A DNA stretch of 64,000 nt. Origin: Lobosporangium transversale. Lineage: Eukaryota; Mortierellomycota; Mortierellomycetes; Mortierellales; Mortierellaceae. Each line of letters starts with the position of its first letter. Within the stretch, counting starts at the first letter, position 1. The notes under the pieces are model-generated. The model made no database searches, was not told where the DNA came from, and worked only from the letters and a program-made list of their open reading frames with translations. Made by a program: the position numbers and the translations under genes. Location: NCBI RefSeq assembly GCF_002105155.1, contig NW_019028995.1, positions 682,001 to 746,000 on the forward strand. Direction: 5' to 3'. Shown here in pieces: positions 1-64,000 of this stretch.

Positions 1-180
1 TGGCCCTCAATCCTTAACATGCTCCTGCGTCCTGTTCTGAGCGATCCACGTGTGATGTGTACGAGTTGTTGACTGTAACTTAAGGATCTGCCTTAAGTCA
101 TCTTCCGCTGGTACACCGTTGAACTTTGCATGGCAGTACATGTCATTATGCTCCGTTATGTTGATATCCCATAGCTCGCT

Positions 181-200
181 TTGGCACTTTGTCCATTTAT
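181..200. repeat. Left target-site duplication of the SINE-like unit
   Basis: This 20-bp sequence beginning TTGGCACTTTG is repeated exactly at 868-887. It abuts the poly-T end of the retroposon. A third, diverged copy of the motif occurs at about 898-915 outside the unit. Confidence 0.6.
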
Positions 201-867
201 TTTTTTTCTTTTTTTTTTTTTTTTTTTTTCCTGTTAACAAGAACCCACAGAGGTGAGGAATTTTATTTCATAATCTCACTCTAAAGTAATGATATCGCCC
301 TCAACTATGAAACAAGCGAAACTCTCAAAGTTCGCACGGGATGGCTGTGAAGAGCCAATTCGTATCCATGTTTTTCTCTACCAATGTACACCGTGATCGG
401 TACTCGAAGTCCATCCTTCCGATGTGGCCTGTTGCGCCCGTGAAAAGCCGCGGAGGCTGGCGTGCCGACTCTAGCTAAGGACGACTTTTAATTTTTTTCT
501 ATTCGATCAAATCCACTGGCATGTGGACCCAAATCTTGCGGGATTGGTCTGAAATTTCTACTTTGGACTCCGTCAAACTTTGTGATCATCGCTGTCCTAG
601 TCAAGTGGGTGGATGGGGGGATGTGCTGCCAGATGTACCGCTGGTTCGGCTGGGGGGTGGAATATAAACCTAAGACATGTGGCCAGCCAGGCGACTTAGG
701 GTAGTGCACCCACGATCTTAGCCTTAGCGGAGAACACTAGGCTGTCTCGGAGAGAAAGTATAAAAACTCAAGCAAATCCCTGACCTGGCACATGTTTGCT
801 TCACTTTATGTGCCTTAACCAGGACTCGAACCCGGCCCCTGGGCTAGACAGGGGGGTGCCCTGACGA
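201..867 (-). mobile_element. SINE-like retroposon with tRNA-related head
   Basis: Read on the minus strand, the unit starts near 867 with a tRNA-like segment and ends in a poly(A) tail, seen as poly-T at 201-229 on the plus strand. The head contains a canonical Pol III B box (GGTTCGAGTCC on the minus strand, around 821-834), a T-arm, and a 3' acceptor-like end at 810-818. The D-arm and 5' acceptor are missing, so the head looks 5'-truncated. An identical 20-bp direct repeat flanks the unit at 181-200 and 868-887, as expected of a target-site duplication from LINE-driven retroposition. The body between head and tail has no convincing ORF. The retroposon reading is an inference from the structure. 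Confidence 0.6.
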
Positions 868-887
868 TTGGCACTTTGTCCATTTAT
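868..887. repeat. Right target-site duplication of the SINE-like unit
   Basis: Exact copy of 181-200, abutting the tRNA-like head end of the retroposon. Confidence 0.6.
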
Positions 888-995
888 GAATTTATCTTTT
901 GGCACTTCGTCCAACTTTTTATTATCATTTTGTTCATTTTCTGTCAATCTTTGGGATCATTGACAGATCTTTCCACGTCATGGCTAACAAATCAA

Positions 996-1066
996 GAAAG
1001 TGTAGTATATGGGTATCATTCCGGCCTTCCAAGCCTGAGAACCGGGTTCGAGTCCCGGCACTTTCA
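996..1066 (+). tRNA. tRNA-Gly (anticodon UCC)
   Basis: The sequence folds as a cloverleaf. The 7-bp acceptor stem GAAAGTG/CACTTTC is perfect, the anticodon loop is CTTCCAA (anticodon TCC), and the T-arm is CCGGG-TTCGAGT-CCCGG. A-box (TAGTATATGGG) and B-box (GGTTCGAGTCC) promoters match consensus, and a TTTT Pol III terminator follows at 1067-1070. The anticodon stem CCGGC/GCCTG has one C-U mismatch at its second pair. The acceptor stem differs from the GCG-type start common in eukaryotic tRNA-Gly, so this could be a variant or a decaying copy. No intron is visible. Confidence 0.72.
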
Positions 1067-1176
1067 TTTTGTAAAGCTTATACAGGTCCTCGTTATTGAA
1101 GATAAAAAAAGCGATCTCAACAGAGGTATTACACCGCTTAGTTTGATCAACGAATGTCGTCCTCTGTGTTTCTATA

Positions 1177-1374
1177 GTGCGATCTATTGCGTGTGAAGTG
1201 ATTCACAAGTTCGTTGACTACCTTGAGCAGGCTACGGAATTGATTTGGAAGTCGCACTGTAGAAAAACCATCGCCAAGGAGAAGGATCGAGGCGTGCGAC
1301 CGAGGCAGAAGCGTGCGCCATTCTACAGAGCAACGAGTGAAGCACATGCAGGATTTTATTTTATTTTATTTTAA
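1177..1374 (+). pseudogene. Possible coding remnant beside the tRNA
   Basis: An open frame of about 65 codons follows the tRNA-Gly. Its translation is hydrophilic, with tryptophan and many basic residues (IWKSHCRKTIAKEKDRG). This loosely recalls C-terminal regions of non-LTR retrotransposon proteins. There is no start in good context, no recognised domain, and the frame ends in a TTTTA repeat. I treat it as a possible fragment only. Confidence 0.15.
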
Positions 1375-1390
1375 TGAAAATACGGATGGA

Positions 1391-2772
1391 TTAATCTATT
1401 TGGCAGCCCATTGCCAAATGTAGTCAACTTTCAAGACTCTCTTTGGCGAATTAAGGAAAAATGCACCCCCCCGTCAGAATAAAATTCTGAGCCCCGGTTG
1501 AGAATTCCCTTGACCCGTCAACATTCATTTTTTCGGAATTCTTACCCCTGTCCCCCCGTCAGAATTCCGGTACACCCCCCGTAAAGATTTTCAAAATGTA
1601 AATCTTTACCCCCCCGTCAACCATCTTAATTGTGGGAATCCTTACCCCCCCGTCAACATTTTGAAGCTGTTTTTAAGAGAAGATTTTCTGTTCTTGGTTA
1701 TACCTAGATCTAACTAGCTATTTAGTTCGACACCATTGATCCTCTCTTACTTTGTATCTTGCCATCAAAGCATGACAGTAGATCAGTGGATCAGTTCCTT
1801 GATGAATGATCTCTTCCTAGATTCGTATTCATCAGGTTCAGAACCCTCGGCAACTTAACATACACCACATGCGTCCAACATAGTCTTAAAAGAAAAAGAC
1901 AAAAAAACATTGCATTATTATTCAGCGTCAACGCTTGGCGATCCTAAACCATCTTTACAATTAATAGAGGTTAAGATTAAAATACTGTACTAGTTGTGTG
2001 GAAATCATAGGATGTAGTACTCTTTTTTTTTTTTTTTTTTTTTTGAAAATCAGCTCCAGAATGTTGACGGGGGGATGAGAATTCCGGAAAGAGAAATGTT
2101 GACGGGGGGGTCAAGGGAATTCTCAACCGGGGGTCAAAATTTTATTCTGACGGGGGGGTGCATTTTTCCTTAATTCCTCTTTGGCAGCCCAGTTGCCAAA
2201 TAACATTCATTATTTACTTGGCAGCCTACCCAGCGTTATTTGGCCTCTAACTATTTTTTTTTTTTTTTTTTTCATACTTGAAAAAAAAAAAAAAAAGTCA
2301 TTAGTTTTCTAAATGAGACAAGACTACACATAACTATGACGTAGAAGACGGGAGTTTTATTAATTTAAAGTAGGTCGCTCATACAGTTTTGGAGGTGCCA
2401 TTTGGAGATCATTGCCTATGAGAGGTTTTCGCTCGGAGCAAACGCGTCTCACCTGCTACCTAGACGTCTTCAATAAATCATTCTCTAACCGTGTACATTG
2501 AAGGCTGTTTTGTGAAGATGTCATCGCCGCTGCCCTTAGTACCTCCGGCGGAATTAGCTATGCAAGGCAATGTATCCACAGAACGCTGCTTGTTTTACCA
2601 CTGATGTTATGACCCTGTTATCAAAAAAAAAAAAAAAAAAAAAAAAAAAAAGCAATGTATTTGGCAGCCCAGCTGCCACCCAAGAGTGCGAAGTTAAGTG
2701 GCAGCCCCAGAAGTAGGCAGCCAAATAGAGGCAAAAATTACTATATTTGGTATGGGCTGCCAAATAGATTAA
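1391..2772. mobile_element. Outer non-autonomous TTAA element (E1)
   Basis: The unit is bounded by TTAA at 1391-1394 and 2769-2772. It has perfect 17-bp terminal inverted repeats (TCTATTTGGCAGCCCAT at 1395-1411 and its reverse complement at 2752-2768). Motifs containing TTGGCAGCC recur inside, at about 1400, 2181, 2219, 2660 and 2692, several as small palindromes. It has no coding capacity. TTAA duplications with short inverted repeats are known from piggyBac-type transposition; the family assignment is inferred. It is inserted inside the left target duplication of the 10.9-kb element and is itself interrupted by a second element at 1455-2169. Confidence 0.6.
1451..2173. mobile_element. Inner non-autonomous TTAA element (E2)
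   Basis: The unit is flanked by TTAA at 1451-1454 and 2170-2173. Its long imperfect inverted termini start GGAAAAATGCACCCCCCC at the left and mirror this at the right, with similarity extending for about 120 bp. The termini and subtermini carry many copies of C(5-7)GTCA-type motifs in both orientations. No ORF is supported. Removing it restores a continuous E1 sequence around one TTAA. It is a miniature inverted-repeat element by structure; the piggyBac-type assignment rests only on the TTAA. Confidence 0.62.
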
Positions 2773-2775
2773 TCC
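2767..2775. repeat. Left 9-bp target-site duplication of the large element
   Basis: GATTAATCC lies immediately outside the TAGGCTCG terminus. The same 9 bp are found at 13673-13681. The copy has been split by insertion of E1 at its internal TTAA, which dates E1 after the large element. Confidence 0.7.
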
Positions 2776-3007
2776 TAGGCTCGTTCCCATCCCTCTTCAC
2801 TTTATAAAGGTGACAGGAAATTCCATTTCCTTTTTGAGTCACCTAAAGTGAAGGGGCTGGGAAAAAATCTTCGCTTATTAGCTGGTAGCTCAAAAAGGAA
2901 ATAAATAATGCACTTGAGGGAATATTCTTCCGTATATGCAAGGGACAGAACTAGTGGCTGTATTTTTTATAAGTATTTATACTTATAAAAAATTCATGCA
3001 CAATAAT

Positions 3008-3042
<35 letters not shown>

Positions 3043-3372
3043 CGCGTTCCACCTCCAATCCCCTTCACAGTCTGAGTCCTGAGCTCAAGGTGAATATTCT
3101 ATTCACAATTGCTGCATGCCATAGTTTTCTAGCAAAAAAAATAAAAAATAAAAAAAGTCTTTGTTTATTTTTGTAACATATTGTGATATTGTTTCATAAA
3201 CCTGAATGGGCTTGACTTCTTAACCTCACTTAATCGCTTCCCTTCCGCTTCTCTTTCGCACTTCTCTTTCTCGCTTCCCTTCCGCTTCTCTTTCTCGCTT
3301 CTCGGCTTACCTCTCTCAAACACTTATCTCTTCACTTCCTACACTCCACCCCTCTACAAACAACTTACGATG
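2776..3372 (+). repeat. Left terminal inverted repeat of the large element
   Basis: About 597 bp, matching 13077-13672 in inverse orientation. It contains a 27-28-nt poly-T, a small palindrome (TATAAGTATTTATACTTATA near 2968-2987), and a CT-rich tract with repeated CGCTTCCCTTC/CGCTTCTCTTTC units at 3234-3300. The CT-rich tract looks like a core promoter for the inward gene. The match runs through the ATG of the DUF6589-like gene at 3370-3372 and stops there. Confidence 0.85.
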
Positions 3373-6165
3373 GATTCTATCAAATTTCGTAATTTCAAAC
3401 CTATCAAGCTTCCTAAGAGCTATCGCACACCTAACCAGGCTACCCCATCGGTTCCTGAGCCGCTGAGAAACATGTATGTATACTATTGCTAAAACGGAAC
3501 CAATGTTAGTGTCAAATGTCAATGTGTCCTCAAATCTCACGTCTATCCTCCACATATCTCTTCATGCCCCTCATCTCTAGCACAATGCGCCAGATGTGGA
3601 AAGCATTGGAAGAAGGAGAAACCCCAACGCCTACATCGGAACAGCAGGAGGAGCTGGAAATTATCGGCGAAACTCCCTCCATCTATCCTTCCAATGATGA
3701 TTACTTGGTCGATATTTTTAAAGTGCTGGTAGAGGAAAAAAAAATATCGTTACGTCAATTCCTATCAGATGTATTTGAATCGCGCCATAGGGTCGTCCAA
3801 GGAAGCGTCAGGAGATTTTATGCTAATAGCGGTCCTGCTTCCATAGTCGAGACGTGGAAATCGCAATTGGAATCCGAAAAGGCTCATAATAAGGCATACG
3901 ACGATCTCGGTCGGGCTGCAGCAGACATTGTCGTTGATGGCGCAAAACGTGAACTCGAGGAGCTCACCAAGGCCGATGACCTGAGGCTTCCAGCCAAGAA
4001 TTTGTCCCCCAAGGTGGTCCAGGAATTTTCATTAAATTTAAATAAGAAGTTGGAATCAGCACCCCTGCTCTTCAAAATCATCTCCAATTTGACATCGGTC
4101 AACCCTTACTCCATTGAAAAAGCACCAGCAATTCGTGTCACTATCGTTAGCATGTTGGTGAAACTCTGTTCCCAGAAGTCGAACTACTTGCAAATGATGA
4201 TGGGACTTCATCTGCATGCCTCGGGATGTCCAAAGCGTGTGATAAATTTGCTCGCTGTGAGTGGTCTATCGGTGTCACATATGACGATCTGCACAGCCCT
4301 CAGATCGTTAACAAGGAATTCTCTTCAGGAGGTTCGTTCCCAAGTTAGGAAGCGCCCATGGTACTTGCTGTATGATAACATTAATATGGCCAATCGGAAA
4401 TATGACCAGCGCAGCAATAACTTAGACTCCTTCGATAATGGGACCACCGCGACCATCGTGCTCGGCGAGGATATTGGGCCAGATCAAGATCAAGATGTAC
4501 TTCCCATCTCCATTTGCACCCTTATTCCAAGGCAATTGCACTCAAGGTGAGGCACAGACACAAAAACACGACTGAAGTGCATAATCAGTCTACCTTTTTT
4601 TTTTTTTTTTTTTTTTTTTTAGCTAATCGTTCTGATAATGCCGTAGAGATGTCACTCGGTTCCATTTGATCGACGTTCTTCAGCGGCATTTCACCACCTA
4701 CGGCTGCTCGATGGATGCCCCTTCAATAGAGCCCCTTGAAGTAAAGGAGACAAAAACATACCCGTTGCCTGCGTTGAAGATCGATCAATCAACTATATCA
4801 GGCAACATTGAGATCCTTGAGACAATAATGAGAGACACGCTTCAGCTGCCTGAAGAGTGGTTCACCGACTATACAAAAGTTATAGTTGCGGGGGATCAGC
4901 TTACCATATCCAGAATAGCATCCTTGCAAGAACTACGCAGAGAAGATAGAACAAGTTTCGATCGAATGCAATGGGCGATTCCTGTGATACAGCTCTTTCA
5001 CCTCCAAATGGTTCTCTGTGGTACAATCCTTCGTACTCATTATGGGTCCTTTTCATCACCAGGGTCTCTGGGTTTTATTATATCCATGCTGGGGCGAAAG
5101 CGACTTGGCCGTGATACATCCAACTTTCACGCCGCAGACGAACTGATAAGGCATACTTTCGATGCAATGGTAAGACGGCTATGGGAAGTTGAGTTTGGGC
5201 TAAATATCAGCGACATGCAGGCTTATGAGTGCAGGCTAGAGAACTATGGCAAGTCGGACAATATTTTAGGCAAAGTTTGCGAAGGGGTCGACGCTGTCAT
5301 ACAAAAGTGGTTGCGCAACGCACATCAGATCGCCGAGGAAAGCGGCAGTGCGAATGCAAACGCGGCTTTGTTTATCAGGGATGCTCTTGTTTATATCGAA
5401 TTGGGTGCAGCCATAAAGGCTGGGGACATCGGACGCATCCAAGATGTGCTGGGAACGATAACCGTCATGTTTCAAGCTGGAGGAATGAAAAACTATGCAG
5501 GCGAGCTCTTGCGTTTGACATATGGGATCCACTACGGCTGGTCTGCACAACGGAGGAAGGCTATTTTGTCCTCCTTGCTGATAAATACGAAGGGCAAGGA
5601 GAATGGGTGGATCCCTGCGGATTTGTACCAAGAGCACAATAACCTGCTGACAAAAGTCATTCATGCAGCGAAGGAAAGCAATATGTCCTGGGAGACATTG
5701 GCCAATTCAATATCTACCAACATTCGTCTGTTTTCGAAGCTCAAGTCGGTGCTCGAGTCACAGTACAACATGATTCCCAACAGTACTCGACACTCACCAG
5801 TTTCTGTCGATGAAGATATCATAAGAATTGTAGCTCATCTTCGTGACTATAATATTCTTGGCAGAGGTTCCTGTCTGGGCAGCAGCCATATTCCGATTAC
5901 CACAGATTTGTATTGCGAAGGCTTTGAAAAGCTGGTAGCAGGACGCTTCCAAAACATTGTTAAGCACATTTCCGAACGAAATAGTACCGAAGACATGGCG
6001 ACTGTTCTCGCAAGCCTTGCGATAGAAGATCAACAGGTGGAGTCGTATATTACCTCCTGTTTCCCTGAAAACATGCAGACAGATGGATACGATAGCCCAG
6101 ATTTAGATGTGATAGCAGATGATGAATACGACTTCTCTGACCTAGATGAGGCATTTAGGGAATAG
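3370..6165 (+). CDS. DUF6589-like protein, proposed transposase of the large element
   Basis: Three exons (3370-3473, 3581-4546, 4647-6165) give 862 residues with consistent phase. Introns begin GTATGT and GTGAGG; the second has a 20+ nt poly-T before its acceptor. Conserved-looking blocks are YDNINM (Asp300), an NGTTAT stretch soon after, GDQLT (Asp440), a FDRMQWAIP/QLFHLQM block, and AADELIRHTFDAM (Glu522). From memory these match the DUF6589 family, common in fungal genomes and of unknown function. The spaced Asp/Asp/Glu residues could form a DDE site of an RNase H-like fold. That is inference, supported by location: it is the one large intact gene between the TIRs and starts exactly at the TIR edge. 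The C-terminus is acidic. Confidence 0.75.
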
Positions 6166-6747
6166 TGCAATGTCCCCGTCATGGAGGTCCATTTTCTTTG
6201 AATCCAGACAGTAGCTTCACATAGAAGCTTACTCTGTACAGGAGCAAGGATCAATCCTCCCGCATTTATACCTCGTCCCCTGCCCTGTCTCCAGCTCCAA
6301 TTATGTTCTCATTTCTGGTCCTTTCTCTGCTCTTATTCTTTGCTCCAATATCATCCTCATCAGCATAAGCCTTGTGAGAACCTTCGCACTTTTGTCGTCC
6401 CAGCCTGTATCATCTCAAGTACCACTTCTACTGTATCATTTTGTAATTTATTATTGTCTGTATCATATTGCAATCTATTGTCCTAATCATGTTCATCACA
6501 TTGTAGTTTATTGTAATACCATTCTATTGTATATAATTCAGTGTAGACTAGGTTCCTTCTTTTTCATAATGGTTCTTTTATCTTCACCCATTTAGTCTTA
6601 TTTATTGTATAAATATCGTCTTTGTCGTCATTTAATAAAAATCGCAGAAAGATAATATAGAAGCATGGCGGGAGGGAGACATAATCTGATATGAAAAAAA
6701 ATGTAAAGGACTCCGCGTTGATGATGATAAAATTACTCATACGTCTT
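6166..6747. other. Convergent 3' intergenic stretch inside the large element
   Basis: This stretch lies between the ends of the plus-strand DUF6589-like gene and the minus-strand broken gene. It is AT-rich, with repeated TGTATCAT/ATTGTA-type words around 6406-6545 and AATAAA at 6636. No coding region is supported. Confidence 0.5.
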
Positions 6748-8132
6748 TCACGGTTGTAGTATTCTCTTTAGCTGCGCCTCAACGTTGACTGTGATAGTAC
6801 CGGTGTTGATACGAGTCAGTTCTGTTTGTATTTTGTCTGCAAGACCGCTCAGCTTTTTATCAACCTCCGCCGAGACAGGCCTTGTCTCTTCCGCCTTCAT
6901 GACTTTGACCAATTGCTCCAGATTTTTGTAAATCCCGCCATTACCTTGCTTGGCATGCGGAATCAGGGCCAAGTAATCCTCCACCTGCTTCTTCAGCACA
7001 ACGCCCTTGTCACTGTAGAGTTCGTAGAAAATATAGGCAGCAAGCTTGAGGCCTGACCATCCCTTCTGCTGATGCTTGAAATGCCACAAAGTCGCCAACA
7101 GCACTGGACTGGTGAAGGGCGATTTAAACTGAGGATGTACGGCAGCGTGCTTGCCGTACGTGGCCTCTTCGTCAAAGTTGGACCGCGTCTGACGCTCCAC
7201 ATTGTTGTACAGGTATTCCTCACTACCTTCTTGAGCCATATGTGCGACTCACTGTGAGGATTGAAAACGATGTTATGTGGCCCCACAATAACTTTGCCAC
7301 TCGTCAGCACAACTCCCATCGTCACTAGAGCACTCCATGCGGTTGTTCCAATCATCAGCTGGCTGGTACGATTGAACAACTGACTGGCGACCTTGACCAC
7401 CTTGCTACCTGGAAAAGCCACGAATGCATCGGCATGGGGGTCCTCGGACTGAAGACGGCTGTACACCTCCACCTTAAGACACATGATAACGTCGTTACCA
7501 GACTGGATCAGACAGCTCTGCAACTTCCTTGCCACCTGCTCGCTGTTACCTAAGAACGGCATGTGCCAAAACTAGTCGTTATCCTTCGCCAGCTCGTACT
7601 CCTCCAGCTTCACCAGCCGACCGTAAGGCTGAGGCTTCAGAGCCATCTCCAAGTCCGCGTCCTCCAGTGTCCTTTCTTGTTGATGGTTCAAAGGGCTCAC
7701 CAAGGCGACTTCCCTTCTTTCTTAAGTATATAGGCTCGGGGAGCAAGCGCAAAACCAAACAGCTTCTCGCCGTCCATTAACTTTATCGATATTGACATAA
7801 ACATATTCTTGGCAAATTCAGCACTAGCAACATGCTTCACGTTGTCGATAAGCTCCATCTCAAATAAACGCCAGTCCTCCTGAGACACGCTAACCGGCCA
7901 TGATTCGCATTTGAGGGAGTGGCTCGCAAGAGCCGCAACGTCTTTCAAGGAGTTTTGTTTCTTCGCTTTCTCTGTCATCTTCATCGGCTCCTTGCACCAC
8001 GAACACGGCCGCGGGAACACGAGTTTGCTGACCATTGGACACTTAAGGAGATGGTCCTTCAGTGACCTGTGGGTCTGGACAGAGTGGTCGTAGCATTCAC
8101 ACTTGAGGGTAGAATTCGTCCGCGGGATCCAT
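6748..8132 (-). pseudogene. Broken zinc-finger cargo gene of the large element
   Basis: Four collinear coding blocks on the minus strand read as one protein of roughly 440 residues starting MDPADEFYPQ at 8132. The N-terminal part has Cys/His clusters (CEC...H...H...C, then CSWC...H...C) suggesting one or two zinc fingers. The C-terminal part (6748-7239) is helical and charged and ends KRILQP. The frame is broken in at least four places: near 8100 (after PQV), near 7700, an in-frame TAG at about 7573 where Trp would fit, and near 7245 (an extra AT). Small deletions explain all of these. Splicing out 23-29 nt could repair two of them but would need ultrashort introns. I do not recognise the family. 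Confidence 0.5.
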
Positions 8133-8328
8133 CGTGCGACTCACTCCGATGGTTGCGAAGAGACAGGGCCGAGGAAAGCCCACTCATACAAAGATAAAAA
8201 ACCTTGGCGTTAAACTTAGCTATGGGTCCAATAGGTCAGATGAAGGTGCCCCCAGTTTATACGACACTCGTCAATCCATGTTTGAATGCGTGTATGATCT
8301 TGCGAATGCGTGTTGTTTACACATTATT

Positions 8329-8365
<37 letters not shown>

Positions 8366-8898
8366 AAAACGATGTGCTTCTAACACTCTCAGCTTCACCC
8401 CTTTTTTTGTTGCACCTTTTTTTTACACCTTTTTTTACACCTACGCCTTTTTTTACACCTACGCCTTTTTACGCCTTTTTTTACACCTTTTTTTACACCT
8501 TTTTTTTTTTTTTTTTTTTGATATGGTACACTCTTTTTTTAACATCTCGGCTAACGCTTCAGTTAATGCGCTTTATACCTTCAGTCATGTTTCCAGCAGA
8601 CACCTAACGTTCTCACCCAATGCACCTCTTTTCCTCATTTTCCGATTACATGTCCAACGACCTAATTCAACTCTACTGAAGTCCTCTCTTTTTTCTAGTC
8701 ATTAAAGCTTACAGCAATAGACGAGTTTGTGAGTGATCCTTTCCCAAGCTTGCATTCGTCACTAGGCTCAAACCTTCAGCCTTCAGCACCTTTACACGCA
8801 CTACATGAGTCCCCCATTGTCATAAAATAATTACATTTTATAGTATATAAAAAAATAATAAATAATAATTAAGGATTTTATTTCTCAGCGGAAATTGG
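8133..8898. repeat. T-rich low-complexity stretch with TTTTTTTACACC units
   Basis: Poly-T runs lie at about 8331-8361 and 8500-8519. Between them, at 8398-8500, are irregular tandem copies of a CCTTTTTTTACACCTACG-like unit. The apparent long ORF here is an artefact of T-rich codons (Phe-rich). Nothing else is supported to 8898. Confidence 0.6.
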
Positions 8899-9275
8899 TT
8901 ATAACTCGATTTCGAGGTCGCCATGTTGCTTAGCAATACCATACACGGTATACTGCGCCGGATGGTCCATATTGCGGACATACTCGGGTAGCTGGGTTTT
9001 CGTTGGACCTCTTATATTGCTTACGCCAGCTGGACTCTCCTTTATCTTGTCCACAGGAGTAGTGGGGTTTAGGTTATGGAAAGGATACCTTGTGCTCTAT
9101 TAACATTGTCTGTAATATTAAAGGGACAGGCATCTCTCATTAACCATTTATACATACAGACTTTACACTGGTTGCATTTACTTAAATACTTGTAGCTTAG
9201 CTTTATTTTATCTTCAGAGTTGAGCCATTGACACTGAAAGCAAGGCCGATCTTTTGAAAGCCTCTTCTTCCACTG
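8899..9275 (-). CDS. Cys-cluster coding segment, probable exon(s) of a cargo gene
   Basis: On the minus strand, the frame from about 9275 contains CFQCQW, then about 24 residues later CNQCKVC, and a further Cys after a KWLMRDA stretch. This spacing suggests zinc binding. It meets a stop near 9080. In the next frame about 57 codons continue without stops and finish IEL at 8899. The switch needs either a very short intron starting GTATCC or a one-base frameshift. There is no ATG at the 5' end, and a CTCAG acceptor-like site precedes the first block. It could therefore be a downstream exon of the gene at 9446-10204. Family unknown. Confidence 0.35.
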
Positions 9276-9445
9276 AGCGTAAGGTGGAAAAATTCATGTG
9301 CCAAACCTGATTCAATTCAAGTAGTGAGTTGTTTCAGTCGATCGATACCACAAATATATTTTTTTATGCTTCAAAACTCTGGTGCCTGAGTGTGACCTCT
9401 AACTCTGTCAAATTGCACTTTTATTAATGTCGATGAAAAAAAATA

Positions 9446-10204
9446 CTATTTTGTAGATGGCTCTACGGATGTTCGAGCTCTCTTACTATGACGAGGAGAA
9501 CTGTTTGGCTCGCTAGCAGTCTCCTCTTGATCGACAGGATGCTTGGCTGGCACAACCGTCTTATATAGCTCTATCCATAGAGCTGCCCTTTCCTCCAAGC
9601 GTTTACTATGAGGCGCTTCCACGCCAACAGCGGTCAGCTCAGTGAAAACCTTGCGCAGACCCCTAGCTGCCAACTCCTGCATTGACTCTGTGGTGCTTGC
9701 AACCACAGGCGCCTCAGCCACTCTATGTTGTTGTTGCAGAGTAGCCCTTGCTTTTTTGGCGGTCTCCCAATCCTCCTCCGAGACCAGCCGAAGCTTGAGC
9801 TTCTCCAACTGCTTGAACAACGATGGCTCATGCAGACGGAATAGCGTGAAGCCTTCACGCTTTAGCACGTGGCCCTTGGGTGTCCTTGCCTCTTGACCCT
9901 CGAGTACCAACCATTCTCGAGGATAGACTTCATCCCCGTCCTGATACTCGGCTGGCAAAGGGTCAGACCGCCCGCGGATTGAACACTGGTACGGATCCAG
10001 GAAAAGTTTACTATATACACTTAACAGGTTTTCCGTGGACACTGGTTTGAAAGGCACTAGCCTGCCACGGTACTCGTTTGGATCGGATTGAGTACTCGAT
10101 GACACCTCGTTAACGTTGGGAGTGCTCTCTACTTCGTCACGAGTACGTTTCCTGCTAGTGCTAACTGCAGAGGAAGAAGAAACGATGTTGTTAGTGGAAG
10201 ACAT
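9446..10204 (-). CDS. Unknown cargo protein with basic N-terminal motif
   Basis: A 252-codon open frame starts with ATG at 10204. The N-terminus is Ser-rich with an SRKRTRDE motif resembling a nuclear localisation signal. The middle is charged and predicted helical (FKQLEKLKLRLVSEEDWETAKKAR would be part of a coiled segment). The C-terminus ends with another basic cluster, SKRARTS. No recognisable domain. It lies inside the large transposon, head-to-head with the gene at 10669, and may continue into the Cys-cluster segment at 8899-9275 through an intron. A nuclear accessory role in transposition is a guess from position and motif only. Confidence 0.5.
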   Translation of the reverse strand: MSSTNNIVSSSSAVSTSRKRTRDEVESTPNVNEVSSSTQSDPNEYRGRLVPFKPVSTENLLSVYSKLFLDPYQCSIRGRSDPLPAEYQDGDEVYPREWLVLEGQEARTPKGHVLKREGFTLFRLHEPSLFKQLEKLKLRLVSEEDWETAKKARATLQQQHRVAEAPVVASTTESMQELAARGLRKVFTELTAVGVEAPHSKRLEERAALWIELYKTVVPAKHPVDQEETASEPNSSPRHSKRARTSVEPSTK

Positions 10205-10668
10205 GTGTAATAGGTAGTGAAGACAAAAGGTGATTTTATTATAAATATTAAAACAAGCCTTTTTATAGGCTTAAGGCTATATACTGTTACAACATGCGAA
10301 ATGGTTTCTAAGAAAAAAAATTTTTTTTTTCTGTTTCTAGCCTGGGCCCCATATTTCTCTTCTGGAGCCGATGACAAAGTTTCGATTTTTGCTGGCCAAG
10401 TTAACTGGTCAAGAGAATAATATAAAAAAAAAGTTCACATAAAGATATTAGTGGACGTGCAAAAAAATCAACCGACGGACTAAAGTGGTGTAAGAGTGTT
10501 GGGTACGTACCGCTTTTCTCAAAACTACTGGTGTAAAAAAGTTGGGTATACGCACGCAACTTTTTTAACCAGAAGGCTAATCCTTTCAACTATAAGAATT
10601 TTGTAAAGTAAACCATTTGTATTTGAAAGAGTCTAGAAATTAAAATTTAAAATTTAAAAAAGGCCAAC
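10205..10668. promoter_or_regulatory. Divergent promoter region between two cargo genes
   Basis: 464 bp separate the starts of the minus-strand gene (10204) and the plus-strand gene (10669). AT-rich, with no coding evidence. This is inferred to contain promoters for both. Confidence 0.35.
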
Positions 10669-11704
10669 ATGAAAGAAATTCACTCTCTCACCTTCTCATC
10701 CACATCAAGTTTTGGGATGCCTAAAGCTAAACAAAAAAAACTCAAGGCTATCACGGCTATCACGGCTATCACGGCTATCACGCATGGAGCAGCCCCTCCT
10801 TCTTACGATGGTAAAGAAAGCCATTCTTCCTCTGCAACCGCCAACATTTACATCAAACCACTTTTTGGCAACAAGCTGTGCATCGTCTACATTGCTACAC
10901 TGACAGACAATGGCATGTTCAAACCGCCCGGGGAAGGATGTGATGAAATTGGGCAACCAGGGTTTTCTCGGCATGTCCACAAATGCCATGCGTGCCATAC
11001 GATGATTGAAGAAATGTTGACGAAGAAAAAAAAAGGTCCAAAAAACGCCTCGTTTGCGTTACTGCCTGACCACCAGAGCCGGAACCACCATTATCTCGAC
11101 TCGAACCCGATCGTCATATCCACAAAACTCCTTAATCCAACGTATTCCAGCGAGGCATCCTCTGTTCTACCAGATCCCAGTGAGATATCCTCTCCTCCCC
11201 CAGATCCTAGCAAGACATCCTCTTCTCCTCCAGACCCATTTTCTCCTCAGTTAGATCACATCACGGAAGCTGTCTCGCCAGATCTCACCTCAGAAGAGCT
11301 ACAGTTCACAGTCCAACCCTGGGCAAGTCGCTCTGTCACCCCCTGTTCGGATGAGCTCCTGTCGCGAAAACAGAAGCGTATATTAGATGGAATGGACTTG
11401 GCACCCCGCGTGGCTCCACCAGGGCGTTCTGAAACCCCCAGCAAGTGTGGTAGTGAAACTGCATCTCGTCTAAGAGCACTAGAAGAGGGTATCTGTAAGT
11501 TAGTTGATATCAATTCGATTCAGTTGAGAACAACAGAGAACAAGCTTTCTGATATCTGTACTTTTTATTTTTTATTTTTTTAATTTTTTTAATGTTATTT
11601 TTGCCTAATGTGCTTTGCCATGTCTACTTGTGATCTGCACAGCTGAGATGAAGAGAATGCAAAGCGCCATATTAAGCGAACTAAAAAAAAATGACCGCAC
11701 CTGA
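10669..11704 (+). CDS. Unknown two-exon cargo protein with proline-rich centre
   Basis: Exon 1 (10669-11557) joins exon 2 (11643-11704) across a GTACTT...CACAG intron, keeping phase and ending at TGA, for about 316 residues. Near the N-terminus four tandem copies of CACGGCTAT (about 10751-10786) encode an Ala-Ile-Thr repeat after a Lys-rich stretch. A possible metal site, KCHACH, follows a His-rich stretch around residue 100. The centre has repeated SSPPPDPS-type units, and the C-terminus is helical (SRLRALEEG...). No family recognised. Start chosen at the first ATG; a second ATG 14 codons later is also possible. Confidence 0.5.
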
Positions 11705-12747
11705 GGCCAAGCATGGATGATTTTAGGAGAGTTCGACTAACTCGTTAGTTTTCTTTTTTTTTTTATTAATATAAAAAATCTGTGTTTTGCGGACATGGAC
11801 TTCTCTCATGTTTGCCCCTTTCATGGGATACAGGCGTTTTATTAAAGATAACGGTTACTTAATATCAGAGCTTGTTTTGGAGTTTGCCAAACAAGCGGTT
11901 CGGAGCCAACTTTCTTTTGTCCTGCATGAGTTGTTTTGGCTGTAAACTACTTCACTTCCTCTTGCAATAAACCTATTTGTATCACGACAGTCTAAGCCCA
12001 ACTCATCTTCCCTATTTGTGGGGGAACAATCCGACGCTTGCTGAACTCTGCTTCAGTTTTAGTAGGAAGATCCGACATCAAAAGATCAAAAAACAATGTT
12101 GTTTCTTGGCTGTCACTAGCCAGACTATTGACAAATTTTCTTGCAACTGGGTGGATGTTAAACGGACTCTTCCCTTGAAGCACAAAAAGAGTGAAGTGAA
12201 AATTGGCCACAGGTCATCATTTACTCCACAATCCAGTGCGTTGTCGCTGAAAAATATTTAGGATAGATAGTAGACTGTCAAAAAGTAAGTGAGAATAAGA
12301 CGTGGGTCCACACACCACACCCATGGATTATTTTATTCATTTCTGGTAGAGAGACTTGTATCAGATAGCTACATATCTATCTGTAATAATACAACATGGT
12401 TTCGCATGTCAGCGATTTGTCGCGTCTTAGTGTGACGCATTATTGCCACTGGTTTCTACCGCTATTTTTATTTTTTATCGATCAGTTTTTTAGTCGGACC
12501 ATTATTATTGCATATTGAAATATGCAACAACTTTCCCTTTTATTGAGGAATGAGGCACGCATTCCAGGCACAGAAACGGTTTGAGATTAGACTCAAAGAA
12601 GGATCGCGATTGCTATGCTTAATTTTTTAACTTTTTAATTTTTTAATTTTTTTTTTTTAAGCTTTTTCCTGATAGATTTCTGAGATTTAGTACGCTTTAT
12701 TACAAACTAAAATGTTTCAACAATCAATTGGGACAGATGACACTATG
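11705..12747. other. Intragenic spacer of the large element containing a dispersed-repeat relic
   Basis: No gene is supported here. Two opposed short ORFs at 11977-12261 cannot be told apart from chance. The part at about 12262-12480 is a diverged relative of 45476-45700. Shared words include a GAGAATAA...TGGGYCCA...ACACYACA block and a GCATTATTGCCACTRG block. Confidence 0.4.
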
Positions 12748-13079
12748 TTAGCTGCCATTGGGGTTTCCACGTTTGGAGAAGTCAAAAGAGGTCATATTAT
12801 GGAACGCGATCTTTGGCTTTGCGGTAGGCCGTGGTTTTTGAACACGGCCATTCCGGCCAATATGGGACTCCTTCTTTTGGAGCTGCGGTTGCATTTCAGG
12901 CTGGCACGCACTATCGATGTCCTTATTTAAATTGATAAGGAGATTGGCGAGTTCCGTTAAAATGTCGTCGTTTATAAAGGTCCAACCGGTAATTGATGTT
13001 ACCGATTCGGGCGACGTAAAACGCACAAGCCAATGTAACTCCTATGGTCGACCAGCGAAGGAGTGTTGCTAGGATTCAT
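12748..13079 (-). pseudogene. Small right-end gene starting in the right TIR, one apparent frameshift
   Basis: The inverted repeat supplies an ATG at 13077-13079 on the minus strand, mirroring the ATG of the DUF6589-like gene. The first about 13 codons (MNPSNTPSLVDHR) are open. A one-base shift near 13040 then joins a 90-codon frame (RFTSPESVTSITGW...) that stops at 12748. An AATAAA signal lies just downstream. The shift may be a lost G in an AGGG run, or undetected splicing. The product has a charged Gln/Lys-rich C-terminus and no recognised domain. Confidence 0.4.
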
Positions 13080-13406
13080 CGTAAGTTGTTTGTAGAGGGG
13101 TGGAGTGTAGGAAGTGAAGAGATAAGTGTTTGAGAGAGGTAAGCCGAGAAGCGAGAAAGAGAAGCGGAAGGGAAGCGAGAAAGAGAAGTGCGAAAGAGAA
13201 GCGGAAGGGAAGCGATTAAGTGAGGTTAAGAAGTCAAGCCCATTCAGGTTTATGAAACAATATCACAATATGTTACAAAAATAAACAAAGACTTTTTTTA
13301 TTTTTTATTTTTTTTGCTAGAAAACTATGGCATGCAGCAATTGTGAATAGAATATTCACCTTGAGCTCAGGACTCAGACTGTGAAGGGGATTGGAGGTGG
13401 AACGCG

Positions 13407-13438
<32 letters not shown>

Positions 13439-13672
13439 TTATTATTGTGCATGAATTTTTTATAAGTATAAATACTTATAAAAAATACAGCCACTAGTTC
13501 TGTCCCTTGCATATACGGAAGAATATTCCCTCAAGTGCATTATTTATTTCCTTTTTGAGCTACCAGCTAATAAGCGAAGATTTTTTCCCAGCCCCTTCAC
13601 TTTAGGTGACTCAAAAAGGAAATGGAATTTCCTGTCACCTTTATAAAGTGAAGAGGGATGGGAACGAGCCTA
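13077..13672 (-). repeat. Right terminal inverted repeat of the large element
   Basis: Reverse complement of 2776-3372, including the poly-A/T tract, palindrome, CT-rich promoter-like tract and a start codon facing inward. No mismatch was found by eye other than homopolymer length. Confidence 0.85.
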
Positions 13673-13681
13673 GATTAATCC
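13673..13681. repeat. Right 9-bp target-site duplication of the large element
   Basis: GATTAATCC, identical to 2767-2775. Confidence 0.7.
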
Positions 13682-14261
13682 AATACGGATCAATGGATGT
13701 AGGTTTACAAGCAACGTCCCTGTAGAAAATGAATAATGTTAGTAAAAGGGTATGATTCCTAAAGTGATCTCTTGATCAAAATCTATAAGAATAATAATGG
13801 CATCCTCCACTTTGTCGGGTCTAATGAGCTTTCTTTCTTGGAGCACAGCACAAACTTTGACAAAATACATGTACAAATGAAATGGCAGCTGACATGGCCA
13901 ATGCGTGAGGACATGACAAGTTTATAAATAAAAAATCCTTTATCTTTATTTCTTATTTAAAAAGTAAGGCGGACGAAAGAGTAGAGGGGAAATGTTTTAC
14001 TTGACGACAAGTGGCCGGCGTCCAGAATAACTGGATCGGTACGACCATAGCTTGGGTGGGTTCGGCAAGGCTCCTTTCAAAGGGGGAGAAAGGCAGTGTA
14101 CGATTCACGATGGCTCATAAAAGAACAAAGAAAGCTTATTCTGGCAGATCGAGGGTGTACACGTTTTTTCTTAATTTTTCTTCTTTTTTTTATAACATCA
14201 TAAGATTGGGAGTGAGGAAGGCAAAAGGACATGAAAAAGCTTACAGCAATTGCTGAAGCCA
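13682..14261. other. Gene-free spacer
   Basis: AT-rich sequence between the large transposon and the Ecl1-like gene. It starts with AATACGGAT, which also occurs just left of the insertion at 1379-1387. The small ORFs here are not supported. Confidence 0.5.
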
Positions 14262-14633
14262 TTATAGATCGTGAAGAGCCAAGGGTTGACGACGACCACT
14301 GCGATTATGAGGTAGGCAACGGTTGGCAGTAGTTGCTACTGCTGGGGCAGGGACAGGTGTGTATCCAGTCTTGCTGATGCCACCACGGCTCGACATAGAG
14401 GTGGGCACCAATGTCGAGGACCGATACATGGAGGGATAAGTAACAGTCATTGATGATTGAGCAAAGCGTTTGAAGGACAACGATGAGGACGACAACGAAG
14501 AGATCGAAGGCTGAATCGAAGGCTTGTTGGCAACTGACATGAGTTTGTCCATTCGTGAACATTCTTTGGAGCAGTATACAGCGCCGAGATCCATGACATG
14601 TTTTTCGCAGAAGAGGCACCAATCGGAATCCAT
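14262..14633 (-). CDS. Ecl1-family small zinc-binding protein
   Basis: A single-exon gene of 123 residues. The N-terminus MDSDWCLFCEKHV...YCSKEC has the WC-x2-C...YCS-x-EC pattern of the fungal Ecl1/Ecl2/Ecl3 family. Fission yeast members extend chronological life span and respond to nutrient limitation. The remainder is Ser/Thr-rich and low complexity, as usual for the family. The ATG at 14633 is chosen because it directly precedes the conserved motif; upstream in-frame codons are only poly-Lys/Phe from homopolymers. Function in this organism is inferred from the short zinc motif alone. Confidence 0.7.
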   Translation of the reverse strand: MDSDWCLFCEKHVMDLGAVYCSKECSRMDKLMSVANKPSIQPSISSLSSSSLSFKRFAQSSMTVTYPSMYRSSTLVPTSMSSRGGISKTGYTPVPAPAVATTANRCLPHNRSGRRQPLALHDL

Positions 14634-16231
14634 GATTGTTGAATAATTAGCAAAAAAAAAAAAAAAGAAAACTGTTTTGAATTTTTTTTTTTTTTTTTTT
14701 TTTAAGCAGAACAAGGATCAATCAAAAGGGGCAGAGATCGATGAACTGTTTTAAGATTGTGAAAAAAAAAGAAAAGAGAAGAGGAGGAGGATCCCATGCT
14801 TCTGGTGGAGGCATCTCTTTTACAAGAAGGAAAAAAAAAATGCTTTGCCACCGAAGCAGTCCTTTGGAAAAATGTTTCTTCTAGGTTCTCGTGGTTTCTA
14901 GAGACAACAATTGCAATGCGCAGCCACTTTTTCTGTGAGAGCAAAAGAAATGCAGCACAGCAATTGATACTTGAACCAGTAGGGAAGCAATATTCAGCAT
15001 CTTTCTTTGTGTCCACAGAAACATCCCGTTGAAAGTATTCCGACTGAGTCTGAACACATAGGCTGCAACCTTAGTGCAGATTGCGTTTAGCGCAATTGAG
15101 TAACGATTGTTTTTATCGCCTATGCAAGAGTTGATGTAGTTGTCGTTATTCGGATGATCTCGACAGGCAGTGCCCCTTCAAATTCCTTAAAGCTACGCAA
15201 CATCCACTAACCTCCCTTTTCGTGACAGGCGTATTTACCGGGGTGTAGTAGGGGGAAGAAAGAAAGTTCCTATCTACACTTTATGATGTGGTGGCAAAAC
15301 ACATCCATTTAGATTGGATGCATTTTTTTTTTTCAGGGACAACATGACTGTGTTCTGAATATTTTTAACCATCTCGATCTGCTGTGTTGATTGTCCCAGT
15401 TCCTGTAGCATGCCCATTTCAGCAGCGTGATGAACTTTAGTTCGTCACAGTAAGGTCCTCCCGTTACGATAAACTTTGTGTGAATAAAATAGGAGAGAGT
15501 TTGTTTGGTTTGCCACCAGAGCAAACTCAATTGAGACTTTGTGGTTGGGACAGCCAAACTAAAATAGCCGCCACGACTTGGGTAGCATGATGTGACGATG
15601 TGATCGAAGGCAGGGGGAGGAAAAGCGGGAGAAAAAAAGTAGAGGAGAAAGGGAGGAGGCAGAAGTAATGTTGTTAATGTAAACTTGTTGTACTTTATAT
15701 AGTGGATGGTGAACAGTGGAGCTTCGGTAACGTTCAATCTAGTTGCTAGTGCACAGGATAATATTGGCTTGATATGGATGGCATGAAGGATGTACACATA
15801 TAATGGAGTTTCTATGAAATGAGGAGTATCAAGGACTTGAAATGGACATGTATACTATTCATGCATATACACAACATCAAGGAAGAATGACCCTCATTTG
15901 CCACCAAAACAAAACTTCATGCAACCTTACACAATCAGCATAGAAAAGAGGGATAGTTTACCAGACAAAACACACAAAATACACAACGCGCTTTATTATT
16001 ATTATTATTATTATTATTATTTTTCGCTCCATGGCCCTTACAAAATAGCTCCAGTCCTTTGACCAATAGTTATTTATTTAATTCTTCAACTGTCGAAATC
16101 TTTTTATTTTTTATTTTTCTTAGTCTGATTCAGTTCGGTTCCAACTTTTTATTTTTTTCTTGAGCTGGCCCTGCAACTCTCGGTATAAACCCAGTTCAGA
16201 TTCTCATTCTTTCACATCCTCTGCTACATCC
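14634..16231. other. Intergenic region, no gene supported
   Basis: About 1.6 kb between the divergent Ecl1-like and kinase genes. It contains A/T homopolymers, an ATT microsatellite at about 15993-16020, and short ORFs on both strands without recognisable content. Promoters of both flanking genes are presumed here. Confidence 0.5.
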
Positions 16232-19282
<3,051 letters not shown>

Positions 19283-19494
19283 CCTATCCGTGTTCCATTG
19301 TATCAATCCTATAATCACGAGGTAGTTTGTTTGACATTTCCTAAAAGTTCCGTCATTCATCATCATGATATGAACATTTAGTTGATTCATTGCAATAAAA
19401 ACTCGACAGCATTTGTATTGTACACAGACGAAACCAAACTAGCAAGTCAGCAAACCCCTCGCCACGAACAATGGGAATCTATTTTATAAATGCT

Positions 19495-20988
19495 CTACGC
19501 GGTTTTCTTGGCAAAGAAACTGGAGATGGGTTTCATTCCTGCGCTAGCCTTGGCCAATTTTTTCTGTCCAACAGACATTTTCGGCTTTTTTATCTCCTTG
19601 TCTGCTTTAAAGTCTTCATCTAAATCCATTCCAGATCGCTTGCCAAAGTCGGAAATCGATAGTAGCTGAGTCCTACTCTGCATTTTATCAAGTTCAGGAA
19701 ATCTATAGGAGCACGGTTTTTTTACGTTTAAGATTAATTATGAGTTATTGAGTGAGATGGTACCTAGCGCAATGCATTGCAATGCAACTATAGAGATAGC
19801 GTCGGATCATTCAGATCACTCCTATCGTTGTCTTTGAATGATTTATACTTGTTACTTACTGATATTCAGCAGCTAATTTGGCGTCCCAGCTGTCTGACAA
19901 GTATGCGGATACAAGTCTCAGGGCAGACTGTACAATAGCCTCTAATTACAGAAAAGAATACGTCGAGATAAAAAAAAATTTAGTCCGCTAACTTAAAAGG
20001 CATGGCCTTGCCGCGTCAAGGCTATAAGGTTAAAAAAAGAGGAAAGTCGGCCCTCCTAGGCTCCATCACATCCTAACCTTTTCTGCAAACTTCAGGCAAT
20101 GATTCTGTATAGGCAATTGATTCGACCAAGGCAGGGACAGATTCAAACTTGTTGACTATTAATTCTACTTTCTGTTTCAACCATTTCATAGTCTTATCAT
20201 CATCTAATCTAAATGTCTTCATTATGCTTGATCCGCGTACTTCACAGACCAAAGCCAGAGAGAGCTCAATTTTGTGAAGTTGTGAAAGGTGTCTTAAAGA
20301 AGTATACTGATCGCTTTCAAAAATGGTATCAATGGTCAAAAATCGACCTTCCGAATCAATGGTTTTTTGACGCATTATATCTAGAATGGGGATGAACATG
20401 AAGACAGGGTCGATTGGTGTGGTAATGTATAATGATCCATCTAATATTTATACACAAATACATTAAACAAAATGGTGATTTTTATTTTTATTTAATCTTT
20501 ATACTCATATTTATTAAGCATTTTGCGCGATAAAATAAAATTATTAAAAAAAGGTACCTGATTGAACTGTATCTCCAACAAACCATGACCGTAAGCCTTC
20601 CGTATCAACTACTTGCATTTCAAAGAGCCGACCTTCTTGAATGATGTATCGAGATGGAAGCCCTATTTAGTCCAGGATTTTTTTTTTTTTTTTTAACAGA
20701 AAAAAAAAAAAAAAAGAGTTAAATAAACTGATCAATTATATTGATCTCTCCCTTCTCCTTTTCTTTGGCAGTTCAGTGCGATGATCTATGAGATGAATTA
20801 CCGGAACTAGGATTTGGGAGGAGTATGCTGATAGGATTCTCTGAGTTCTGTGATACTAAAAAACAATATGAGTTGAGGTGCTTTTTAAAATATTACTTTT
20901 ATTTATCTTTTTTATTATTATTGCTTATTCTTCTTCTGTGTCTACCTTTGGGACCTATACAGATCCTCTGTTGCATTTCTACTGACAT
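19495..20988 (-). CDS. RNH202: Ribonuclease H2 subunit B
   Basis: Six exons on the minus strand (20988-20946, 20855-20802, 20662-20558, 20440-20078, 19941-19860, 19702-19495) give 284 residues in phase. Diagnostic features are the N-terminal beta-rich segment ending in a SWFVGDTVQ block, the TPIDPVFMFIPIL block typical of Ydr279/RNASEH2B proteins, and a C-terminal MKPISSFFAKK that fits a PCNA-interacting peptide. RNase H2 removes ribonucleotides misincorporated in DNA and RNA in hybrids; subunit B is structural and links the complex to PCNA. It ends tail-to-tail with the checkpoint kinase, 212 bp apart. Exon 1 is short (14 codons) and was found by phase and splice matching. Confidence 0.85.
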
Positions 20989-21789
20989 GGTGAATGACTT
21001 TTTTTTTTTTTTTTTAAAAGATGGTAGAATAAATTGTAGAGTGGCAAAAAAAAAAAAAAAAAAAAGTAGCGTGCAACGACCCTTGAATGATTTGTTTAAC
21101 AGCAAAAAGACTTTTTAAGGGGTGTTCAGAAAAAAAAGAGAACAAACTTGATTTGCGAGGTAAGCTCAACAAGCAACAAGACAAACTTCTTAGTAATTAT
21201 AATAGTAATAACCATAATACATACGCATCATTGAGCTTTATTAAGCGATTTAAGGATGAGAGATGTTGGTATATGTATACTTTTATTGAAAAAAAAAAAC
21301 CTCTTCTTAACTACATTTAATAGAAATCGATCAGGCAAACCTACTACATGGAATCTCATAAGAAATGGTGGGCGTGTCTACACAGCTCAAGTGAATAGTT
21401 TTCTCAAAATAAATAAATAAATAAATAGATATTACCATGGTATGGCTATAGAGCGAAAAATCCTAGGATCAACATGACATGTACTTTCTTTCTTTTTTTT
21501 TTTTGGGCAATTACATGCATTTCTTAAGGGGGGACATGGCGGGTATTTATTATCTAGTCTCGTTTCTAAATATTCTCCCTTTCTTTTTCACTTTCTTTTA
21601 CTTTTTGCCACAATAACATTCATACTTGCTCTCATCTTTCGCCCTCAAATTTAATATTTTGTTCAAACAGGTACCTGTAAACATACACTTGGAACTCTCA
21701 ATTGCATTTTTCTGTCCATATCATCAATGCTAATAAGTGTTATTCGTCTTCTTTTGCTGAAATCAATAAAAAGAAAAGAGCAACAAACA
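20989..21789. promoter_or_regulatory. Divergent intergenic region with poly-A/T runs
   Basis: Upstream of both RNase H2B (minus) and the NACHT-WD40 gene (plus). It has several homopolymers and a TTTC-rich stretch at 21575-21605. No gene is supported. Confidence 0.4.
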
Positions 21790-24700
21790 ATGTTTGGTAC
21801 CAAGTTTGGTACCAAGCGTGCCTCATCACGGGGTATACTCTCTCCAGCGAAGGCTCTGAAACTCTTCGATATCTACATGGAAGGCACTCGCAAAATAAAT
21901 GATGATGATGAGGTAGTGATGGAGCTTTGTCTCGATGCAGATTCTGTGCTATCTCGAATTCAACGATCTGCAAGAAAGGTCCTCACTTCATCAACTTTTC
22001 CATTTTCTAACGAGGATATGGCTCTGCGCCAAGACATTGCTTCAGCCTTCTATGATCTCGCTCGCTTGTTTGAGCAGTTGGGTCTCTCAGGTGATGCTCA
22101 GATACGTGATAGAGCAGCTGAAGAATGGGGATACATCAATGGAAGCAACATCACCCGCCAAAGGGCATTGTCTTTTGACTTTTCTATCAGCAGCAACACC
22201 AGCAACATTAGCAATATCAGCGGCATGAGCGACATCAGCAGCAGCAGGAACAGTATCGATAGCATCGATAGCAATAGGAATAAGGACATCGCCATCAATA
22301 CCAATAATAATAATAGTAGTAGTAGCAGTAGTAATCGATCTAGGGAGGTAGCTGAACTAGCAAGAGGCGCAACAATTCAAGGCACTGCAACTATTCCAAA
22401 AGATATATTCAACTATAACGTACCTCATGTGGTTATCAAATACGTCTTACCAAACGTTGATGCCCATCTGAACGATGTTCAGCAGCTTGTACATTGTCTT
22501 AGTCTGCTTCCTACGGCGCCTGTCCCAACAAAAGATCTCGATGATCATGAGCAAGAGTGGGCTTTGGCCAGATCAAACGATCATGATGAGCAAGAGCGAT
22601 TACATAACATTGCATCGGATATGATTACATTGTTCATTAATGACGGAGTCAAGACCAGGGCCACTGTCGCTGAAGCCGTGTCTCTGGCTCCAACCCTCAG
22701 CCATGATCAGTATAGGACACTACTCATGGCTCTAGTCAATGGGATCAGCCAGAGTATCATGCTAGAGACTCATTTATTGGAAGGGCTGGCTCAGTTGATG
22801 CAGCGCGCTCCACTTGGATATCTCGACTCGGATGACCTTGTTTCAATCCTTAATGTTCTCAGTTCTCGCTTGCAGGAAACTCACAACCAATCTGACAGCC
22901 ATCTCTATAATTTAACTGCTACAGTCTCACATGTTCTTGATGCAATGGTCAACAACCAGATCAAGGGCCTTAAGCGGGAACAACTCCATGAACCACTCGC
23001 TGCATACCTCAAGGGGTTGAAAGCCAGCTCAGATCCTCATCTAGTCTATCAAGCAGCTTATGCCTCTCAAGCTCTGCTGTATATCCCAAACGATGAAACA
23101 ACAGCACAATCAATGCTCAGGCGGACATCAGCAGTATCTCGAGGATTGTTTGGAATGGCAAGCGCAGTCAAAGGTTGGGATATGAACGCTTTCATGGATG
23201 AATTAGGCAACATCCAGAAGGGGCTTCCGTCGACGATTGGCGTTGTCGGTATACATCTTCCACTTTACGAAAGTGGCGTGATATTCAAGCAGTGTTTGGA
23301 AGAAGGCCTCAGTTTTGATCGCAAGACAGCATGGTATCCTACACTACATGGAGCTGATGCACTACTCCAGGCAGGGGAGCTCACCAAGTTCAAAGCTCTT
23401 TTGTGTGAAGCGCCATGTCGAATGGATCCAGCATTCCAGTGGGGACTATGCCAGCGGCTTGGACAAATTGGAGCCGATCAACGGTGGGTTATGGATATCC
23501 GTCAGGATGCGATTGCTTTTCTGGGTGAGATTTATAAGAATGATTGGGAGTGGGGCTTTCATGTGCACATCAAGCAGTGGGTCATAAACCTCCTTAGGAA
23601 ACTAGCTTCGTTGCCAATGGGAGGTCTATCAGGTCGGCCATTTTTCTTTTTTCTGTGTGTGTGCTTTAGGATGGTGAGCACTCAACATGTGATTATTAAT
23701 CCTATTGCTCTACATTCCCGTTATTTTATTTCTTTCTAGCTGCAAAAGCCCTTTTAAACCGTCTGGAGGTGGATGGAAGCCTTGAAAAGCAAGAACTATA
23801 CAGAAGCTGTTTCGGAGAACCACTGCTTCAGTGTCCCTATATTATCACACCACCTCCATCTGCATTTCCATCATTGCTCAACCGCGTGCAGAAGATACCT
23901 GATGTCGAAAAGAGCCTGCGTTTATTAAAGCGGCAGCGGACGAAGGACGAAGATGACAGGAGGTTTTACATCCAACAATACGCCAAAGCGAGTCGCCAAG
24001 CATGTGATGATAAAGTGTTTTTGCTGATGGACAAGGCAAAGGAGTGTTTAGTCAGCGGCCAGGGAGTGTTGCTCATCCAAGGCACTTCAGGAGCAGGCAA
24101 GTCGACGTTCAACCAGACCCTCGAGTGCATCTTATGGGAAGCGTACCAAAAAAGGCATGGCCGGATTCCATTGCTTATCAATCTGGCAACCATTGATAAT
24201 CCAGAGAAGGATTTGGTCGCAAAGCACCTGCGAAGATATGATTTTACTGATTCACAGATAAAGGAGTTAAAGATGAATCGGTCATTCGTTTTGATTTGTG
24301 ATGGATACGATGAGAGCCTGCAAACCAACAATTTGTATGTGACCAATCAGCTTAACCAGCCTGGGCAGTGGACGGCTCAAATGGTGATTAGTTGTCGCAG
24401 TGAGTATCTTGGGTTGGATTATCGAGATCGCTTCCGACCGATAGACCGCAACCACCAAGCAGACTCTGGATTATTTCAAGAGCTCACAATTTTACCTTTC
24501 TCTGAGATCCAGATCGATGAATATATCAAACAATATGTTGCCGCCGTGGATCCACTGTGGCCAGTTGAGAACTACCAGCGTGCACTCAAGATGGTACCCA
24601 GCCTACATGAGCTCGTGAGGAACCCTTTCTTGCTGTCGTTAGCGCTGGAAGTTCTACCACGAATGGTAGATCCAAGCAAAGATATCTCCAACACGCAGGT

Positions 24701-27700
24701 CAAGCGTGTCTCGCTATTTGATCAATTTGTGGAGTTGTGGTTCGAGCGGGGGAAAAAGAGATTGGGTGAGACAATAGGACTAGAGGACAGGAGGATGTTT
24801 CGAATCCTGACAGATGAGGGATTTGCGCAGAATGGAATCAGATACTTGGCAGAGCTAGCTATAGCAATATACAGGCACCAAGATGGCAATCCAGTGGTGG
24901 ACTACTCCCCATTTAAAGACAAGGGCACGTGGAAGGAAGAGTACTTTAGCAGAGGCAACAAAAGATACCTTCTACGCGAGGCTTCCCCGCTCGCTCGTAC
25001 AGGCAATCAGCACCACTTTATTCACCACTCTCTTCTGGAGTATAGTCTGGCGCGGGCAATCTTCGAACCGCAAAAAGCAATGGACGCCTCCGCAAGTGGT
25101 GAAGAAGCAAAGACACCGACTTCAACTCCGCGTAGACAAAGCATCAGCTCAATATATAGTTTTGGAGCTATTGAGATGGGGGGAGATGAACAAAATATTG
25201 ATTCGACCCTACCAGATGAGAATTCGCCTTTGGTATGGAGGAGCTTTGTAAACGAGACATCTATCCTACAATTTCTGGAAGATCGCGTCCGTCTTGAACC
25301 TTTATTCAAACAGCAGCTGTATGATTATGTGGAGCTTTCGAAAAGTGATGGCAAGTGGCGGATAGCAGCAGCTAATGCGATGACAATCTTGGTTCAAGCA
25401 GGAGAGTCGTTTATCGGGGCAGACTTGCGAGGCATCCAGATCCCTGGTGCAAATATTAGTCACGGTATATTCGAATATGCTCAGTTACAAGGAGCGGATC
25501 TGAGGAAGGTCGATCTTCGGAAATGTTGGCTTCGTGAGGCGGACTTATGTGAAGCAGATATGACAGGTGTACATTTTGGTGAATGGCCACTTCTTAGAGA
25601 AAATGATGTAGTATGCCGAGGATCGTATTCCCCTGATGGCAAGACGCTCACTGCAGCTATCAAGAGTGGCTTGGTCGTTGTCTATGACACATCGACATGG
25701 GAAAAGCTCTTGACTCTGTGTGACGATGATGAAGTCTACACGCTTATATACTCACCAGACGGTCGATACATTGCCTCCTGGAATGATCAGCATACAATCT
25801 TAGTTTGTGATACAACATCAGGAACATTGGTTCACAGCTTAATGGGTCATACAAGTTGGATTTATTGCATAATATACTCACCAGATGGTCATCATCTCGC
25901 CTCCGCCAGTGATGATAAGACAGTACGTGTGTGGAATGCACGTTCTGGTGTGCTTCAGCACACATTAGAAGGTCACACTGGTGGTGTGAGAAGCGTGGCG
26001 TACTCACCAGACGGAAAAAAGATCGCAGCCGGTGGCTCTGACAAGACATTGCGGGTATGGGATTTGACATCAGGGCAACAGATACTGGTGTTGGAGGGCC
26101 ATAAATCCCGAGTTGTACAAGTTGTGTATTCACCTACTGGTCAAGAAATTATCTCTCGCTGCATATCTGAATCACTACGTGTGTGGGATGTTGAATCTGG
26201 TCAAAAGAAGCGGGTCTTAAAGCATCATAACTATGTCGAAGGAATCCAATATTCACCCAACGGAAAGTTTGCCGCTTCGTTCACCGATTTAAAAGCATTT
26301 CTTTGGGATATGCAGACAGGAAAAGTTATTCATACTCTTGAGGGACATTCTGATGCAATCAAGGATCTAAAATATTCACCAAACGGAGAGCAGATAGCCA
26401 CCTGTGGCTGCGACGGCACAGTGCGTCTTTGGGACGCGCGATCAGGACAACTTATCAATGCTTTCTATGGTCATTCCGAGTACATAAATTGGGTGTCATA
26501 CTCACCAGATAGTCAGCAGATTGCATCCTTCAGTGATGATGGCACGATACGTCTTTGGGAAACCCAAGCACGGCAATCTAGCCATGATTCATATGGCCAC
26601 ACGAAGCCGGTCAGTTGCATCAGGGGCTCGCCGGATAGACAGCAGTTAGCCACATGCAGTGAAGATGGTACAGTGCGTGTGTGGGACATACGAACAGGGC
26701 GGCCTATACATCTTCTACAAAGACACGAGGGAGCAGCATTCGACGTTATTTATTCACCTGATGGCCGATTACTTGCCACGCGGCATGGTACTCCGTGTGT
26801 TTACCTTTGGGATACTCAAACAGGTCAAGTCATCCACGCTTTGGAATTGCGAGATAAACAGAATGATGAAGTCTACGTCTTTTGTTTCTCGCCCATTGAC
26901 CACCAAATCGCCTGTGGGCACAAATCAGGAGACGTGAGTGTTTGGGACACGGCAACAGGGCAACTTATCCGTACTCTACAAGGCCAAGGTAGAGAAGTCA
27001 TCCGTGTAGTATTCTCACCTAATGCCCATCAGATTGCTTTGCGTGACAGAGGTGGTAGGATCAGAGTTTGGATAGCTCAATCTGGGAATCTCTTGTATGA
27101 GATTGAGAGCAGAGCGAGGGGTAGTACCTATATCATATATACGCCTGACAGCCAGAAGATAGTATTTATACATGACATGGCGCTGAATGTACGGAACGCA
27201 GAGACGGGGGAGCCTTGTTACAAAACAAAATTCGAATGGGGACAAGAGTGGATAGAATTTTCCCCATGTGGACAACAGATGGCTGTCGGGGGTAATAAAA
27301 GGCGGTTTAGTGTGGTGGATACGGAATCAGGAGCAGTATTATATACACTGGAAGGACACACCGATTTAATTACAGGAATTGCTTACTCGCCAGATGGCAA
27401 GTACATTGCCTCAAGTAGTGAAGACATGACAGTACAATTGTGGGACTCAAAGTCAGGCCAATGCTTATCTGTTATTCCATCTGTGGGTGGATATGCTACA
27501 GCGCTTGTATGGAATGTCTCCGCAGATGGTTACTCGTTGGCAATAGGATCTCAAGATGCTTCTGTTCGGATGTGGCGAATTGTACAGGAGGAGGATCAAT
27601 GTCTTTATCACTTGAAGTGGAGCACGAGACAAACAGTTCTCTATGCTCATAATGCATGCATTCGAGACGTATCTGAGCTGAATGGAGTCAACAAGAAGCT

Positions 27701-27965
27701 CCTGGTGGAACGTGGAGCTATAGCTAAACGTGAGCAAGCTCCTCACCATAAGCGGTCATCCAAGCCCAAGGCAGCCTCCGATCTAGTAGATCCTTACCAA
27801 GACCAACAGATAGGGACAGCTGCAGAGGAAGAGAGATCGAGGAAAGAAGCGTCGTTGGTGACGACAATGGTATCAAGTAGGTCGATCAAAGACTACCAGT
27901 TCAAATACAGTGCCTGTAGCGAGTGCAGTTTTGCACATATCATTTCATGTTCACCACGTGAGTAG
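21790..27965 (+). CDS. NLR-like NACHT / pentapeptide-repeat / WD40 protein
   Basis: Two exons (21790 to ~23632, then 23740-27965) encode about 2022 residues. The N-terminal ~650 residues are helical, with a Ser/Asn-rich insert (~135-190). A NACHT-type STAND NTPase follows: Walker A GTSGAGKST (~729), Walker B LICDGYDE (~796). Pentapeptide repeats of A-D/N-L-x-x type lie at ~1173-1235. Sixteen WD40 blades with SPDG/WD signatures (~1248-1900) follow, then a basic tail. Fungal STAND proteins of this plan act in non-self recognition and regulated cell death; that role is inferred here. The start chosen is the ATG preceded by AAACA; an in-frame ATG at 21727 would add 21 residues. The intron donor is uncertain (GTCTAT or GTCGGC, same phase). 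Confidence 0.85.
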
Positions 27966-28132
27966 AGAGACAGTGAAGTTCGTTTTTTATAAATCCCCCA
28001 GCGTGTGGTGTAACACGCTTCAAAACCAAACTCTTACGTCAGTCAAGGAGCGTCTTTTTATTAAAACCAGAGCAGGAGAAAAGCGGTTAGAACACAGAGA
28101 AAGTACATTGAGGCACAGTAGAATCACATCAC

Positions 28133-28581
28133 ATGAACGCAACACATTCTTCGTCAAGTAGCGGCGGTTCTGGCATCGGGAATCCAGCCCTTGGCTATGG
28201 CAACACACCGACATGTTACTTTGTAATGATTGGTACCAAAGACAATCCCATCTACGAAGCAGAATTTGTCTCAGTTACCACTGCACGGTCATCTTCAGGA
28301 ACATCTGGTATTCCGGAAGCTAAAGTAAGGAAAGAAAAGGATTATATCAGGTTTATCACGATCCAACAATGATGCTCGATACTTATTCTTTAACTTTTTA
28401 TTTATTTATTTTTTTCTTGACACTTTCCTTCACAAGAAAGAAGAATTTCGCCACTTGAATCAATTTATTGCCCACTCAGCACTGGATATGATTGAAGATA
28501 TTCAATGGAGCACCAACCAAATGTATGTCCAAAAGCTAGTTTGAACATGAAATGACATGATGTGATATAATGGGAATTCTC

Positions 28582-28613
<32 letters not shown>

Positions 28614-29171
28614 CTGTAGAGTTACTTACTCATTCTTTGTGTTTTTTGGGGGATCGCAAAAACATGCAACAAATAGGTATCTCAAGTCAATCGACAAGTT
28701 TAATGAGCGGTTCATCTCTGCATATCTCACTGCAGGAAACATCAAACTACTGTTATTACATGATGCCAAGAGTGAAGAATCTATTCGAAACTTTTTCAAT
28801 GATTGTTATGAGCTGTACATCAAAGTAAGCAAGTACATTTTTTTTTTTTTATTTTATTTTATTTTATTTTTTTTTTAACTTTGCATTCTAGGATTTTCAA
28901 TGTGAATAAGGGGGATTGATGTGCTAAAAAGAACTGGTCGCTAATCAGGTATTTTTTTTTTATTTGCTTTATTGTATTTTTTAAAACAAGACTTTATTGA
29001 ATCCTTTTTACGAGCCCAACAGTATCATCAGTTCACCGGCATTCGATGCAAAAGTAAGACTTAGTGCAAAGAGATGTCTTTAGAAAGCAGAGATGGAGCA
29101 AATAAATAATTAAAAATAAATAATAATAGTATAAAAAAAAATCGTCCTGAATCCAGGTGAGATTTGCATAG
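28133..29171 (+). CDS. TRS20: TRAPP complex subunit 2 (sedlin / Trs20)
   Basis: Five exons (28133-28324, 28437-28522, 28677-28824, 28991-29053, 29157-29171) encode 167 residues. The core matches sedlin: CYFVMIGTKDNPIYEAEF, EEFRHLNQFIAHSALD, YLKSIDKFNERFISAYLTAGN, and NPFYEPNSIISSPAFDAKV. TRAPP complexes tether ER-to-Golgi and Golgi vesicles and activate the Rab Ypt1; Trs20 links core subunits. It has a Ser/Gly-rich N-terminal extension and a Ser-rich loop absent from the usual ~140-residue protein. The last exon is only five codons. The gene starts 167 bp after the NACHT-WD40 gene. Confidence 0.9.
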
Positions 29172-29212
29172 TAAGTGTTTAATATGATTAGATCTTTTTC
29201 TTGTTTTGCCTT

Positions 29213-29739
29213 TTAATTAAAAAAAGCAGCGACAGCAACGAGGACTTGTAATGGGTATGTTATGTGGGAGACAGATGCAATATGCTCAAACATCGATAAT
29301 AGAGCAATGACAGTCATTAGCAGAAGTACTTCAATAATAACAATAGCAACAGCAGAAGCCATCGGAACAACCGTAGTCTTGTAGACGTACCACAACCAGG
29401 TCTTGACACTCCGAAAAGTCTGAGCACAGGCCACTGGAACAGCATATCGTAAGAAGTTTTTTTTCAGTAAATGATTAAACGTCGCTCTCACCGCAGATGG
29501 GGTGAATTCAGCACACGTTCTTCATTCTTCACTAACAAAGAAAAAAAAAAAAAGTTCAAATAGACTCTTGAATATTCTGATCTACTTTTCAAACTCAAGC
29601 CTTCCAGCACAAAGGCAAGCTCAGAATCCAATCCACCATCACCCCCTGGATCCATATCTTTTCTCCAAAGATTATCATTTACTCCTTCTTCGTTAGTCCT
29701 ACGCCCACATTCCGCTCTATATCGTCGCAATTTTTCCAT
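29213..29739 (-). CDS. Unresolved small gene, possible membrane protein
   Basis: Two coding-looking blocks lie on the minus strand. One starts at ATG 29739 and is charged (MEKLRRYRAECGRR...). The other, 29213-29510, has two hydrophobic segments that could span a membrane (around VPMASAVAIVIIEVLLLM and the C-terminal stretch). I could not join them with consistent phase; alternative splices give a short Cys-rich end instead. A long poly-A precedes the ATG. No family recognised. It may be one spliced gene, a decayed gene or chance. Confidence 0.25.
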
Positions 29740-29785
<46 letters not shown>

Positions 29786-29961
29786 TATCTAATTATTCGA
29801 CTGGGCTGAGCTTGATCTCTAATGGAGTAGCCTATGCCATTGCTGCTCTTCCTGATCAACGGAAATCAATGTTGAGTACAAAAAGTTAAAATAATCAACA
29901 GCAACAAAGGACACAACAGTTTTCTTTCCAAAATCAAGAAAATAGCATGGTTATAGCCATA

Positions 29962-29990
<29 letters not shown>

Positions 29991-29993
<3 letters not shown>

Positions 29994-30707
29994 TTTATTA
30001 GCTTTTTGAACATGATGTACCAATCCGCTTCCTAATAATAAAAAATAAAATAAAATAGAATAAAATAAATTAATACGGTTGTAAAGAACCCTAATAGGAA
30101 GGAAGACATGGATCCGTCCATTATTCTATACTGTTTTTCGTTTCTTATGTATAATTTACCTTGCAAGCCGTTATAGAGAAAATAGTTGAGTAGAGGAGCA
30201 TCCTTGCCAGAAAGTGTCTTCAGGATATCTTGGGCAAGAAATCCTCCGACGATCGCACAAACAGGAGAGATCTCCGCAGAGACAGTACTGACAAGTGTCC
30301 TTGGGAGAAGGAACATTTGAGGAAAAATAAAATAAAGAAAATCAATAAACAAATCCATCGCTTTTTCTCTTTATATAAATACGTTTTTTTTTTTTTTTTT
30401 TTTTTTAAGAAATAGTAATGTTGATAATAATGGAACTTAAAAGAAAAGAAACGTACTGAATCAGTTCATTGTCCAAAAAGGCTCCGTCCACCTGTGCAGA
30501 TTTGAGTCTCTCGTCTCTTATCCTAAACATGGCATCCAAATCTTCCTGACTGGTGCTTTGAGGTAGTTTACCTCCGTTTTCCTGTCGGAACAACCATAGC
30601 GCTATAGACCAGGGGATGAAAAAAAAAGAAAAAAAAAGAGTGCAGATAATTCATTAGTATCTTCTTCCTTTTCATTACCCGAGCGACATTTGATATTTTG
30701 ATCCGAC

Positions 30708-30749
<42 letters not shown>

Positions 30750-31307
30750 GATCTGAAAGATATTTGCTTCTGTATCCACTTTTAATTCTTTACTTTGAAT
30801 GGCAAAAAGCAGTGGAGATACTTTTCGTCGCAATGCTTTTGGTTTAGGATTGCCCCATGATGCTTCCATTGTGTCCAATAAGCTATCATAATCCTGACTC
30901 CTCTTGCTAATAACAGTTTCTGCTTCTTTTCGCTTCTCTGACGCTGGCTCTTGCGATTCTCTGTTGTTCATTGATGTAATAGGGAAGGAAAGAAGAAATA
31001 ATAATAATAAAGATATCAATCAACAAAAACCCTTAACTGAATGCGGATTCTAATAAAATGTATTTCTTATTGTCTGAAGAGAAATAACGGCAATAAGCAA
31101 ACAAAACATTGAACTTTACATACTCGCAGTATTCATGATGTGTTAGATCACAAAAAATATATCCAAAAAATCCATGCACGTCCGCAATATACAATCCAAT
31201 GTTTGACTTTCTACACACATGATCAATATGGATCTATGGGTTTAAGTATTAGTAGTAATAGTAATAAATAAGTAAATGTTATTAAACATTATCATCACAA
31301 AAATAAG

Positions 31308-31338
<31 letters not shown>

Positions 31339-32123
31339 AGTATTAGCAACACATTCATCATACCATCTGCTTAGGACTACATCCTGTGAGACACACAATA
31401 TTGAATTCTGTAAAAAAATTATCCGCTTTCTGAGCAATGTCATCCTGATCCACTATCACTTTCACTCTAGGATTAAGAAGCCTTGCTCTCTCTGCTGCTG
31501 CGTCTGCTCGCTAATAATAAGGGAGGGAAAAAAAAAGGTTCGTATTAAATACAATAGAGCAGCATTTAAAATAATCTGATCAGAACAGCAAATGAAATAG
31601 ACACATAATAATAATAATAAACTCACATTACGGCCAATGTCTTCTTGACGAATTAAAAATTGAGCGCCAAGATCTTCCTCTGTTACAATTTCATGGTCCA
31701 GCAATGTGATTGATCCTACACCAGCCAAGATAATATTCTTGCAGACCTCGTTGCTTAAGCCACGAATCCCTACGATCAAGATGGATGCGTTTCTCATCCT
31801 TATCAGATTTTATTAAACAAGCGAAATTTGGATCAGAAATAAAAATTAATAGATTAATAAATAAATATTCGACAGTAACCAGTAATCTTTATTATTGTTA
31901 TTATTATTTACCTATGTTGAGCTTCAAGTCCCCATAGGCGAATCTGGCGGTCATAGAGTGCGGCCTCATCTGCATAGCGAAATCAAGATAGACACGACAT
32001 GACGCGTAAGACTATGAATTCAAATGATAATTCCCACATGTAGAGATTGCCATGTGATTTAACTTTTTTTTTTTTTTTTTTTTTTCTCTCTTTTTCTTCC
32101 TGACCTTCAGTAATGTGTTCCAT
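29991..32123 (-). CDS. AOS1: SUMO-activating enzyme subunit Aos1 / SAE1
   Basis: Nine minus-strand exons (32123-32105, 31969-31912, 31798-31627, 31510-31364, 31233-31124, 30960-30794, 30601-30457, 30299-30160, 30031-29991) give 332 residues in phase. The protein has ALYDRQIRLWGLEAQ, the nucleotide-binding-like ILIVGIRGLSNEVCKNI segment, SITLLDHEIVTEEDLGAQF, LRRKVSPLLFAIQ and ISPVCAIVGGFLAQDILK, all typical of Aos1. It ends GSGLVHHVQKANK. Aos1 pairs with Uba2 to activate SUMO in the nucleus. The first exon holds six codons and a base; the last adds 13 residues. The glycine pattern differs slightly from GxGxxG (GIRGLS). It shares a 183-bp promoter with GatC. Confidence 0.9.
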
Positions 32124-32306
32124 GTTGAATATTGTAACGTTGGCGTCTTGAGCAAAGGTAAGAAAAAGAAGTGGCAAAATTGAAAGCTTTTTAACAATTT
32201 CCTCTCTTTGTGGATGTAATACAGTCACAACTTTGACCAGAAGTGATTGCTGCATCGAGCCCTCAATTAACCATTTTATTTTTATTTTTTTTCCTCCGGA
32301 AAAAGC

Positions 32307-33187
32307 ATGCGCAGAATAGGGATTTTTGCCAGGACAGGCTCATTCTACAGCATTCCCATCACCAGGACTCTTGGTACTACGCGCCATGTCCACTTTGGTA
32401 TGGCGCTCTAAACGACCTTAGAAATAATAATAATGTAATAAAAACTGATCCAGCACGCCATTAACAAAAGATTTTATCATTATGTATTACAACGTTTAGC
32501 AGGGGTGACAGTATCTCTGGGAAGGCAACAGCAACAACAACAGCAACAACGCTCATATTCATGCGCAGATGGGAAGAGTGATGCTTCTGTATCTAATGAG
32601 CCTGAATGTCCTGAGCTCGTAAGTGCTTTCTTCATCGTATTCAAAAAAAATAAAATAAAAAACCTTGTGTATGATTACTAAAACATTGTTATTTTTATTA
32701 AAATATCTAGCCTTCAACTCCTTCTTGGTCCCTTAAAACTCTCATGGAAAAACGCGATGCATTCAACACGACCGATGATCATAGCAACGACATCACACCA
32801 GAGACTATCGATCGACTTTTGAAACTCGCTCATCTCTGTAAACCTCAGGATCCAAAGGAGTTGAAACGTCTTGAGAGAGATGTGAGACGGATGCGTAACT
32901 TTTTAAACTATATCCGATCCACCGATGGATCCCAACATAATCAAACCACTCCTGTTGAGAACTTGAGGTCTTTGGTTGATGATGGCGTGGGCTTACGGCT
33001 CCGCCCGTCACCGGTATCATCAACATCAGAGAGCCTCCACCCGCATGGGTCACACAATGCACATAACGATGAAGAGAATGAACAAGAACTTTTGACAAGA
33101 CGAGACATGTTACTCAAGAGACCCAAGCGAGTAAAGGGCAATTTCTTTGTTGTTGGAACAGAACTCGATCCCAAAGAAGACAACTAA
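32307..33187 (+). CDS. GATC: Mitochondrial Glu-tRNA(Gln) amidotransferase subunit C
   Basis: Three exons (32307-32397, 32500-32618, 32711-33187) encode 228 residues. The N-terminus MRRIGIFARTGSFYSIP is basic and hydroxylated, as expected of a mitochondrial presequence, followed by a poly-Gln run. The GatC signature follows: ITPETIDRLLKLAHL near the middle, an RRMRNFLNYI helix, and a C-terminal RDMLLKRPKRVKGNFFVV. GatC stabilises the GatCAB complex, which amidates Glu-tRNA(Gln) in mitochondria. The family core is ~100 residues; the insert between helix and C-terminal motif is longer than usual. It runs head-to-head with AOS1 and tail-to-tail with the nucleoporin. Confidence 0.8.
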
Positions 33188-33347
33188 TACGCCAATTCGC
33201 TTTATTTTATTGTTACTTTATTTGTTGTTTTTTTTTGTCTTTTATTGGGGGATAATATGTACAATACAATGGTGTAAAAAGAGAATATGCAGAATTTTGG
33301 AGAAAGCGAAGCAAAAATAAAAATAAAACAGTTGTTGATAGCGATTT

Positions 33348-35219
33348 TCACCGCAGCTCGACGGGTGGCTCTTGTTCTGGAATGCACTTAAGCTCAAAAG
33401 CTGGCGCCCTGTATGCAGCAACTTCTTCTGGGGTTAATGGTTCACCCTTGACAGAGAATTTAATCCCTGTTGCCTGGACCATTTTGAGTGTGCTATCATT
33501 CACTGTTGATTCTTTTTCCTTTTTTGTAGAACCGGAATTGCCAGCGTTTACTCCAAAAGCCCCTCCTTGGCCTTGGCCTTGACTTTGACCTAGTGCCGAC
33601 TGTCCAAATGCATTAAAGTTGCCAGAATTTCCAAACACGCTATTGCCTCCTTGGCTAAAAGCATTTTGAGACTGTTGCTGCTGCTGCTGCTGCTGTTGTT
33701 GTTGGGAAGCTCCCAAGGAACCCGATCCACTAAATGGGCTGCTTGTTGGTGCAGCTCCACCGTTTCCAAAGGCTGACTGCTGACCGAATCCTGATCCAGT
33801 CCCAAAGCCACTGGCTGTAGTCTGTGGTGCAGAGGGTGTTCCAAACGCATTTCCTCCTGTACCAAAGACACTCTGACCTGTCGCTCCTGCAAATCCACCG
33901 CTATTCCCACCAGTGCCAAATGCACTGCTTAAGTTTCCTGCCGCGGCAAAAGAATTCTGCCCTGTTCCTGCTCCCAAAGTTGATGTCTGGCCGAATGCAG
34001 AGTTCTGTTGTCCCAGAGTTGATGTTTGACCAAATACAGAGCTCTGCCCCAAGGACGATGGTTGACCAAAGGCAGAGGTTTGTCCCAATGCAGAGGGTTG
34101 ACCAAACGCCGAATTTTGACCTAACGTTGATGTCTGGCCAAACGCTGAATTTTGACCCAAGGTTGATGTCTGACCAAACGCCGAATTTTGTCCTAATGTT
34201 GATGTTTGTCCAAAAGCAGAATTTTGGCCAAACGCTGAAGGCTGACCAAATACGGACGTCCCGGTTCCAGCGCCAGCGCCAGCTCCAAATGCGTTATTTC
34301 CAGCTCCTGAGGTTGAGACTGAGGTTGAAGTGGAAGGCAAGGTGCCGCCTCCACTAGGCCGAATATTATTCATAAAATAATTGTAGGCGCCTTGTGGGTC
34401 TTTGGCAATCTTTTGGATTTCTTGATCCATGCTCACGGTCAATTGTTGAAGCTTTTGCATGAATGCATTCTGCATCCCCGCCGGCCCTGTTCCGGCTGCT
34501 GTAGCAGCTGCCATGAGACCAGAGTAATCTCCTGTCGCTGGCGGTAATGCTGGGTTCTGAGCTTCGTAGTACATCAGCCGAAGTTCCTCTGGTTGCAAAT
34601 CCTTTCCAGGGATCAAGTTGGGTTCCTCTTTTCCTGGACCATAAGACGAAAATTGATGTATAGGCCTGTCATTCATAAGATCGTTGAGGATTGTATTTGC
34701 ACTAATCAAGGCGTTTCGAAAAGATAGAAATAGGAATTGAGAGGGTATTAGAAAAAAAAAAAAAAAAAACATATTTCCATTGTTGCTCATGGAATAAAAT
34801 ATTTAAGGTTGCTTTTGTATACTTACTCGAAAGCAATCTTTTTAGTTCCTGCCGTATTTGTTCCCGCGGCATTACCACCGGCAGCGGTCCCAAAAGCGGA
34901 ATTTCGGTTGTTACCAAATCCGCCACCGCTACCAAATTTCTGCTGTTGTCCAAAACCGCCACCGCCACTACCAAAACCGCCTCCACCGCTATTTCCGCTC
35001 AAGGCTGTTAAAGGGACAAAAAAGAGTTACATATGAGTAAGATTCTGTCGTTCATTAAAAGGAATCAGAAAGTGTGAATAGAGGAAGAAGCTTACCGCTA
35101 AAAGAATTGTTGTTTGTAAAACCGCCTCCAAATCGTGTTCCTGTTTGATGAATGTTTCGGCATTGGTCACCAAATTTACATCTTCCTTGTTGGAAGAAGG
35201 TACAGATCTGACCCGACAT
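33348..35219 (-). CDS. NUP42: CCCH zinc-finger FG nucleoporin (Nup42/NUPL2-like)
   Basis: Three exons (35219-35096, 35004-34827, 34701-33348) encode 551 residues. The N-terminus ICTFFQQGRCKFGDQCRNIH is a C-x7-C-x5-C-x3-H zinc finger. Gly-rich FG segments follow, then a central helix-forming block (DLQPEELRLMYYEAQNP), then dense FGQ/FG repeats with a poly-Gln run. The C-terminal EEVAAYRAPAFELKCIPEQEPP motif resembles the Gle1-binding end of Nup42. The protein sits at the cytoplasmic face of the pore and supports mRNA export with Gle1/Dbp5. Tandem 42-nt-like FGQ(N/P/T)SA units at 34000-34260 show recent repeat growth. Confidence 0.85.
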
Positions 35220-35988
35220 AATGGTGCAGTGGAAGAGATTAACGAGGAATAACTTGGCTTTGCTGAGAGCTTTTTTTTTTAAGAATATGTATAATGAATA
35301 AAAAAAGGAAAAGAGCTTAAACAACCGCGCCGCCGTCTAACTCTTTTATTCAAAGCCACATGAGCTTTTTTCTTTTTTTAAATCATTCAGGAAGACGCGC
35401 CCTGTGGACGTATCTTGGCCACGAATAAAATGCTCATCCGGCTTATTACCTATTGTGTGTCATGTCCGGAAGTGGCAAACATAGAAAACGATGTACATTA
35501 AGATTCTATTAGTATTCGAAATTGGTACATAATCTCGTAGTAATTGGTACGTACTAGTGTCAAACGCTTTGCTGTTTCCTGGATGGGTGATCAAAGAGGA
35601 CGAGAATAGATATGAGGAAACATTTTGATGTCATTTTATGTTTTGGTTTGATCGAAAGTCGACCTTGGTTGAGTGGCAATCCCAGATGTTGGACTTTTGC
35701 ACATGTTTGTAAACATGGTATCATGAGATCAGGCCATTTTTCATTTTCAACGGTTTTGGTTATGGTTGTGGATACAGAGAAATCGGAAAAAGGCACACTC
35801 CTCTTCCAAATCCAGGGAGACAGGAATGAAAAGCAAGTAAGCAAGAGCTGACATGTTGGCTCTTGACCACATCCAACAAAGATGTAAAGGTAAAAAGAGG
35901 ACTGTGGGCCATGGCCATTCCGCTGTAGTAATTACATTTTGTTTGTTTCTATCCTATCGAACACAACAACCCTCAAAACCAGCTCAAC

Positions 35989-36023
<35 letters not shown>

Positions 36024-37359
36024 GCTCTTGCTCCTTGTTCTTGTTCCTTTTTTTTCTCCTTTCCCCTTCCTTACCCCCTCATCTCTTTGCATGCTCCTTC
36101 CTCATTTCTTTCTCTTGCTCTCTCTCTACTGTCATTCTCTTTCTCTCTCATTCTCATTCTCATTTTCATTCTCATTCTCACTCATTCTCACTCACTCATA
36201 CACACACTTTCTCTCACAGCGTTTTCTTAACGATCCTTGCCAATCACATTACTCTACATTGCTCATTCCTTCTCTTTCCTCACTACCTATTCTTATTTAT
36301 TCATTCTTTGTCTTCATTAGCCTCAGCCTCCATCGCTCTATTTCTGCCTCTCATTCTTTGCTCTTCTGCCTCAACGCTTAAAAAAGAAAATAAATCACAG
36401 CTGGTAATAATAATAAAAAACAATTTAAAAGCAATGGAACAGAAAAAATTATAATCACACAATGCACACACATACACTCTTTATTCTTTCGATGGCAATG
36501 AAGCCTTTTTCATCGCATGTCCCTTCTCTTCCTTTCCTTCTCTCCTCATTTTTAATTTTTTTTTATGTAATTGCTATTATAATCCCCTTTTCTTGTAACC
36601 CTCTCCTTTTCTGCCATGGTATTTCTCTCTATCCCCCCTTTCTTGTTTGCTCTCAGTGAAGACCGAACTTTGTCAACTGACAACTGCCAATTAGTGGTTG
36701 CTATGACGACGCGGACATATAAAAAAAAGGAGGGTGATTGAGCCATTGGCTGACATGTCTATCGTGAGTGTGTGTGCTTGTGCGAGGGAGAGACACCATT
36801 TGTCGAGAAATGGTTAGACAACCATGTCATACGGGTTATGTAAACACAATATCTGCATCTCACACTCACAAAACTGCAATTATTAATATTATTGTTGTTT
36901 TGGACCGTTTATCATTCCTTCTAGCCTTTCATCCCCATTTCCGCTAGTCCTTCTACTAGACTTGATCTTCCGCGCAAGGACTAAATATTGCTGACGCTTA
37001 TCACATCAACAACACAAAGACATAGGCTAACAGTGGCATAGAGCATCGGACCAGGAATCAACAGAAGCAGTTGAGAGTGTGACAAAAAGTTCAAGGACAT
37101 CCCCAAGTGCATACAGGATCATCATTGCAAAATAGGGGAGACATAAGCAATTAGGCCATATTGTCTCTCCAGCCATGAGCCTCGTTGCTCGACGTGGATA
37201 ACCACCTTCACCAACGCACTATTTGACCTACGACTGAAAAGGTCAAGCAGATCAAAGCACCCTTCTACTCCTTTTTTTTATTTTTTTATTTCTTCTTCTC
37301 TCTTTTCACGCACCTTTTAATCACTCGGCCACACTGAGTCATAAACAAAAAAGCTAAGC
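35220..37359. other. 2.1-kb intergenic region, CT-rich, no gene supported
   Basis: Lies between the divergent nucleoporin and SH3-ankyrin genes. It has a poly-T run at 35998-36023, then a long pyrimidine-rich stretch (to about 36660) with tandem TCATTC/CTCATT words at 36140-36200. The overlapping Phe/Leu/Ser/His-rich ORFs there are artefacts of composition. The part at 36900-37359 likely holds the promoter and 5' UTR of the downstream gene. Confidence 0.5.
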
Positions 37360-40242
37360 ATGATACCCAGTCCACAGATGCAACCACAGCGGCCTCGGTT
37401 ACCAGTATCAACTTCAAGTGGCACAGGTAGCAGCTCTGCAAACAATGCTAATATTGGGACTGTGGGCAATTCACCAGCATCCAGTACGACGCCTGTTCCG
37501 TTTTACAACGTTCATCAGCCATCCGCACGGTCACCACTCAGTCAGGAAACAACGCCTTTTGGACTCTTTCGACATAAAAACTTGTCTACTTCTGCTCTCC
37601 CAACAACTCAAAGTCCAGCATCGTCATCATCAAACCTGGCTTTAGCCCCAGTCACCTCCGCTTCAACCACCAGTTATTCTCCCAACTCATCCTATACCAA
37701 CCTTGCAGACTCTTACAACGCTAGCCAAAAGAACATAGATCCAACGTCCCGTCAAAATGCTACTTATTCGCCGTCAACTCCACTCCCACCTCCTTTACAG
37801 CTGCATGCCAAAATGAACAACACTAGTTCAAGTCCAAAGATCAATGGAAGGCCATCCTCTTTTCAATATGTAGCTCAGTACTATGCCTGGTGGGACTACA
37901 TTGCACGAGAGCATGATGAACTTTCGTTCAAAAAGGGTGATATTCTGTTAGTTAGCCGTGAATTCGATGATCTATGGTGTTTAGGCTCAGTCATGAGGCC
38001 TGATAAACGGACAAGCGCACGGCATGGTTTCTTTCCTTTACAGTATTGCTCTTTAGAAAGTCAATGTTATGTCCCTGCTACCAGAGTGGCTGCTCGTTCA
38101 GGAACAATACCAGGAACAGAACCAGGTGGCCGATTAAGCATCGTCCATCCTTTCAATGCCACAGCTCAGGATGAATTGACGCTTCGACCAGGAAATCAAG
38201 TGCGACTCATTCATGTCTTTGATGACGGCTGGGTCCTCGGGGAGCAGATCGATCATGCAGGAGTTGTCATTGCAGTGGGTGCGTTCCCAGCTTCCGTTGC
38301 TAAGCCTGTCACTGCCATTGTCTTGGAGTCTTTGGCCGCAGCATCAGGAGGGGCAACATTAGCAGGAGCTGTTGCTGCTTCAGTTTCTTCTCCGTCAAAA
38401 CAGAGGCATGGAAGCTCCCCTCTTGTTCCAACGGCACAAGACATTGGTCTCATTAAACTTTCTCGACAACGAGAAGAAAGTAACGGCAGCACGGGCCCTT
38501 ATAACGCTTTGTATAGTCACCAAAACTCAAGTGGTCATCTTTTACAGTACCATACCAATGGCAGCAGTATAAATAGTTCAACTTCCACCATCAAACTACC
38601 AGGGTCACCCACATCTTCGCCTTTTGCTCCTGGACAAAGCCATCGAGCATCGCCCCCCATCATTTCAGCGAGATCACCACTCTCAGGAACAGAATCTTCA
38701 CGCACTAATCCCCACCCTAATCGTACTAGTATTCAGAGCTTAAATGATGGAAAGCGGAATGGAAACAACAACAATAGCAGTAATAGCAACAACAATAATG
38801 GAGCAACGTCACCTACAGTGACGGAAGAACAAGTCATACGGGCTCTTCAGGATAGGCCAGCCCAGGATGCAATTCTTCAGTTATATTTAGCTCAGAAGGG
38901 CGATCCTAATATTGTGGATGCAAACGGAAACTCGTTGTTGCACCTGGCGATCATTGCACACTCACAAGCCAGTCTTGTTTTTCTACTGAATGCACCAGAT
39001 ATTCGTCTAGAACATGGATCTCCTATCAGTCCACTTTATACGGCGGTGCGCTTCCGCTCATGGAAGGCAGCGCAGCAGCTGCTTATTCAGGGAGCAGATC
39101 CGAATGTGCACGATGAACGCGGCCTATCGGTTTTGCACGTTGTGTTGCTGTTCATGACCAAAGGTGATACATTAGCAGAAGAAGTTGTTCATCTCTTGTG
39201 TGAGAATAAGGCAGATGTCAATTGTGTCGCAAATGACAAAAGAGTTATACCGCTATCGATCGCAGTCGAACGCGAACTTTGGGCAGAGGTTGAAATTTTG
39301 ATGGCTTATGGAGCAAATCCCCACTTGATTTGGGGCAGAGATCGGCGACAGAGCATAGGATTAGGACAGATGGATGGAGTTGGAGCCATTACGAATGGCA
39401 ACACCAATAACAACGCGCTCACAGCTCTAGCCACTACGACTAGCTATTTCAACGATCCTTTATGGGAAGCAGTGAATGATGATAAAGTCCATTTGGTTAG
39501 ACTACTACTCAAATTCTATTATGCCCCAACTAGCTTTGCAGCAACAGCAGCAGCAACATCATCTTCACCGTCGCCTTCTCCATCTTCAACACAGTCTTCG
39601 CAGTCTTTTTTCGGGCCTCAACACTCATTTCTGCATCATTCATCTGCATCGTCTTTTACTACCAACAATGGCAGTAGTACCAACATCAATATCCCTAATA
39701 TACCACATGGAGCATCTGTGCCTATGCCGTTTGCAGGAAATGGCGTAGGTGGTCCTGGAACACCACCATCAATCCCTTCACCGTCCTCAGCTCAATCTTC
39801 CCCGGGGTCAGCAGCCTTGGTTGGATACATGAGCCAACGTGCCAATGCAGCAGACAGTGTAGGGTCTCCAAAGTTGGCAACACTCCCAGGTGGCAGTGGT
39901 CATGTGGGCTCGTTCACCAATGCCAGTGCTAATCCTAATATGGTGGGAGGCTCAAACCCAATCTATGTGATTACACCCAAGGTATTACTTCAAGCATTGA
40001 CATTAGCGAAGGACCTGGGCCACAATGACTGTCTACAGGTGTTATCTCGACCTGAAGTAACGTTGAAAGAAGGAACCCTGTATGGTACAGGCAGCTATGG
40101 ATACAACCAACTTCACAGCCAGAGTTTCTATGGCCCGTTCCATAATGGCCCTGGACACGGGTCAGGAGGCGCGAATGGCAATCATGGTGGAGGCAAGGAG
40201 CACCGTAATCTGATTCAAAAGCTTACGAGTCTATTCAAGTAA
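37360..40242 (+). CDS. SH3-ankyrin repeat scaffold protein
   Basis: A single-exon gene of 960 residues. After a Ser/Pro/Asn-rich N-terminus come two SH3-like domains: residues ~168-235 (WWDYIAREHDELSFKKGDIL... DLWCLGSV) and ~258-320 (HPFNATAQDELTLRPGNQV... DDGWVLGEQ). A disordered linker follows, then ankyrin repeats at ~487-665 (GNSLLHLAI, GADPNVHDERGLSVLH, GANPH) and one more unit near 705 (DPLWEAVNDDKVHLVRLLL). The basic C-terminus HRNLIQKLTSLFK could bind membrane. SH3 plus ankyrin proteins usually assemble actin or signalling complexes; no specific orthologue is recognised. Low-complexity runs include Ser, Asn and Ala. Confidence 0.8.
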   Translation: MIPSPQMQPQRPRLPVSTSSGTGSSSANNANIGTVGNSPASSTTPVPFYNVHQPSARSPLSQETTPFGLFRHKNLSTSALPTTQSPASSSSNLALAPVTSASTTSYSPNSSYTNLADSYNASQKNIDPTSRQNATYSPSTPLPPPLQLHAKMNNTSSSPKINGRPSSFQYVAQYYAWWDYIAREHDELSFKKGDILLVSREFDDLWCLGSVMRPDKRTSARHGFFPLQYCSLESQCYVPATRVAARSGTIPGTEPGGRLSIVHPFNATAQDELTLRPGNQVRLIHVFDDGWVLGEQIDHAGVVIAVGAFPASVAKPVTAIVLESLAAASGGATLAGAVAASVSSPSKQRHGSSPLVPTAQDIGLIKLSRQREESNGSTGPYNALYSHQNSSGHLLQYHTNGSSINSSTSTIKLPGSPTSSPFAPGQSHRASPPIISARSPLSGTESSRTNPHPNRTSIQSLNDGKRNGNNNNSSNSNNNNGATSPTVTEEQVIRALQDRPAQDAILQLYLAQKGDPNIVDANGNSLLHLAIIAHSQASLVFLLNAPDIRLEHGSPISPLYTAVRFRSWKAAQQLLIQGADPNVHDERGLSVLHVVLLFMTKGDTLAEEVVHLLCENKADVNCVANDKRVIPLSIAVERELWAEVEILMAYGANPHLIWGRDRRQSIGLGQMDGVGAITNGNTNNNALTALATTTSYFNDPLWEAVNDDKVHLVRLLLKFYYAPTSFAATAAATSSSPSPSPSSTQSSQSFFGPQHSFLHHSSASSFTTNNGSSTNINIPNIPHGASVPMPFAGNGVGGPGTPPSIPSPSSAQSSPGSAALVGYMSQRANAADSVGSPKLATLPGGSGHVGSFTNASANPNMVGGSNPIYVITPKVLLQALTLAKDLGHNDCLQVLSRPEVTLKEGTLYGTGSYGYNQLHSQSFYGPFHNGPGHGSGGANGNHGGGKEHRNLIQKLTSLFK

Positions 40243-40582
40243 TCTGTTTACCTTCCAACCACTATTCTTATTCTCATTCTTTTTTCTTTTTTTTTTTTTC
40301 CTCTTTTACTTAATTTCATATACCTTGACTTTTTTTTTTTTTTTTTTTTTTTTTCCCTTCTTCTTCTTCTCTTGTCACCTAATGCTTTCTATTCACATAT
40401 GCCTTATTTCTTTTCGTCCGTTATTATTATTATTTTGATTCTACGTTATCCAAGTGCAAAACAACAAATCTGTATTTATAAACCCTGCCCTTGTTATTCT
40501 ATTTCGTAATAGTATTTATTATGATGATCAATGATAAAGAAAAAAAGAAAAAAAAAAAAGTAATATTTAAAAAGACTGAAAC
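40243..40582. other. Convergent 3' intergenic stretch
   Basis: 340 bp between the stops of the SH3-ankyrin gene and the zinc transporter. Poly-T runs occur at about 40290-40299 and 40330-40354. No coding evidence. Confidence 0.5.
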
Positions 40583-42655
40583 TCAAGACCATCGAGTAGA
40601 CTCTGTACGTAGGGGTGTTTCCTGTTCCATTTCTGTTTCACTCTCATCATCGCCATTGTCGAGCTTGTGACGATTGTTGCGATATTGACTTAGAGGTGTC
40701 CCTGCACGTGTAGTTTCGTGTGAAAAGACATGTGAGTGCGTATAAAGATGCTTGTTTTCTGAATCACCAGGATGAGTAAAGGGGTTGTTGTTATTGTTAT
40801 TATCCTCATCCTCATCTTCGATTGAAAAAATAATATCATGGTCATGCTTTGCCGGCAAATTAGTCGTTGAATGAGCACTGCCACTACTATTGTCACCATT
40901 ATGAATGCCAGTAGCAGTGGCAGTGACAGTACCGTGTTTCGCAAGCGATGATGATGAGGCCCTCTGTGTGTACAATGCTACTTGGATAGTACATTTCTTA
41001 ATCCCATATCGTTTCTTGATCATCCTCCGTACAGTAGTGACAATAGCAGCAGCTTTTCGTAGGTCCTTGATCTCTGGTTGTAAATAAATTTCACCAGCAA
41101 GAGCAGCCTGTCCAATAGTCAAGGACCATACATATAACGTCTTGACTTCCAAAACTCCAGGAACATCACAGATGGCCTCTTTGATCTCTTCAGAATCCAT
41201 GCCTCGGGGTACACTCTCCATCAAAATAGAGACTGATCGCTTAAAGACACCCAAAGTGGTTCCGATCACGAGGATTGAGAAGACAAATGTACAGATCGGA
41301 TCCAGATAGGTCCAATCTGGAAAGAAGGTGATGAAAAGCGATGAGATAAGGACGCCAATGGATGATAAAAGATCACCCAAGACATGGAGTGTTGCTGCAG
41401 TGATATTTAGATTGACGTGGTGATGATGATTGGAGTGGCCGTGGTCGTGGCTATGGCTATGGCTGTGATCATGATCATGCTCATGATGTGAGTGTGATTT
41501 GTGAGTGAGGGGATCCAAATCATGATCGTGCTCTCCTACAGCTTGAAGAGGTACATGCCCTTGATGTGTATGGCTATGTCCAAATCCATGCGAGTGTCCA
41601 TGCTCATGATCGTCTCCATGGTGATGGTGATGTCCGCCTAATACGAACATCAAACTATAAGCGCAAAAAAAAAAAAAAAAAAAAAAAAAACAATATTAAT
41701 CAGTATTTTTTTTCCTTTCTATCATTCATCCATGTTGTAAGGAAGGACAAATGAGGGAATGGTGGTTTACATGATGTTCACAAAGACGCCTAAGCCTGCA
41801 ATAATAGCCATGGTCTTGCCATTAATATTAATTGGGTTCCTGATTCGATCGTATGCTTCAACAACCAGCGCTAATGTCAAGCCCCAGATCAAGAAGATGG
41901 AGAAAAGTGCACCTAATACTTCTGCTCGATGATATCCAAATGTATGTACAGCAGTTGAGGGACGGTGAGAGAGATAGATGGCTGCCAATGAGATCGCAAA
42001 TGATACAATGTCTATTATGATGATAGGTGATTAAAAAGAAGATAAAATAGAAAGAAGTTTATTAGTATGCATTGTCCACCTTAAAAAAAATTGCTGGATT
42101 TTTTTTTTCTTTTTTTTTCTTACCAGATAAGAGATGGAAAGAATCACTAAGAAGAGCTAATGAATCTGACCACAATGCACCCAAGAGCTCAATGATGAAA
42201 AAAGTACCGCACAGGGCAACTGCAATTTTAAGACGTCTTTGGTCCCTTTCTGTTTTCTTTTGCAATTGTAATAATGAAGGTTCATCCTCTTCATCCGTAT
42301 CGTGAAAAAAAGCAGCATCATCTTGGTGGTGATGATGATGGTGATGATCCTCTGTTGACATTGATGATTTTCCTATATCCTTATGTACATGTGAGTGTGA
42401 AGTATGGCTGCGAAGGTGGCTATGATGATGGTGGTGGTGTTCCAAGCGTTCATCCTCAGGTCCTGAAGATGTTGACATGATAGAATCATTTACAGTTGAT
42501 CCAGATAACTTTGAAAACTTTACAATATCATCCTCCTGATGTTGTGAATCGTGCTGTGCTGAAGAAACCTTGGTGCGACCAATACTGGTGTTGTCGTGGT
42601 CCATCAGTGGTAACAACGGCTCATCATCTTCATGAGCCATGGCATGGTTCACCAT
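40583..42655 (-). CDS. CDF-family zinc transporter (Zrc1/Cot1/ZnT1-like)
   Basis: Three exons (42655-42124, 42011-41771, 41654-40583) encode 614 residues. Membrane segments start at ALCGTFFIIELLGALW. The metal site HxxxD of TM2 is split by intron 1 (DSFH-LLS|D). TM3-TM4 contain FGYHRAEVLGALF, and TM5-TM6 (VNLNITAATLHVLGDLLSSIGVLI) carry the second HxxxD. His-rich regions lie in the N-terminus (HHHHHH runs) and in the TM4-TM5 loop (HGHSHGFGHSHTH), typical of vacuolar or plasma-membrane zinc exporters. A cytosolic C-terminal domain follows (PGVLEVKTLYVWSLT). Likely role: moving cytosolic zinc into the vacuole or out of the cell in exchange for protons. Confidence 0.9.
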
Positions 42656-44956
42656 CTAGTAAGTAGAGAGAAGGGGGAAGGAAGGGAAAGGAAGGAGGGA
42701 AGAGAAGGAGGGGAGTTTGAAGATCAAAACTATTTTTAAAAAAAAAAAAAAAAATTCTTCTTTTGGAGAGTTCAAGAATAAGATGACTAGTCAAATAAGC
42801 AATGAATGAAAAGTTTTTATTGTAAGAAAAAAAAAAAAAAAAAAAAAAAAAAAAGGAGAGTGGAGAGGGTAAAAGGTATAGGAATGAGAATGAAGGAAAG
42901 AGGATGATCCGATGGAGAATGAAGGAAAAAAAAAGAGAACAAAAAGAAGAAGAGCAGAGAACAGAAAGATGCTGATGGTGCATCGGGAAGGGAGAAGGAC
43001 CCCTTTCAATTGCTCACAAAAGTAAAAATACACAGTACGCATAAAATAAAAAAATAAAAAGACAAACCACCCTTTTTCAAGTAAACACATGCACATGGCA
43101 TTTGGGTTACAAGAATAGAAACAATGCGCCATTCGCCACTAGAGACGTAGAGACGATTTGTTCAGACGCAGGTGACCACTCAGGGCCTTGACATGAACTT
43201 CTGCTGAATTAAACACAAAGTTAAAATGCCCGTGCACAAACAGACAAACATGTACATGGCACTACTGGTTTGTGTTGATGATCCCCATGTTCTCTCTCTC
43301 TGCTACCATCACCGCCATCGATTTTTTTTTTTTTCTTCTTCCAGGACTTTTTTCAGTTCTTCATTATATTCGTTAGATATATGACCTTGTTTGCTTTATA
43401 AAAGAACAACTTCTTTTTTTTTTTTTTTTTTTTTTTTTATTCAGAATGGTTGCAGTTGTGGCCAGCAGTTACGCGTGTAAACAAAGAAAAAAAAAAATTT
43501 AACCTTCAAAGTGAAAAACTGTGGGAAATGCCAATAGCTTTGTCATACATTGTGATCCATTAGGGAGTGATATTCTACTAGTTGTACAATGGTCAAAACG
43601 GCCTTTTCATATTCATGGGTGGATGCAATTGATGCAATTGATGGGAAAAAAAACAAATTGTTTGTTTACATTTGTTATGGACCCGTTGCATATTCACAAG
43701 CGCAGAATTGGATACTGATGGGATCCCAGGTACAAACCGTGTCATGAGACAAGAGATTCGCCTATTAACAATTACTATAAACTCTTTCCAGTGGAAAAGT
43801 CTATATACATGTTTGTATGTGTTTATATACACTCCACGCTTGATTTTAAGTCAGATTTATCATAAAATCAAGCGTACTCTCTCTCGTGTCTCGACCAACC
43901 CACGTTTGTTTACATCTCTGAACATCAACTTTGCTGGGGTTGATACAGAACTGGCGATATGAACGGGACCGGACCGGAGCCGAGTCCTGGATCCGCGTTC
44001 TAAATCACTCTGTCCTGCCAAAGAGAAATGACAGATGAAGAGGATAGCAGCGCTATTTTTTGTTTTTGATCCTTTATTGGGATGTTAACTGGCGCCCCTC
44101 TCAGCCTTTTTTTTTTCTAAAAAAAATCTGCGACTAGATGCATGTCACTGTAGCGTCTCTAAAACGAAGGCATGTTGCATTTGCGATCACCCAGGATACA
44201 ACCAAAGTACATGTCCAAGCAATAAAGGAAGAGCTCCATATTCAATATTTCGGTTTTGTCAACGTAGCAGGAACCTTGATGACCTTGGCGAAAGCGAACG
44301 ACCTGCGCGAAGGCAAAGGTAATCTACCCTTTGGTCACAGTTTATATAGACACAATGCCTTTTGGTTTTCGGTTATTCTATCGCCTCTTCAACTTCACGT
44401 CCACTACAGCGGGTTTTAAACCTACCTATCTGTTGGTCCTCCATCCAATGCTGTGGTTGCCAAATAATCTTCTTCTTTCATGTAGTTTACTTTGTCTTTA
44501 TTTCTAAATTTTATTCTATTTTTTGGCAGTAGTAAAATAACCGAGGCTTTAATCATTTTCATATATTTACTATCCAAGTATTTGTGTGGCATTCTGTTAT
44601 CGTTTGCTGTTGCAGTCAAAGTTTTATCCATGTTTATATCACGAGGAAAGAGCCGACCATTTAAACTAATAGTTTTTAAGGAAGAGAGCTGAAGGGATTT
44701 TGAAGGGCTACAGAATCATGATGCATTAAATTCATGGTTAGAAGGCTCTAAAGGTTTGAGTCGGTTCCCAACCCTACTTGAAGGGTATAATAATATATCG
44801 AGGGATGAGAAAAGGGATGAGAAAGCCAGTAGGAAGAGATTGAGAGTGATCCTTGGCTTATTCGGGTATAAATATGTACCCCCATGGGCTTCTTTTTCTT
44901 TTTTTATTGTTATCATCCAAGTTCACCTCCATCGGATTTCTAAACTGCCCTAGTAC
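42656..44956. other. 2.3-kb region without a supported gene
   Basis: It begins with poly-A/T runs upstream of the zinc transporter (42739-42755, 42825-42854). Later parts (44000-44950) look like decayed coding or repeat DNA. A 93-codon frame at 44138-44419 has no recognisable domain. The word TTTTTGATCCTTTAT occurs both near 44065 and near 45412, suggesting an old duplication. Confidence 0.4.
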
Positions 44957-45358
44957 TTGAAAACAATGAAAGTCATAAAGCTCTGCTCTACCAACATCAA
45001 GGCTTGCAACTGGACTCTCCTCAAGTATGCCATCCCAATGGCTGCTATTGCTACAGCTGTCCTGGCTACAGAAGCAACCCGACCTCTCGCCACTGTAGCG
45101 GCAGGGACTGACGCTCATCTAGAACCAAAAGGCGAATTCACTCACCACTTTCTATGTCCCGCATCGAGTGGATTCTTCAGAAACCCAAGGGACTGTCGTA
45201 CCTATTGTAAGTGCTTTTGAGGCATTCCATACCTGAAATTGTGCCCTAATAACCTTCATTGGAACGATAACATTAAGCGATGCGACTATCCAGAACATGC
45301 TGGATGCCACTTCCACCCTGGTCATCAAAGCCACAAGGCCACACAGACTACCAAATAA
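44957..45358 (+). pseudogene. CBM14 chitin-binding secreted protein, interrupted by TGA
   Basis: The frame encodes an N-terminal hydrophobic stretch (YAIPMAAIATAVLA) suited to a secretion signal or anchor. A peritrophin-A/CBM14 pattern of six cysteines follows: HFLC, RDC, YCKC, LKLC, IKRC and HAGC. An in-frame TGA at 45218-45220 lies between the KCF and GIPYLKLC motifs, at a position where TGG (Trp) would fit. Past it, the frame stays open to TAA at 45356-45358 (~133 codons). CBM14 proteins bind chitin; fungal examples include effectors that shield walls from chitinases. Options are a recent nonsense mutation, readthrough or a sequencing error. The 15-nt GTAAGT...GAG across the stop is too short for an intron. 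Confidence 0.65.
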
Positions 45359-45928
45359 ACATCAGCATAACAGGGGTAAAATGGCTTATAGCAGCCAAGT
45401 GTTCATTACTTTTTGATCCTTTATCGCTCTGCCCCATCATCCATACAAGTGCAGAATTCTAGTACTAAGTACAAAGGCTTTGGATAGACAAATAGGTAAA
45501 TAGAAGAGTGTGAGAATAAAATATGGGCCCATACACTACATGCATGCGGTGTTTTTTTGTTTCTAGGTAAATGGATATTACCAAGTATCTATGTCTGTCT
45601 TCCTTAGAAACGATATGGGTCCTTCTGTAGTCCCATGTTGTAAGTTTATGGCGTGGTTATGTAGTGCATTATTGCCACTAGCTTCTACTGCTCGTTTAAT
45701 CAAATAATTTTGTCCGCATCTTTTGAAATCGACCAGTTCTTTTGAATAACAGGAAGTGATAAATTGATGAATAAAAAAGAAAGAAAAAAAAAAATCGAGA
45801 AAATACTTTGGAAGGAGTTTCTTCATTCGACACAAGGTTGGTCTTCTATTTAGTTGTTTCCGTAGAATATCATCTTTCTATCTTTCTTTTTGTTTATTCT
45901 TCCCTTTTTTTTTTTTTTTTTTTTTTTT
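45359..45928. repeat. Diverged copy of a repeat also found in the large transposon
   Basis: About 45476-45700 aligns by eye, with many differences, to 12262-12480. Matching blocks include GAGAATAA..TGGGCCCATACACTACA and GCATTATTGCCACTAGCTTCTAC. No gene is supported in the interval. Confidence 0.4.
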
Positions 45929-46636
45929 TTATGCAGACTCCTCATGGTGCTTCTCAACCTTTCTCCATCCCTCGACACGTTTCTCCTTGAGAGCATTCAT
46001 GTACAGTTCAACGAGGTGACGGCAGTTTTGGTAGTGGTTAACGCCCTCAGCACGATGACACTTCTTCAATTCCTTTTGAATGATACGGCCCTCCATGGCA
46101 TTGATCCAGGATTCGCGGACAGCAAGAGCGCGCGAGCGGAGAACAGCTATGAAATAATTGTTCATAATATTGTTGTGAGTGATTATTAAATATCCCAAGA
46201 TAGAAAAAGATGTGATATTGTGTTCCATATGATGAATTGCAGCCTTAATCTTGGTCTAAACCTATTCCGAGCTTAAAGCCGGTAATTTGTGGTCCATAGT
46301 GTTGATATTTCGGACCAACGCTAATGCTGACTGATGGTCCTGATTCCATTCTATAAATTTTCATCCCAATTCCTAGTTGGTTATTATTATGTACAATGCA
46401 GTAACATAAAGTGTTCCGAATGTTGATAGGGACGATATTACTGAATGAACTGCGTGTCAACCAATTTGTGGTTTGAAAAAAACATCCTAAATGCCGAAAT
46501 ATCTGTGATCAGGGCGTAGTAAGGAATGAGAAAGATTCTTACCGGCCTTGTCATTAGGGTCAACTTCAGTAAGAGGGACGACATTGTCGAATTTACGGTG
46601 AGTAGGGTACTCCCAGCTGTCAGCAGTGGTGGCCAT
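45929..46636 (-). CDS. NDUFB10: Mitochondrial complex I subunit NDUFB10 (PDSW type)
   Basis: Two exons (46636-46543, 46146-45929) encode 103 residues. The second exon has RESWINAMEGRIIQKELKKC and EGVNHYQNCRHLVELYM, closely matching the plant/fungal PDSW subunit with its paired cysteines for disulfide formation in the intermembrane space. NDUFB10 is an accessory subunit of the distal membrane arm. No N-terminal presequence is evident, as is usual for this subunit. The 396-nt intron is long for this window. It is divergent from DPM2 across 279 bp. Confidence 0.85.
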
Positions 46637-46915
46637 AGTGAAGTATGTGAAGTGTACGTGTTAAAGCTTTTAAAAGTTTGATTGATGAATGTCTTTGACC
46701 ATCCGTAGAGCGGCACAAAAAAACCCGAACACTGGACAGCGGCTCTCTCTGTCTTCTGTGGCTTTTTCTTAGTATGGAAGTAATTTTTTGACACTCATTT
46801 ATGGGACTGTCTCATGAGAGTTCCATTACTTTATTAATGGACCATCTCCATTTCTATTTTTTCATCCATTCCTACTTCGTTTCTTTATTCGATATTACAT
46901 CATCCAACAGTCGCC
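46637..46915. promoter_or_regulatory. Shared promoter, NDUFB10 / DPM2
   Basis: 279 bp between two divergent start codons. Contains C/T-rich and AT-rich parts; no defined motif is claimed. Confidence 0.4.
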
Positions 46916-47413
46916 ATGGTATGCTTCAGGAGGGATAAACGAACATTACAATCATCTCTTGACCACACCCGTAGCTCAGGAAAGCAGGCAGCATTCATTT
47001 AGTTCATTCAGTAACAATATTTTTTTATTTTTTTTTATTGGAACGCGATCTATTTTACACGCTAGGCTAGTGGACAGGATAAAATCGTGGGTGCGTCCCT
47101 CTTGACTTTCAGTACCGTTGTCTTTGTCTATTATACCCTTTGGGCGATTGTCATGGTAAATATTAGAGAAACGATCTGATACCTTTGTATCCTTTATCTA
47201 ATGATTGATCGATCGATTAAATTAACTTTGTTTTTTTTGCAATTTTAGCCTTTTGTCGATGAGACCTACTTCCTTCATGATTATTTCCCTCCACGCGAAT
47301 ATGCAATCCGTATTCCCTGTGTGCTCTTAGTCTTTGGATTGACAGTTGTCTTGACTTTCCTCTCCATGGTTATGATCAAGAGCAAGAAGAAGGTTGAGAA
47401 AAAGGCAGCCTAA
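46916..47413 (+). CDS. DPM2: Dolichol-phosphate mannosyltransferase regulatory subunit Dpm2
   Basis: Three exons (46916-46918, 47078-47155, 47249-47413) encode 81 residues. Exon 1 consists only of the ATG, directly followed by a GTATGC donor. The protein has two hydrophobic segments (LLTFSTVVFVYYTLWAIVM and IPCVLLVFGLTVVLTFLSMVM) flanking PFVDETYFLHDYFPPREYAI, and a Lys-rich tail KKKVEKKAA that could act as an ER retention signal. This matches DPM2, which stabilises the DPM synthase making dolichol-phosphate-mannose for N-glycans, GPI anchors and O-mannosylation. Its partner subunit gene DPM3 lies 393 bp downstream on the other strand. Confidence 0.88.
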
Positions 47414-47806
47414 AGAAAAAAAAAAAAAATCAGAATAAAGATAAAAATGAGAGAGACAAACCACAATTGGAATTGGGCTGTAGCAGCTGCAACTACAACT
47501 CCAACTACAACTACAGCCGCAGTTACAGCCACAGCCTGGATCAGAAGATACATTTGGTTTTTTTTTTTTTTTTTTTCCGGCACACATCCATCAACAAAAA
47601 AATGAAGAAAAAAAGGATCCTTGCCAGATGATTCTGGATCTTATCTGCTTTCATTCACTTTATTTTCTGTATATTTGCGATATAATTTACACTAAAGACA
47701 TTCTTGCCGTTCAGACAAAAAAAAAAATTGGAATGTAAACTTTTTTATTTTTATTTTTTTTTTATTATATGACAGGAAAAAAAGACATTGCATGGTAAAT
47801 GGGAGT

Positions 47807-48311
47807 TCAAATTGTGACGCCTTTGCTCCTCAAATCATTCTGAGCTTGCGAAATTTGCTGTGTTGATAGGAAATTAAGGTGGCGTTAGGGATGGATCTTA
47901 AATTGAAAATTTAAAAAGTGTCATGCTGCCTCTAAAGAAACATACCGTTTGTAGCTCAACATAGGCTTCAGGACAATCACGGAAAGTCAGGACATGATAT
48001 CCAATGTTACCAAGGCTGTAAGCGCCGAAGGTGACCAGCGCCCACCAAGGAAGCTATTTAATACGATACATGGGATTAAAGAAATATTGGTTTATGAATT
48101 TGAGCGCGTCGTATGTTTCATTATTCTAGCCTGCATTGAAAAGAGAAATGATGACAGGGGGGGCTGTCTTTTTTTTTTTTTGTCGTACAACAGGGAGAGT
48201 GAATTCCTGAACGGTCTTGGGCAGGGTAATGGGAAGCCACTGGAATAACAGGGCAAAGTATATAGCCGCGGTGATACCAAAGAAGGTAGCAGCCTCAGTT
48301 GCGCGAGTCAT
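47807..48311 (-). CDS. DPM3: Dolichol-phosphate mannosyltransferase subunit Dpm3
   Basis: Three exons (48311-48189, 48053-47946, 47857-47807) encode 93 residues, matching the usual ~92. Two hydrophobic segments are followed by the conserved soluble end GNIGYHVLTFRDCPEAYVEL and a helical QISQAQNDLRSKGV tail. In animals and several fungi DPM3 tethers the catalytic DPM1 to the ER membrane. The presence of DPM2 and DPM3 implies the three-subunit human-type enzyme rather than the single-chain Saccharomyces enzyme. DPM1 is not in the window. It is divergent from SEN15 with only 144 bp between start codons. Confidence 0.88.
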
Positions 48312-48455
48312 GATTTGATGTGATGGTTGAATGTTAAAAAAAAAAAGGGATGTCAATGAACTAAATGAAAGCAAAAGCCAGCAATCCTTGGTTGGTCATG
48401 TGATATAATTTATATAAAATAATTAAAAAGATTCAAATCTTTTTGGCAAAGAATC

Positions 48456-49303
48456 ATGGAGTGCCTTGCATTGCATCCAAAGGTACGGGGGAGAATAATT
48501 TAGTTACCCTCATGACATGTTGATGACATGTAGTTAGTTTTCCTATAGAACTTGGAAACTAAAAGTTCGAGCCTTCCTACTGTACTAATATGAACGTTTG
48601 CATTTCTTCCACTTGTAAAACAGTTTCATGAAATAAGAGAAGAATGTTTATCGTTTCCGGATCACGCTGAACAGTTGCTCCAGATTTATCTAGATCTTAC
48701 TCAGGGTAAACAAAAAAATCTGTCCAAAGTTTGTTTGACAATCATGTATTATCTTGAGCAAACTCGAATGAAATTAACTTTTTTTTTTCGATCATATGAA
48801 TCGGGATACTTTTTATGAATGCAACTGTTAGCCAAGGATTTCGAGAACGTGCATGTTATTAAAGCGCCCTTGCTTGGAAGATGCTTAATTGAAGGAACGC
48901 ATCCTGATAATGTAAAAAAGAAAGAAAAAAAAAGAGGCTTAGAGGAAGCAGCTTCTGAACTTGGGGCAAAATAGGATTGAACTTTTTTTTTTTTTTTTTT
49001 TTTTTTTTGCAGGGCCTCCAATACATGATTTTACCCGCGCATACATCCGAGGAATGGTCAGTTGCCAAAATGGAGTTTTTGTTCGATGCTCTACAACAGG
49101 AACAGGACCTGCGACTGAAAGATGCAGCGAAATCAAAGTACGTTTAGTGTTATCCACATTCTGATGATAGAGTGTGGTATTAACTTGATTCTTGACAGAT
49201 GAAAATTGAACGTGAATATTTCCCAAAATTTGTTAGGATAACAATTGGTCTCATTACGACTGATTCCACCGTCACCTACCTGAATTTGACTCGCGGACTC
49301 TAA
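48456..49303 (+). CDS. SEN15: tRNA-splicing endonuclease subunit Sen15
   Basis: Five exons (48456-48482, 48624-48705, 48832-48911, 49013-49141, 49199-49303) give 140 residues. Conserved features are a first helix, AEQLLQIYLDLTQAKDF, the strand GLQYMILPAHTSEEWSVAKMEFLFDAL, and the end ITIGLITTDSTVTYLNLTRGL, which fit the Sen15 fold. Sen15 is a structural subunit of the complex that cuts introns from pre-tRNA. The donor after exon 4 is uncertain: the strong AAA|GTACGT site breaks the frame, so I used the TAC|GTTTAG site, which keeps it. Introns carry long poly-T runs. Confidence 0.75.
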
Positions 49304-49560
49304 CTTAAAAGGTCTTGTAATTAACAGTCACTAATTAAAAAAAAAAAGAGAGAGAAACTGACCATTTTTTTTATTGTTGCGCCTTGTCAGCAACACTCAT
49401 TGTGCACATTCAGACTCTTAGTATTTCCCACACAAACAAACATACAAAGGCGCCCTCTTTATTTCTTTCTATTTTTTTCTTTTTATTTTTGCTAATTAAA
49501 CAAACTCAACAAAACCTATTCCCACCACTCATTTTCGTGTCTTACAATTTACTCATTATA

Positions 49561-52500
49561 ATGTTTCGACCAGAGGATCCTCCTAAGATTGAGGACTATA
49601 ATGGTCTTTGGGCATGCCAAAAGCCTGTTTATGAATGGAAGGAGGAGTTCACTGAAGGCTCTGCACCCATTGACCTTGAACTTGAAACAGAGCTATTTGG
49701 CGATGATAGGCGTGTCCAAGCTGGGGTTCATTTCGATAAATACAGCAGGATTAGCGTGCGCCGCAAGGGTGGCCCAGATAGGCATACTCCTATCTCTAGT
49801 GTATGAATTGGAAATCTACTGCGCCAAGAAAAAAGAAAAAAAAACTAGTCGCTTACCCATCAAACTTTACTTTGTATTGTCGAATGCTATTCTAGTTTGA
49901 GGAAGCAGGGCTTCATCCAACTATTATGGATAATATCCGGCGGATGAAATATGTAGCTCCAACGCCTATCCAGGCAAGTTGAAAGAAGAGGCTTTTCCTT
50001 TTTTTTTGTGAGATGAAAAAAAAAAAAAAAAAAAAAAAGCTAAAATTTGCTCAACTGGTTTTTACATTCAAACATATAATGTAGAAAAATGCAATTCCAT
50101 TGTTAATGGCAGGTTACGATCTCCTGGCCTGTTCTCAGACAGGTTCGGGAAAGACTGCTGCTTTTTTACTCCCGGTGTTGTCAAAAATCCTTTCAAAGAT
50201 TGCTCGTTCAAGTTCACCAACACGCCCTCGTCCTGGAGCACGATGGACCAAAGCTTCGCCTCAAGCTTTAATTCTTCTTCCAACACGTGAGCTTGGCATA
50301 CAGATATTCGATGAAGCAAGACGAGTAAGTTGTTCATTTAGGCTCCCAAAACCTCCACTTTTTTTTTTAATGCCACATTTTATTATATATCTTTTAGTCT
50401 TTGGTCTTGATTTTTTTTTTTTTTTTTATAGTTCACATACATGAGCCGTATTCGTCCGGTAGTCATTTATGGTGGTGCGGACTTGCGAATTCAAAGAGAA
50501 CAACTATTACAAGGATGCGACCTCTTGATTGCCACACCTGGTCGACTTGTAGACGCTATGGAGCGAGGTATGGTGGCTCTTGATAAAGTCAGGCAATTAA
50601 TATTGGATGAGGCAGATAGAATTCTGGATATGGGCTTCGAAACAACTATTCGAGAAATCTTATGCAACTCCGATCTCCCTCGAGATGAGACTCTGCACAT
50701 GATGATGTTCAGCGCCACTTTCCCATCTCAAATCCAAGTCTTGGCGCGTGACTTTATGAAAGAGGATTATTGCAGACTTCGGATGGGAAGGTATTATTCA
50801 TGGCCGTTTAAAGTCACTCCTGTACCTGATTATTTTCGAATGCACTAAGGTTTTATCTTTTCTTATTTTCTTTTGAAGGATTGGAGGCACCACAACGAAT
50901 ATCTTGCAAAAGGTCATTAAAGTGGATGAGCTCGATAAAGAGCAGACGCTTGTCGATCTTTTATACTCGCAGCCACCATCACGCACATTGATCTTTGTTG
51001 GATCGAAACGCATGGCTGATTATCTGGACGACATTCTTTACAACCAAAAATTCCCTTGTATTTCACTTCATGGTGACCGAAGTCAGCGGGAGCGAGAACA
51101 AGCTTTAGAAGCGTTTAAATCAGGCAGGAGCCCTATTCTCATTGCGACGTCCATTGCAGCACGTGGCCTAGACATCAAAAACGTGCTACATGTTATCAAC
51201 TATGACCTCTGTGATGATATCGATGACTATGTGCATCGCATTGGTCGCACAGCTCGTGCTGGTAACCCAGGTCTTGCTACGACCTTCTATACTGATAGAA
51301 ACTATGTGATTGCGCCACATCTGGTGAAGCTGCTAATTGAATGTGAGCAGGAGGTCCCGGAGTTCCTGCAGCCGTATATTACGGAAGAATCGTAAGTTTA
51401 ACGTCGTGTTTTTTTTTTTTTTTTTTTTTTTTGGTCCGCTTAACAGATATATAAAACAACAACAACATTTCCTCTTCCTCCCCCCCCCTTCTTTTGTCAA
51501 TAGATCTGAGGAAAATGACTTTGTGGACCCAGATACGTATGATACATTAAAGTTGGAACAACAACAGAATCATCAGAGTTATAACGGCCATGACACTCAT
51601 AACGGCGCGGGCGTACATGATAGATATCAGTCTTCCTATTCAGAATCAAACAACCAGTCCCCATCTTACCAGAAAGCAGGGTTAGGAGATCGCTATTCAG
51701 GCACAGATAATCAGTACTCATCTTCCCAGAAAATGGGATTAGGGGATCGTTACTCAGAAGCAGATAATGAATATGGCCCTTCCCAAAAGGCAGGATCAGG
51801 GGGTCGCTTCTCGAATGTGGACAGCCAATACCCATCTTCCCAGAGAGCGGAGCTGGGGGATCGTTATTCAGATGTGGATAATGGTTACAAATCTCCCCAA
51901 AGAGCAGGATTAGGAGATCGTCTCTCGAATATGGACAGTCAATACCCGTCTTCCCAGAGAGCGGAGCTGGGGGACCGTTATTCAGATGTGGATAATGGTT
52001 ACAAATCTCCCCAGAGAGCAGGATTAGGGGATCGTCTCTCGAGTATGGACAGTCAATATTCATCTTCTCAGAGAGCAGGGTTGGGGGATCGTTACTCAGA
52101 TGCAGATAATGGATACAAATCCCCTCAGAGAGCAGGATTAGGGGACCGTCTCTCGAGTATGGATAGTCATCATTCACCTCTCCAGAGAGCAGGACCAGGG
52201 AATCGTAATTCAGATGCGGGCAATGAATATAATTCTTCCCAAAGAACAGGAACAGGAGGTCGTAATATGGATCCACTTGATGATTTGGTGCCTTCCTTTG
52301 AAAAGGCATCAATCAACAATCGTTACTCGAATGGAACCAATCATGACAGTCAGCCTACACAAGGCGCAACGCCATCAAACAATAATTGGGCTCCACGCGA
52401 TGACAGGCATAGCAGAGATGACTATCCTGCTTCATTTAGCTCGACAAATAAGCCATTCAAAGAACCTGTTTCGCCATCAAAGGAGACGCAGGAGGGATTT

Positions 52501-52602
52501 GGAGATAATGCATGGTTAAAGGCTCCTACGGGATATCGCCAAGAAATGCGCACAAGTGACTGGGATGCGCGAGCGCAAGCACTTGCCCTCGGATGGAATT
52601 AA
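49561..52602 (+). CDS. DEAD-box RNA helicase, Ded1/DDX3/Vasa-like
   Basis: Six exons (49561-49800, 49896-49973, 50085-50324, 50432-50790, 50879-51391, 51504-52602) encode 842 residues. Motifs in order: Q motif with PTPIQ, SQTGSGKT, PTRELGIQ, GGAD, TPGRL, DEAD, SAT, FVGSKRMAD, ATSIAARGLDI, HRIGRTARAG. The HGDRSQRERE and HVINYDL..DIDDYVHRIGRT stretches place it near Ded1/DDX3/Vasa, which act in translation initiation and RNP remodelling. Intron 2 begins GCAAGT (a GC-AG intron). The C-terminus is not the usual Gly/Arg-rich tail but ten 19-residue repeats (51694-52263), then a unique segment ending ARAQALALGWN. Confidence 0.88.
51694..52263 (+). repeat. Ten tandem 57-bp coding repeats in the helicase C-terminus
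   Basis: Each unit encodes 19 residues of the form (Y/L)S-x-x-D-(N/S)-x-Y-x-(S)-x-Q-(R/K)-A-G-L-G-D-R. Units alternate between an L/F-S-N/S-M/V-D-S-Q-Y type and a Y-S-D-V/A-D-N-G-Y type, giving a 114-bp higher-order period in the middle. Confidence 0.85.
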
Positions 52603-53001
52603 ATGTGATGAATTTGGTTCGATATTTGATATACTACATAGTCCATCGTAATAGCTATGCTTTCTTTTTCTTCTTTTCTTTCTTTTTAGACTGCAAATAA
52701 ACCGATATCATTGCCATATTGCTAATTGTTTATTTAATTATTTAGTCCATTCTTCACACATCCTGAATGTGTGTAACAAATATCGGCTCCGATTTGAAAT
52801 GTTGGGCAACACAGCAGTAAGCGCTTTTCTTTACAAGTGATGTGATACAATCTGATTGACTATATATTTTTTATTTTTTATATATTAGATTAACGTTTTT
52901 ATTTAAGCTCTGTGTCAAAATGATAAAAGCAAAAAAAAAGAAAATTATGAATTTAAATAAAAATAAAATAATAGTAAAGAATAACAGCAAGAAAAAAAAA
53001 A

Positions 53002-53032
<31 letters not shown>

Positions 53033-53207
53033 GGATGAAAAGTGGTATAGAACAAAAAAGAAAAAGAAAAAAAAAAAATGTCTATGACAGTAATTAATGA
53101 AATAAAAAATATGAAAGTCTATCTATTTTTTTTTTTTTTTTTTTTTTTTTTTTGTTTTTTCTTTATACATGTATATTTGTGCAATATGTATATCAGTCAC
53201 TTCCCAT
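52603..53207. other. Convergent 3' region, AT-rich
   Basis: Between the helicase and the Zn2Cys6 gene. It contains poly-A (52992-53018) and poly-T (53126-53152) runs. No gene is supported. Confidence 0.5.
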
Positions 53208-55508
53208 TCACATCATATCTACATCGCATATAGGTGACAATGGTTCAGATATGCTTGTCAAAGGTGTCGGAGGTGTCATGGGAGTCAAAGCTCCTACTGG
53301 AGTCACACCAAGTTGAAGCGAGGACCGGCGAGGACCCCGAAGTCGATTTTGCTTCTCATGCTGCTGTTGCATTACCAGCTGATGATGATGGTGGTGGTGA
53401 TGATGATGGTGTTGTTGTTGTTGGTATTGGTGATGCTGCAAATGTAACTGTTGTTGTTGTTGTTGCAACTGCATCTTGATACGGACGAGCTCTTGTTGCT
53501 TTTGCAGACTCTGTTTTTCATGCATCTCCAAATCCTGTTGGATCTTTAGTTCTTGTTCCTTAAGTTGGGCCAGACTGATACCAACATTGGCAGTGGCATC
53601 GTTGGGCATCACAGGGCCATGAGACATGGGAGACATGGGAGACATGGGCGTATGGGTATATGAAGGCTTCTGGGCCTGAAGTGGATGAAGTACATGATGA
53701 TGAGGATGGTGATGATGTTGTTGTTGTTGATGGGGATGGTGATGAGGATGATGATGAGGATGAAGGGAATGATAAGGTTGTGTTGGAGACTGAATCGACT
53801 GTGCTGGTGAGAGCGGCGGAGGCTGAAGCATCGCTGTTGGTGACTGTGGGAACCCTGGGGAGACCGGAAAGGAAGAAGCAGGCGTAGCAGGATTAGAGAC
53901 TGTGGTACCTGCTGGCACCAATCGACCGTTTGTGATGCTTGGGATCATCAGTGTGAGACTATGACCTGGGTGTGGGCGTGGTCTCTGATATTGATGCTGT
54001 CGTCGCTGCATCTGCAGTAGCTCATGGTGCTCTGTATGGAAATGCCGGATCGATGCTCTGGAGTTGCTGTAGTGATCGCTCAGAGAGTGAGCCATTGCGA
54101 CATCATGTGGGATAGGTACCTCTTGTGCAACCCCATTGCGTTGTTTCTCCATCTCTTGATGCTGTTGATGCTGCTGGCGATGCTTTTGAAGCTGCTCATA
54201 TTCATATGCATCAAGCCCTAGGGCGTTGTTATATCCGTCTGAAGACATCAGTTGCGGACCAGCGCTGGTTGGATGCCCAGTCTCAACAACACCCATGGAC
54301 GGACCAGACATCTCTGGGACACCTGGAGTAGGAGGGGCACTGTGGCTCCAATGGGGGGGCGAAAGTGAATGGCCTGCTTGATGAGGATGATGAGAACGAT
54401 ATTCAAGAGATGGACCCGATAACTGAGGGAATTGTGAGCGTTGATATTGCTCTTGGTGCTGCAAGAGTAGCTCTCGTTGTTGATGCTCATGCTGAGGCAG
54501 CATCGTCGTAGCAGGATATCCTCCCTGTTGAGCCGGAGAAATATGGGGGAATGACATGGCTCGGGGTCGGTATGGCTGCTCTGGTTGGCCATGAAGAGGA
54601 AGGAAGGAATTTCCAGAGAGGGGTTGATACCCTTGATGTTGAAGCCTGGCTGCTATCATTGCTGCATCACTCACAGCGGTCTTGCTACCACCCTTGGGTC
54701 GTCCTCGAGGTTTTGGAACTGCATCACGACAGGTCGAAGCCTTGGAGGGATGCTTGAGACAGTTCTGGCATGGTCTTCCATGGTCACACTTGATATGGGA
54801 TCGCTTGCAGTTGAAGCAAGCGACAACTGGGACGATGGCATCCTCATATGAGGGGGTTGATGGTGTTGAAGGCGAAGGAGGGATGGATGAAGACGGTGTG
54901 GAAGAGCGCGTAGGAGATGGAGAACCTGAGGTTGTGGAGTTGATGTCCACAAATTCTGAAATCGAGGGCTGAGTATTAATGTCGCTAGGACCAGTTTTAA
55001 GATCTGATGCAGATACTGATGTTGATGTTGATGTTGATTCCAACGAACTTTCATGGAACGTGAAGTCATCAAACATTGATCCACCGTTTGTTTGTAACGA
55101 ATCAACAGCGGATGCTGTAGATGAAGGGCCAGAGAGCTCAGTAGCAGCCAGGTTAAAATCAAATCCTTGTTCTGAAAACAATTCCATAGTCGCCAGGTTG
55201 TTTTCATCTTTGTGATCACCTTGAGAAGGGAAATCACACGAAATCAGGTCGGCTGCGCAAGATGACGATGAAGGCGACGAAGGATGGAAGAGAGAGCTTG
55301 GAAGTTGTGATTGTTGATCATGAGAATTAGGACTAAATGGTTCTGGGAGATTGAACCCAAGATCATCAAATGCAGACATGGTCTCTCTGAGATCATCCAA
55401 TGACGATAATGTACCGTGTGTATGTGGATCAGTATAAGGTGGAGTTGCTAAAGAATGTGAGGAACTGGATGTGGTGGAAATGGCTGTAGATTTAGATGTA
55501 CTACTCAT
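53208..55508 (-). CDS. Zn2Cys6 transcription factor with AT-hook and Gln/His-rich tail
   Basis: A single-exon frame of 766 residues from ATG 55508. A binuclear zinc cluster (ACFNCKRSHIKCDHGRPCQNC, then STC) lies at ~228-262. It is followed at once by a PRGRPKGGSK AT-hook-like motif at ~265-275. The zinc cluster resembles the AcuK/Ert1/Gsm1 group that controls gluconeogenic and respiratory genes; the target is not known here. The N-terminus is acidic and Ser/Thr-rich, suited to activation. The C-terminus has Gln and His runs. No middle-homology region is evident. The ATG at 55508 was preferred over upstream in-frame codons translated from poly-T. Confidence 0.82.
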   Translation of the reverse strand: MSSTSKSTAISTTSSSSHSLATPPYTDPHTHGTLSSLDDLRETMSAFDDLGFNLPEPFSPNSHDQQSQLPSSLFHPSSPSSSSCAADLISCDFPSQGDHKDENNLATMELFSEQGFDFNLAATELSGPSSTASAVDSLQTNGGSMFDDFTFHESSLESTSTSTSVSASDLKTGPSDINTQPSISEFVDINSTTSGSPSPTRSSTPSSSIPPSPSTPSTPSYEDAIVPVVACFNCKRSHIKCDHGRPCQNCLKHPSKASTCRDAVPKPRGRPKGGSKTAVSDAAMIAARLQHQGYQPLSGNSFLPLHGQPEQPYRPRAMSFPHISPAQQGGYPATTMLPQHEHQQRELLLQHQEQYQRSQFPQLSGPSLEYRSHHPHQAGHSLSPPHWSHSAPPTPGVPEMSGPSMGVVETGHPTSAGPQLMSSDGYNNALGLDAYEYEQLQKHRQQHQQHQEMEKQRNGVAQEVPIPHDVAMAHSLSDHYSNSRASIRHFHTEHHELLQMQRRQHQYQRPRPHPGHSLTLMIPSITNGRLVPAGTTVSNPATPASSFPVSPGFPQSPTAMLQPPPLSPAQSIQSPTQPYHSLHPHHHPHHHPHQQQQHHHHPHHHVLHPLQAQKPSYTHTPMSPMSPMSHGPVMPNDATANVGISLAQLKEQELKIQQDLEMHEKQSLQKQQELVRIKMQLQQQQQQLHLQHHQYQQQQHHHHHHHHHHQLVMQQQHEKQNRLRGPRRSSLQLGVTPVGALTPMTPPTPLTSISEPLSPICDVDMM

Positions 55509-58500
55509 GGTGATTGTAGGACGGAAAGGGATTTTGGAGGTAAAAAAAAAAAAAAAAAAAAAAAAAGACCGTTGTGTTTTTAGATTGAGTCGTACAAATT
55601 GATGCAGGGAATTAAAGAAGAAAGAGCGGTAGTACACTGCAAAAAATAAAAATAAAAAATAAAAAATAAAAAATAAAAAAATAAACGTGGAAAGAGGATA
55701 GAGCCGTTTTTTTTCTTTTTGAGTTCAACCGTTTTTGGGCCGGGGATATGGACTAATTAGGATAAATGAAAGGATGAATAGCAATTGCTTGTTAAAGAGA
55801 AAAGCGAGGAGAGGTTGGAAGTGTGTGAGATTTGTATTATGCAATGGGATAGAGGAGAAAAGGTATATTATAATAACAATAAGATCATTCTAATATATGA
55901 TTAATGAGATTGTTGTTGTTGTTGTTGTTGTTGCTATTGTTACTGCCTTGCCTGTCGCTTGTGATACTGGTGGAAATGATGATTGGCGGTGATGTGGGTG
56001 CAACGTAAGGCAAGCCGTAACGGTGCTCCGAAAGAGGCGAAGTAAAAGGAGAAGAGCAAAAAAATAAAAAAAAAAATAAAAATGCTGGAGTGTGAAATGT
56101 CTTGTGATTGAATGAGTGAAGGAGAGGAAGAAAAAAAAAAAAAGAAAATCGACAATTAGGTGTGCAACGCGTTGGATTGGTTGACAACTGTTCTTGTTAT
56201 TAATATGGGTGAATGGTAGAAAGATAATGATGTGATAGATGATGATATCTATCGAGCTGAAGAGGCTGGGTTCTTCTCTGTCTCGTTTGAACTTGTTTGG
56301 TTGTTTAGTGATGAGGAGTTCGTAATGGCTGTTATTGCAATCTCGGTCAAACGCGGGGGGGCTGGTCACTGGCTAGTTGACTTGCTTGATGGCTGTATTA
56401 AGAAAAACATACATTATTAAATAAATAAAATGAAATAAATAAAAATCAGAGTCATGAACGTTAGTGTCCGACTAACATCCAAATCCGCGTCTCCATCCAA
56501 GGGAAACACTTCCTTGATTGCAAAAAAAATCTTTGGAAGTCTCAACCGACACTCTGGACACTATGCTTTTTTTTTTTTTTTTTTTTGTGTTCCCATCCTT
56601 ATTTTCTGTGTTCACAGTGCGTGACAAAATCTTATTTGCCTGGATATTCAAAGAAAGGATGGGGGCATGAATATAAAACTGTTTGGTCGCTTGTGTGAGT
56701 GTGAAAATAGAAGTGGGTTCCGTGTTTGAGTAGTGAATAAAAGTGTGGAATTGTCTTTGTATGATGAATGGGGGGGGGGGGGGGACAAGGATGACGATAA
56801 GGATGGGTAGATAATGGTTGAGTGGGTATGAAGCGGATAATGGTCCTCGCCCAGTTGAGAAGAGGCAAAAGTAAATGACAAAAATCAAAAAATACCTTTG
56901 CAGGGATCACAGATGGGAGACAAGAGAGATTGAAAGGAAAGGATTAGAGGTGCCAAAAGATTTTTTTGCACAATGGCAAGACTTTTTATAGTGAAGAGAG
57001 GGATCACCAATAAAAGGCATAAAAGAGAAAGAATACTCAGAGGAAAGAGGCTCCAGCGTTCGTTGAGCAAAATAAGGAGAGGGTATTGATTGAGTATTGT
57101 AAAAGATGAATGCTTACTTCAGTTAGTTTTATTCAATTTTTATTCAATTGATTCTAATGAACATTTAAAAAAAAAACTGAATAATAAACTTGAATAAAGC
57201 GCTGGTGTTGGTGTGGGAAAAGAATGAATAAGGATGGACAGAAGGTGCTTCTCTGCATGTGCGCATGGGTGATTGTGTGCCAACGCAATGGGATGTTTGT
57301 GTGTACAATAGTGAGAGGATAACGGACAACGAGCACCTATTATATTCTTTTTCTTTCTTTCTTTTTATCTTTTATTTTTTGGTAAAAAAAAACTGATAGT
57401 GCGCTCTATTCACAGTTTACGGGAAGGAGCTCGTCGGTAAATAGAGCAAGATAGACGGATAGAGAAGAGCAAGGGGAGAAGAGTGTAGTTGAGGTGGGAG
57501 AAAAAGAAAAGGGAAAGTTGGCGACAAAAAAAAATCTGGGCCATCTTTAACTAGCGATTGACAAAAAAAAAACTTGTAGTGGGTCATGAAATCTTTAAAC
57601 TGGATCCACTCCAGATTAATCCTTATAAAATAATACTCAGCAGACAAATTGACCATCACAATGGCAATAGTTTTTTTTTTTTTTTTTTTTTTAATCTATT
57701 GTCCATCCAATCTCGTTTTCTCATTCCCATTCCTTTCTATTTAGATGTCAATTCAGGTACGCCGCAAATGTGAAACGAGCCAGATGTCAATCCACTCACA
57801 ATTGCTGACCGAGAATGGACGTGAATAACCTTTGTCTCGACCAAAGATGTCGTCCTCTTTTATTTGTGCGTTCCAATATGTGGTATTGAAAAACAGAAAA
57901 GTGAGAATCTGTTTCAATTCGACGGCAGATCTTATACACGGAGCATGGTCATAAAAAATAAAAGTAAAAAAAGTAAGCAGCAAAGAATAAAGAGAAAAGA
58001 GAAGAGTAAAGAATTCAACTAGATATATGGAATAGATAGAATAGACAGATATATATTTATGAATATATATATTGCATATGCTTCTCCATTACTCCCGTCA
58101 AATTGACATGGCATGTCATAAATAAACACAGAAAAAACTTTATACATGCACTCATTTAACAGGGGTAAAGTGTTAAAAAAAGGACCATTTACTTTTCTAT
58201 TGAATACCAACCTCCTTTAGGCAACCAAATGTAAATTGAAATATATTTTTATATACTTGCAACCCCCTTCAATCCAAACCAATATTATTACATTTTTAAA
58301 TATAAAACCATTTTATTCATATATTTAAATACAAATAATACGCTCGGCCTACTAAAGATTGAATAGATTGCGCGAGCATTATAGAGGAATGTCATGGACA
58401 AAATGAGCAGTGAGAAAAAAAAAAAAAAAAAAAAAAAGTCTTGAAGAGAGCGAGAGAGTATCAAAAGAGTTTGTAGTCATTAGCATAGTCATATATATTA

Positions 58501-60021
58501 TAACAATAATGTTATATAAGTACTTGAACTAAAAACTAAACAATTGTCATGCATGTGTATATAATATTGTTTATTTTGCCTTTGACAAAAGGATAGAGGA
58601 AGAATAGGAAAAAGGGCGGCAAAGGGTTGCAGAGCGGATAAAGTATATTTATATATACATATCCATAATTGAATTTAGTCCGTTGCAAAGCGCACATTGG
58701 GAAACCAGCACTCATTCCTTTTATTTTATTTTATTTTATTTTATTTTACGCAAATCTATACTCTGTTATTTTTATTATGATATACAAGTACATGTATATT
58801 CCTCCCTTCTTCCCAACAAAGTCACTGACCTTTTCTTCCCCACATTTGCCTTCGTTCACTTTTCTTGTGATTCATTCCGGCTGCAAACTAGTCACGTAAT
58901 CTTAACTTCCCGCCGTTATTCTTGCTTTATAATTTATTAGATAAAAACAAAAAAAAAAAAAAAACGTGTAAAGATAAAATATAAAGGTTTGGGCGGTTGA
59001 AACATCCGTCATTTGTAATGGATGCATGGCTCAAGAAAGCTTTTATGTCCAAAAATAAGGTGAGATGCATGAGTTTTTTTTTTTTTTTTTTTTTTTTTTT
59101 GCGCCGTGCACCAACAATCGTAATTGTGTGTTTTTTTTCTTTTTTTTACTCAGCCAGGATCAACAAAACAGCAGCAAAACAATATTTTAAAACATGACAA
59201 CAATGACAATAACAATAACAATAACAATAACAAAAAAAAAAAAAAAAAAGAGAAAAATTATAACCGCAGGCGCAGTGACTCAGTTAGATTACTGATGGTT
59301 CAGTAGCAGATAATTGTAAATAGAAAAAGACAAACAATTAGAAAAAAAAATGCGGAGATTCTTCAAGTTTTTTTTTTTTTTTTTTTTGCTCTGTGTACGT
59401 TGATCGTGGTCATTGTCGGGGATGTCTCGAGAATGCAGGGTGATTGCCCCATGCAGTAAACTAAACAGCGATCAGAAAAAAAAAAATGCTTGGCTCGTAA
59501 AACGGATCATGCAATGCCTTTTTTTATGTTTGCATTTCAAAAAAAAAAAGAGCGGTTCAGGTATAAAGAATGTGTATATACAGGGGCCATTCGTTTGTGC
59601 CGCCATGAACCTGCACGATTGCCGAATTTTTTTTTTTTTTTTTTTTTTTTTTGATAAAGTTGGTGAAGGCTCCCTTCACCACAGGCACTTACTTCCCCCT
59701 CACCTCCTTCCATCCCCCTTCCTCTTCTCCGTTCTCTCGTCGGCTTGAAAAGCACGCAGGCTCGTCAGGCTTAGTCTCACGCTATTGGATTAGACTATGA
59801 CAATGGTGGTCTGAACCGTAACAGGCATGTTTAGGATATGCTAAGGTTATGCCTAGTGTTGTCATCCGCATGATCTTTACACGAACTTTGAAAGAATTTG
59901 CTGAACCTGTTACACCAAGTGAAGCATATCCAATAGATACGGAAAAAAAAAGGTTACAGATACCACGTTTTTTCTGCTTCCATTTCCGGATAAAAATCAG
60001 ATTGTCTAAATCATTCCTTTC

Positions 60022-60055
<34 letters not shown>

Positions 60056-62642
60056 TACCAAACAGCGGGATAACTATCTACATCCTCCCGCCAAAAAAAT
60101 AAAAAAATAAAAATAAAAAATGAGTTGTACTTGTTCTTTCTTCGTTGTATCATAACAATCAGGGAGTAAAAAAAGAACAAACACGTTGACACATTGGAAA
60201 TGGCCTGAGCGTACTGAAAGATTTTTCCATGTTTCGGTATGGGTTGAAAAATGAGTCAGATCAATGAAGTAAAAAAAAAAAAAAAGTTCGTGTTGACGAG
60301 ATTTTCACTCCACCTTTTTGTCCATTTTTTATTTATTTGTTGCTTGTTGTGTTGTTGTCCGTATTCTTAAGAATAATTTTAAAGGAGAGGAAGAAAAATA
60401 ACTTTGGATAAAAAACGCTAGTGGTAGGCAAGTGCGTCCTTTTGCAAACTATGTTCATTTACTTCAGATAAAAGTTAATAAGTTCGAAAAAAAAAAAAAT
60501 CGGGCAGCCAGGTTAGGATTAATTAAAAACAGAATAGGTTTGAAGGTTTGACTAATGACCTCTTCCAGTCTTCTGTGGCGTCAAAAAAAAGGACAAAGGC
60601 TTCCTATCTTCAGAACTTGTATTCTCCGTTTTGGTGAAGAGGTTGGAAATATGGAAAGGGAACCATATCGCCAATTGGTGGGTCTTCTTCATGTTTGTTA
60701 CACTAGAGGTCAATTTCGTTAAGAAATATTGCGGGTGAAATAAAATTGGCGGGAACAAACAAAAGACCTTATTCCCAGTTCTTTCAATCTCCTATAATCA
60801 AAGTTAGTCCTTCTTCCTCTTTCCTTCCACCTTTTTTTTTTTTAAAAAAAAAGAGAGAAAAAGAAAGAAAAAAACATCTCCAACCATTTTATTTGCATGA
60901 AAGGCTAAAAAGTAAGAAAATGCACGCGAATGGATGATATCCTTACCATGTGGGACTCCGCGTGTCATCTCTCTGGCAAAGGATTGATGTTCTTCAATTA
61001 TTATCCATCATGATTAACAAATTTATACTTTTATTTAATGCATCGCCTCTTCTTTTTAACAGTCGAGATCAAATTGTAAACGTGTAATTTTTTTTAATGA
61101 AGTAATTCTTATTATGCGCGTGCTTGTTTTCATCCTAGCCTAACCTTTTCACAACATCCTTGAGGAGAAATGATCGAGCCATTTTGTTTTATTTTTTGTT
61201 TTTCACTTTTATGCCTGTTATTTTACTTGCTCATTAATGAGGATTAAGGAGATGATGGAGGGGAGGAGATGGGGGCTGAAAGGAGGCTTCAAGAGCGAAT
61301 GCCTAACTAAGCATAAGCAATGCACAAGCAAAGCATCGGAAATAGTGGGAGGATACTAGGATACTAGGGGAAGAGAAGACCAATGAATGACTGGATCACG
61401 CGTAGAAAAAATACAAAAAATAGGACAGTTCATGCTCTCAAATCCGAGAACTGGGAATGAGCCATGAAGTAAACGCCAGATGGAAATTTTAACGCATAGG
61501 CATAGGTAGATAGATGGATGAGAGCTTGAACGAGGCCTTTTTTTTTGTTCTGTCGTCGAAGATCTTGGACTTAAAGATAGAATAGATTGATACAAAAATT
61601 ATAGAGCCAAGTAGCACTGCATTCAGGAATGGTGAAGGGCTTTTTTCTTTTTTTGCTCAATCAGACATGAGAGTTAAAAGAGCAAAAAAGAAAAAAGAGA
61701 AAAGCCCAAGTGCATGTATTCGCTCGCTCTTTGTTGGCGAGCCAGCTCTTTTTTTTTTTTTTTTTTTTTTTTTCCCTCTCTCTTTCTCTCTCTCGCCGTT
61801 TTTTCAGGAGGTTAGTAAAAAAGATGATGCAAGTTTATATTCAATATGAAGGCCAAGGCACTTTTGCGTGATCAATGTTGCCGTCGTTTAGACGATCCTT
61901 CCTCCTTCCTCTTCTTCCTCTCATTCGTTGGATGTCTTTTTTCTTTTTTTTCTTGCCTCATGTCTGGACACTTGGGTTTGCCAAAATGAAGTGTTAGTCT
62001 CCTTAATTTGCTTTCCCGTAGTTTTATAAACCGGCTTGTACTTATTTTTTCCCGCCAATTCAGTTATGATAGTCCAATAGCGAGTCGAGACAGGCTTCTG
62101 CAAACATTTTTTCTTGTGTATATTTAACATTACATCAATATCAATAAATGTGTATAACTGAATGCTTCAAGGATTCAGTTATTAGTCATCGTGTTAAAAA
62201 AAAAAACTAAAGAGAAATAAATAAATGAGTGGATGAATGAATTGTGTGGTTTCTTGCAGGTATCTCTTTCGTTTTGGAGGATCAGTGATAGTACTTTTGC
62301 TGAGATTTTCTGTGTAAGGACCATTGATTGATGAGCATGGGGTCGTAGCATTTTTTTTTTTTTTTTTTTCCTATTCATTGACGAAGTGGGCGCTTGACCA
62401 ATCACGGACCTTTTCTGGGCAACGCACATTGCATTGAGACGAGTCGAGTGTTGTTTTCTACATATAATTTGAGTTCCTTTCTATCGCCTCCATCTATAGA
62501 GTTATATATAATGTAGACTTTCATTTGTTTATACTTTTCTAATTGGCAGGAGCTTTGGCGCGTGTCTGGTGACCTTTCATATATTTAGACAAAACTTGTT
62601 ATAATTGATGCACCAGAATGGCAGAACCGGGCACTCGGCATT

Positions 62643-62678
<36 letters not shown>

Positions 62679-64000
62679 TGTTTTGAGAACATGGCTCTAC
62701 TGAGCTTTTTTTTTTTATTTTTATTTTTTACTTCATTTTATCTTTTTGGATTGAAATCATAGCCGAAAACGCACCCGATCCCTTCACGGTGCACCACCCT
62801 CATTACATTTATACGTCCATCAATGTATTTTTTTTTTTTTTTTTAACTTTTATTTTTATTTTTTATTTTATTTTCAAAGTACCCACATCAAACTTTGCCA
62901 TGCTGTGCTTTTACTCTTTTTGAATTCCACTGTCTTAATGGCAAACCCATGGCATTCTCTGTGCTGATCATGCATGACTTTCAAGTCAGAGTCCTGCATA
63001 TAAGAGTCCAGCAAAAAAAAAAAAAAAAAAAAAAAAAATCCTGCATGCATTAGTGAAAGATCCGCGGAGTATTTGGCATACCATAACAATTGTGCCTTCT
63101 TGTCATACAGTGTTACAAGCGCATGGTTGGTCATTGCTCTCCATTCACCTTCACTGTTGCTTTTTTCTTTTCCCGCTCTTTGGGTGCATTGGGTGCATTG
63201 AGTGCATTGGGGTACAGAAGGTAGATACAGTTAATGGGTCTTTCAGGGGTGTGTGTAATCGCCATGGACCCATGGGCCACAAGATAAGGGTAGAGCCAGG
63301 AAGAAGAAGAAGGAGAGAGAGGGAGGAGGACACCAAGTTGTAAATGGGATTGCATGGTCTCACAAACATTGCAGATGTCGAAACACATCCTTTCCTTGTG
63401 TTATTGCCACTATTTTATTTTTTATTTTTTCAACGCCTTATTCGACCATTTTGATTGTTGATTCCCATGCCATACATAAAATAAACAAACACAAAACAAA
63501 CATTCTCAATCTAGTCACAAAGCACACACCCATGCATCACAACACCATCTATTGAACAAACGGTTTCTCATTTTTGCAAGGATTGTTGTCTGAACAACAA
63601 CAACAACAACAAAAAAAAAAAAAAAAAAAGAGAGAAAGGGAGGGAGGAGAAAGGGGAACGGAGGAAGGAGAGGGAAGGCATAATGGATAAATTAATCAAA
63701 CTGGCGGGAAAAGAACGTTTCCTTTCTTGAAAATGAAATTGAAATATTTTTTTTTTTACAAATGAGACGATAAATTGGATAGTCGTATTCACGTTAATGA
63801 TTTCAAATATTTCAACATTTACATAAGCTTACTAAAACAAAGAAATCAAACTACAGCTGCATTTTATTATTATAAATATTATTATTTTACAAAGCCGAAT
63901 CCTCAAGGCTTCGTCAAGCTGCAACAACCTTTGAATGTTATATACAAAGAGCATGCAACAAATATCTTAGGTACAGTCGTGTCTTTGTGTTGGATTCACC
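55509..64000. other. 8.5-kb gene-poor AT-rich region
   Basis: I find no supported protein gene, tRNA or transposon end here. The region carries dozens of poly-A/poly-T runs of 15-40 nt, AT-type microsatellites and small tandem words, for example TTTTA at 58718-58747, AATAAC at 59203-59230 and TGCATTGGG near 63184-63212. A 15-nt poly-G run lies at about 56770-56784. The part next to 55508 is presumably promoter and 5' UTR of the Zn2Cys6 gene. Short ORFs are Phe/Lys-rich and follow the homopolymers. The region could still hold non-coding RNAs or fast-evolving exons that cannot be seen by eye. Confidence 0.5.

Follow-up and report, generated by a model that had tools for sequence, protein, structure and literature searches.

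The window, a stretch of 64,000 nucleotides from the Mortierellomycete soil fungus Lobosporangium transversale, contains what we consider likely to be an internally deleted DDE transposon, whose core in its full form consists of convergent genes for a DUF6589 transposase and a RecQ-like superfamily-2 helicase between long terminal inverted repeats (TIRs), and whose best placement is the AcademH lineage. The element itself is a real DNA transposon, bounded by long TIRs and by target-site duplications (TSDs) of 9 bp. What is new here is the assignment of DUF6589, very probably, as a transposase.

The element occupies positions 2776–13672 of the window (10,897 bp) and lies between two exact copies of the TSD GATTAATCC (Table 1). 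Both of its ends open with TAGGCTCG. The TIRs align over 608 columns with 99.3% identity (3 mismatches, 1 gap), and the first 88 bp of the left TIR match solitary, hairpin-like miniature elements of 96 bp elsewhere in the genome. A preliminary description of this DNA had reported a 9-bp TSD and long TIRs at both ends, and this was borne out; its span of 2767..13681 captures a real element but takes in both TSDs, and its TIRs of ~597 bp, apparently identical, are indeed long and near-identical but slightly longer than stated and not without differences. Since the TIRs are near-identical and the TSD is intact, the element was probably active recently, as had been proposed. A tRNA gene is located at window positions 996–1066 (+), ~1.7 kb upstream of the element.

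Table 1. Coordinates of the features of the transposon, given as positions in the window.
Feature	Positions	Strand	Remarks
Left TSD	2767..2775		9 bp, GATTAATCC
Left TIR	2776..3383	+	608 bp, starts TAGGCTCGTTCCCA
DUF6589 gene (probable transposase), first coding exon	3585..4546	+	start codon as in annotated homologue P0001; first conserved Asp (YDN)
Intron	4547..4646	+	100 bp, GT...AG ends, T-rich
DUF6589 gene (probable transposase), second exon	4647..6165	+	PF20231 domain; second Asp (GDQLT), Glu (QEHN)
Cargo region	6748..8035	-	three ORFs (163, 189 and 112 aa), none matching Pfam at E 1
Cargo ORF, 252 aa	9446..10204	-	no Pfam match over cut-off
Cargo ORF, 304 aa	10669..11583	+	no Pfam match at E 1
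Nuclear 28S rRNA fragment	11974..12123	-	150 bp; RF02543 positions 2830-2984
Putative deletion junction	13018..13019		1,599 bp of the C62 copy (C62:492953-494551), with RecQ-like helicase-core match, absent
Right TIR	13066..13672	-	607 bp
Right TSD	13673..13681		9 bp, GATTAATCC

The genome assembly of 42.7 Mb, whose contigs are given C-numbers here (C37 being the window copy), contains 84 matches to the terminal repeat. A 14-base end pattern, TAGGCTCGTNNCCA, occurs 166 times in the genome versus 5 times for the reversed control; 100 of the 166 occurrences were listed and a minority of the places was read. Searching the TIR against the same genome, as the preliminary description had advised, yielded further copies with distinct 9-bp TSDs. 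Exact 9-bp TSDs flank nine of the 14 tabulated elements with both ends (GATTAATCC twice, then AAGTTTCTC, GGGTTTGCC, GGGGCTGCC, GGTCATTGT, GCCTAGGGG, GCAAAAAGG and GGATTTTTA), and in the remaining five 7, 3 or no bases match. When two both-ended elements devoid of a TSD are added, C40:774408-780036 and the 894-bp element at C46:69735, the count becomes nine of 16; C40:824442, C84:857176-869274 and C84:60354-71266, in each of which an end is missing or damaged, do not enter it. Four of the five DUF6589-bearing elements have an exact TSD (the window copy, C62:492302-504783, C46:70634-77778 and C40:1683796-1689378), the fifth being C40:774408. Within the stretches read, no end was found for the DUF6589 locus on C35 and one end for that on C68.

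The ends are of two types. Type-A ends read TAGGCTCGTTCCCA or ..ACCCA (window, C62), and type-B ends read TAGGCTCGTCACCA (C46 and both C40 copies). The first 9 bases are common to both, each type bounds a DUF6589 gene, and short elements exist with either. A BLAST comparison of the window element with the C40 copy gave no DNA similarity except in T-tracts. The sequence GATTAATC(C) adjoins four type-A insertions (window 2767-2775, C62:389115, C117:655801 and C40:824442), possibly reflecting a target preference or insertion into a common repeat. Rfam matches were found in two of 18 flanking stretches: the C117 insertion has a U6 gene ~20 bp away, and that on C62 a tRNA gene at a distance of ~85 bp.

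A Pfam scan placed the PF20231 (DUF6589) domain of the element's large gene at 4714-5793 with an E value of 9.6e-96. The spliced product from 3594 on is 97.7% identical over 789 columns to P0001, a 98% relative that, like P0012, is a Lobosporangium transversale protein, and has no internal stop. In an alignment of DUF6589 relatives, three acidic residues, D-D-E, are almost invariant. On the predicted model of P0001 they correspond to D265 in b1, D405 after the strand 400-404 and E651 in the helix 646-663; the models thus display an RNase H-like core in which b1, the stretch following b4 and the last core helix each bear one of the acidic residues. A structure search with two predicted models returned, among the best 34 and the best 25 rows, only Hermes, P element, Tn5, ISCth4, RAG or Transib; Kolobok, Dada, Zisupton and other superfamilies have no rows in this listing, an absence that proves nothing. 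DUF6589 is thus predicted to fold like the DDE transposases and, with its conserved D-D-E, is very probably the transposase of the window element, as which the preliminary description had named it a candidate.

Sequence searches gave few further clues. A search of PDB sequences with the DUF6589 profile gave no match, and P0001 matched no Pfam transposase family at E 1. Among the best 25 of the 47 Pfam families matched by 56 DUF6589 relatives, the only ones named after transposases were HTH_Tnp_Tc3_2_like (E 0.054) and Nterm_IS4 (E 0.092), both weak, and PADLOC gave a single weak match, DrmC (E 0.031). Two protein searches found at least 140 and at least 411 relatives, of which the best 120 of each were listed. 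In a third, made with a fungus-wide alignment, every row naming an organism among the best 120 of 221 was a fungus, which neither shows nor excludes animal relatives; the viral contigs searched contained no relatives. The link between DUF6589 and transposons seems unwritten in the literature searched, because no paper there contains 'DUF6589'; most subscription papers lie outside the reach of that search, as does Repbase.

Comparison with sister copies revealed the second core gene. The C62 and C84 copies carry, just inside the end opposite to DUF6589 and facing it, a gene for a RecQ-like helicase. The window element is collinear with the C62 copy where compared, at 98.3–99.6% identity, save for the 1,599 bp that C62 has in addition, and the C84 copy likewise carries DNA at this position. 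With a helicase-core match missing at the junction, the element cannot be called complete, as it had been. The helicase occurs in C62, C84 and two C40 copies, is broken in C46 and is absent from the window copy. Because type A and type B share the helicase at the same position, the simpler reading of these alignments is that the window copy is internally deleted and would have lost the helicase region rather than never having had it.

The gene pair is best seen in type-B copies. The 5.6-kb element at C40:774408 has two convergent ORFs, coding for a DUF6589 protein of 897 aa and a protein of 705 aa, the first 345 residues of which comprise DEAD and Helicase_C domains. In NCBIfam the latter is matched best by the RecQ family TIGR00614, at an E value of 9.2e-52, the piece submitted scoring below the cut-off of that family; in a search of PDB sequences, WRN, BLM and RecQ chains rank highest. 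C40:1683796-1689378 combines an exact TSD with open frames of 865 aa (DUF6589) and 706 aa (helicase). Genome-wide, the helicase core has 52 matches; the query was the type-B core, so diverged helicases may be missed. A helicase match lies within 15 kb of 12 of the 37 DUF6589 clusters versus 1.07 expected, and the nearest helicase partner is convergent with DUF6589 in 11 of these 12, the exception being on C14. Among the stronger helicase clusters, 13 of 25 have no DUF6589 nearby.

Two helicase loci show further rearrangements. The C46 helicase gene is split at about C46:73856-75458 by an element, Tc1/mariner-like by eye, with a 343-aa ORF and an apparent TA duplication, and an uninterrupted counterpart of the site is seen in a C40 copy. 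C84:60354-71266 contains two identical-scoring, inverted helicase ORFs between diverged type-A-like ends, with no DUF6589 match between them.

The DUF6589–helicase gene pair forms the core machine, to which the cargo ORFs of type-A copies are extra. The 163-aa and 252-aa ORFs are present in the C62 and C84 copies, the latter there in two pieces, and a genome search found no match to either in type-B elements. The 28S rRNA fragment is common to the C37, C62 and C84 copies at 100% (rounded). The 252-aa ORF is one of a repeated family: 29 stretches of the genome match it, its own included, and some of these form inverted pairs such as C1:1406980/1413460.

AcademH, of the Academ superfamily, was reportedly described by Kojima in 2020 (Mob DNA 11:15). 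Our analysis points to this group by way of its traits. In the portions of the sources available, AcademH is described as a DNA transposon that encodes a helicase and generates TSDs of 9 or 10 bp (PMC10045372), with a low copy number in Basidiomycota, Ascomycota and Mucoromycota (PMC10799480), and Academ as carrying a RecQ helicase (PMC3627910). The elements studied here likewise combine a probable DDE transposase, a RecQ-like helicase, 9-bp TSDs and a fungal host, a likeness at the level of described traits, among which no difference from AcademH appears. The helicase is found in the sister copies, the window copy having none, and the TSDs are exactly 9 bp in nine of the 14 tabulated elements and nine of 16 overall. 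Going by the traits as excerpted, membership of the AcademH lineage is the most likely placement, and the suggestion in the preliminary description of a new type of transposon is probably wrong, for the same set of traits describes AcademH.

It is unlikely, although worth weighing, that the DUF6589 elements work as we propose yet form a separate, unnamed superfamily outside Academ that acquired its RecQ-like helicase and 9-bp TSDs independently. The silence of the searched literature on DUF6589 would agree with this, as would the failure of P0001 to match a Pfam transposase family and the weakness of the transposase-named matches of its relatives mentioned above. The helicase alone is not diagnostic, because RecQ helicases are also present in KolobokH, according to the available text of PMC9587614. 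Against a separate superfamily stands the coincidence of helicase, TSD length and fungal range with the descriptions of AcademH in those excerpts. We attach the same low probability to the version in which PF20231/DUF6589 defines a fungal DDE superfamily of its own, with a convergent RecQ-helicase partner and with host DNA (the 28S rRNA fragment, cargo genes) picked up in some lineages.

Other superfamilies resemble the element in part. In the accessible text of PMC9587614, KolobokH is fungal and has a RecQ helicase and a DDD/E transposase, one rhodophyte Kolobok has a RecQ helicase on the complementary strand, and Kolobok elements have 4-bp TTAA TSDs and RR...YY termini, with TSDs of 3-5 bp in KolobokP. 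The DUF6589 elements share the fungal host, the RecQ-like helicase and the probable DDD/E-type transposase, and their helicase lies on the complementary strand as in that rhodophyte element. As far as those descriptions go, they differ in having termini of the form TA...TA, a helicase encoded by a separate, convergent gene, and exact TSDs that are 9 bp long and varied rather than TTAA. The hAT transposon Hermes and the P element are the closest solved folds to the predicted models, sharing the RNase H core and, ahead of its final acidic residue, a large helical insertion. hAT TSDs, however, are usually 8 bp, with variants of 5-7 bp (PMC12730594), the DUF6589 profile has no PDB sequence match, and the hAT dimerisation domain (PF05699) is absent from the full match list of P0001, from the window ORFs and from the best 25 of 47 families matched by the 56 relatives. 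C/DxxH between the second D and the last E is given in the available part of PMC9587614 as a signature of hAT, P, MuDR, Kolobok and Dada. In the DUF6589 alignment a His after b5 is conserved in 52 of 53 sequences, within [G/Q]LFH, and the residue three before it, the one position scanned, is G in 36 sequences and Q in 17, with no C or D.

That DUF6589 is a mere passenger, and that a MULE transposase moves the element in trans, as in Pack-MULEs, is very improbable. The 9-bp TSDs and long TIRs of the window element are Mutator-like (MULE, MuDR) but not diagnostic of that group, because AcademH has the same TSD length. MULEs are present in the genome, with 21 PF10551 matches, and at two places MULE sequence lies between ends of the kind studied here. 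C73:597435-608780 has the terminal 96 bp of the window element at both ends and a 9-bp TSD, and holds a MULE (PF10551 E 3.7e-23, a Ulp1 protease domain and a FAR1 match just under cut-off) and no DUF6589 match; the 894-bp element at C46:69735 has MULE-derived sequence between type-A ends. The C73 MULE, however, is bounded by ends of its own, GGACTAAGGAATAATGC and GAATAAAGGAAAAATGC, and by a separate 9-bp TSD, AAGATTTTT. It sits inside a type-A miniature element of ~380 bp, whose left 294 bp and right 96 bp lie on either side of it and overlap by 9 bp, as a TSD would predict. This nesting was read from a comparison with the MULE copy on C91 and the 379-bp miniature element C62:645188, and led us to reject C73 as an autonomous MULE with the ends of the window element. 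The C91 MULE, 97-98% identical to that on C73, has the same ends of its own, with no type-A ends seen and no TSD. Because MULE ends likewise lie inside type-A ends in the C46:69735 remnant, the MULE is twice a tenant. These two MULE copies with ends read, C73 and C91, thus differ from the window element in their termini. No PF10551 match was found in the seven window ORFs scanned, in P0001 or, in the genome-wide search, anywhere in the window, in line with the earlier statement that the element holds no MULE-type transposase. Profile comparison (hhalign) of DUF6589 with four local MULEs gave a probability of 0.2%, that is, no similarity, and DUF6589 has a predicted DDE fold and a conserved D-D-E itself.

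There is next to no chance that misassembly or a segmental inverted duplication produced the two arms, the former being a worry the preliminary description had raised: the type-B copy C40:774408-780036 does sit, without a TSD, inside a palindrome (C40:770569-783874, 4.4-kb arms, 99.95% identity), but the window arms stop exactly at the TSD, with flanks unlike each other beyond it, and near-identical ends occur between other 9-bp TSDs elsewhere.

The DDE transposon reading suggests how the complete elements may move. The DUF6589 transposase would assemble on the long ends and bind them, and its RNase H-fold D-D-E centre would cut them. The ends would then be joined to target cuts staggered 9 bp apart, giving rise to the 9-bp TSDs, and the RecQ-like helicase could open the duplex while strands are transferred or the DNA is repaired. 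The same machinery may also mobilise the miniature derivatives of 96 bp and ~380 bp in trans. The window copy would have retained the transposase gene and the cargo and lost the helicase region.

Both the two-gene layout and the nesting of a MULE indicate that a 9-bp TSD alone is insufficient to call a fungal element Mutator-like. C40:1683796-1689378, with both frames open and an exact TSD, allows the contribution of a RecQ-type helicase to a transposon of this kind to be tested. Many fungal proteins now filed as 'DUF6589, unknown function' are very probably transposases. Gene annotation should therefore handle them as mobile elements, and they can be studied as one family.
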